A stretch of 36,883 nt of DNA from Candidatus Gastranaerophilales bacterium. Its GTDB lineage: Bacteria; Cyanobacteriota; Vampirovibrionia; Gastranaerophilales; Gastranaerophilaceae. Location: contig CALUVN010000019.1 of the NCBI GenBank assembly GCA_944324235.1, positions 1 to 36,883 of the forward strand. The letters run 5' to 3'. Shown here piece after piece: positions 1 through 36,883 of this stretch. Under the pieces are notes generated by a model. It made no database searches, had not been told where the DNA came from, and saw only the letters and a list, made by a program, of their open reading frames with translations. Numbering within the stretch: the stretch's first letter is position 1; every line of letters starts with the position of its first letter. The position numbers and the translations under genes were made by a program.

Positions 1-90
1 TACAGTTGACGGCAGAATAATGCATCTGTTAATTTATTCAGCCGTCAAACTTTCGCCCTCAGCTCACTCGCGCTGCCAGCACCTAAATTT

Positions 91-127
91 AAGACCTTAG
101 ATTGATGAATCAATTTAGGGTCTTTTT
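91..127 (+). terminator. Rho-independent terminator
   Basis: AAGACCTTAGATTGAT pairs with ATCAATTTAGGGTCTT (two G-T pairs) across a very short loop and runs into six T. It would end a + strand transcript arriving from left of the window. Confidence 0.75.
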
Positions 128-136
128 TAAATGAAG

Positions 137-253
137 AAAAGAGGAAACCACCCCCTCTCACAAAACCAGACATTTAGTCAGGTTTTGTTCGGCAGAGTCC
201 ATCCCGAACACGGTCGTAAAGACTCACATCGGTGAAAATAGAGCTGCTCTTAA
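137..253 (+). ncRNA. Possible divergent 5S-rRNA-like RNA
   Basis: Bases 199-213 read CCATCCCGAACACGG, the universally conserved helix III/loop C stretch of 5S rRNA. A GTAAAG element and CATCGG follow, then GAAAATAGAGCTG, which resembles the 3' end of cyanobacterial 5S. Short ends (AAGAG at 139-143, CTCTT at 247-251) could pair and give a span near 117 nt, a normal 5S length. Against a true 5S, the conserved loop sits about 27 nt too far from the 5' end and the helix IV/V region is short by a similar amount. A separate hairpin, CAAAACCAGAC/GTCAGGTTTTG, occupies 161-187. It could be a divergent gene, a decayed copy or chance. Confidence 0.2.
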
Positions 254-337
254 AGATTAAACAGAAAAAATGCAAAAAATTTTTTTTACAGTTTTTTGTA
301 ATTTAGGAATTAACATGTAAATAGATAGGAGTTCAAA

Positions 338-820
338 ATGTCTGTTTCAAAAATTTTTCAAAAAGCAGTTCAGCAAGGCGGACAAATCTTAGAAAATGGT
401 TGTGTTTATACATACCGCTACGGAAAACGCAACCCGAATCTTTTAATCCAGAGAACAATTGCTCCTAACGGCAGTTATGCAATTCAACTTTCTGTGCAAG
501 GCAATATTACCAAAAAAGTTAATAAAACTATCCTTAATGAAACGTCCTCAGTTGTTGATAGCTGGGATTTTACGAGAAATAAAGGTGTTCACTTGAGTTC
601 TGTCGTGGTTAATCCAGGAAAATCTTCCATGACACGTGCTTTTGATAAAACAGGCGAGCAATCAATTTCTCCTGACGGTTCTATTTATCTCTTGCGCAAA
701 GGAGATTCCGGAAGGTATTCAACTCCTGTTAAAACCCTTGACGGAATTACTTCGGTTGCTAAACCTTTTAGTCCTTTGGGCTGGCTGAATGACCAGTTTT
801 ATAAGCTTTTTAATAAATAA
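338..820 (+). CDS. Hypothetical protein, 160 aa
   Basis: I do not recognise the family. The ATG at 338 follows TAGGAG by seven bases, a good ribosome binding site. The protein is basic, rich in Ser, Thr, Asn and Val, and predicted mostly beta-strand, with no signal peptide or membrane helix. A short aromatic patch (YTYRYGKRNPN) lies near residues 25-35, and a PLGWLNDQFYKLF segment near the end may be amphipathic. It stands alone between the non-coding left edge and a TspO-like gene 47 bases downstream on the same strand. Cytoplasmic location is inferred; no function is proposed. Confidence 0.7.
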   Translation: MSVSKIFQKAVQQGGQILENGCVYTYRYGKRNPNLLIQRTIAPNGSYAIQLSVQGNITKKVNKTILNETSSVVDSWDFTRNKGVHLSSVVVNPGKSSMTRAFDKTGEQSISPDGSIYLLRKGDSGRYSTPVKTLDGITSVAKPFSPLGWLNDQFYKLFNK

Positions 821-867
821 TTATTTTGTCTAATGTAATTTGATGTGCAAATGTTTATTATTACATT

Positions 868-1236
868 ATGGACTTCAATTTTTATGATGAAATTCAAAAG
901 CCTCTATATGCCCCTGATAGGAAAATTTTCCGTCCTGTGTGGACCTTTTTGTATGTCCTTATGGGTGTTTCTTTTATTATTTTTTATTTTCAGCCCATGA
1001 GTTTTGCAAAATTTTTTGCAATACCGCTTTTCTTTTTGCAATTAATCTTTAATCTTCTCTGGACTCCGTTATTCTTTAAGTATAAAAAAATCGGCTGGGC
1101 TCTTATTGATTGTTTTCTGTTACTTATTACCGTGATAGGTATGACCGGTTTGTTTTTTGATATTTCAGTTTTGCTCGGGATGCTGCAAATCCCTTATGTA
1201 GTCTGGCTTTTTGTCGCATTCAGGCTAAATTTTTGA
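868..1236 (+). CDS. tspO: TspO/MBR family membrane protein, short form
   Basis: TspO/MBR proteins are small membrane proteins that bind tetrapyrroles and related ligands, usually with five membrane helices and about 150-160 residues. This 122-aa protein keeps the family core. FYDEIQKPLYAPD matches the WY..L.KP...PP loop, FRPVWTFLYVLMG is helix 2, NLLWTPLFFKYKKIGWALID spans the helix 3/4 region, and IPYVVWLFVAFRLNF is the typical last helix. The first helix, normally before the KP loop, is absent, and no upstream in-frame start supplies it. There is no clear ribosome binding site before the ATG. Ligand binding is inferred from the family only. Confidence 0.78.
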   Translation: MDFNFYDEIQKPLYAPDRKIFRPVWTFLYVLMGVSFIIFYFQPMSFAKFFAIPLFFLQLIFNLLWTPLFFKYKKIGWALIDCFLLLITVIGMTGLFFDISVLLGMLQIPYVVWLFVAFRLNF

Positions 1237-1297
1237 TATTTATCAATTAAATAAATAATATTGTTGACTTTTTTATTTTCATCATTAAATAAAAATT

Positions 1298-1678
1298 ATG
1301 ATGTTAATGGAGTTTTTATTCGGAAGTAAAGATTGCTGCCACGAGAAGGTGCCAGTAGACGCTGACGTAACATATTGTCCTGATTGCGGTGAATTAATTG
1401 AAAATCAATGGTATTTGACACGTTGTTCTTGCTGCGGTGTTAAGCTGCAGTCTGTGATTAAGAACGGTCAGGTTGTTCCGCAGGAAAAATTTTGCCATAA
1501 CTGCGGTGCTCATGAGTTTGTTGTCGAAAGAGTCCCTAAGATTAATTTTATAGATATAAATTATGCGGTTTTGGTTAAGACGGTTATTCCTAATGAATAC
1601 AAAGAATTTACGCAAAGCTGGGTGGATGCCGCTAAAACATGCTATGACACACCAAAACTGCTGCGGCAATTCCGATAA
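1298..1678 (+). CDS. Zinc-ribbon protein, 126 aa
   Basis: The protein has Cys pairs typical of treble-clef/zinc-ribbon folds: CC at 13-14, CPDC at 27-30, CSCC at 43-46 and CHNC at 66-69, so one or two zinc sites are likely in the first 75 residues. The C-terminal 50 residues (INFIDINYAVLVKTVIPNEYKEF) are not recognised. The ATG has no Shine-Dalgarno, but TTGACT at 1264 and TAAATA at 1286 with a 16-base spacer place a promoter so close that a leaderless message is possible. Its last 47 bases overlap the end of spmB on the other strand, tail to tail. Function unknown; a nucleic-acid or protein adaptor role is possible. Confidence 0.65.
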   Translation: MMLMEFLFGSKDCCHEKVPVDADVTYCPDCGELIENQWYLTRCSCCGVKLQSVIKNGQVVPQEKFCHNCGAHEFVVERVPKINFIDINYAVLVKTVIPNEYKEFTQSWVDAAKTCYDTPKLLRQFR

Positions 1679-2165
1679 AATCTGCAAGTAACCCGACAAG
1701 CAAGGCATAGCGAATTTTTGATATGCCGATTGCGCCAAAATATACAGCAAGAACATAAAAAGTTGTTTCACTGCTGCCTATCATTACGGCAGATAACTTT
1801 GTTGCGTAATCGTCCGGACCAAGTGTGTGCGCAATATCCGAAAATACACCTAGAGCTGCAGAGCCTGAAAGCGGACGTACAATCATTATAGGCAGGACTT
1901 CTGTCGGAATTTTCAGTGCTGTAAGTATTCCTGAGCACGCATTTCCTATCATTTCTATTGCGCCTGATGCTCTGAACATTGATATCCCTACGATTATTGC
2001 AACAAGATACGGAATTATATTGACAGCAACTTTAAATCCGTCTTTCGCACCGTCCGTGAAAGCTTCATAAAGCGGAACTTTTTTTGCTAAGCCTGCTGTC
2101 AGAATTAGTATTATAATTGCAGGAAGTGCCCAGAGTGACAAGAAATTCATTATTGCTTGAAACAT
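1632..2165 (-). CDS. spmB: Spore maturation protein B homologue (SpmB)
   Basis: Polytopic membrane protein of the nucleoside-recognition/gate-domain family, 177 aa, the usual SpmB length. Visible family features are the N-terminal helix ending in GLAKKVPLYEAFTDGAKDGF, the loop RPLSGSAALGVF, and GSSETTFYVLAVYFGAIGI in the gate helices. In Bacillus, SpmA and SpmB are needed for proper dehydration of the spore core, but homologues are widespread in non-sporulating bacteria, where the role is unclear. The start overlaps the spmA stop by one base (TAATG), so translation is coupled. The 3' end overlaps the convergent zinc-ribbon gene by 47 bases. Transport activity is inferred from the fold. Confidence 0.9.
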   Translation of the reverse strand: MFQAIMNFLSLWALPAIIILILTAGLAKKVPLYEAFTDGAKDGFKVAVNIIPYLVAIIVGISMFRASGAIEMIGNACSGILTALKIPTEVLPIMIVRPLSGSAALGVFSDIAHTLGPDDYATKLSAVMIGSSETTFYVLAVYFGAIGISKIRYALLVGLLADFIGIAAAVLVCHSMF

Positions 2166-2767
2166 TATTTGTCACCTCCGTTTTCTTTTTGAGGTGTCCA
2201 GAATTTTTCAAACACTTTGGCAAGTATAATTGCTGATATAAATGCAATAGTTGTTACTAAAAGCGTCGGTGCTATGATTTCTGTCGGATTTTTATAGCCT
2301 ATTCCTATTAAAACAGCAATTACGGTTGCCGGTATCAGCTGAAATCCTGCGGTGTTCATTGCCAGAAACATACACATAGCATTTGAGGCTGTTGATTTAT
2401 CTTTGTTATGTTTTTGTAACTCTTCCATTGCTTTTATGCCGATAGGAGTTGCCGCATTTGTAAGCCCGAGAGCGTTAGCAGAAACACTCATAGCAATATC
2501 ACCTATGGCAGGTGAATCTTCAGGAATTTCGTTGAAAAGTTTTTTTGTTACCGGTTTTATAAGTTTTGCGATAAATTCTACAAGTCCGCTTTTTTCGGCT
2601 ATTTTCATCATCCCGAGCCAGAATGCCATTATTCCTATCAGTGAAAAAGCTACTTTTACTGATAATTCTGCCCCAAGTAGTATTGAGTTGACAACTTCCT
2701 GCAGTCTGCCGTTAACCGCGCCTATTATTATTGAAAATACAATCAAACCGTAAAAAATGTAATTCAT
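2165..2767 (-). CDS. spmA: Spore maturation protein A homologue (SpmA)
   Basis: 200-aa membrane protein of the gate-domain family and partner of SpmB. Family marks are the N-terminal helix MNYIFYGLIVFSIIIG, LIGIMAFWLGMMKIAEKSGLV, the PEDSPAIGDIAMSVSANALGLTNAATPIG gate segment, and AMNTAGFQLIPATVIA. Length and order match SpmA. It is the first gene of a two-gene operon and lies 77 bases beyond the end of the 536-aa gene on the same strand, with a terminator between them. No good ribosome binding site precedes the ATG. No sporulation genes are nearby, so a spore role should not be assumed. Confidence 0.9.
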   Translation of the reverse strand: MNYIFYGLIVFSIIIGAVNGRLQEVVNSILLGAELSVKVAFSLIGIMAFWLGMMKIAEKSGLVEFIAKLIKPVTKKLFNEIPEDSPAIGDIAMSVSANALGLTNAATPIGIKAMEELQKHNKDKSTASNAMCMFLAMNTAGFQLIPATVIAVLIGIGYKNPTEIIAPTLLVTTIAFISAIILAKVFEKFWTPQKENGGDK

Positions 2768-2785
2768 ACAGCTATTTAAACATTA

Positions 2786-2819
2786 AAAGGCAGGTTAGTC
2801 AAATTAACTGCCTGCCTTT
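2786..2819 (-). terminator. Terminator of the 536-aa gene
   Basis: On the minus strand AAAGGCAGG pairs with CCTGCCTTT (9 bp, 16-base loop) and runs into TAATGTTT. It lies between the 536-aa gene (stop at 2845) and spmA (start at 2767). The T run is imperfect, so readthrough into spmAB is possible. Confidence 0.6.
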
Positions 2820-2844
2820 AGTTTGTTATAAGATTATTGATTCT

Positions 2845-4455
2845 TTATGATTGGAACATTGTGAATACTTTTTCAATATTTTTACTGATAAGTTGTTTAA
2901 CGGTATCGTATTCTGTTGTAAGTGATGAAATTTCCATATCAACATTTTTCATATCAATATCAAGTTTTTCTTCTTTAGCGTTGAGCTTACTCTTAGTGAT
3001 TTCAAATTCAAGTTCAGCCTGTGCAATTGCATCATCGTCAGTAACTTCAACCAGATATCCGTTATCGTTGTAAACTTCCTGATAATAATATCCGTCTGTT
3101 GCAAGTGTCGATATGAATAATTGACCGTTTTTCAGAGCATTTTGAAGGAATTTGTTATCTTCCAGATAATCACCGTATGCACCTGTCCAACCGTTTGCAC
3201 AGATGTTGTTGTACAATGAGTTATAGAAATCTGTTATCAACAAATCTTTTTCTGTTACGGCATTCGGGTTTGAAAGTTCATACATATATATCATATCATC
3301 TGTAACATAGTTACAGTTTTCATCTAATCTGCCTGCAGTATAGTCATTAGTTCCTATCTGTTGTGCATAATATGTTAAGAATGAACTTACAAGATTTGAC
3401 AGGTTAACTGCAATATATGCGTTTTGTTTTTTATTCAAATTGTCATCACGCGTGTAACAAACGGTATTATATTTGTTTGCACTGTTTACTGCATTTCTGC
3501 AAGCTTCAGGGGAAGAACCAGGTTTGCCCGCATCATATGCAAGACTTTCTGTGTATGAAAGCATAATTTTATTGTAAGCATATTCTAAAGCCTTTTGATC
3601 AACTTCTGAAGTATTTAAAAGGTCTGTTAACATATGTGCTATTTTACCGAAGATAGAAGTGGTATTGGTTGCATAATCACCACTACCGATAACTTGGGTC
3701 ATAAATTCGCTGAATGCCGTGCTTCCTGGTGCCACGTTTTCATCATCATTACCGCCGTATGTTAAAACATAGTTGTTATTTAATAAATCACCAAGTGTTA
3801 AATTTTCAAAAACTTCACCTCTTGTAGCTGATGTAGATGTGTTTATTGCAATACCATAATTGTCTTTTTCAGGGTCAATAGAGACACTGTAATCAGCTAA
3901 ACCAAGTTTATACAGACTTTCATCTGATAAGATATTTGCTAAAGTTTCATTAGATACAGCATAGGCTGCTGTTTTATCTAATGGTATACCGCCGACACCA
4001 GCTGATTCAGAATAAGCGTTGCCTAAAATAGTACTTCCTGTTGAACCTGTAATAACACCGGCATCAACTAAGGCATTAATAAAATCGGTTCTTCCTGTTT
4101 CTGATGCAACTGTGCCGCCTTTAGGATCAATACCTGCATTCTTTGCTGCAACAGCCATCGCAGTTGTTAGTGCAATTCTACCGGATGCATCTGTTACAAG
4201 ATACGGATCGTACATGTTTGCCGCTGACGGTGTCATTAACAAATTATATGATACGTCATACATGTGTTCGCCTGTACCGTCGGAATCCCAGATTAATTTT
4301 GTTGCATTCAGGGAATTTTGGTACTTTTGGGTTGCAGCTGTTAATTCATTGCTGACAGACAGCTTGTCCTCTGCGATTTGCGTTGATTGCAATTCGCATT
4401 GGGTTTTTCGCGCTGTTATGGCTAAAAATCTAGCTTGTGATGCTGCCAATCCCAT
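2845..4455 (-). CDS. Probable flagellar-type exported helical protein, 536 aa
   Basis: No named family is recognised. The N-terminal 60 residues (MGLAASQARFLAITARK, then heptad-rich QIAEDKLSVSNELTAATQKYQNSL) and the last 75 (ELEFEITKSKLNAKEEKLDIDMKNVDMEISSLTTEYDTVKQLI) form long helices with coiled-coil character. They enclose a Ser/Thr/Asn/Asp-rich middle. That is the plan of flagellar axial proteins (helical ends, variable centre), and there is no Sec signal peptide. A near-consensus sigma-28 promoter 5' of the gene supports membership of the motility regulon. Similar N-termini are, from memory, common in Gastranaerophilales. The start is the first ATG; GAAAGG lies 14 bases upstream, wider than usual. 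Alternatives are a structural surface protein or a secreted effector. Confidence 0.72.
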   Translation of the reverse strand: MGLAASQARFLAITARKTQCELQSTQIAEDKLSVSNELTAATQKYQNSLNATKLIWDSDGTGEHMYDVSYNLLMTPSAANMYDPYLVTDASGRIALTTAMAVAAKNAGIDPKGGTVASETGRTDFINALVDAGVITGSTGSTILGNAYSESAGVGGIPLDKTAAYAVSNETLANILSDESLYKLGLADYSVSIDPEKDNYGIAINTSTSATRGEVFENLTLGDLLNNNYVLTYGGNDDENVAPGSTAFSEFMTQVIGSGDYATNTTSIFGKIAHMLTDLLNTSEVDQKALEYAYNKIMLSYTESLAYDAGKPGSSPEACRNAVNSANKYNTVCYTRDDNLNKKQNAYIAVNLSNLVSSFLTYYAQQIGTNDYTAGRLDENCNYVTDDMIYMYELSNPNAVTEKDLLITDFYNSLYNNICANGWTGAYGDYLEDNKFLQNALKNGQLFISTLATDGYYYQEVYNDNGYLVEVTDDDAIAQAELEFEITKSKLNAKEEKLDIDMKNVDMEISSLTTEYDTVKQLISKNIEKVFTMFQS

Positions 4456-4486
4456 TTGTGTAACTTTTGCCTTTCAATTAACTTAG

Positions 4487-4513
4487 TAACATGTAGTCCT
4501 TTTGTTCATGTTA
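4487..4513. repeat. Inverted repeat in the leader of the 536-aa gene
   Basis: TAACATG (4487-4493) and CATGTTA (4507-4513) are perfect 7-bp arms around a 13-base spacer. The second arm overlaps the last base pairs of the sigma-28 -10 element, so the repeat sits over the start of transcription. It could be a repressor operator or a 5' hairpin in the mRNA. Confidence 0.45.
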
Positions 4514-4538
4514 TCGGCTTTTTTAAGTTAAAACTTTA
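4511..4538 (-). promoter_or_regulatory. Sigma-28 (FliA) type promoter
   Basis: Read on the minus strand, TAAAGTTT (4538-4531), 12 bases, then GCCGATAA (4518-4511). Both elements match the sigma-28 consensus TAAAGTTT-N11-GCCGATAA base for base; the spacer is one longer. Transcription would start near 4504, about 50 bases before the ATG of the 536-aa gene. Confidence 0.75.
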
Positions 4539-4573
4539 AAAATATTATTTGTTTTGTAATAATTGTTTACAAT

Positions 4574-4813
4574 TTAATTTATTATATTATTGCTGATTAC
4601 ACAGTCGTAAATTTTATCTATTTTATCTTTCATTTCGGAAAATTGTTCTTTTAAGTCTTTGAAACTATGAATGGTTACAAACTTTTCTTCAGCATCTTCT
4701 ATAATTTCACGGTGCTTTTTTTCAAGCTGTTCCGGCGTTACAACTATTCTGTGCTGTATCAGAAATATCATTATTGCTATTAATATCGGTGAATAGTGAA
4801 GTATATTATCCAT
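4574..4813 (-). CDS. Small membrane/coiled-coil phage protein, 79 aa
   Basis: Residues 8-20 (SPILIAIMIFLIQ) form one membrane helix, followed by VTPEQLEKKHREIIEDAEEKF and a second heptad stretch (FKDLKEQFSEMKDKIDKIYD). An N-terminal anchor plus coiled coil is common among small proteins of phage lysis modules, either holin accessory or inner-membrane spanin-like. It is the last gene of the phage block, 17 bases after the large terminase, with AAGGAG seven bases before the ATG. A lysis role is inferred from architecture and position. Confidence 0.7.
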   Translation of the reverse strand: MDNILHYSPILIAIMIFLIQHRIVVTPEQLEKKHREIIEDAEEKFVTIHSFKDLKEQFSEMKDKIDKIYDCVISNNIIN

Positions 4814-4830
4814 GGTTTTCTCCTTAGTTC

Positions 4831-6120
4831 TTATAATTTTATCGGCCAGTAAAAATCAACAAGGTATGATGCGGCATCTATCGGATGTGACAAAAATTTC
4901 AGTTCTTTGTTCTGTTTTATTTGTGTATATGTCGGAATATCAATGCGGGATGAACCTTCTTTGTATTTTAGATTATATATGTTATAGAGAAGTTTTTCGC
5001 ATTTTTTATCAACATAAAGACAAATCTCGCCGTTGGCATTTCTTATTTTGGAGTTAAATGCTGCAATACGGTTTTTGATTGGGGGATTAAAGGCTTTTAT
5101 TCTAATATCGGCATCATAGCCGAATTGTTGTAATTTCTTTTTTATAATGACGTAATTTGTGTATTCGCTTGTACAGCTTCTGTTATCACCTGAAGCATCA
5201 CCGTTTACGATAATATTTCCTTTATGGTTAGGATAACGGCGGCAGAATTCTTCACAGGCTTTTGCCGTTGTTGTGTTTTCCAGCACTATTTCGTCAAAGT
5301 AGAAAACTTTTTCGTCTGTTTTGTGCGCAAGAACCCAGCACATAGGGTCAACGTTAAAGTCACAGCTTATGTGCAAATCCATATCTTCCTGATATTTTAT
5401 ATCTTGTATGTTTTCATCAGTAAAATCTTTTATTACCTGACCTTTGTTATATTCTCCGTTTTGCGCAAGAACAAAAATATTATAATATTGCTCGTCATAT
5501 AGTTTTTTGAGTTCGTCGCAAAAACCTTCGGGCAGGTAAATATTCTCTGTTGTAGGTGCTGTTATAAGTCTGTAGTTCGGCGCCGAATTTTGGGCAAAAG
5601 TCTTATAAATCCAGCCTCTTTGAGGTTCAGGGTTTGTATGTCCGAAAATTCTGTATGTGAAATTTTTCCACGTTTTTTTAGGCTGCTGGCGCATCCGTCC
5701 GAGAAGCATTTTGAATGTTTCATACGGAATATCAGACATCTCTTCTATTTCTACAAACCCGAGATTCAGCGATTTCAGCCTGTTAGGTTCGTCAAAATGC
5801 CTGAATAGTATTTCTGAAGTGTTGCGGAATGTCAGTTTTTGTAAAGTTGACGACCATTCGTAATCTATTCCTTCCTGAAAATTCATATTATCAAGGTGTT
5901 CAATGTAGCTCTGTAAGGTTGTATCGCGGACAAGTGTATAACTTTGCGCGCCTACAAGTCCTCTGACTCCGGGAAATTTCATGCATAATAAAATCCCGAG
6001 AAGTGAGCCGGCAAAAGTTTTGCCTGAGCCGTATCCTCCCTGATATACTGCGGCATCAAGTGTATAATTATGCGGGATTTCCAAAAATTCCCGCTGTGCT
6101 TTTAGTAGTTTATATTCCAT
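4831..6120 (-). CDS. terL: Phage terminase large subunit (TerL)
   Basis: ATPase/nuclease motor that packages DNA into the prohead through the portal. With the ATG at 6120 (AAGGG eight bases upstream) it has 429 residues. Walker A is GGYGSGKT at 28-35. Walker B is LGFVEIEE at 120-127, with the catalytic acidic pair. The RNase H-like nuclease domain has SCDFNVD at 252-258, NGDASGDNRS near 307, and HPIDAASYLVDF near the C-terminus with the last metal-binding Asp. Both domains look intact. A longer reading frame with a GTG start at 6153 would begin inside a strong hairpin and is unlikely. It sits downstream of that hairpin, which may lower its expression relative to the head genes. Confidence 0.93.
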   Translation of the reverse strand: MEYKLLKAQREFLEIPHNYTLDAAVYQGGYGSGKTFAGSLLGILLCMKFPGVRGLVGAQSYTLVRDTTLQSYIEHLDNMNFQEGIDYEWSSTLQKLTFRNTSEILFRHFDEPNRLKSLNLGFVEIEEMSDIPYETFKMLLGRMRQQPKKTWKNFTYRIFGHTNPEPQRGWIYKTFAQNSAPNYRLITAPTTENIYLPEGFCDELKKLYDEQYYNIFVLAQNGEYNKGQVIKDFTDENIQDIKYQEDMDLHISCDFNVDPMCWVLAHKTDEKVFYFDEIVLENTTTAKACEEFCRRYPNHKGNIIVNGDASGDNRSCTSEYTNYVIIKKKLQQFGYDADIRIKAFNPPIKNRIAAFNSKIRNANGEICLYVDKKCEKLLYNIYNLKYKEGSSRIDIPTYTQIKQNKELKFLSHPIDAASYLVDFYWPIKL

Positions 6121-6142
6121 TTTTTCTATCCCTTTTGTACAG

Positions 6143-6178
6143 AAAATAACCACCTTTTATTTAAAAGGTGGTTATTTT
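6143..6178. terminator. Perfect 16-bp hairpin before terL
   Basis: AAAATAACCACCTTTT (6143-6158) is the exact reverse complement of 6163-6178, with a four-base loop. T runs follow on both strands (six T on +, TTTTC on -). It works best as a + strand terminator. On the minus strand, the direction of the operon, it may act as a leaky terminator or RNA-processing site between the 145-aa gene and terL. Confidence 0.7.
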
Positions 6179-6197
6179 TTCATCTATAGTAATTCCC

Positions 6198-6635
6198 TTA
6201 TTGAAACGCGTCTGCAGGTATTTCTTCCAGCGGCGGAGGTGAATACTGTGCAGGCGGTTCATAATTTTGCGGTTCTTCCTGTTCAGTTTCTTCCTGCTGC
6301 GTATAATCCCCTGTCTCTTCTTCTTCATAAGCTGCAGATTCGTCACTATACTCATCTTGCGCGTATGTATCTTCCTGTTGGAATTCCGTGTCAGTTTCGT
6401 TTTGCGGTGTTTCCTGTTGTACTTGCTCCCGAAGCTGCTGTTCTCTCAGCCGTTTTTTCTGTTCAGGCCAGAGAGGCTCTTCGTATTCTTTCTGTTCCTG
6501 CACCTGTTGAGAGTATTCTTGTCCTGCTTGTTCATCTTTTGCAAGCTCATTCATACTCAGGTATGAGAACAATATCCCGACAAGCAGCATCGGAAAAAAT
6601 AGCGCTAAAAAAAGTATTTTGCTCTGCCATCTCAT
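6198..6635 (-). CDS. Membrane-anchored Glu/Gln-rich phage protein, 145 aa
   Basis: One N-terminal membrane helix (ILFLALFFPMLLVGILFSYL, residues 7-26) is followed by a long, very hydrophilic tail dominated by Glu, Gln, Tyr and Pro, probably disordered and outside the cytoplasm. The family is not recognised. It lies between portal and terL, 37 bases after the portal stop. The ATG has no Shine-Dalgarno, so translation may depend on ribosomes arriving from portal. It could be a spanin-like or holin-accessory protein, or a membrane anchor for assembly. An overlapping 64-codon frame at 6161-6355 is a shadow. Confidence 0.6.
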   Translation of the reverse strand: MRWQSKILFLALFFPMLLVGILFSYLSMNELAKDEQAGQEYSQQVQEQKEYEEPLWPEQKKRLREQQLREQVQQETPQNETDTEFQQEDTYAQDEYSDESAAYEEEETGDYTQQEETEQEEPQNYEPPAQYSPPPLEEIPADAFQ

Positions 6636-6672
6636 ATTTGTTTATGATATCACAGGCATTTTAATCTTAGCA

Positions 6673-8337
6673 TCAAGCATTTGTATTACTTGATTGGTTT
6701 TCCAGAAGAAAGTTTTCGGCATTTTCAACACCGTATTGTTCCAGTGCAAATTTGAAACATTCTATCCAGTCTATCTGTTGTGCAACTACCTGTATTTGTG
6801 CAAACGAACTTACTATTTCAAACAGTTCTTTAAGTTTGGATTTTCGCTCAAAATTCGCCTTCCTGTCGCCATAACGGTATATGTAATTTGCGTTTCTGAT
6901 TTTATCGTTAATGTTTATAAATTCGGTTTTTCCGTGATTATTTAATGTTATGGTTTCAGGACCAAATTTGAAGTTTGCTATGATTTCTGCGGTTTTTTCA
7001 ACTACAGGTATGAGTATTTTGCGGTTAATTGATTCAATAATCAGGTTTAGTCGCGCTTCCTGACCGTTTGCGGAATAGTTAAGCTCCGTTGCGGTGCGCT
7101 GTTGGGTTTGAATATTACCTGACATGTTTTTGAAAATTCCGGTTGCACTTTCTATTGTGGCTTTGAAATAATTCAGGAAATCCCAGCCCTGCATTGCCTT
7201 ATCAAAGCTTAACGGTACAGGCTGATTCGGCATCAGGGCTGCATCATATTCTATAATTTTCCCCGGCTGAACGTCCTGCTGCCCGCGGAAACATCCTTTA
7301 GGCGCAAGATATGGCGGATTCATCATCAAAGCAAGCGCATCTATTTGTTTATTTAATATGGTTGAAGCCAGATTGTTTAATATAAGTGCTACACGCAGCG
7401 GTGATATGCCTCTGCCGGTTGACGGGTTTTCGATTATGTTTGCATGGATAAACGGGTTAATTACAAACGGGTTTGATTCAAACCTTATTATTTCCTGACG
7501 GCCTGCGATTACAGCAAGCTTGTTTTTTAGAACGGTTCCGTCCGATAATTCTATATCTCCCCAGTATTCCAGAATTTCCAGCTTATTTTCTTCTACTGCT
7601 TTTGTGTTTTCTTTTTTGTTCTTTGCCATCACTCCTTTAAGCGTTTCAAATTTTTCGTCTGTAAGCAGGTTATTTGATTTGTCTCCAAGAATTTCTTCCA
7701 GCGACGAATATGTTCTGTAAATCTTGGCACAGCTGTCCCAATCCGAAAGTGAACATTTTTCAAATACAAAGTCTTCTGCTTTTATGTGTTTTATTTTTGC
7801 GTTGTCATAAATTACTTTTTCTTCAACCGTAAAACTTTTGCCGCTTATATCGGTTAATTGTTCTTCAAGTGTAAGAGGGCGTCTTATTTGCTTGATTTTT
7901 GTTTCCCAGCCTACAAACAGGGTGCTTTCGCCTGTTTCTACAACACTGTCAATGATGCTTTCAATTTCGTCTTCAAATTTCATCTGCTCAAAAGTATTCA
8001 CAAGCATGGCTTTTTGTCTGTTTGCGTATTCCTGAGTTTCCGGGCTTGTCCCCGATACATCAAACATGGCGTCCGGATGTGAATATAAATTTTGCGCTAG
8101 GTGTGATTTCAGTGTTTGGGCAAGTTCATAGATGTCCGGAAGTTCAATTTTGCTTTCCCAGGCGTTTATTTTAGGGATTGTCTGGTTGTAGATTGAATTT
8201 CTGACCAGTTTTATGTCACTTAGCTGCGACATTCTTTCGTTTTCAAGCGTGTCGTATTTTTTTATAATCATATTAGTCAGAAATTTTTCTTCTGTTTCAT
8301 CAATTTTTACGATTAAATCGTCTGTTTCTATTTTCAT
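6673..8337 (-). CDS. Phage portal protein
   Basis: 554-aa dodecamer-forming portal expected at the unique capsid vertex, where terminase docks and the tail attaches. Family traits are an N-terminal segment naming many helices (QTIPKINAWESKIELPDIYELAQTL), a central clip/wing region, and the C-terminal stretch TQQRTATELNYSANGQEARL with following helices. These resemble podovirus head-to-tail connectors of the P22/T7 type. The length is close to T7 gp8 rather than the longer P22 portal. Its ATG overlaps the GNAT stop by four bases (ATGA), so translation is coupled. Assignment rests on sequence style plus neighbours (terL, terS, adaptor, capsid). Confidence 0.88.
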   Translation of the reverse strand: MKIETDDLIVKIDETEEKFLTNMIIKKYDTLENERMSQLSDIKLVRNSIYNQTIPKINAWESKIELPDIYELAQTLKSHLAQNLYSHPDAMFDVSGTSPETQEYANRQKAMLVNTFEQMKFEDEIESIIDSVVETGESTLFVGWETKIKQIRRPLTLEEQLTDISGKSFTVEEKVIYDNAKIKHIKAEDFVFEKCSLSDWDSCAKIYRTYSSLEEILGDKSNNLLTDEKFETLKGVMAKNKKENTKAVEENKLEILEYWGDIELSDGTVLKNKLAVIAGRQEIIRFESNPFVINPFIHANIIENPSTGRGISPLRVALILNNLASTILNKQIDALALMMNPPYLAPKGCFRGQQDVQPGKIIEYDAALMPNQPVPLSFDKAMQGWDFLNYFKATIESATGIFKNMSGNIQTQQRTATELNYSANGQEARLNLIIESINRKILIPVVEKTAEIIANFKFGPETITLNNHGKTEFININDKIRNANYIYRYGDRKANFERKSKLKELFEIVSSFAQIQVVAQQIDWIECFKFALEQYGVENAENFLLENQSSNTNA

Positions 8338-8867
8338 TTTTCCTCACATTTCTTTTCGTTGATAAGTGAATAAAGTTCTATATCCTGCGGTTTTCCCAGT
8401 CTTAAAGTTTCGTTTTTGAGTGTGCATTCACAGATGAATCCGCATTTTTTCAGCAGGGTTTTCACTCTGAAATTTTGCGGGTAGATTTCGGCTTTTATTT
8501 TGTAAAACCCGAAGGTTTTGAACGCGTAGTCAAAAAATTCCATTGCACAGATATATGTTTTTTCTCCCCAGAATTTTTGTTCAAAACAGGTAGTTATCTC
8601 TGCGCTGTGAAGTTTTCCGCATCCTCCGGTAAAGTTATCCAGATATACAAATCCGGCAAAGTCTCCGGTTGTTCGTTCAATGATTATCCAGAAAAACTCG
8701 TTTTCTTCTATAAATTTCAGATAGGATTTAAAATCTTTCGGCGGGGTGTAATCGTCGTGAAGGTATTTTTCATATCTTTTATACAGAAAAAAAGAGCGGG
8801 GTAAATGTTCAATGTTTGCGCATTGTTTTCGGGTTTTATCGAGAGTAATTTTCAAGAATGCAAACAT
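8334..8867 (-). CDS. GNAT-family acetyltransferase inside the phage operon
   Basis: 177 aa with the GNAT layout. An N-terminal strand-helix is followed by FAGFVYLDNFTGGCGKLHSAEITTCFEQKFWGEKTYICAMEFFDYAF (strand 4, pyrophosphate loop, helix 3 region) and then YKIKAEIYPQNFRVKTLLKKCGFICECTL, which is the N..S...L.K.GF type motif where Asn and Leu line the acetyl-CoA tunnel. This resembles RimJ/RimL-type N-acetyltransferases. The gene overlaps the gene before it by 16 bases and portal after it by 4, so it is built into the structural operon. The substrate is unknown: a virion protein, a host protein or a small molecule. A decayed or non-catalytic GNAT is possible. Confidence 0.82.
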   Translation of the reverse strand: MFAFLKITLDKTRKQCANIEHLPRSFFLYKRYEKYLHDDYTPPKDFKSYLKFIEENEFFWIIIERTTGDFAGFVYLDNFTGGCGKLHSAEITTCFEQKFWGEKTYICAMEFFDYAFKTFGFYKIKAEIYPQNFRVKTLLKKCGFICECTLKNETLRLGKPQDIELYSLINEKKCEEK

Positions 8868-9211
8868 AGTTTTTCAAATTTTATATAGGCGTCATCTGTG
8901 GAAAATGCACTTATTTCTCCGTTAAGAAGTTTTGTTCTGGTTGTATTTTGTAATCCGAGCATGCCTTCGGCTTGAATTCCGTTTATCATGGTTTCTGTGC
9001 CCGTGATTCTGTTGTATATCTTAAAACATGCCGCTTTTGTAAAGATTTTGTCTTTTGGTGCTTTTTTGATATCTGTTATTATTCGGGTTTGTTTTTTACG
9101 ATTTGAGTTTGTGATATTTTTTTTAAACTCATTTTCTATTTTCATTTTTATCAGATCGTCCATGGTTTTGTTATTGAGGAGGACTTCTTCGTAATCTTTT
9201 TTGTTTTTCAT
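8852..9211 (-). CDS. Phage protein of unknown function, 119 aa
   Basis: The ATG at 9211 has AAGGA six bases upstream and is preferred over an upstream in-frame start at 9250 that lacks a site and lies within the small-terminase gene. The protein is basic in its first half (NSNRKKQTRIITDIKKAPKDK). The second half has FTKAACFKIYNRITGTETMINGIQAEGMLGL, which could be a short mixed alpha/beta domain. It sits between the small terminase and the GNAT gene. Position suggests a packaging or head-completion helper, but no family is recognised. Confidence 0.65.
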   Translation of the reverse strand: MKNKKDYEEVLLNNKTMDDLIKMKIENEFKKNITNSNRKKQTRIITDIKKAPKDKIFTKAACFKIYNRITGTETMINGIQAEGMLGLQNTTRTKLLNGEISAFSTDDAYIKFEKLCLHS

Positions 9212-9230
9212 AGATGTTCCTTTCTTGCGG

Positions 9231-9674
9231 TTAAATCTTTTCATCGTCAAGATTTGAGATGGTAATGATTTTAGCCGGTTTGTAGTCTTCTGTTTCTGTG
9301 GAATTTATTCCGAGATATTTGCATAAACTTTCCAGAGCTTTTAAACCTGCGCCTGTGTCGCGGAGTTTCTTTTTACCCGTAAAATTTCCGTCCTTATCGG
9401 TTATGTCTTCTTCCACAAGTGAAAATTCCGCGATTTGGAGCAGTTTTTGGATTACGTAACCTTTGTGCACACGCAGAGTCGATATTTGATTATTAATCTG
9501 GTTTTTAATCTCCTTTACAATATGCGCTTCGCAAAGCAGCCTGTCTGCCGTGTCTTTGAGGTTGGGTGACTTGTAACCTGCCTTTTTCGCAGCGTCTTCA
9601 CCGTCAAGGGTCTTTATATACTCTGATACGAAAAGCTTTTGCTGGTGTGTTAATTGTTTCATTTGTCTGGACAT
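9231..9674 (-). CDS. terS: Phage terminase small subunit (TerS)
   Basis: DNA-recognition subunit of the packaging motor. LTHQQKLFVSEYIKTLDGEDAAKKAGYKSPNLKDTADRLL is the classic Terminase_2 N-terminus, a helix-turn-helix. It is followed by an oligomerisation helix region (VKEIKNQINNQISTLRVHKGYVIQKLLQIAEF) and a C-terminal tail (ETEDYKPAKIITISNLDDEKI) that may contact TerL. I chose the ATG at 9674 (147 aa); a TTG at 9692 and an ATG at 9644 are in frame and neither has a good ribosome binding site. Unlike most phages, terS is separated from terL by four genes. Confidence 0.87.
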   Translation of the reverse strand: MSRQMKQLTHQQKLFVSEYIKTLDGEDAAKKAGYKSPNLKDTADRLLCEAHIVKEIKNQINNQISTLRVHKGYVIQKLLQIAEFSLVEEDITDKDGNFTGKKKLRDTGAGLKALESLCKYLGINSTETEDYKPAKIITISNLDDEKI

Positions 9675-9695
9675 TTTTACATTTCTTATCAAAAT

Positions 9696-9724
9696 TTGCG
9701 TTTTTTCAAAAAAAAAGGTATAAT
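9696..9724 (+). promoter_or_regulatory. Sigma-70 promoter facing against the phage operon
   Basis: TTGCGT (9696-9701), 17 bases, TATAAT (9719-9724) on the + strand. The -10 is perfect and the spacer optimal. It lies in the 131-base gap between terS and the adaptor gene and points away from terS, toward the 3' end of the adaptor gene. Confidence 0.55.
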
Positions 9725-9730
9725 AAACAT

Positions 9731-9793
9731 GCTATTTATATTTCGGCTAGTGTAAATCTTAACAGGGGGGAATGAAAACTTCCTGTTTTTTTT
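9731..9793 (+). ncRNA. Candidate small RNA within the phage operon
   Basis: The promoter at 9696-9724 predicts a start near 9731. AACAGG (9761-9766) pairs with CCTGTT (9782-9787) and the right arm runs into eight T (9786-9793), a Rho-independent terminator. The RNA would be about 60 nt and antisense to the gap between the adaptor and terS genes. It contains a run of six G, then AATG. A 17-codon frame starting there continues past the terminator, so a peptide is less likely. Expression is not shown by sequence alone. Confidence 0.45.
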
Positions 9794-9805
9794 GCCCGAA
9801 ATTCC

Positions 9806-10444
9806 TTACCTGCGGTGCATTTTGATGAATGGCACTTCTTTTGCCGATATTGAAATTTGGGATTTCATATCTGCAAGATTTTCCTTATACATGCCGTACC
9901 AGTAGCTGAATTTGACGTGCTGCGGGTTAGCTTTTAATCGCATGCATGCTCCGTAAACAAGCAGAGGTTCTACATACGGTTCAGGTATCAGTGAAATATC
10001 CGTTTCGTATTCAAGATTAGCTTTTTCCGTGCCATCTGCGTTTACGGCTGTGTTTTTGGTGTAGTAAGTTATATTGACGGTTTTATCTTCATTAAATTTC
10101 GGGAAGATAAGATTTTTGCCGTTTGCAGTAAAATGTTTTTGCGGGATGGGCTGTGCTGTGTAATCTGCAAAATTTACCAGATAATCATATTCCTGATTAT
10201 CAATTGTCATGGAAATAATTCTTCCGTTAATCGTATTTTCCACCTCTGTTTGTCCTGCAGGCAATACGAGGGTGGTTTTTCTTATCAGAAAATGCCAGTT
10301 GTCATAACGGCAGATTGTGCTGTTTATGATGTTTATTATATTTTTCAGTTTTTTATGGTCGTTTTTTGTGAGTTCGGCGAAGGTGCTTACCTGCTTATAG
10401 CCGAGTTCTACAAGGCATTTGTTTATTATTTCAAAATAGTTCAT
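9806..10444 (-). CDS. Phage head-tail adaptor (P22 gp4 / T7 gp11-like)
   Basis: 212 aa. MNYFEIINKCLVELGYKQVSTF is a typical opening for podovirus adaptor/tail-accessory proteins. A helical segment (NIINIINSTICRYDNWHFLIRK) and beta-strands carrying repeated short turns follow. The C-terminus (EPYVEPLLVYGACMRLKANPQHVKFSYWYGMYKENLADMKSQI) is the characteristic end of this family. The protein forms a ring beneath the portal to hold the tail nozzle. It has AAAGGAG ten bases before the ATG, directly after an intercistronic hairpin. The assignment comes from sequence style and neighbours; confirmation needs profile searching. Confidence 0.75.
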   Translation of the reverse strand: MNYFEIINKCLVELGYKQVSTFAELTKNDHKKLKNIINIINSTICRYDNWHFLIRKTTLVLPAGQTEVENTINGRIISMTIDNQEYDYLVNFADYTAQPIPQKHFTANGKNLIFPKFNEDKTVNITYYTKNTAVNADGTEKANLEYETDISLIPEPYVEPLLVYGACMRLKANPQHVKFSYWYGMYKENLADMKSQISISAKEVPFIKMHRR

Positions 10445-10459
10445 ACTGTGTTTTCTCCT

Positions 10460-10496
10460 TTAAAAAAATCGGCGGGATAGCTTTTATCCCGTCGAT
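10460..10496 (-). terminator. Intercistronic terminator after the scaffold-like gene
   Basis: Minus strand: ATCGACGGGATA pairs with TATCCCGCCGAT (one G-T pair, five-base loop), then seven T. The ribosome binding site of the adaptor gene follows immediately. It should reduce, not abolish, transcription of the packaging genes. Confidence 0.75.
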
Positions 10497-10508
10497 TTAT
10501 GGAATTTG

Positions 10509-11108
10509 TTATTTAATTAATCCCTGTCGCAGCTGCTCCATGATTAATTTTTCATTTTTTGCAAATTCCGCACTACTCATTTTGCCGATTTGCTCGCGGG
10601 TGAAAATTTTATTGCCTGAAGCTGAATAGCCGGAATTTTGAGCGTTTGAGGTCAGTCTTTGTTTGGCATGTTCGTTTTCTTCCTGCATGGTTTTCTCGCG
10701 GGCTTTTTGTTTCAAATATCTGTCAACTGCAGAATTTTCTATTTTTTCTACAAGTGCGGATATTTTTCTGATTTCATCGTTATCAAAATCCATGTTTGAG
10801 CTGTTTAGATATGCCATAACTTCATTTCTGCCTTCGATATCAAAGAATTTTTTCAGGTCATCAGGCTGATAATTTGAGTTTTTCGCATTATTTTTCATAA
10901 TTGCTTCACACACATTATTCACATAATTTTTCAACAAAGAATTCCCTTGTTCATTTTGTAACATCTTTCTCAAAATATCCTGCTGCGGACCTGATACATT
11001 TTGATTTGCTGCTTGTTGTTTTAAGTATGCATTTATCACTTGAGCCGGTATCGGATTTCGATTTTCGGCGGTGGATGAAATATTTTGTTTTTCGTTATAA
11101 TAGTTCAT
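10509..11108 (-). CDS. Putative phage scaffolding protein, 199 aa
   Basis: The protein is almost entirely helical and charged, rich in Asn, Gln, Lys and Glu, with no Cys in a metal-binding pattern. The middle has NDEIRKISALVEKIENSAVDRYLKQKAREKTMQEENEHAKQRL (coiled coil), and the end is a basic helix-turn-helix-like EKLIMEQLRQGLIK. Such helical, low-complexity proteins with a basic C-terminal tail next to the major capsid gene are usually scaffolds that shape the prohead and then leave. AGGAG precedes the ATG. It overlaps the preceding 91-aa gene by 14 bases. It lies downstream of the capsid gene, opposite to the common scaffold-then-capsid order. Confidence 0.55.
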   Translation of the reverse strand: MNYYNEKQNISSTAENRNPIPAQVINAYLKQQAANQNVSGPQQDILRKMLQNEQGNSLLKNYVNNVCEAIMKNNAKNSNYQPDDLKKFFDIEGRNEVMAYLNSSNMDFDNDEIRKISALVEKIENSAVDRYLKQKAREKTMQEENEHAKQRLTSNAQNSGYSASGNKIFTREQIGKMSSAEFAKNEKLIMEQLRQGLIK

Positions 11109-11370
11109 TAGCTTTTTCTCCTGTCTGTGGTTCTTCGGAATTGTGATTTTTCATATATTCCACAGCTAGTTCTATGGTGTCATCAATAAAACTTGATAGT
11201 AGTTTTACGATGATTGTCTTTATGAGAGAAGGCAGCGGGATGTTTTTAATTATATAATTAAGGGCCATTTCTTTTTTCTGCTGGCCTTGTTTACTTCCCA
11301 GTGCATCTTCCGCTTTTAAAACTGCTGTGTACGCAAGTTCTTTTATCGTTTCTTTAAATTTAGAAAACAT
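11095..11370 (-). CDS. Small phage protein resembling LL-H-type holin C-termini
   Basis: 91 aa. AYTAVLKAEDALGSKQGQQKKEMALNYI matches the AV.aAE...g.g..KK..A..yi pattern of the phage LL-H holin superfamily. It ends with LIKTIIVKLLSSFIDDTIELAVEYMKN, like the IE.aV...N ending of that family. The usual N-terminal membrane helix is missing, though the segment near 45-65 is hydrophobic. The ribosome binding site is AAGGA. The gene lies between capsid and scaffold-like genes, an odd place for a lysis gene, and overlaps the latter by 14 bases. It could be a holin variant or a head decoration/assembly factor. Confidence 0.5.
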   Translation of the reverse strand: MFSKFKETIKELAYTAVLKAEDALGSKQGQQKKEMALNYIIKNIPLPSLIKTIIVKLLSSFIDDTIELAVEYMKNHNSEEPQTGEKANELL

Positions 11371-11385
11371 CGGTATCCTTTCTTT

Positions 11386-11429
11386 TTGTAAAAAGTATCC
11401 GCAGATATAAGGAAATCGGCGGATACTTT
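11386..11429 (-). terminator. Terminator after the major capsid gene
   Basis: Minus strand: AAAGTATCCGC pairs exactly with GCGGATACTTT (11 bp, 16-base loop) and then T residues before the next ribosome binding site. A leaky terminator straight after the capsid gene is a common phage device for making capsid protein the most abundant product. Confidence 0.7.
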
Positions 11430-11453
11430 CGGGGTTAGGAAGGCGGTTGAAAG

Positions 11454-12398
11454 TTATACATCGCTATCTGAATCAGCGTCTGTATCAATGTCAGTATCCG
11501 TGTCTGTATCTGTGTCGGAATCAGAATCACCTTCAGGAACTGACGGCGCTGTTGACGGTGCTTCTATAACAAGTTTAGCAAGAGCTTTAGGCTGAACTGT
11601 TTTCGCACCGTAGAGGTAAAGACCTCTGATAAGATCAGAGAAGCTGTCTTTATCTCTCAAACTTTCGACTTTTGCAAGCTGTGAGGCAAATGTGATGGCT
11701 TCGTTTGTTCCTGCAAGGACATAATACAAGCCGTCAGTATCTGCGAGGTTTGTGCTTACAAGTACATCCATTCCTGCAATTCTTCCGATAGCGCCTTCTC
11801 TCAATGTTTCATCCGCAACGTTATGTGCGCCGATGAATTCAGTACTTTGGAGAAGATATGATTCAATAGTAGGGTTAATTACAACCCATGGACGTTTTGA
11901 ACCTGTAACTGCGTCAGAATTTTTAAGTGCCAGTGCTAATTTTACGAATTGTTCGTAGATAGTTGTTTTATCAAGTGTAATCGGAGTTTCGTCGCTTCCT
12001 ATAATATTTGCGGAATCAACGTAGGCGTGCTGGGATAAAAGGTAGGCATCCTGAACTTCTTCAATGGCTTTTTTAGCGTTTGTAAGATGGGCTTCCATGA
12101 TATCCGTATTAGCTTGAACTGTTGCTACATCGTTGATTTTGAATGCAAAGAATTTTTGCTGGTCAATTACCAGTTCCATAGAACTCGGTTCAAGTTCATT
12201 ATAGGTGAGAGCATCACTGCCAAGTGTGGAGACGCTTACTTTTGCAGGGGTAATAATTTTTACCTTATCGCCCTGATTTTTGATGTCGCCTTCATAATTT
12301 CTGTTTACGCACTGAAGCATCACGCAATCTTTTTCTAGCATTGTGTTTAACTTTTGACTCCAGATTTCCGGAATAAATGCTGCGTAGTTGTTTGACAT
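11454..12398 (-). CDS. Phage major capsid protein with acidic repeat tail
   Basis: 314 aa; AAGGAATTC precedes the ATG. Residues 1-285 read like P22-type/HK97-fold coat proteins. The N-terminal helix is FIPEIWSQKLNTMLEKDCVMLQCVNRNYEGDI, the beta-hinge is GDKVKIITPAKVSVS, the spine helix region is DIMEAHLTNAKKAIEEVQDAYLLSQ, and P-domain strands include PWVVINPTIESYLLQS, GRIAGMDVLVSTNL and YYVLAGTNEAITFASQL. A Pro-Ser linker then leads to a 22-residue C-terminal tail of alternating Ser/Thr and Asp from imperfect hexanucleotide repeats. The tail is not part of the capsid fold and is probably exposed on the shell. The strong ribosome binding site and the terminator behind the gene fit high expression. 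Confidence 0.82.
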   Translation of the reverse strand: MSNNYAAFIPEIWSQKLNTMLEKDCVMLQCVNRNYEGDIKNQGDKVKIITPAKVSVSTLGSDALTYNELEPSSMELVIDQQKFFAFKINDVATVQANTDIMEAHLTNAKKAIEEVQDAYLLSQHAYVDSANIIGSDETPITLDKTTIYEQFVKLALALKNSDAVTGSKRPWVVINPTIESYLLQSTEFIGAHNVADETLREGAIGRIAGMDVLVSTNLADTDGLYYVLAGTNEAITFASQLAKVESLRDKDSFSDLIRGLYLYGAKTVQPKALAKLVIEAPSTAPSVPEGDSDSDTDTDTDTDIDTDADSDSDV

Positions 12399-12463
12399 TT
12401 CGAATTCCTTTCTTTTTTTGTAGTGTAATAACTTGTTTATAAGATTATGAGTAGTGCTGCTTT

Positions 12464-13978
12464 TTAATCGTCGTTATAGATTTCCCTGAACTGCAGACCG
12501 ATAATCCCGCAGGCCTGATGTATCTCAGAACCTGTGACACATAATTGTATCGAGTAATTTGCTTCGGATATTTCGGCTTTTTCAAGAGTGTTACGGGCTA
12601 TTGCCCAGACCGGAAGGTTTTCGTCTTCATCAGGCCAGTAATCCATTGTGTTAGTGGATGTTCCATCTTTTGTCCACATTAAATGTTCATAGTGAACGGA
12701 ATAAATGCGTTCGGTGTCATCAGAGTATTCGCTGTCGTAGTCCTTATATACTGAGAAATTAAAATCATTGTCGTATGATTCATCCAGCAAAAAATAGAAT
12801 TCGTCTATTGTCTTTCTGTGGTGTGCGCTGCTTATTGCAAGAAACGGTGATTTCCACATGAATTCGATAGCTTCTCCGTTGAATGTTGTCCCGTAATCTT
12901 CACGGTAAATTTTCCCCTGATTGTCGGCTGTGATTACGTAATCATTATAAATTGCCGCTGCTGTTATGTTTTGCGGGACTACGCGTTTGTACCAGCATTT
13001 GTTCACGTAATCATTTATCCAGATTGTCTTAAAACTTGTCTCCTGATAATACGGAAAGAAAAACCATATCTGGCTTTTACTTTCATAATGCAGGGCTATT
13101 GTTTCGTTTAATCTGCTTTTGTCAAATTTTGAAAATTCAGGTTTTATCTTTAATGAAATTTCCGAGCCCAGTTGTATCTGGTTCAGTTCGCCGACCTGTT
13201 CAAGAGCAAAGATTCCGTTGCTGAGGAAGTATTGTTTGTTTTCAACGTTTACGATGGATTTTTGCGACAGAGCGCCTTTGTCGGCAAACGGTGTTATTGC
13301 AAAGTCTTCCGGACTTGTGCCTGTTAAAAGATAAACATTATTCTTTTTATAAATTGCAAGGTAATCTTTATACGGCTTAAGTGCAATAATATCTGCGGTG
13401 TCCGTATGAAAATCTTTTATGTAGCCTGCGTCGTTTTCTGTTTCAAAATCAGTATAAGACCCCAGTGCAGAATAATAAATTACTGATTCGTCGGCTATCC
13501 AGACTCTGCCTTTGTAAACGGCTGTTATTGTCGGAGTTAAAGTTGTGCCGTCAATTCCTTTCAGGTTTGTTTCTACTATATCAAGGTTATTTTTTATATA
13601 AAACGGACAGTCTTCTTCAGATGATACAAAAATCCCGTCAAGAAAGTTTGTGAACACAGGAGATTGTCCGTTCAGAGTTTTATTCAGAAGTGTTAGTGTA
13701 GTTGCGCCGTTTCTACTTACGTAAATTTTTCCTGATATTGTTGTAATCAAAAGTATTCTGTTATTATGTGCATAAAGCTCATGAAGTCCTGTAATTTCTT
13801 CGTTATCAGCTACCTGAAGAAAGCAGGTATTGCCGTTTTGTTTACAGATGCCGCGATTTTGCAGAATTTCTACATTTTCCGAATCGCTCCAGTATATTTT
13901 TTTTGTATCCATCCCGAGTTCGGTTTTGGTAAGTGACTGATTTATGCCACCTGCGAGGTTATAGTATGCAACTTCCAT
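12464..13978 (-). CDS. Tail nozzle / DNA stabilisation protein (P22 gp10 / T7 gp12-like)
   Basis: 504-aa beta-propeller-like protein. It begins NLAGGINQSLTKTELGMDTKKIYWSDSENVEI and has repeated blade motifs. The segment DIIALKPYKDYLAIYKKNNVYLLTG followed by KGALSQKSIVNVENKQYFLSNGIFAL is very typical of phage stabilisation/nozzle proteins that plug the filled head and form the tail tube. The length suits gp10 of P22 (about 470 aa). It starts on the last base of the amidase gene (TAATG), with AGGAG upstream. The capsid gene follows 65 bases later. In standard podoviruses it comes after the adaptor, not before the capsid. Confidence 0.78.
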   Translation of the reverse strand: MEVAYYNLAGGINQSLTKTELGMDTKKIYWSDSENVEILQNRGICKQNGNTCFLQVADNEEITGLHELYAHNNRILLITTISGKIYVSRNGATTLTLLNKTLNGQSPVFTNFLDGIFVSSEEDCPFYIKNNLDIVETNLKGIDGTTLTPTITAVYKGRVWIADESVIYYSALGSYTDFETENDAGYIKDFHTDTADIIALKPYKDYLAIYKKNNVYLLTGTSPEDFAITPFADKGALSQKSIVNVENKQYFLSNGIFALEQVGELNQIQLGSEISLKIKPEFSKFDKSRLNETIALHYESKSQIWFFFPYYQETSFKTIWINDYVNKCWYKRVVPQNITAAAIYNDYVITADNQGKIYREDYGTTFNGEAIEFMWKSPFLAISSAHHRKTIDEFYFLLDESYDNDFNFSVYKDYDSEYSDDTERIYSVHYEHLMWTKDGTSTNTMDYWPDEDENLPVWAIARNTLEKAEISEANYSIQLCVTGSEIHQACGIIGLQFREIYNDD

Positions 13979-14478
13979 TATTTATTCTCCTGTATTTGAT
14001 TTCTGTACCATTTAATTTTTGAACGGATAAAACTTCCTGCATCGTTTTTATCCACCCACGAATACGGCGGAATGTATGTTATATCAATTTTGCCTGCACT
14101 TGTGGTGTCGGGATGTTTTTCACCGAATTCGTAGTGTGTCATAACTGTTTGCGGGGTTATTTCAATGCTGTATTTGATTGTAAGTTCTGCGCATAACTTC
14201 ATTGCGGCTTCAAATTGGCGGGCTGTTATCGGGTAATTCCCGGTGCAGGTTTTATTTTTAAATCCGTACATCCCGCACATGCTTACTCCTATAGAACCTG
14301 TGTTGCCTCCGCCTGTATGTGCGGCATATTTCCCTTTTTGGCAATTAAGATTTGCTTCAGGTCGGAACTTGCCTTTGTGGACTTTTCCGGTATCGTCTAC
14401 AAGAAAATGGTAGCATTCCAAATCGCGGGCATTAGGCGTATAACTGCCTCCTGTCCAGTGTATTATGAGTCTTTTCAT
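13978..14478 (-). CDS. N-acetylmuramoyl-L-alanine amidase (PGRP/amidase_2 endolysin)
   Basis: Zinc amidase that cuts the bond between MurNAc and the stem peptide of peptidoglycan. In 166 aa, IIHWTGG supplies the first zinc ligand (H7). CYHFLVDD and HTGGGNTGSIGVSMCG form the substrate groove, and MTHYEFG supplies H115. SAGKIDITY carries the K130 and D132 that usually assist catalysis and bind zinc. There is no signal peptide or separate cell-wall domain, as in T7 lysozyme, so access to the wall needs a holin. AGGAG precedes the ATG. It is the second gene of the operon, just after the LuxR-type regulator, and overlaps the nozzle gene by one base. Confidence 0.9.
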   Translation of the reverse strand: MKRLIIHWTGGSYTPNARDLECYHFLVDDTGKVHKGKFRPEANLNCQKGKYAAHTGGGNTGSIGVSMCGMYGFKNKTCTGNYPITARQFEAAMKLCAELTIKYSIEITPQTVMTHYEFGEKHPDTTSAGKIDITYIPPYSWVDKNDAGSFIRSKIKWYRNQIQENK

Positions 14479-14499
14479 CTCTCTTTTTCTCTCCTGATT

Positions 14500-14706
14500 T
14501 TAAATTAATTTTAAATATTCCGGATTATGTTTAATATAGCTGATGGCTGCATCGGTTCGGTTTCTGGCATTAAGTTTCAGCATTATTCTCGTAAGATGCG
14601 TCTGTACAGTTCGCCCTGAAATCTTTAGCTTTGTTCCTATTTCTTTATCTTCAAACCCCTTTGCAACCAAAGTAATTATTTCCGTTTCCTTTGGTGATAA
14701 TTTCAT
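14500..14706 (-). CDS. Solo LuxR/GerE-type HTH regulator, 68 aa
   Basis: The whole protein is a GerE DNA-binding domain. LSPKETEIITLVAKGFEDKEIGTKLKIS is helix 1 to 3, GRTVQTHLTRIMLKLNARNRTDAAISY is recognition helix and dimer helix, with the conserved Glu7, Val14, Gly16, Thr33-Val34 and His37. There is no receiver, PAS or autoinducer-binding domain. AAGGAATTC precedes the ATG. It opens the structural operon, 21 bases before the amidase gene, after the terminator of the zinc-ribbon gene, so it may control its own operon. It could answer to a host signal via a partner protein. Confidence 0.88.
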   Translation of the reverse strand: MKLSPKETEIITLVAKGFEDKEIGTKLKISGRTVQTHLTRIMLKLNARNRTDAAISYIKHNPEYLKLI

Positions 14707-14805
14707 TTGAATTCCTTTTTTTGGATTTTGGGCTTACATATTATTCTTTTTTATATTAGCCTAATTTCTATTTGTTTTCTTAATAATATTTCCGCCTTTT
14801 TGCAG

Positions 14806-14832
14806 AATAAAAAGAGGGGGAGTAATCCCCCC
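14806..14832 (-). terminator. Terminator of the zinc-ribbon gene
   Basis: Minus strand: GGGGG, short loop, then CTCCCCC followed by TCTTTTTATT. It separates the zinc-ribbon transcript from the LuxR-led operon, whose own promoter must lie in 14707-14805. I find TAATAT sequences there, but no convincing -35, which would fit an activator-dependent promoter. Confidence 0.7.
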
Positions 14833-14863
14833 GTCCGTGGTTAAGAAATAGATAATTAAAGGA

Positions 14864-15247
14864 TTATAAGGTTTTAGCGGTAGATAATTCTTTGTTTTCG
14901 GTTAATCCGATTTTTAAAGCGCTGAGGTTTGAGTAGCAGCGTTTGCGGACTCCGTATTCGTTGTAATTCAAATAAAAGCTCCCGCGGGGAATATCCGTTT
15001 TTACCGGTTTTATTTCGTACAGAATTTCATTTTTTAATTTTTTAAAAAATTCCAGAGCTTTTTTATTTACTTTTCTGACTACCGAAATTTTATTGTCACT
15101 GTCAATCCTTGTGAGCTGTACTACAGTGTGTCCGCATACCGGACAGGATTTCAGATAATCGAGTTCTGTTTCGGTAAAATTTTTTTGCGGCATCAGATGA
15201 AATGTTCTGCATTTATGCAGACCTCCGCAGCAGTGTATATATCCCAT
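14864..15247 (-). CDS. Zinc-ribbon protein, 127 aa, phage-associated
   Basis: The ATG at 15247 has GAGGGG six bases upstream and is preferred over an upstream in-frame start at 15274. The N-terminus holds HCCGGLHKCRTFHLM and CPVCGHTVVQLTRI, enough ligands (C, C, H, C, C) for one zinc site. The rest is basic: NKKALEFFKKLKNEILYEIKPVKTDIPRGSFYLNYNEYGVRKRCYSNLSALKIGL. DNA, RNA or host polymerase binding is plausible. It has its own promoter region, structured leader and terminator, so it is expressed separately from the structural genes. It may be an early regulator, or host-encoded and simply adjacent. Confidence 0.68.
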   Translation of the reverse strand: MGYIHCCGGLHKCRTFHLMPQKNFTETELDYLKSCPVCGHTVVQLTRIDSDNKISVVRKVNKKALEFFKKLKNEILYEIKPVKTDIPRGSFYLNYNEYGVRKRCYSNLSALKIGLTENKELSTAKTL

Positions 15248-15446
15248 ATTTCCCCTCTGAACACAAAAACACAAATGTTTTTGCCGATAAACAGCTTTGC
15301 CGTCAACTATGGCAGGTTTTTATTTCCTGCGGGCTTGAGCCTTAATCGCTTTACATTTTTAAGTATAACCGTTTTTCAGGATATTTAAAGTCCGTAAATA
15401 TATTTACGTTAAATCGCGTACGTAATTTTACTTACATAAATACGCG
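15248..15446 (-). promoter_or_regulatory. Operator-like palindromes and structured leader
   Basis: A minus-strand promoter is suggested by TTTAAA (15389-15384), 16 bases, TATACT (15367-15362). Just upstream is a perfect 16-bp palindrome, CGTAAATATATTTACG (15393-15408), and a second repeat with arms CGCGTA (15415-15420) and TACGCG (15441-15446). Between the promoter and the gene are hairpins GGCT/AGCC (15332-15341), GCAGG/CCTGC (15312-15330) and CAAAAACA/TGTTTTTG (15264-15283). The last lies about 17 bases before the start codon. The layout suggests repressor binding plus RNA-level control. Confidence 0.5.
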
Positions 15447-15488
15447 AAAAATCCTCCGGTTGTAATTTTTTTTTGCAGGCCGCAGGGG

Positions 15489-16559
15489 TTATTTTACTTT
15501 GAGTTCACAGCACATCTGGCATGCACCGAATACTTTTGCGGCTTGCAGATTTTTTCTGAAACATCTGTAATGCGGCAGATTAAAGACTTCTTTCAAAGAC
15601 ATATCTTTTACGTTGCCTATGCGTTGAGACAGGCACGGATAGACATCTCCTGACGGATTTATCATCATATTTGAAAACGGATACATACAAGGGTAATAAA
15701 TTTCTTGTACAGGTTTGTCTTCCGGTGTGTTGAAAAATTCTTCTATTTTTTCGAGCGGATTTTCCGCGTATTCAAATTTAGGTGAAAATCTCAGCTCCAC
15801 TTTTGAATGTTTTTTTAGCGCCTGAAGTTCTTTATAAACTTCTTTGAAATGCTCCATATCAAAATATTTTTTTATAGGATAAGACGCGTTAAATTCCGGT
15901 ACAAAACTGTCAAATAATACGGAATTTTGTTTCAGGTTATTGTTTCTCAAAAATGATATTGAAAGAAAATTAAACTTCATTTCATCACACATTTTGTATA
16001 ATTTAACCAAATCGTCAAGATTGTTCTCGAGGACGATTGTTTTTATATCAACCATCGGGCGTTTGTTGCGGGCGTTCATTTTTTCAAAATTATTCATAAT
16101 TTTGTCCCAGATGCCGTCCTTTGCACGATTGATATCGTGGTTTTTCCCGTATCCGTCAAGTGATACCGACAAAAGCATCATTTTGCTTCTTATAAAAGCA
16201 TCAATTATTTCATCGTTAATCAAAATTCCGTTAGACACCACATTCAGTTTGCCTGAAGTTTTTTTTGCGGTTTTCATTAAAATATCAATGAAATCTTTTC
16301 TTATTAGCGGTTCACCGCCGACAAGGGTGACAAATGAATAAAAAGGAATCTGGTCTATAATTTTAAACCATTCTTCAGTAGAAAGTTCCTCTCTGTTTCT
16401 TTCATTTCCCACATAACAATACGGACACTGCAGGTTACAGCGGTATGTAAGTTCAAAAAAGTATCTCAGCGGGATTAATGCTTTACCGCTTTTGGATTTG
16501 TAAGAAGGCATTGCATACAGATTACGCGCAATATCAAACAAATCAGAATAATTGAACAT
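15489..16559 (-). CDS. Radical SAM/SPASM protein, 356 aa
   Basis: CNLQCPYC (C41, C45, C48) binds the 4Fe-4S cluster that cleaves S-adenosylmethionine, and TLVGGEPLIRKDF is the GGEP motif that holds SAM. The C-terminal SPASM/twitch-like region (CMYPFSNMMINPSGDVYPCLSQRIGNVKDMSLKEVFN, then FGACQMCCELK) has six Cys for one or two auxiliary clusters. SPASM enzymes commonly modify peptides (RiPPs, sactipeptides) or activate other enzymes, but no precursor-like small ORF is evident nearby. AAAGGG lies eight bases before the ATG. It follows the ZIP transporter by 15 bases, so the two are probably co-transcribed. Substrate unknown. Confidence 0.88.
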   Translation of the reverse strand: MFNYSDLFDIARNLYAMPSYKSKSGKALIPLRYFFELTYRCNLQCPYCYVGNERNREELSTEEWFKIIDQIPFYSFVTLVGGEPLIRKDFIDILMKTAKKTSGKLNVVSNGILINDEIIDAFIRSKMMLLSVSLDGYGKNHDINRAKDGIWDKIMNNFEKMNARNKRPMVDIKTIVLENNLDDLVKLYKMCDEMKFNFLSISFLRNNNLKQNSVLFDSFVPEFNASYPIKKYFDMEHFKEVYKELQALKKHSKVELRFSPKFEYAENPLEKIEEFFNTPEDKPVQEIYYPCMYPFSNMMINPSGDVYPCLSQRIGNVKDMSLKEVFNLPHYRCFRKNLQAAKVFGACQMCCELKVK

Positions 16560-16574
16560 TTTACAATCCCTTTC

Positions 16575-17369
16575 CTAGTGGCCGATTAAAATTAAACTTA
16601 TCCATATAAACAGAATTCCGGAAACTATACCAACCATAGAAAGATGCCAGTTCCCGTATTCTCTGGCAAGAGGCAGGAGTGTATCAAACGAAAGGTAAAT
16701 CATAATTCCTGCAACTGCAGCAAGCAGTATTCCAACAAGAAGCTGTGGTAGAAATATGCTGAATAGAGCCATACCTATTAATGCTCCTACCGGTTCCGTA
16801 ATCCCTGAAAGTGCTGCATAGAGCATTGCATAACGTTTTTTGCCTGTTACGTGGTATATAGGAAGTGCCACGGCAATTCCTTCAGGAATATTATGGATTG
16901 CAATAGCCATTGCAACTGATAAACCAAGGGTGAAGTTCTGGGTTGTTGTCAGGAATGTTGCCATACCTTCAGGAAAGTTATGGACACAAATTGCGATTGC
17001 AGTTAGCAGTCCTGCACGTTTAATTTTATGATGATGTTTGCATGGGGCGTCAGGCTCTAATAGTTCATCCGGATCTATGTGGTCAGGGAGAAAATAGTCG
17101 ATAAGAATTGCGACTACAATCCCGAATACAAAGCCTATCAACGCAAGCCATTCAAATTTATGCGGATAATTTAATGCCAGAAGCTCTTTTGCCTCGGGAA
17201 TTATGTCGTTAAACGACAGAAATATCATTACACCGGCGGAAAATCCCAGTCCAACTGAAAGTGCTTTCAGGTTGTCTTTTTTTACTATAAAAGCAATGCC
17301 GCCGCCTATTGCTGTGGCAAGTCCGGCTAAAAATGTTATTAAAAGTGCTATTCCAAAGTTTTCTGGCAT
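16575..17369 (-). CDS. zupT: ZIP-family zinc/metal transporter (ZupT-like)
   Basis: 264-aa ZIP transporter with eight membrane helices, moving Zn2+ and related divalent metals into the cytoplasm. The metal-site motifs HNFPEGMATF (helix 4) and HNIPEGIAVALP (helix 5) are both complete. The cytoplasmic loop has PDHIDPDELL and CKHHHKIKRAG, a metal-binding loop. Length and helix pattern match the GufA/ZupT subgroup. GGAGGT lies six bases before the ATG. It leads a two-gene operon with the radical SAM protein, suggesting the enzyme or its target needs metal, but this is only context. I saw no clear Zur/Fur box upstream. Confidence 0.93.
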   Translation of the reverse strand: MPENFGIALLITFLAGLATAIGGGIAFIVKKDNLKALSVGLGFSAGVMIFLSFNDIIPEAKELLALNYPHKFEWLALIGFVFGIVVAILIDYFLPDHIDPDELLEPDAPCKHHHKIKRAGLLTAIAICVHNFPEGMATFLTTTQNFTLGLSVAMAIAIHNIPEGIAVALPIYHVTGKKRYAMLYAALSGITEPVGALIGMALFSIFLPQLLVGILLAAVAGIMIYLSFDTLLPLAREYGNWHLSMVGIVSGILFIWISLILIGH

Positions 17370-17462
17370 AATTCCACCTCCAATTTATTCTACCATAAAG
17401 ATATTTTTCAGAAACTTTTTATCGTAATAAATGTCTTATCAAATAAAACAGGGAGTCGGAAG

Positions 17463-17774
17463 TTGACGGAGATTTTTAATCAATTAATATACGAATATCA
17501 AAAAGGTATGCGCGATTTGGTATTATACACCTGCGGCAGTGAATACATGCAGGCTCTGGAATCTTTATTCAAAAAGCATAAAATATCGTACAAAATTCGC
17601 ACACTCGATTGCGGTAAGAAAATGAATGTTTTTTTCGGAAATCCTGACTGTCTTGAAATTCTTGAAGGTTTTTCAAGTGAAGATTTATCCGAACTTACAA
17701 AAGAGGAGGATTTTATCCTCGGAATAATGCTGGGGTATTCAAGAAAAGAGCAGTACCGCCGTTATCTTTCCTAA
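17463..17774 (+). CDS. DUF2023-like protein, 103 aa
   Basis: A small cytoplasmic protein. IYEYQKGMRDLVLYT, ISYKIRTLDCGKKMNVFFGNPDCLEIL and LTKEEDFILGIMLGYSRKEQYRRYL match my memory of the DUF2023 family pattern (IYEf.KG.R.LvLyT ... LtpEEDFiLG.lLGY). Its function is unknown. The start is a TTG at 17463, with GGGAG seven bases upstream; the first internal ATG would cut off the conserved IYEY segment. It stands alone between divergent zupT and convergent fliR, its stop overlapping the fliR stop by four bases. Confidence 0.75.
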   Translation: MTEIFNQLIYEYQKGMRDLVLYTCGSEYMQALESLFKKHKISYKIRTLDCGKKMNVFFGNPDCLEILEGFSSEDLSELTKEEDFILGIMLGYSRKEQYRRYLS

Positions 17775-18541
17775 AAAATGTGCGAATAAGAAAGAAAATA
17801 GTCGCTGATGACATTGAACAACATCGGCAGAATCCATACCATAATAGCTGCTCCCAGTACCGGTTTGAAAAGGAAGCTTAACTGGAATACGTTAACCTGC
17901 GGCGCTGTTTTGGAAATAATCCCGAGAATAATATCCTGCCCGAGGGTTGCAAGCAATACCGGAGATGCTATCTGAAGCCCCATATAAAGTACATTTGAGG
18001 ACATTTCTATAAGATAATCCATGTTTACCAGCTGTGCCAGCGGGATAATTGACGAATACATCGGAAATATTTCAAAACTTCTGACAAGTGCTTTCAAAAG
18101 CCAGTATATTCCGCCGAGATGAATAAAAATTAAAACCCCGAACAATGAAAGCAGTTTTGTCAAAATAGAAACCTGAGTCCCGCTTGTCGGGTCCAGTACC
18201 ATTGCTGATGACAAACCCATTTGCATGTTTATCATATCTCCTCCGGCATCAACCGCGAGAAGAATTAATTGTGCCATATAACCGATTATGCCGCCGACGA
18301 CAAAATTTAAAAATATTGAAAGAATAAATGAGTCGTAAGTTCCTACAGCTGCCGGTTTTAATATTGAAGTCAAAATTATGCCTATAACAAAAGCAAGTCC
18401 GAGTTTTACAAGCGACGGAATTTCCTTTCTGTTAAATACAGGTGCAAAACGCATAAATCCCAGCAAACGTGCAAAGACGAAAAAGAATGCCGCAAGATAT
18501 CCGTTGATTTGCGGGAAAATTTTTATTATCTCTGCAACCAT
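17771..18541 (-). CDS. fliR: Flagellar export gate protein FliR
   Basis: Component of the FliP5Q4R1 export gate through which rod, hook and filament subunits pass. About 256-261 aa, mostly membrane helices. Family signatures are ARLLGFMRFAPVFNRKEIPSLVKLGLAFVIG near the start, AGGDMINMQMGLSSAMVLDPTSGTQVSILTKLL in the middle, and ATLGQDIILGIISKTAPQVNVFQLSFLFKPVLG before the last helix. The start is uncertain: the ATG at 18541 has GGAG only three bases upstream, while a TTG at 18550 sits eight bases after AAGGAG. It is the last gene of the operon, with stops overlapping the convergent DUF2023 gene. Confidence 0.94.
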   Translation of the reverse strand: MVAEIIKIFPQINGYLAAFFFVFARLLGFMRFAPVFNRKEIPSLVKLGLAFVIGIILTSILKPAAVGTYDSFILSIFLNFVVGGIIGYMAQLILLAVDAGGDMINMQMGLSSAMVLDPTSGTQVSILTKLLSLFGVLIFIHLGGIYWLLKALVRSFEIFPMYSSIIPLAQLVNMDYLIEMSSNVLYMGLQIASPVLLATLGQDIILGIISKTAPQVNVFQLSFLFKPVLGAAIMVWILPMLFNVISDYFLSYSHIF

Positions 18542-18562
18542 TTGCTCCAAAATCAAGTCTCC

Positions 18563-18934
18563 TTAATTTTCATTTTGATTCTTTTTTGCCGGAGGCGGCA
18601 AAATTTCAAGTTTTTCAGGCGGTGTGTCTATCGGAAAATACTCAAAACCGTCTGCATTTTTGATGTTAATTTCACCCTTTTTAACTTTTACCTCCAGAAT
18701 GATTTCTTCATCAAATCTGTTTACGAGTATAGCTGTTTTTCCGTCCTTTTTAACGGAAATAATAATATTTTCTTTTGAGTTATCCAGAGTGTATAACGGT
18801 TTTGCCGAAAGAATTTCTTCATTTCGCACATAAACTGCTTTTACCGGTTTGTCTGAGGTTATAATATAATCCGCCGCGCAAACAGGCATGATACTTAAAG
18901 TTGTAAATATTGTCGATAAAAATAATTTTTTCAT
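18563..18934 (-). CDS. Secreted protein encoded between fliQ and fliR, 123 aa
   Basis: MKKLFLSTIFTTLSIMPVCAA is a Sec signal peptide with a probable AxA-type cleavage near residue 20-21. The mature part is about 100 residues, beta-rich (YIITSDKPVKAVYVRN, ENIIISVKKDGKTAILVN, EIILEVKVKKGEINI), and ends in a Pro/Lys-rich tail. I know no family. It starts two bases after the fliQ stop and ends six before the fliR frame, so it is firmly inside the export-gate operon. A periplasmic role beside the export apparatus is likely from context; a pilotin, a scaffold or an assembly chaperone are options. Confidence 0.75.
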   Translation of the reverse strand: MKKLFLSTIFTTLSIMPVCAADYIITSDKPVKAVYVRNEEILSAKPLYTLDNSKENIIISVKKDGKTAILVNRFDEEIILEVKVKKGEINIKNADGFEYFPIDTPPEKLEILPPPAKKNQNEN

Positions 18935-18936
18935 AA

Positions 18937-19425
18937 TTAACGTCCTAAGATAGTGTTAGTTTCCACAAAGTCAGGTCTTGGCATAGGTGTTCTCGGTGCA
19001 GGAGTGTATTTGAGTTTGGAATTCCTGTCTATAAACGGCACCTTGCCCGGATTTTTCATAATCTCATTGATTGTCGGCTGGTTTTTAAATCTGTCATTCA
19101 TTTCGCCTTCAAACGGAGATGTGTATTTATAGTAGTCTGCAGCCAGAACATAGTTATCATTTTTAGGAATTATATTGAACGCAAGAGCCATGCCGTCTGT
19201 ATAGAAGTTAGTCAGCAGTCTGACAAACCCGACTCCGCCTATTATAATAACCAGAAAAACACCGAGAATTTTTGGCGCAGCGGCAATTGTTTGTTCCTGA
19301 ACCTGAGTTACTGCCTGTAAAATACCTACAACAAGACCTATACCCGCTGCAACAAGTACACACGGCATTGATATTGTAAGCATTACCAGAAATCCTCTTG
19401 CCATATATTCCATTAAAAGTTCCAT
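18937..19425 (-). CDS. fliQ: Flagellar export gate protein FliQ with long C-terminal extension
   Basis: Residues 1-88 form the usual two-helix FliQ. MEYMARGFLVMLTISMPCVLVAAGIGLVVGILQAVTQVQEQTIAAAPKI contains the family's GLxVGxxQAxTQxQExTL-like motif, then the second membrane helix with FVRLLTNFY. Known FliQ proteins stop near residue 89, but this one continues for about 74 more residues, hydrophilic and Pro/Asn/Lys-rich, ending TPAPRTPMPRPDFVETNTILGR. Frame and codon use continue smoothly, so it is not a readthrough artefact I can detect. GAGAGGA precedes the ATG; fliP ends 12 bases upstream. Confidence 0.92.
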   Translation of the reverse strand: MELLMEYMARGFLVMLTISMPCVLVAAGIGLVVGILQAVTQVQEQTIAAAPKILGVFLVIIIGGVGFVRLLTNFYTDGMALAFNIIPKNDNYVLAADYYKYTSPFEGEMNDRFKNQPTINEIMKNPGKVPFIDRNSKLKYTPAPRTPMPRPDFVETNTILGR

Positions 19426-19437
19426 AGCGAATCCTCT

Positions 19438-20082
19438 CTAGTTGTAGCTTGTTACAAGCCCTTGAACAATTAACGCCCACCCGTCTACAGCTATAAATAT
19501 CAGAAGCTTAAACGGAAGAGAAATAATCGTTGGTGATAACATAAACATACCGAGTGCAAGCAATATATTTGCAACAACAAGGTCTAAAACGATAAACGGC
19601 ACAAATATTATAAATCCTATTTCAAATGCGGTTTTAAGTTCACTTATAATATATGCCGGCGCAACCTGCCAGATTGTAATTTCTTCAGGAGTTTTCGGCG
19701 GTTCTTTCTGTGAAAGTTCTACGAAAAATGCCAGATCGGTTTCTCTTGTCTGTTTCATCATAAATTCTTTCAGAGGTTTTGAACCTTCCTGAATTGCCAT
19801 AATGATATTCTGGCTGTTTTGGTAAGGGACTGACCCCATGTCGTACATTTTCTGGAATGTAGAACCCATTGTAAAAAATGTCAAAATCATTGACAAACCG
19901 ATGATTACGATTGATGGCGGAACCTGTTGAGTTCCCATTGCTGTTTTTAGCATTGAAAATACGATTACAAATCTTAAAAAGCTTGTCATACAGCAGAATA
20001 CAAACGGCAGTAATGAAAATACAGTCATTACTATCAGCATTTGTAAAACCGGATTTAAATTATTCAAAAGTCCTGCATCCAT
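19438..20082 (-). CDS. fliP: Flagellar export gate protein FliP
   Basis: 214 aa, four membrane helices. Typical stretches are TSFLRFVIVFSMLKTAMGTQQVPPSIVIIGLSMILTFF (the usual PPN is PPS here) and the periplasmic loop with PLKEFMMKQTRETDLAFFVEL. PAYIISELKTAFEIGFIIFVPFIVLDLVVANILLALGM is also present, with the near-universal ELKTAF.IGF.I..PF..ID motif. There is no cleaved signal peptide, unlike enterobacterial FliP. AAGGA lies before the ATG. It follows fliO by 14 bases and precedes fliQ by 12, the standard fliOPQR order. Confidence 0.96.
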   Translation of the reverse strand: MDAGLLNNLNPVLQMLIVMTVFSLLPFVFCCMTSFLRFVIVFSMLKTAMGTQQVPPSIVIIGLSMILTFFTMGSTFQKMYDMGSVPYQNSQNIIMAIQEGSKPLKEFMMKQTRETDLAFFVELSQKEPPKTPEEITIWQVAPAYIISELKTAFEIGFIIFVPFIVLDLVVANILLALGMFMLSPTIISLPFKLLIFIAVDGWALIVQGLVTSYN

Positions 20083-20096
20083 AGTATAATCCTTCT

Positions 20097-20471
20097 TTAT
20101 AAGTTAATTCTTTTAACCATTTCTTTGATAACGGCTTTTTTGCGCGGTGAATAATTGGTAATATCAGGTAATTCGTCAACCGAATGCAATCGTTCGGATT
20201 TAACGGCAGGTTCTGCTTTTTCTTCTTCAAGTTTTGAAATCAAAGTGGTTCTATCCATATCTGAAGCGATTAGAAATTTTTCATTGCCTGCTCTTACAAT
20301 ATAAAGAGTTTTTCTCGGGGTAAGACTCATAGCGTCTTCCACTCCCAGAAATTTAGAGCGGCTTTTCCCGCCAGGCATGACTGAAGTTTTTTTGTAAATA
20401 AAAAGTGCAAGAAATATTACCCCGACCATTGCGAGTGTATATACCATAAAGTTTACTAAATATCCGCTCAT
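20097..20471 (-). CDS. fliO: FliO-like flagellar assembly protein
   Basis: 124 aa. One N-terminal membrane helix (YLVNFMVYTLAMVGVIFLALFIYKK) is followed by a small cytoplasmic beta-domain, MSLTPRKTLYIVRAGNEKFLIASDMDRTTLISKL, which matches the FliO pattern of L.p.k.lylV..g....liG.... and ends in a charged tail. FliO acts as a scaffold during FliP ring assembly. AAGGGGAG precedes the ATG. It sits between the switch protein and fliP, the position FliO holds in most flagellar operons. Sequence conservation of FliO is weak, so position carries much of the call. Confidence 0.82.
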   Translation of the reverse strand: MSGYLVNFMVYTLAMVGVIFLALFIYKKTSVMPGGKSRSKFLGVEDAMSLTPRKTLYIVRAGNEKFLIASDMDRTTLISKLEEEKAEPAVKSERLHSVDELPDITNYSPRKKAVIKEMVKRINL

Positions 20472-20509
20472 TTTTAATCTCCCCTTAGTCTTTAAAAAAG
20501 TGAATTTAA

Positions 20510-21706
20510 TTAGATATCATCTTCAAGTTCAAAGTCGCTGTAATCAAATTCATCTTCTTCATTTCCTCCATCAGCGCCGGTCTGGGCTTCAGTTTGTTCA
20601 GTTTCTTCAGTTCCGACCGAATCATTTGCAAATGATTCTTCTTCCTGAATATCATCATCCTGAACTTTTTCTTGTTTTACGGCTGCAGGTTTGCCGGAAC
20701 CTTTTTCTGCTACTTCTTTAATCTTTACACCGTACCTGTCGTTGATAATGACAAGTTCTCCTTTTGCGATAAATTTGCCCTCAACGCTGAGTGTAACCAT
20801 ATTTTCATAAATTGAAGTCAGGTCAACCACCATCCCCTGTTCAATCTTTTTCAAATCGCCAAGAGATATTTTGATAGCGTCAAATTCGCCTATCATATCA
20901 ACTTCTATACTATCCCACAAGTTTGGATTACCTGCAGTCATATTTTCACCTCCATCTTCATCCGTAACCATAACAAGTCCTAAATTCGGATTAAGTTTTA
21001 CATCAAATTCATTGTCTTTGTATATTAATTTTACTTTTTTAATATTACTGTTTTCGAAAACAACAATATCTTCTACATCAAGTTCTTTAACATCCAGCAT
21101 TGAAAATCTGGTAACGCCGATTCTTACTTTTGTTGTAATCGTGCTGGCAAGAAAATCGTCATTATCAAATTTGTTTACACCTTCCGGTACACTTTGAGGA
21201 TTCATCAATACAGCAGGAACAGAAACGATGAATTTTGCAACCGCGCCTTCATTTTCATCCTTCAGTAAAAATGTCAGATGAATCATATCAAAATTTACCC
21301 TTTTTAAAAGGTTCGGAGCAGGCGGTATTAAAAGCTGCGATACCGAGCCGAATAAAAAGTCATTAAATGCCGTAATAATTTTTGTTTCAAGTTCTGTCAG
21401 GTTATTCAGGTTAAATCCTCTGTTGGAGCGTCCCAGTATTCTGTTTAAAATTGCACTGATAGCCTGTTCAGATGCTCTGAAGAACATATCATGTTCGTCA
21501 TCAATACGGACTTTTGTTACAAAATAGTAACTTTTGTCCATAAGGGTATTAATATTTTTACTTATTCCCAGCAGTCTGAATGTAAAGCCCGGGGTAAAAA
21601 ATTCATCACAAGTTTCCTGCAGTACCGGCGGAAAAACATCCTTATACCACTGGTATTGATAATACAATTCGCGAGATTCAATTGAGTCTAAGGTTTCATT
21701 CGTCAT
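20510..21706 (-). CDS. Flagellar motor switch protein with two SpoA regions (FliM/FliN/FliY-like)
   Basis: 398 aa, first gene of the flagellar operon. The N-terminal 165 residues (FFRASEQAISAILNRILGR, ELETKIITAFNDFLFGSVSQLL) resemble the middle domain of FliM/FliY. Two SpoA-like beta regions follow: residues about 190-250 (TTKVRIGVTRFSMLDVKELDVEDIVVFENSNIKKVKLIY) and about 270-335 (VDMIGEFDAIKISLGDLKKIEQGMVVDL...GELVIINDRYGVKIKEV), the second very FliN-like. The last 60 residues are strongly acidic. Two SpoA domains in one chain could supply both the FliM-type and FliN-type units of the C-ring. There is no N-terminal LSQ.EID CheY-binding motif. Confidence 0.85.
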   Translation of the reverse strand: MTNETLDSIESRELYYQYQWYKDVFPPVLQETCDEFFTPGFTFRLLGISKNINTLMDKSYYFVTKVRIDDEHDMFFRASEQAISAILNRILGRSNRGFNLNNLTELETKIITAFNDFLFGSVSQLLIPPAPNLLKRVNFDMIHLTFLLKDENEGAVAKFIVSVPAVLMNPQSVPEGVNKFDNDDFLASTITTKVRIGVTRFSMLDVKELDVEDIVVFENSNIKKVKLIYKDNEFDVKLNPNLGLVMVTDEDGGENMTAGNPNLWDSIEVDMIGEFDAIKISLGDLKKIEQGMVVDLTSIYENMVTLSVEGKFIAKGELVIINDRYGVKIKEVAEKGSGKPAAVKQEKVQDDDIQEEESFANDSVGTEETEQTEAQTGADGGNEEDEFDYSDFELEDDI

Positions 21707-21745
21707 TTGTCAGCTAACTATCCCCGTCAAATTATCTGTTCGAAC

Positions 21746-21774
21746 ATTATGGGTACATCCCACTACAATAACAA
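21746..21774 (-). promoter_or_regulatory. Promoter of the flagellar export operon
   Basis: Minus strand: TTGTTA (21774-21769), 17 bases, CATAAT (21751-21746), a fair sigma-70 match. The untranslated leader would be about 35 bases. The rest of 21707-21867, between the divergent flagellar operon and hemW, shows a TATAAA at 21854 that would make the hemW message leaderless. Confidence 0.5.
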
Positions 21775-21867
21775 TAGGAGATTATGTACAACTTCACATC
21801 AACTGTTTAATGTATTTTATTGAAAAGTCATAAACCCGCAGATTGATTTTTATTATAAAATACTTTT

Positions 21868-22956
21868 ATGGTGAAAAATGTCTATATTCACATACCTTTT
21901 TGCAAATCAAAGTGTAAATATTGTTCTTTTATCTCATATCCTTGCATTAGTTTAAAAGAAAAATATCTGGATGCACTGAAAGAGGAGATTTCACGATTTT
22001 ATGCGGGAGAAGAAATCTCAACTTTATACTTTGGCGGAGGAACTCCGTCATTGCTCAAAACAGAGGAGTTTTTAAGACTACTGGAGTGTTTTAAATTCGA
22101 ACCTGACTGTGAAATTACTGCGGAATTAAATCCTGACGGGTTGACGTTTGAATATTTAGAATCTCTGCATAATATTGGTATAAACAGAATCAGTCTCGGA
22201 TGTCAGACCTTTGATGAGAAAATTTTGAAATTAATCGGCAGACGTCATACGGCAGCCGATGTAGTTACTGCCGTACAAAATGCGCAGAGAGCAGGTTTTG
22301 GAAATATAAGTCTTGATTTTATCTACGGACTGCCTGAACAAACGGTCGAAAGTTTTGTACAGGACTTACGGAGGGCGCTTTCTCTCGGTATTCAGCATAT
22401 ATCGCTTTACGGATTAAAAATTGATGAAGGGTGTTATTTTTATAAACATCCGCCTGAGTGCTTGCCTGATGACGATATGCAGGCCGATATGTATAAGCAG
22501 GCTATAGAAATTTTAACTGAAAACGGATTTGAACATTATGAAATAAGTAATTTTTCGCTTGAAGGTTTTAACTCAAGACATAATTTGAATTACTGGGATA
22601 ATAATACTTATTACGGATTTGGGGCAGCTGCACACGGTTACGTTGGCGGGGTAAGATATTTTAATAAAGAAACTCTTGAGGATTATATTAAAAATCCACT
22701 AATCCGTTTTGAAGAACATCTTGTTACTCCTCAGGAAAAGCTGGAAGAAGAAATTTTCTTAGGGTTCAGGCGCGGCCGCGGAATTAATACTGAAAAAATT
22801 AATGCAAAATTTGATATTAATTTTGAAAAGAAATATCAAAATATTCTTCAAAAATATATCCAGACAGGTCATATCCTTAAAACAAAATACGGATACAAAT
22901 TTTCGGATGAAGGATTTATGCTGAGCAATTTTATACTTGCGGAATTTTTGGAATAA
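21868..22956 (+). CDS. hemW: HemW-like radical SAM protein (coproporphyrinogen oxidase-like)
   Basis: 362-aa radical SAM protein. HIPFCKSKCKYCSF carries C12, C16, C19 and the F-type spacing of HemN/HemW. YFGGGTPSLL, ELNPDG, ISLGCQTFDEKILKLIGRRHTAADV and LDFIYGLPEQT follow in the HemW order. HNLNYWDNNTYYGFGAAAHGYVGGVRYFN marks the C-terminal domain. HemW is now seen as a heme-binding chaperone rather than the oxygen-independent oxidase, and the short N-terminus here lacks the extra HemN trip-wire region. No Shine-Dalgarno precedes the ATG. A terminator follows directly. Confidence 0.9.
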   Translation: MVKNVYIHIPFCKSKCKYCSFISYPCISLKEKYLDALKEEISRFYAGEEISTLYFGGGTPSLLKTEEFLRLLECFKFEPDCEITAELNPDGLTFEYLESLHNIGINRISLGCQTFDEKILKLIGRRHTAADVVTAVQNAQRAGFGNISLDFIYGLPEQTVESFVQDLRRALSLGIQHISLYGLKIDEGCYFYKHPPECLPDDDMQADMYKQAIEILTENGFEHYEISNFSLEGFNSRHNLNYWDNNTYYGFGAAAHGYVGGVRYFNKETLEDYIKNPLIRFEEHLVTPQEKLEEEIFLGFRRGRGINTEKINAKFDINFEKKYQNILQKYIQTGHILKTKYGYKFSDEGFMLSNFILAEFLE

Positions 22957-22988
22957 AAAAGCTTCCTTATATAGGAAGCTTTTTTATT
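22955..22988. terminator. Bidirectional terminator after hemW
   Basis: AAAAAAGCTTCCT (22955-22967) and its exact reverse complement (22973-22985) with a five-base loop; the hemW stop codon overlaps the left arm. T runs on both sides let it serve hemW (+) and the convergent 141-aa gene (-). Confidence 0.88.
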
Positions 22989-23030
22989 TTTCGATTATTT
23001 TTTGATTAAGCTATTTCAAAATAAGCTATT

Positions 23031-23456
23031 TTATGAAACAGCTTCTGCAACATCATCAATATTATCTACTGCATCTTCAACAATCCCATCAGCTTTACCT
23101 TTTTTAAACAAATTAGCAGCAGCATCCCAGGTGTGTTTAGTTACCCATTCACAACCTTCAGCCAGCTTGTTGATACCGTTCTTAAACCAGCCTGCAGCAT
23201 CATCTAATTGTTGAGGTTTGAAACCTAATTTATTAGCACCAACCATAGCACCTGCCACAACAACAGCAGCAAGCAAAACTTTACCTATGGTTTTCATTGC
23301 ACTGCCTTTTTTCTTTTCTTCAACCGGTTGAGTTTCTTCAGCTTTTGTGAATTTACCCTGACGGTTAATTAAATCTTGAATATCTTTTTGAGAATTTGCA
23401 GCCTGAGCTTTAGGCGCTTCACCACGAAAACTTACACCTGACACAGAACTAATCAT
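23031..23456 (-). CDS. Small membrane protein with VSFRG N-terminus, 141 aa
   Basis: MISSVSGVSFRGE opens the protein. A short V-S-F-(K/R)-G motif at the start is, from memory, shared by many otherwise unrelated proteins of Gastranaerophilales and may be a lineage-specific tag. Residues 24-50 are charged. IGKVLLAAVVVAGAMVGANKLGF (57-79) is one membrane helix. The C-terminal 60 residues are amphipathic (DAAGWFKNGINKLAEGCEWVTKHTWDAAANLFKKGKADGIVEDAVDNIDDVAEAVS). AAGGAGG eight bases before the ATG is a very strong ribosome binding site, suggesting abundance. Convergent with hemW. Function unknown. Confidence 0.75.
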   Translation of the reverse strand: MISSVSGVSFRGEAPKAQAANSQKDIQDLINRQGKFTKAEETQPVEEKKKGSAMKTIGKVLLAAVVVAGAMVGANKLGFKPQQLDDAAGWFKNGINKLAEGCEWVTKHTWDAAANLFKKGKADGIVEDAVDNIDDVAEAVS

Positions 23457-23500
23457 TTAGATAGCCTCCTTGTATTTTTTAACCTTTACACAAATTTTAT

Positions 23501-23565
23501 TCTATACACTAAATAAAACCCCTAACAAATTAATTTTGACTTAAAACAGATGATTTTTCAATAAT
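23501..23565. promoter_or_regulatory. Divergent promoters for the 141-aa gene and the DUF1822-like operon
   Basis: Minus strand: TTGTTA (23528-23523), 16 bases, TATAGA (23506-23501) for the 141-aa gene. Plus strand: TTGACT (23536-23541), 18 bases, AATAAT (23560-23565) for the large operon. The two -35 boxes are only seven bases apart, so a regulator binding here could affect both. Confidence 0.5.
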
Positions 23566-23643
23566 TGTTACAAAAATTTACGAAAATTTTGGAATATTTT
23601 TTTGCCATGTGCAATCTATATTATTACAGGAGGAAAAAAGATT

Positions 23644-26600
23644 ATGGAATCAGGACAGGAAACATTAATTTATATAGAAGAAAACGATAAAGCAGAAGCC
23701 GGAATTCAGTCAAAAGGTTTTGCAAAAGCAGAGGTGAAAAACAGAGCGTATATAAATACTCTTGGCGTAGAACTCGGGCTTAAGTATCTTGCATCGGAAG
23801 GCATTAATGTTTCAAATCTTCATAATCTGCATTCGGTTCATAAGTTTTTGGAAGAATTTGACATAGCTGATATTATCCTGCCGAATGTCCATATTGATGT
23901 CCGTGTTGTATTCAGTGACAAATTTATCTTTGTTCCGAAGAGCCATTTTGAATACGGTCTTACTCCTGATATTTATCTTGTGTTCCAGTTGGCTGAAGAT
24001 CACAGCCATGTAAAAGTTCTGGGATTTTTTGAACCGAAACTTATCAATAAGAATAACCAGAACAGAGATTATTATTTTATTGAAAAAGAAAAGCTTACTC
24101 CTATAATTAATCTCAAATCTTATATTGAAAAATGTGCAAATAATACTTCTCAAATTCTTGATAAAAATGTAATTTCGGCATTAGAGGCAAATTTTGTTTC
24201 TATGGTTGATAATGATTTACACGAAAACGATAAAAAAAATCTTATAAGTAATCTGCTTAAGTCTGATGAATTAAGAGACAAATTTATTGAATACAGTAAT
24301 TTTGAAATTCTTTCATACAGAGCAGCAAACAATGAAGATTTTAAAGATTTGTTATCAGAACAGCCGGAAGTTTCGGTTCAGGAATCAGCACCTTCAATCG
24401 CAGCAGTTTCTGCGGAAACTATAACAGAGGAAGCACCGATAGAAGAATCTTCACCAGAAGAAACTCCTGTACAGGAAACGCCTGCGTTGTCTGAAGAAAT
24501 GTCTGCAGTTGAAGAAATGCAAGAAATTCCTGCAGTTGACGAAGCTCTAGCTGCGGATGCCCCTGTTATTGAAGATATTGTTGAGTCTAATATCGACGAA
24601 ACAATAATTGAAAATATTAATCCGGATATTGATATTAATGAAGATTTGCCTAAAGCTGAACCTGCGGAAGCGGCTGATGAGTTTGATTTGTTTGATAAGA
24701 ATACGGATGAGTTCGAAACTCAAAATGAACCTCAGTCACAGCCATTGATTGAAGAGGATTTATCCTCTCATGACATGTCTTCTGAAAATTTGACAGCCGA
24801 TGATATGGCAGTATTAGATGAGATTGCTGCAACCGAAGCACCGGTTAATGATATAGAAATTCAATCTCAGCAAGCAGAAATTCCGCAAGACGAAACTTCG
24901 ATAGAAGAGCTATTTCCTGATATGGTAGAAAATATTGCTGCGTCCGAAGATTCTTACACGGAGGATTCTGCCGCAAGTCAGTCTCTTGATGACTTTTTAA
25001 ATGAAACCACCCCAAAAGATGATGCAGACAGTGATATTGAGTATATTGAAAATGTTGCTCCTGCAGAAATTAATATTGATGAAAATCCTGAAGAAGCCAT
25101 GCGCGGTTATACAACACCGAAGGAAACAGAACCTCAGGAACTTATAAATTTTGATGATATAGACATCAGTGTTACGGAAGGTATTGAAAATTACAGAAAA
25201 GATGATTACTCTTCTAATGATGCCGTGGCATTTGATGTGCTGGAACCGATGTCTTTAAATGTCGATTTATCAAATTCAGGTGACGATGAAGGACAATTTA
25301 TCACTTCACTTTCTGCAGATGAAGCAGTGATGAACAACGAAAAAATTCGCCAGCAAGATATTAAAACGGATATTATTGATAAACAAATAACAGGAATCGG
25401 CGCGATTGATACTATAAGTGCAAACCATGACGAAGATTTGGCCGTAGATATTGATGCTCTTCCGTCAATAGATAATTTGGAAAGTTTTGACAATATTAAT
25501 ACAGATGAACTTCTGCAGCCTATAGATTCAAGTGATATGCTTGATAAAACTATATCAGAGCCGGCAGAAGAAATGTCAATGCCTGAAGAACTTTCTGCTG
25601 ACGCAATAGAAGAATTATCCTCTAATGAAAACGTAACGGATGCGTTTAATACTTCTTCGCTGGAAGATATTACAAGTTCAAACGCTCAGGAAAATTTGCC
25701 TGAAAAAACAGAGCCCGAATCTTTGCCGGAAATTGATAATTTAAGTTTGACACCGGAATCGTTTGAAGAATTAAATGATAATACAGGTTTATTAGATACT
25801 GAAAGTTTAGGTAATATTGAACCTCTGGAAGCTTTGGATAGTCTTGAAGATACAAATATTGATACTGCTTTGGATAATGATAGCAAAATAACATCAGATG
25901 CCTCAGCAAATACTTCCGATATTGATTTGCTGTTTCCTAAAACAGAGCAAAATAATATATCTGCAGAAAAATCAGAAAAGTCTGCCCCTGCAGATTCACC
26001 GCAAGAAGAACTGTTGAGTTTTGCATCTGATGAATTGCCGGTACAAGAGCCTCAAGAAACAGCACAGCAAGAAGAATTAATGACGCTGCCATCGTTTGAA
26101 GAAGATAAAAAAGCTGAAGAAAGTATCCTTCCTGAAGTTACTGATATTTTTCATGAAGCGGGCTCAGGAGAAGAATTATTGCCGGCAGAAAACAATTCTG
26201 TACCGCAGCAAAATACAAATAAAGAGGGCGCAACGGCTGCAGACTCTGCAGAATTAATTTCATTTGCAGAGGATACGCCTGCTGAAACTCCTGCAAATGA
26301 TGACATGCCGTTTACATTGCTGGATGATAATGCAGCAGCTCCAAAACCTGTAAATCTTGAAAATGCAAACCTTTCTTTAGACTCTGCCAGACCTACGTTA
26401 AAAGATGAACTGTCAGCAGCAATGTCTGATGATTTGAGTGCAACCCCTGCAGAGCTTGATTCCAAAAATATTCTTGCGGAAATTGACACCCTTCTGGGTA
26501 CAGAATCTGAGAATACTTATGCAAATGTAAATACACAAAATGAAAATAATCAAAATACATTACGTTTCCAAGACCCTCCGGAACAGGATTTGAGTCCTGA

Positions 26601-27288
26601 AGAAACAATCTATATGCAAACAATGGCAAAGGAAAAGGGTAAAAAAGGCGTTACTTTTCTTCTTGTTATTGTAGCCGCAATGATGGGTGTCTTTGCAGTA
26701 ACAACATTTTTGAAAAATAATAAAACAGCAGATAATTCTGCTTTTACTACACCAAGAGAAGATGAAATTATTGACAATTTCAATAACGAAACAGGTGCAG
26801 AATCTGTACCAAAAGCTCTTCCTGTAGCAAAAGAAACGGTTAAAGCTGCAGTAAAACCGCCGGTAGAAGTTAAAGAACCTCCTGCCCCGTCCGTAAAAAA
26901 AGAAGCGGCAGCTCCAGCTGTAGAAGCAGCCGTAAAAGGTCACTTCTATCCTGAAGTTAAAAAGATAACATTTGAAATTCCTGATTATCTGTCTTATAGT
27001 GAAGGTATGAGAAAATATCTTCAAACAGTCGGCAGAAGTGTAAAATTATCAGCATCAAGTGATTTGCTGTTGACCTCTGATTATTCAGTAACAGATAGAG
27101 TAAAAATAGTGCTGAAGATGACTCCTTCAGGAAATATTAAGAATTCTGAAGTGGATATAAGCAGCGGTTCACAACAAATTGATGACATAGTGTTACAATC
27201 TGTTAAAAATACTTTAGATGTCGTAAAACCCCCTGCTGGTGAGGTTAAAGGGGATGAATTTAATTTAGCTGTTATCATAAACTTTTAA
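23644..27288 (+). CDS. 1214-aa one-pass membrane protein: DUF1822-like head, acidic linker, TonB-C-like tail
   Basis: The ATG at 23644 has GGAGG ten bases upstream; the longer frame from 23602 has no site. Residues about 35-155 (NTLGVELGLKYLASEGINV, DIADIILPNVHIDVRVVF, FIFVPKSHF, DIYLVFQLAEDHSHVKVLGFF) follow the cyanobacterial DUF1822 pattern. Residues about 240-990 are low-complexity, very acidic (Glu, Asp, Ser, Ala, Pro; many EE, PAE, DE). One membrane helix is at about 1003-1024 (VTFLLVIVAAMMGVFAVTTFL), then a Lys/Pro/Ala linker. Residues about 1145-1214 (VKIVLKMTPSGNIKNSEVDISSGSQQIDDIVLQSV) look like a TonB C-terminal domain. So the head is cytoplasmic and the tail periplasmic. It is the first gene of an operon with a sigma factor. 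Confidence 0.78.
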   Translation: MESGQETLIYIEENDKAEAGIQSKGFAKAEVKNRAYINTLGVELGLKYLASEGINVSNLHNLHSVHKFLEEFDIADIILPNVHIDVRVVFSDKFIFVPKSHFEYGLTPDIYLVFQLAEDHSHVKVLGFFEPKLINKNNQNRDYYFIEKEKLTPIINLKSYIEKCANNTSQILDKNVISALEANFVSMVDNDLHENDKKNLISNLLKSDELRDKFIEYSNFEILSYRAANNEDFKDLLSEQPEVSVQESAPSIAAVSAETITEEAPIEESSPEETPVQETPALSEEMSAVEEMQEIPAVDEALAADAPVIEDIVESNIDETIIENINPDIDINEDLPKAEPAEAADEFDLFDKNTDEFETQNEPQSQPLIEEDLSSHDMSSENLTADDMAVLDEIAATEAPVNDIEIQSQQAEIPQDETSIEELFPDMVENIAASEDSYTEDSAASQSLDDFLNETTPKDDADSDIEYIENVAPAEINIDENPEEAMRGYTTPKETEPQELINFDDIDISVTEGIENYRKDDYSSNDAVAFDVLEPMSLNVDLSNSGDDEGQFITSLSADEAVMNNEKIRQQDIKTDIIDKQITGIGAIDTISANHDEDLAVDIDALPSIDNLESFDNINTDELLQPIDSSDMLDKTISEPAEEMSMPEELSADAIEELSSNENVTDAFNTSSLEDITSSNAQENLPEKTEPESLPEIDNLSLTPESFEELNDNTGLLDTESLGNIEPLEALDSLEDTNIDTALDNDSKITSDASANTSDIDLLFPKTEQNNISAEKSEKSAPADSPQEELLSFASDELPVQEPQETAQQEELMTLPSFEEDKKAEESILPEVTDIFHEAGSGEELLPAENNSVPQQNTNKEGATAADSAELISFAEDTPAETPANDDMPFTLLDDNAAAPKPVNLENANLSLDSARPTLKDELSAAMSDDLSATPAELDSKNILAEIDTLLGTESENTYANVNTQNENNQNTLRFQDPPEQDLSPEETIYMQTMAKEKGKKGVTFLLVIVAAMMGVFAVTTFLKNNKTADNSAFTTPREDEIIDNFNNETGAESVPKALPVAKETVKAAVKPPVEVKEPPAPSVKKEAAAPAVEAAVKGHFYPEVKKITFEIPDYLSYSEGMRKYLQTVGRSVKLSASSDLLLTSDYSVTDRVKIVLKMTPSGNIKNSEVDISSGSQQIDDIVLQSVKNTLDVVKPPAGEVKGDEFNLAVIINF

Positions 27289-27328
27289 TTATGATATAAT
27301 GTTGCAGGAACAAGGAAATTCATAAGAA

Positions 27329-27901
27329 GTGGAATTAGCTCAAGACAAAATAGATTTAATAGAAAAAATTATTAAAAACGATAGAAAATTTGCAAATAAC
27401 GAAGATTTGTATGATGACTTCTTTAACGAAACTTGCAAACGTTCACTGGTTATCGTTAAAACAATAACTTCTGATGCAACGCTGGAAGCGTATCTGAAGA
27501 AAATTGCAACCACCTCAATTTTAAATGTTTTAAAAGATTCCGGCAGATTAAGACGAAGCCGGGCAGGTTTTGTCCCAACAAGAGAACTGCCGCTTGAAGA
27601 GGTCTCCAAGTCTGAATCAGGTATTGATTATTCCGGCGTAAAAATAAGTTATGAGGCTGCCTATATTGCCAATACTCCGGAAGATGCCGCATTGCAAAAC
27701 GAAATTATTCAGCGAGTTGCTTCAGCTTTAAAGAAGATTGATAGTGAAGAACCTGAAAAACAATTTTTGAATATCTATAAATTACGTTTTGAAGACGGGA
27801 TGACCCAAAAAGAGATTGCATCTGAACTTAATATTTCACAATCGGAAATTTCCAAAAGACTGTTCAAATTAATGGAAAGAGTCAAGCAGTTTTTTAATTA
27901 A
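27329..27901 (+). CDS. Small sigma-70-family (ECF-like) factor, 190 aa
   Basis: Region 2-like part: YDDFFNETCKRSLVIVKTITSDATLEAYLKKIATTSILNVLKDSGRLRRSR, where AYLKKIATTSILN.L.. resembles region 2.3/2.4. Region 4: AALQNEIIQRVASALKKI...FLNIYKLRFEDGMTQKEIASELNISQSEISKRLFKLMERVKQFF is a clear sigma-4 helix-turn-helix. There is no sigma-3, so it is an ECF-size factor. The start is GTG at 27329; AAGGA lies about 12 bases upstream, so translation may be inefficient or coupled. It follows the 1214-aa gene by 40 bases and precedes the STAND gene by 14. There is no separate anti-sigma gene; its neighbours may fill that role. Confidence 0.85.
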   Translation: MELAQDKIDLIEKIIKNDRKFANNEDLYDDFFNETCKRSLVIVKTITSDATLEAYLKKIATTSILNVLKDSGRLRRSRAGFVPTRELPLEEVSKSESGIDYSGVKISYEAAYIANTPEDAALQNEIIQRVASALKKIDSEEPEKQFLNIYKLRFEDGMTQKEIASELNISQSEISKRLFKLMERVKQFFN

Positions 27902-27915
27902 ACGAAGTTTAAATT

Positions 27916-30870
27916 ATGAAATGTCCAATATGTAAAAAAACAATTCCCGACGATTCGATAAAATGTCCGTATTGCAAAACAAGAACAGGTTTAGTTTGTC
28001 AAAATTGTAATACGGTAAATTCTATTTTTGACTTAAAATGTAAAAACTGCGGCGAAGAAATATTAAAAGTATGTCCTGAATGTAAAAGTGTAAATTTCCC
28101 GACAGCAACCAGATGCAGAAAATGTAACTACAGTTTTTCCGATAATGCACAAAAGTTGTCGGCAAATCCTCTTGAATATCAATCACGTTTATACACGCAA
28201 AATAATGCCATCAATACTTTGACAAAAGGTATTCTTTCAAACGATAAGAAGATTTTTTCGGTTAACGGTGTGCGCGGAATAGGCAAATCAGTTGTAATCA
28301 AAAAAGTTTTGGAAAATTTGCGCGTAAATAATTATCTGTATTGCATTGGCAGATGCACCCCAATAACACAGCTCACATCTGGCGGATTGATACAGGATAT
28401 TCTTTTGAATATTTTTAACCTGCCTATTTTTTGTGTGAACAATCCAAAATTCAAAAAAGATGCGTCCCGTTTTTTTCAGAACGAATTTCCAACACTTTCC
28501 AATGCGGAAATTTTACATCTTTTGAATTTTTTATATCCGTTTCAGGATGATACGTTTGAGAATTTAATAATTAACAAGAAGAAAACATTTGAGCTTTTGA
28601 CAAATATATTTTCAATATTAAATGAATCATATAATATTCTTTTCGTAATTGATAATTTTGATTTTATAGACGGATTTTCATATGAATTTCTTTCAAGTTT
28701 AATAAAAAAAGAAGAAATCTGGCAAAAGTTAAAACTGGTTTTGGTTTATAATGAGTCACGTCCTGCGAAGGGATATTTTTCATTTCCTGACAGAAAAGAG
28801 AATGTGTATGCAGATATCGGAATAGCTCCGTTTGAAAAAAGCGGCATGCAGAAATTTATAGAACATTTTGAAGAACATCAGAAGGATTTTCCATATATTG
28901 AAAATGAGGAAAGGGAACGTATATTCAAGCTATGCGGCGGCAATCCTTCATATCTTGAGCAAATATTGAGTTTGAAAGCAGACTGCAGAAGAAATGATTA
29001 TGTATTTGATATGCCGATTTCATACACCGAAACCATAAGCAAAAGACTTGCATTGCTGGAAGTCTCAAATCCTGATGCCTATAAGCTTTTAACCGGCGCT
29101 GCAGTTCTTGGAGACAGAATAAATCTGCAGCTCATAAAACAAATTTTCGGATATGATGATTCTGAGTTTAGTAACGCTGTTAGTACATTAGAGAAAATGA
29201 ATTTTATAGAGCCGTATAATGAAGTTTTTGCGGAATTTAAAAATATTAATTTGTGGGAAAATATTTTGACCTGCGCAAAAGTTTCAGATAAATTTATACC
29301 GTTAAATAAAACACTTTATGAAGCCTTAAGTCCGTTGACGTTAAATTCTAATTCAATATTCGGCATAATAGCTCAAAATTTAAAAAATAATGAACTTGCA
29401 CTTGAAATATGGACCAAAAACACAAAATTATCAGCCGGCATAGGAGATACAAACCTGTATGCAATATCGCAAAAACAATGTCTGGCTTTAATAAATGAAA
29501 TGGATGAAAGTGTTACTCTCAAAACACGATATAATATCTCAGAACGTCTGGGAAAACTTCTTGCGGATGCAAATCCGAAAGAAGCAATGGAATATCTGCC
29601 GGATGCAATAGCAAATGCACAGGCAGTGGGTGATACCCCGAGAGAAATAGAGCTTTTAGGCTATATGGCATCCTGTTGCCGCAAAACCGGCAATTATTTT
29701 GGAGATGTCGAATGTATTGATACGGTATTGGAAAAAGTTAAACCGGAAAAGACTCTTGAAATAGCTCTTTTAAAGGCATCAAAATTATCATCCCTTCTCA
29801 ATATAGGTAATTGCGGGCAGATAATTAATATGGTAGATAATGAGATTATGCCTGTACTGGATGAATATTTGAGCAAGTCATATACAAATAAACTTATTTC
29901 GCAGGATATCGTGCAGGAAACCTGGATAAAAACGTATCTGTTGCTTGCAAATGCACTAATCATTCAAGGTAATGACCGTTCATTTGAGATTTTGACAATA
30001 TTATTTGATATAATTCAACGTAATAATATTCAGGATGAATTGTTTATATGCAAATGTAAACTGGCACTGGCGTTTGCCAATACAATAAAAGGTGAAACAG
30101 CCGTTTCTGAAGAAATTCTTGAAGATGTGCTCAAATTGTATAAAGATAACGTTATGGATAATGAAGCTGTTATCAGATGGAATTTTATAAACATAATTAA
30201 TAATTTTATCCGCAAACGTTATGACGGCTTACAGGAAGAATTGTTCCAGATTGTAACATTCGCAAACAACAACGGCGATAATTTTACAAAAAATATTTTA
30301 AAAACTTTATTGGGCAAAATATTCAAAGATAATGAACAGTCCAAGCACGCAATGGAAATATACAGCGATCAGATAACTTATTTTGCTAAAGAAAAAATGG
30401 CACTCGGTGCGCTTCTGACGTGGTATTTAATAGCAGATGCAACGCTTATAACAGAAGGTCCTCATAACGCTATTGATATAGCATCACAGGCACTGGATGT
30501 TGCTAAAAATCCTAAAATAGATAACTATTTCTTTAATATTTTACTCAGGATGGTAATAGTCAAAGCCAGCATAACAATTTCCGATTATGAACAGGCTGAA
30601 ATGAATCTTGAAAGTGCCATTAGTCTCGCGAAGAAATTTAATTTGAAAGATTTGCTTTCAAGACTTTATCTTCTTTACGGGAAATATTATCAGGAATTAG
30701 GTTTTGTAAAATCAGCCCAGCAGCCAGATCAACTGCGGAATGCAATGCTTATGTTTGAAAAAGTCTCAGCGCTTGTCAAAACAACAAGAAACAACTACGT
30801 TCATATCAAAAATGAAAAATCAAAAAATGTTTTGAAATCATTCTGCCAGCTTAACGGTATAAAAATTTAA
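27916..30870 (+). CDS. Zinc-ribbon/STAND ATPase/TPR-like regulator, 984 aa
   Basis: Residues 1-75 form double zinc ribbons (DZANK style): CPIC, CPYC, CQNC, CKNC, CPEC, CRKC, six Cys pairs. Residues about 95-450 are an AAA_16/STAND NTPase: GVRGIGKS (Walker A, 118-125), ILFVIDNFDF (Walker B, 241-250), then CGGNPSYLEQILSL, typical of the STAND winged-helix boundary. Residues about 480-984 are all-helical repeats that suit a TPR solenoid. STAND proteins are signal-driven switches that oligomerise on ligand binding. The weak ribosome binding site (GAAG) 14 bases after the sigma gene implies coupling. Targets unknown; binding the sigma factor is an inference from synteny. Confidence 0.85.
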   Translation: MKCPICKKTIPDDSIKCPYCKTRTGLVCQNCNTVNSIFDLKCKNCGEEILKVCPECKSVNFPTATRCRKCNYSFSDNAQKLSANPLEYQSRLYTQNNAINTLTKGILSNDKKIFSVNGVRGIGKSVVIKKVLENLRVNNYLYCIGRCTPITQLTSGGLIQDILLNIFNLPIFCVNNPKFKKDASRFFQNEFPTLSNAEILHLLNFLYPFQDDTFENLIINKKKTFELLTNIFSILNESYNILFVIDNFDFIDGFSYEFLSSLIKKEEIWQKLKLVLVYNESRPAKGYFSFPDRKENVYADIGIAPFEKSGMQKFIEHFEEHQKDFPYIENEERERIFKLCGGNPSYLEQILSLKADCRRNDYVFDMPISYTETISKRLALLEVSNPDAYKLLTGAAVLGDRINLQLIKQIFGYDDSEFSNAVSTLEKMNFIEPYNEVFAEFKNINLWENILTCAKVSDKFIPLNKTLYEALSPLTLNSNSIFGIIAQNLKNNELALEIWTKNTKLSAGIGDTNLYAISQKQCLALINEMDESVTLKTRYNISERLGKLLADANPKEAMEYLPDAIANAQAVGDTPREIELLGYMASCCRKTGNYFGDVECIDTVLEKVKPEKTLEIALLKASKLSSLLNIGNCGQIINMVDNEIMPVLDEYLSKSYTNKLISQDIVQETWIKTYLLLANALIIQGNDRSFEILTILFDIIQRNNIQDELFICKCKLALAFANTIKGETAVSEEILEDVLKLYKDNVMDNEAVIRWNFINIINNFIRKRYDGLQEELFQIVTFANNNGDNFTKNILKTLLGKIFKDNEQSKHAMEIYSDQITYFAKEKMALGALLTWYLIADATLITEGPHNAIDIASQALDVAKNPKIDNYFFNILLRMVIVKASITISDYEQAEMNLESAISLAKKFNLKDLLSRLYLLYGKYYQELGFVKSAQQPDQLRNAMLMFEKVSALVKTTRNNYVHIKNEKSKNVLKSFCQLNGIKI

Positions 30871-30877
30871 CCTCCGG

Positions 30878-31903
30878 CTATTTTTTTCTGCATAAATACA
30901 GAACATTATCATCATAATCCGCAGGGCCGACTTTCGGGCAAATATTTGCCGGCATATTGTTACCGTCAATTTTTTCCACATCAAATCCAGCATTTTTTAA
31001 ATATGTCGGGAAGTTATCTCCAAAAACTCTCAGATGGTCTATTTGTCCGTAATACACTACTTTTTCTAATTCTGTATCAGCTTTAAATTTATCAAAAGTA
31101 TCAGCATAACTATGGCGTGTTGGTGCAGAAATTATTACAAATCCGCCATGTTTTAATATTCTGTAAAGCTCGCTGATTGCCTTTTGATAATCCTCAACAT
31201 GCTCTAATACGTGGTTGCAAATAGCAATATCCCATTTTTCGCTTTCACAGTTAATATCCTGAATATCATACAGAAAATCACAACCGCTTTTAATATCCGA
31301 TGTAAAATATTTAATACCTGAATTAGATAAAATCTTTTTTTCAGCTCCTCCAAGACCAAATCCGAGAACTTGTTTGTTATTAAATAATTCCAAATTATTC
31401 AGTATAAAATATGATAGAATCCTGTGTCGGGGTAACGAACCGCATTGAGGGCATATTACGGATTTATAATGATTCATATAAATATTTGGATTGAAGTCTG
31501 GTTTAACAAAATCAAACTCCATGAAATTTCTTATGTGATTGCCGCAGCATGGACAATAATATTTTTTAGGCCCGATAAATAATCGGTAATACTTGTTAAT
31601 CCCTCTTACCAACTTATAGCAGGGGATATAAATTTTAGGCAAACCAAGAAATGCTGCAATTACAAAAAATTTAAACTTTGCCCCGCGTGCTGAATTGAAA
31701 TAACTGGCAAAGTTATTAAATATTTTTCTGTTTTCAATAAGTTTCAGTTTTTTATCGGTGTTTTTTCGTGAAAAGTATATGAAACAACGTAATATTTCTA
31801 TAAACTGAATACTTTTATAATCAGTACCGGCAGCCTCTTTCAATGCTTCAAGTTCAGTAAAATCGACTTTTAATTCATCCGGCCAAACATGCTTTGCAGG
31901 CAT
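30878..31903 (-). CDS. Zinc-ribbon SAM-dependent methyltransferase, 341 aa
   Basis: The start is ATG at 31903 with AAGGAG seven bases upstream (a TTG just before it is in frame). The N-terminal 115 residues are helical and not recognised. Zinc-ribbon Cys pairs CPCC (YYCPCCGNHIRNF) and CPQC (VICPQCGSLPRHR) follow. A class I methyltransferase domain of the Methyltransf_11 kind has VLGFGLGGAEKKIL (motif I), FTSDIKSG (acidic end of strand 2), WDIAICNHVLEHVEDYQKAISELYRILKHGGFVIISAP (motifs IV-VI). Zinc-ribbon-methyltransferase fusions of this type occur in surface-glycan loci. It is convergent with the STAND gene, eight bases apart. Substrate unknown. Confidence 0.85.
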   Translation of the reverse strand: MPAKHVWPDELKVDFTELEALKEAAGTDYKSIQFIEILRCFIYFSRKNTDKKLKLIENRKIFNNFASYFNSARGAKFKFFVIAAFLGLPKIYIPCYKLVRGINKYYRLFIGPKKYYCPCCGNHIRNFMEFDFVKPDFNPNIYMNHYKSVICPQCGSLPRHRILSYFILNNLELFNNKQVLGFGLGGAEKKILSNSGIKYFTSDIKSGCDFLYDIQDINCESEKWDIAICNHVLEHVEDYQKAISELYRILKHGGFVIISAPTRHSYADTFDKFKADTELEKVVYYGQIDHLRVFGDNFPTYLKNAGFDVEKIDGNNMPANICPKVGPADYDDNVLYLCRKK

Positions 31904-32026
31904 CAAGCTTCTCCTTTTGTATATTCATAATTCAATACAAATTATTATATAGTCAGATGATATAATTTGACAAATTATTAAAATAAACTCATTAAATATT
32001 AATTATTAAAAAATAATAAATTTTCC

Positions 32027-32054
32027 TTGTTTAAATTCTTTGATACCTTATAAT
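32027..32054 (+). promoter_or_regulatory. Promoter of the grpE-dnaJ operon
   Basis: TTGTTT (32027-32032), 16 bases, TATAAT (32049-32054). No CIRCE element (TTAGCACTC-N9-GAGTGCTAA) is visible in 31904-32087, so HrcA control is not indicated here. Confidence 0.6.
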
Positions 32055-32087
32055 TAAAATATATGATTATAATTGTGAGGTAGAAAA

Positions 32088-32669
32088 ATGTCACATAAAC
32101 ATAAAAATCCGTTCAATAAAAATTCAGACGAATTGGACATAAAACAGGACGAACCAGCGGAAAACACTCCGGAAACAGAAGAATCCGCCGTTGAATCCAA
32201 AGAGGAAGAAACAAAATCTTCAGATAACGAACTTCAAGAAAAATATGATAAACTAAATCAGCAGTACATAAGACTTGCCGCAGATTTTGATAATTACAGA
32301 AAAAGACAGGAGCAGGAAAGAGAAGCTCTTCTTAAATACGGAGCAGAAAATGCACTGAAAAAGTTAATCGAAGTTTTGGACAATTTTGACCGCGGCGAGA
32401 AAGCACTGGAAAAAGTAGAAGATTGCCAAACAGTAAAAGACAGTTTTAATCTTGTACACAAACAGGTTCAGGATACATTGTCCAAATTAGGGTTGGAAAC
32501 AATCGAAACAGAAGGGAAAGAGTTTGACCCTAATTTCCATGAGGCAGTAATGCAGACACCGACAAGTGAACACCCTGAAAATACTATTATAAACGAACTT
32601 CAAAAAGGTTATAAAATGGGTGATAAAGTATTGAGAGCATCACTTGTCAATGTTGCAACTGCAGAATAG
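32088..32669 (+). CDS. grpE: Nucleotide exchange factor GrpE
   Basis: 193 aa. It releases ADP from DnaK to reset the chaperone cycle. The acidic N-terminal 50 residues are variable. The long dimer helix includes EKYDKLNQQYIRLAADFDNYRKRQEQEREALLKYGAE, with the GrpE signature FDNYRKR. The beta-wing has LETIETEGKEFDPNFHEAVMQ, followed by TIINELQKGYKMGDKVLRASLVNVA, the Prosite GrpE motif. GAGGT lies about eight bases before the ATG. It is followed by dnaJ 44 bases later. dnaK, often between these genes, must be elsewhere. Confidence 0.97.
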   Translation: MSHKHKNPFNKNSDELDIKQDEPAENTPETEESAVESKEEETKSSDNELQEKYDKLNQQYIRLAADFDNYRKRQEQEREALLKYGAENALKKLIEVLDNFDRGEKALEKVEDCQTVKDSFNLVHKQVQDTLSKLGLETIETEGKEFDPNFHEAVMQTPTSEHPENTIINELQKGYKMGDKVLRASLVNVATAE

Positions 32670-32713
32670 AATATTATTAATATAGAAAAGCAGACAATCG
32701 AAGAACAGGGAAA

Positions 32714-33850
32714 ATGGCAGATTATTACGAAATACTGGGAGTATCAAAAGATGCCTCAAAAGACGAAATAAAATCGGCTTTCAGAAGAAAAGCCAGAGAA
32801 CTTCACCCCGATGTAAACAAAGCACCGGATGCGGAAGAAAAATTCAAGGAGCTCGGCAAAGCATACGATACACTTTCCGATGATAATAAACGTGCAACTT
32901 ATGACCGTTACGGAGAAGACGGGTTAAGAAATGCAGGTTTTGATACCGGCGGACCATTTGCGGGCGGTTTTGGCGATTTGAACGATATTTTTGAATCATT
33001 TTTCGGCGGACTCGGCGGTTTCGGATTTGGCGGAGGACGTCGTGATCCGAATGCACCTGTGCCGGGTGATGATTTGAGAACCGATATAGAAATAACATTC
33101 GAGGAAGCCGCTTTCGGTGTAACCCATGAAATAGAATTCACCCACCTTGAAAATTGTCCTGAATGCGGCGGTACAGGTGCGGAAAAAGGGTCAGCACCGG
33201 TAACCTGCCCTACATGTCACGGCTCAGGACAGGTTCAGACCGTTACAAGAACTCCTCTTGGCGCATTTTCTCAAATATCAGTCTGCCCTGACTGTCACGG
33301 TACAGGACAAAAGATTACCAATTTGTGTAAGGCTTGCAAAGGTGCAGGTAAAATTGAAAAAGAAAAGAAAATCGAAATTAAAATTCCTGCAGGTGTGGAT
33401 AACCTGTCTAAAATCCGTGTCGCGCAAGAAGGCGACGCAGGTACAAACGGCGGCAGAGCAGGCGATTTGTATGTGGTTTTACATGTTAAACCGTCCGAAT
33501 ATTTTAAACGTGACGGGCTGACTGTATTTTCACAGCTTGAAATATCTCCTGCGCAGGCAGTTCTAGGGGATGAAGTTACAGTCAACACCCTTGACGGCGA
33601 AAAACCTATTCAGATTAATGCGGGAATCCAGAACGGAAATACGGTGAAAATTAAAGGAGCAGGCATTCCTGTTATTTCAAGACCGTCACAACGCGGGGAT
33701 CAGATAGTTATTGTAACTGTTAAAATCCCGACAAATCTCAGCGATGAAGAAAAACAACTCTATAAAAAATTGTATGAATTAAATACAAACAAAAAGTATG
33801 AACAATCATCAATTCTTGATAAAGTCAAAGGAGTTTTCAATAATGCGTAA
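32714..33850 (+). CDS. dnaJ: Chaperone DnaJ (Hsp40, class A)
   Basis: 378-aa complete DnaJ. The J domain has HPD at residues 31-33 (stimulates DnaK ATPase). A Gly/Phe-rich linker spans about 75-115 ([21 protein letters not shown]). The zinc domain has four CxxCxGxG repeats ([32 protein letters not shown]), and a C-terminal substrate-binding domain includes [28 protein letters not shown] precedes the ATG. Its last eight bases overlap the start of the beta-propeller gene, an unusual neighbour for dnaJ that may itself need chaperoning before export. Confidence 0.97.
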
Positions 33851-35291
33851 AGTTTTGCTTACATTATGTCTGATATCTTCATTAACTTTATTTGCTCCTG
33901 ACACGGCTCAGGCGCAGAAAGTTCCGGATAAAATTCAGAATTATGTTGCAAAAGTATTCCCTAAAACAAATTTTCGTTTTGACGGTGTAATAATTTTACC
34001 TGATAACACGATTTATCTTCCGTTGTTCCCTGCCGCGCTGGATGAAATTGAAGAACTGGAAATTAAATCTACAATTCCGGCAGGTAAAACTCTTGCCCAA
34101 AAGCCTGATGTAGTAATTTTCAATAATGATTTTGTTCTGCTCAGGGTAATTGATGAAAAAGACGGTTCAAGAACAATTGCCAAAATGGAAACACCGCCGA
34201 ATGAAGTTTTGACAGGTCTTCTTCCGCAGGATATGCTAATTCCGAAAGGCTTGATTATTCCTCAAAATCTGAGAATAATTGCAGGAAATCTTGATATTAC
34301 AATGGCTCAGCAGGACGATTTAAAAACCGCGGTCAGAAAGACAACCAGCGATAATACCGCATTCAAAGCGCTGTCTGTAATACCAGAATTGAAGAACAAG
34401 ACTTTATACATTGCAACTTGTTATAATAAAAATATTCAGGTTGTAAATCAGGAAAACCGTACTCCTGACTACGCACTTTCTCAAAAATATATTCCGATTA
34501 CAATAAAAGGAACACCGGATGGGAAGTTCCTGCTTGTAAGTTCTTACGATAAAAAGACAATAGATGTGATATCTCTTGTGGATGATCAGGTTATAAAACG
34601 AATAGAATTTTCATCACAGCCTGATGAAATTATAATAGACAGGACAAATAATATTGCCTATGTATCAAGTCCGCTGGCGCATAGTATATTTGTAGTGAAC
34701 CTTGAGACTATGACTTTGAGCAAACAAATTAAAGTAAACGGAATGTGTGAAAAGTTGACTTTAAGCGATGACGGTAAAAGGTTGTTCTATTTTGATAAAA
34801 ATACCCATGAAATATGGGGAATAGAACTTGATAACCGTTATCTATTGAAAGATGTCGGAAAATTTCCGAATGTTTCCAAAATAGTTCTTGCAAATAACAA
34901 GGTTTATATAGCAAGCCGTACAAAGAATCGTCTCGCAATCGTTGATTATGAAACAATCGGACTGATAGCAGAGCTTGATATAGCAGAAAAACCGATAGAT
35001 ATGCTTGTAGACGGCGACAATGTATTTATTCTCGGAGCTACCCAGAATATAGTTCAAGTTCTGGATTCTCAGACCGATATGATTACAGATACGATTTATT
35101 TGAACACGAAAGGTTTTTCAACGAAAATATCACCTATAGAAGGAACAAATCTTGCGCTTATAACAGATACAACTGCAGGAATGTATTCGGTATTGAATCT
35201 TAAAACCAAACAGGTTATTAAAACTAATCCGCTTGAAACCCCTGTCAGTTCTATTGTAGTAATAGATAAGGTTAATAAAATAAACAAATGA
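33843..35291 (+). CDS. Exported YVTN-type beta-propeller protein, 482 aa
   Basis: The ATG at 33843 has AAAGGAG nine bases upstream and starts a clean signal peptide ([25 protein letters not shown], cleavage after AQA). An upstream in-frame start at 33798 would bury it. The N-terminal 150 mature residues form an unrecognised domain. From about residue 180 to the end there are repeated beta-blades ([75 protein letters not shown]), the YVTN/surface-layer propeller pattern, 6-7 blades. It lies outside the cytoplasm, soluble or surface-bound. Ligand unknown. It overlaps dnaJ by eight bases and the methyltransferase by four. Confidence 0.82.
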
Positions 35292-35863
35292 GCATGATAG
35301 AAAAATTTGATAATCAAACCCGTGAAATTCTGTTAGGCTTGGAACAGACTCAAAAGCAATTCTGGAATATATCACGCGTAACCGCAGAATTTTTGACAAT
35401 ACTGATAAAATCCATAAATGCCAAGAGTGCCATAGAAGTAGGAACTTCAAACGGATATTCGGGCATCTGGCTTGCAAAAGCTCTCAAAGAAACCGGCGGT
35501 CACCTTACAACAATAGAATACTGGGACAAAAGGCTGGATATAGCAAAGGAAAACTTTAAAAAATGCGGGGTCTCAGACATTATAACAATAATGAAAGGTT
35601 CTGCGTGCGAACTTTTGGAAAGCTTACCTGATGATTTTGTTGTAGACTTTGCTTTTATTGATGCAAACAAATCAGAATACATCAAATACTACGAACTTAT
35701 TGATAAACATATGAAAGCCGGCGGATTTATAACCTGTGATAACGTGTTGTCTCACGAGGTCAAATGCAAACCTTTTATAGATGCAATTAATGCCAATCCA
35801 AACTATGAAAATGTAGTTCTGCCGCTTCCGGCAGGGCTTTCTGTTGCACGGAAAATCCGTTAA
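35288..35863 (+). CDS. O-methyltransferase, COMT/type 3 family
   Basis: 191 aa. AIEVGTSNGYSGIWLAKAL is the SAM motif I of the Methyltransf_3 family. TTIEYWDKRLDIAKENFKKCGV is motif II, and DFAFIDANKSEYIKYYELIDKHMKAGGFITCDNVL has the D.D metal/SAM-binding pattern (the second Asp is Asn-Lys in part of the family) and motif V. It probably methylates catechol-like or small hydroxylated substrates using a divalent metal. Its start overlaps the propeller stop by four bases (ATGA), so it is coupled. Last gene of the grpE-dnaJ operon before the repeat region; no terminator was found right after it. Confidence 0.9.
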   Translation: MSMIEKFDNQTREILLGLEQTQKQFWNISRVTAEFLTILIKSINAKSAIEVGTSNGYSGIWLAKALKETGGHLTTIEYWDKRLDIAKENFKKCGVSDIITIMKGSACELLESLPDDFVVDFAFIDANKSEYIKYYELIDKHMKAGGFITCDNVLSHEVKCKPFIDAINANPNYENVVLPLPAGLSVARKIR

Positions 35864-35930
35864 ATATTCAAAAGAAGTGAATTGTGAAAAGTGAACAGTG
35901 AATAGTCCGTTACAGAACTGAAAAACAAAA

Positions 35931-36072
35931 AGAAAAATCATTTTCTTGACACGCTTTCGCCCTGCTCTCGCTATCGTCCTCAAATAATTTTTCTTTCTGT
36001 AATTCGATTATAATGACGTAGACGTAACGTATTCCCCCTCTCCTAAGTAGGAGAGGGGGAAGGGGTGAGGTA
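35931..36072. repeat. Repeat A, copy 1 (142 bp)
   Basis: Matches 36146-36287 at all but about three positions. It carries an almost self-complementary outer part (AGAAAAAT near the left, ATTTTTCTTTC inside) and a perfect hairpin near the right (CCCCCTCTCCTA at 36034-36045 with TAGGAGAGGGGG at 36048-36059). A related lead-in (GAATTGTGAA...CAGT...TTACAGA) precedes both copies. Confidence 0.9.
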
Positions 36073-36145
36073 TAATAAAAAGTGACCAGTTAAAAATGAA
36101 TTGTGAACAGTCCATTACAGAGCTGTGCACAGATTAACTATCGAA

Positions 36146-36287
36146 AGAAAAATCATTTTCTTGACACGCTTCCGCCCTGCTCACGCTATCGTCCTCAAAT
36201 AATTTTTCTTTCTGTAATTCGATTATAATGACGTAAACGTAACGTATTCCCCCTCTCCTAAGTAGGAGAGGGGGAAGGGGTGAGGTA
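36146..36287. repeat. Repeat A, copy 2 (142 bp)
   Basis: Direct copy of 35931-36072, 215 bases downstream. The three differences I see are T/C and T/A in the CGCTTTCGCC...CTCTCG part and G/A in ACGTAGACG. No transposase is near. A MITE-like or REP-like element is possible. Confidence 0.9.
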
Positions 36288-36330
36288 TGTTCCCCGACAA
36301 AAGGGGGTTGTGCACCCCCTTAACCCCGCA

Positions 36331-36376
36331 CCAATATTCTTTCTTTTTGTTGCGATGCAAATAGAAAGAATATTGG
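36331..36376. repeat. Perfect 14-bp inverted repeat
   Basis: CCAATATTCTTTCT (36331-36344) pairs with AGAAAGAATATTGG (36363-36376); TTTG and CAAA in the loop extend the pairing. A shorter hairpin, AAGGGGG/CCCCCTT, sits just to the left (36301-36321). Confidence 0.8.
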
Positions 36377-36460
36377 ATAAGAAAGAAAAACACGCGACCG
36401 AAAGAAACGAGTCATCAGAAACTACGTTTCCGAACCTTCCTTTGGCAAACATGATGTTTG

Positions 36461-36553
36461 CATCAATACTATTTCCACAAACTGAGAAATCGCCTGTATT
36501 AGATATTCAAAACTTTTAAAAGACTTTTAGCCGTCGGCTTTTATATAAACTGT
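36461..36553. repeat. Repeat B, copy 1 (diverged)
   Basis: Begins CATCAATACTATTTCCACA and ends GTCGGCTTTTATATAAACTG. Several substitutions and a small length change from copies 2 and 3. A GCAAAC/GTTTGC hairpin sits directly before it. Confidence 0.88.
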
Positions 36554-36620
36554 AAGAGCTTCACAACACTTCCCGCCCCCTTGAGGGGAGGGATTGAGGG
36601 AGGGGGCAAACATAAGTTTG

Positions 36621-36714
36621 CATCAATACTATTTCCACAGACTGAGAAGTCGCCTGTATCAGATATTCAAAAACTTATAAAAACTTTCTACAAGTCGGCT
36701 TTTATATAAACTGT
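36621..36714. repeat. Repeat B, copy 2
   Basis: Identical to copy 3 for at least 91 bases. Preceded by the GCAAAC/GTTTGC hairpin with a different loop (ATAA) and by a G-rich stretch related to the right end of repeat A. Confidence 0.9.
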
Positions 36715-36792
36715 ATTTCATAGTTTCCTCGCCCCGTCAGATTGACCTCTGTGAGGGAGAGGGGTAGGGTGAGGGGGCAAACGAAACGTTTG

Positions 36793-36883
36793 CATCAATA
36801 CTATTTCCACAGACTGAGAAGTCGCCTGTATCAGATATTCAAAAACTTATAAAAACTTTCTACAAGTCGGCTTTTATATAAAC
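36793..36883. repeat. Repeat B, copy 3 (cut by window edge)
   Basis: Same 91 bases as copy 2; continues out of the window. The preceding hairpin again has its own loop (GAAAC). Copy spacing is 160 and 172 bases. Confidence 0.9.

Follow-up and report, generated by a model that had tools for sequence, protein, structure and literature searches.

An operon of Gastranaerophilales joining an ECF-type sigma factor, a DUF1822 protein with a TonB/TolA-type domain and a zinc-ribbon STAND-like NTPase: a candidate envelope-to-transcription pathway

The closest described relatives of the locus analyzed here come from cyanobacteria, where genes for an ECF sigma factor and a DUF1822 protein were recognized in silico in the neighborhoods of EACC2-caspase genes (Kaur, Iyer, and Aravind, 2021; PMC8195603). 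For these cyanobacterial sets a role as conflict systems was proposed, in which sensing leads to activation of a protease and to a step in transcription, and the main text of that study mentions neither Melainabacteria nor an anti-sigma factor (PMC8195603). A demonstrated precedent for a protease-released pair of ECF sigma factor and inhibitor is Csx30/CASP-sigma, where a CHAT partner is able to open the inhibitor of the sigma factor (PMC10028731). RseA-RpoE and FecR-FecI provide two further points of comparison, as do the TonB/TolA proteins and the zinc-ribbon STAND/AAA_16-TPR signaling proteins.

Here we describe a three-gene operon (genes A, sigma and C) in the 1.94-Mb genome of a Candidatus Gastranaerophilales bacterium, on the contig denoted C19, of which a stretch of 36,883 nucleotides (CALUVN010000019.1, positions 1 to 36,883 of the forward strand; the window) was analyzed. 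Gastranaerophilales are gut bacteria and non-photosynthetic cousins of cyanobacteria, and little is known of their regulation. The features discussed below are, in window coordinates:

23567-23582, plus strand: candidate site for RpaB, an HLR1-like direct repeat GTTACAAAAATTTACG with one mismatch relative to KTTACAWWNNKTTACA
23591-23617, plus strand: ECF-type promoter, -35 GGAATA at 23591-23596 and -10 region GTGCAATCT at 23609-23617
23644-27288, plus strand: gene A, 1214 aa, ATG start at 23644 (ORF listing)
23644-24351, plus strand: A residues 1-236, predicted cytoplasmic DUF1822-family domain (Pfam, AlphaFold, hhalign)
24352-26637, plus strand: A residues 237-998, acidic, poorly conserved stretch (net charge, pairwise distances)
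26638-26718, plus strand: A residues 999-1025, transmembrane helix (hydropathy; KEKGKK before the helix)
26953-27285, plus strand: A residues 1104-1214, predicted periplasmic TonB/TolA-type domain (Pfam, AlphaFold, Foldseek)
27329-27901, plus strand: sigma gene, 190 aa, GTG start at 27329 (ORF listing)
27916-30870, plus strand: gene C, 984 aa, ATG start at 27916 (ORF listing)

The three genes form one operon, separated, as an earlier note on this DNA had it and the ORF listing confirms, by gaps of 40 bases (27289-27328) and 14 bases (27902-27915). The start of A was set at the ATG at 23644 because a possible TTG extension of 14 codons, from 23602, would lie inside the promoter, and because an AGGAGG site precedes 23644. 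Upstream of the operon stands a hemW-like gene often common to relatives and, upstream of that, on the minus strand (19438-21706), what we take to be flagellar-type genes (FliP-like and FliM-like). A divergent small gene (23031-23456; 141 aa, MISSVSGVSFRGE...) has its intergenic region in common with the operon, and a relative of it occupies the equivalent place in many, not all, related genomes. Downstream of C, the genes are common to one close relative only (G076), and a methyltransferase gene that converges on C (30878-31906), its product containing a Cys cluster like that of a zinc ribbon, was matched at the equivalent place in one close relative only. Pfam/NCBIfam scans of the three genes and of neighboring genes gave no peptidase family.

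Conservation was surveyed in 38 genomes of the family, spanning 12 genera and including the host's own, and in 79 class members outside the family. The order A-sigma-C was found in 37 of the 38, a tally that includes one genome (G049) whose A gene is truncated by the end of a contig, and in the remaining genome (G044) A is split across two contigs, so the arrangement is not a matter of chance. The A-sigma gaps are mostly 29-43 bases (one of 66, one of 106) and the sigma-C gaps 2-17. Both A (Pfam DUF1822, completed by profile) and sigma are present in all 38 family members; in the 79 class genomes outside the family, neither DUF1822 (Pfam) nor sigma (at E <= 1e-6) was found, and protein C gave weak repeat-region or zinc-ribbon matches only. 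Across the wider family, A was detected in 84/85, C in 95/97, and sigma in 89/97 genomes, a few of the 89 matches being weak and possibly other sigma factors. A scan of named genomes with protein C returned 65 loci, mostly from Candidatus Gastranaerophilales/Melainabacteria and the rest mostly from gut bacteria, a few of the labels being evidently wrong (e.g., Fusobacterium sp. CAG:439). Genomes of two basal genera, g64 and g65, have all three genes, but on separate contigs or far apart. The three-gene set is a near-universal, single-copy core of the Gastranaerophilales family examined. The reading frame is broken in A at one locus (L063) and in C at another (L049), and the sigma sequences of g64/g65 are diverged (L160, L161, L162, L229-L241).

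Gene A encodes, in order, a DUF1822 domain, an acidic low-complexity linker, a membrane helix, and a TonB/TolA-type C-terminal domain. The DUF1822-like N-terminus that the earlier note had suspected is upheld for part of the family model: residues 9-179 score 39.5 bits against PF08852 (gathering cut-off 25; Pfam) and match model positions 1-178 of 370 only, not the whole model, and DUF1822 is over the Pfam cut-off in 34 of the 38 sampled family members. The homology is reciprocal, from the Pfam model to A and from the A profile to cyanobacterial DUF1822: comparison with the latter by hhalign gave 97.2% (E 3e-11) over A residues 9-169, and a 36-ortholog profile of A retrieves cyanobacterial DUF1822 proteins (best E 1e-6). 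The AlphaFold model of residues 1-236 (pLDDT 92.5) resembles no solved structure in the PDB at E below 0.1 (Foldseek), and searching PDB sequences with a DUF1822 profile gave no match either; no anti-sigma fold is therefore recognized, which counts against an anti-sigma reading of A. The top weak Foldseek matches were HincII and, lower, PA endonuclease (prob <=0.13, TM ~0.2), and A contains the nuclease-like residues P108-D109...E130-x-K132; assignment to the PD-(D/E)XK nucleases was rejected, K132 being kept in 22/36 only. A Csx30-like fold drew no support, as no PDB entry matched the DUF1822 model at an E value under 0.1; Csx30 itself is resolved only in part (PMC10028731).

We read 24 cyanobacterial DUF1822 loci. 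In 11 of them a clear sigma gene directly precedes DUF1822, in agreement with the adjacency that the earlier note had put forward; the match to sigma is weak in one more (L142), and as many as seven others have a short, diverged, possibly sigma-like neighbor. These eight short neighbors are classed as possible sigma genes and not among the clear ones, because the profile of the sigma factor described here matches region 4 only (prob 58%) in such proteins of 210-240 aa. Ten large genes downstream of cyanobacterial DUF1822 were scanned: nine encode CHAT, eight of these with CHASE2 or periplasmic-binding domains, and the remaining gene encodes an unrelated chloride channel. As in the cyanobacterial DUF1822/ECF sigma/EACC2-caspase systems, then, a gene with a homologous DUF1822 domain adjoins a gene for a detectably related ECF-type sigma factor, and there is a third large signaling gene. 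The gene order differs, with sigma first in cyanobacteria and A first here, as does the third gene, which encodes a CHAT protease with a CHASE2/periplasmic-binding receptor there and a zinc-ribbon STAND NTPase here, where a caspase/CHAT peptidase component is missing; moreover, the DUF1822 protein here itself bears a membrane helix and a TonB/TolA domain.

The acidic stretch of ~760 residues that follows the DUF1822 domain is probably disordered. Residues 237-1016 have a net charge of -171 and no Cys or Trp, and pairwise distances average 0.78 in the middle part, compared with 0.37 for the N domain, a divergence about twice that of both ends. The one membrane helix noted earlier (residues 999-1025, TFLLVIVAAMMGVFAVTTFL) has counterparts in all 34 full-length A orthologs, each with a hydrophobic helix ~175-252 residues from the C-terminus. 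Beyond it, a Pro/Ala-rich linker precedes the C-terminal domain, whose TonB-C-like character, also proposed in the earlier note, was borne out. At residues 1147-1214, TonB_2/TonB_C fall just below cut-off when the whole protein is scanned, and the isolated domain reaches 25.6 bits for TonB_2 (cut-off 22); the C-terminal 111 residues of the family's A proteins match TonB_2 in 35/37 and TonB_C in 34/37, and the AlphaFold model of the domain (pLDDT 94.4) has TolA/TonB C-terminal domains as its top Foldseek matches (prob 0.92-0.99, E ~0.01-0.03), with modest TM-scores of 0.4-0.5. As modeled, A most likely spans from cytoplasm to periplasm, the N-in orientation being drawn from the lysines before the helix and the type of C-terminal domain. 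The earlier note had named the lack of a DUF1822 or TonB-C match and the lack of synteny as outcomes that would speak against it; both matches, and the synteny, were found.

The C-terminal fold and the Pro/Ala-rich linker are features that A has in common with TonB/TolA, and they would also suit a TonB/TolA-type envelope protein with a structural or energy-transducing task, which would not control sigma while sigma and the STAND protein answer some other input, the operon then being a grouping of envelope functions. Such a role seems to us highly unlikely given that the helix lies near residue 1000 and has no His and no SHLS motif, in contrast to the N-terminal signal anchor of TonB/TolA, whose SHLS-type His serves coupling to ExbB/ExbD or TolQ/R, and that the huge cytoplasmic N-terminal part begins with a DUF1822 domain, whose relatives adjoin sigma genes in another class.

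Gene C encodes three zinc ribbons, then a STAND/AAA_16-like NTPase and TPR-like repeats; of the zinc-ribbon STAND partner described earlier, the STAND-like motifs stand and the ribbons are now counted as three. The double zinc ribbon scores 31.5 bits (cut-off 27.3), and the 12 zinc-ribbon Cys are invariant in 37/37 orthologs. The NTPase part has a Walker A motif G-x4-GK[ST] at 118-125 (G121, G123 and K124 invariant), a Walker B-like DN at 246-247, and a GxP motif, GNP in most orthologs, at 342-344. With the ATPase_2, AAA_16 and TPR_12 matches all below the Pfam cut-off, the label "STAND" is taken from this motif set together with the resemblance to AAA_16/ATPase_2. Position 246 is D or N (sometimes NN), so hydrolysis is not assured, a point against the explanation that we favor below. 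The zinc ribbons, AAA_16-like NTPase and TPR-like repeats are those of zinc-ribbon STAND/AAA_16-TPR signaling proteins, from which C differs in its 12-Cys triple ribbon, in sharing an operon with sigma, and in having no effector or cyclase domain among those found. In several basal genera (L156, L157, L158, L159, L165) C is 1110-1260 aa long, its zinc ribbons being set apart from the NTPase by a further 110-280 residues that match no Pfam family. A second large protein with similar N-terminal zinc ribbons (1181 aa; L094:1492-5037, G000:C7) occurs in every sampled family genome, its middle part also lacking a Pfam match.

STAND NTPases are common immune sensors, and the operon could be read as a conflict or immunity device in which C senses an invader and sigma launches the response. 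The cyanobacterial relatives have been proposed to be such conflict systems (PMC8195603). For the present operon we consider this very improbable: it is single-copy, near-universal in the family and preceded by a promoter common to its members, no toxin, nuclease or protease effector was recognized in it (Pfam/NCBIfam), and its one core copy is unlike the 1 to 9 DUF1822 matches seen in each cyanobacterial genome with any match.

The product of the sigma gene reads as a two-region ECF-type factor (regions 2 and 4) of 190 aa, with TIGR02937 at 70.4 bits (cut-off 42.9) over residues 19-187 and Sigma70_r4 exceeding its cut-off; the families listed do not include the Pfam model for region 2. As in RseA-RpoE and FecR-FecI, the ECF sigma factor is co-transcribed with a single-pass inner-membrane protein (here predicted) that has cytoplasmic and periplasmic parts, and a (here putative) ECF-type promoter stands at its own operon; unlike in those systems, A has no recognizable anti-sigma domain, its tether is acidic and ~760 residues long, its predicted periplasmic part holds a TonB/TolA domain, and there is an extra STAND partner. 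Across 24 genomes, distances between the N domains of A track those between sigma proteins (rho 0.73) more closely than those of the hemW-like neighbor (rho 0.45), which counts for a control system but, as it may reflect shared linkage, is suggestive only.

In all 37 orthologous upstream regions GGAATA is invariant at a fixed position, and in most it is followed at fixed spacing by GTGTMATCT. The pattern GGAATAN12GTGTMATC occurs within 2 mismatches in 34/37 of these regions vs 0/740 dinucleotide shuffles, a comparison that, the pattern being derived from the same sequences, speaks for conservation and says nothing on site function. In genus g3 the -10 reads CGTC with GGAATA unchanged, coinciding with the most divergent sigma proteins (47-49% identity by alignment). 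The form of this putative promoter implies, and does not prove, autoregulation of the operon by its own sigma factor. Genome-wide scans of 15 genomes, which are pattern matches, gave 35 matches with <=1 mismatch vs 13 for the reversed control, and in nearly all 15 one exact or one-mismatch match is the A-sigma-C operon. A broad regulon was rejected on this pattern, the other matches being few and not far above control, and no second target common to the 15 genomes was recognized by it. One recurrent match, GTAATATGAT... (e.g., G000:C55), lies in a gene-dense stretch. In g64/g65 the GGAATA motif was not seen upstream of A, nor was a diverged promoter common to the unlinked A, sigma and C, and the regions upstream of sigma and C contain TATAAT-like sequences. 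That no second regulon promoter was identified and that A in g64/g65 is not preceded by GGAATA both weigh against our favored explanation. Upstream of the cyanobacterial sigma-DUF1822 genes, nothing obvious of the ECF type was seen by eye.

Just upstream of the operon promoter, and directly upstream of its -35, GTTACAAAANTTTACA matches the direct repeat of HLR1, the box at 23567-23582 being compared with KTTACAWWNNKTTACA, which we take to be the HLR1 consensus. RpaB is the HLR1-binding regulator of cyanobacteria. Examples of HLR1 are given in PMC6331805, where boxes upstream of the core promoter accompany activation. The pattern is present in 37/37 upstream regions, 33 of them exact and four, the window copy among these, with one mismatch; at <=1 mismatch it appears in 8/740 dinucleotide shuffles. 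The genome encodes an RpaB equivalog (NF045944, 361.7 bits, cut-off 330; L196:1000-1749), and a 2013 study had already reported homologs of RpaB from Melainabacteria (PMC3787301). Each genome contains 15-52 HLR1 patterns vs 1-12 for the reversed control, an enrichment seen in all 15 genomes, and 19 of the 21 sites examined in the host's own genome are intergenic (L249-L268), so that RpaB appears to have a regulon in this lineage, which is not photosynthetic. Genes downstream of sites in the host's genome, named by eye, include ferritin-like and pyruvate:ferredoxin oxidoreductase-like ones and many for putative surface proteins. The conserved ECF-type promoter with its HLR1-like box is a strong clue absent from the earlier note.

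The explanation we favor is that the operon constitutes one autoregulated, envelope-spanning system for control of a sigma factor. That (anti-)sigma control is exerted by a membrane-anchored A, and that C is the transducer, we hold with moderate confidence, the inhibitory sign being the less certain part. It draws on the conserved gene order, the joint phyletic restriction, the DUF1822 homology and the cyanobacterial sigma-DUF1822 pairing, as well as on the fixed-spacing promoter, the joint change of sigma and -10 in g3, the RpaB equivalog, and the Csx30 precedent. A would sit in the inner membrane, with the cytoplasm containing its DUF1822 domain and its long acidic tether, and the periplasm its TonB/TolA-type domain, where the latter may sense the state of the envelope. 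The DUF1822 domain would bind sigma, so that A as a membrane-anchored anti-sigma factor holds it inactive, and C would be an NTP-dependent switch that works on the complex of A and sigma and allows release. In this C may take the role of the CHAT protease-receptor of the cyanobacterial relatives; that a release step is ascribed to C in an operon without a peptidase counts against the explanation. Freed sigma would read GGAATA-N12-GTGTMATC at its own operon, and probably at other genes too, and RpaB at the adjacent HLR1-like box would add a second input. The sigma-DUF1822 core would thus have been kept and its input exchanged, from a CHAT receptor in cyanobacteria to a TonB/TolA domain and an NTPase switch here. 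The likeness to Csx30/CASP-sigma of type III-E CRISPR lies in an ECF sigma factor, a (here putative) inhibitor and a large third signaling protein, and the difference in the lack of both CRISPR and a protease and of a convincing Foldseek match for the DUF1822 model.

The same genetic evidence would serve equally if A were a positive partner, its DUF1822 domain recruiting or activating sigma or holding it near the membrane, with C repressing or gating; no anti-sigma fold is recognized in A, and the cyanobacterial order sigma-DUF1822-CHAT does not fix the sign. We judge this reversal of sign unlikely, as ECF sigma factors are most commonly regulated by membrane-bound anti-sigma factors (PMC8999054), and the functional analog Csx30 is an inhibitor (PMC10028731).

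Returning to the favored anti-sigma reading, the earlier note knew of no description of such a pathway; the DUF1822-ECF sigma pairing is published for cyanobacteria (PMC8195603), so that the variant found here is what would be new. In the open-licence literature we found no description of the A-sigma-C architecture, its single-copy core status, its promoter or its HLR1 link; as far as that literature shows, the pairing was known in silico, and these four aspects in Gastranaerophilales are new. Taken as a whole, the proposal that a polymorphic DUF1822-sigma system of cyanobacterial type became a single-copy core envelope-to-transcription pathway, with a TonB/TolA-bearing DUF1822 anti-sigma factor, gated by a STAND protein and controlled by its own sigma and RpaB/HLR1, is a tentative one. 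If true, DUF1822 would represent a novel class of domain that binds sigma factors and whose fold is as yet unsolved. Sigma control would be a role that this unassigned family could be tested for where it has one copy, a simpler setting than the multi-copy cyanobacterial loci. An RpaB/HLR1 regulatory code operating without photosynthesis is suggested as well, and bears on the role of RpaB before photosynthetic genes. For Gastranaerophilales themselves, this would be the first proposed sigma circuit leading from the envelope to transcription.
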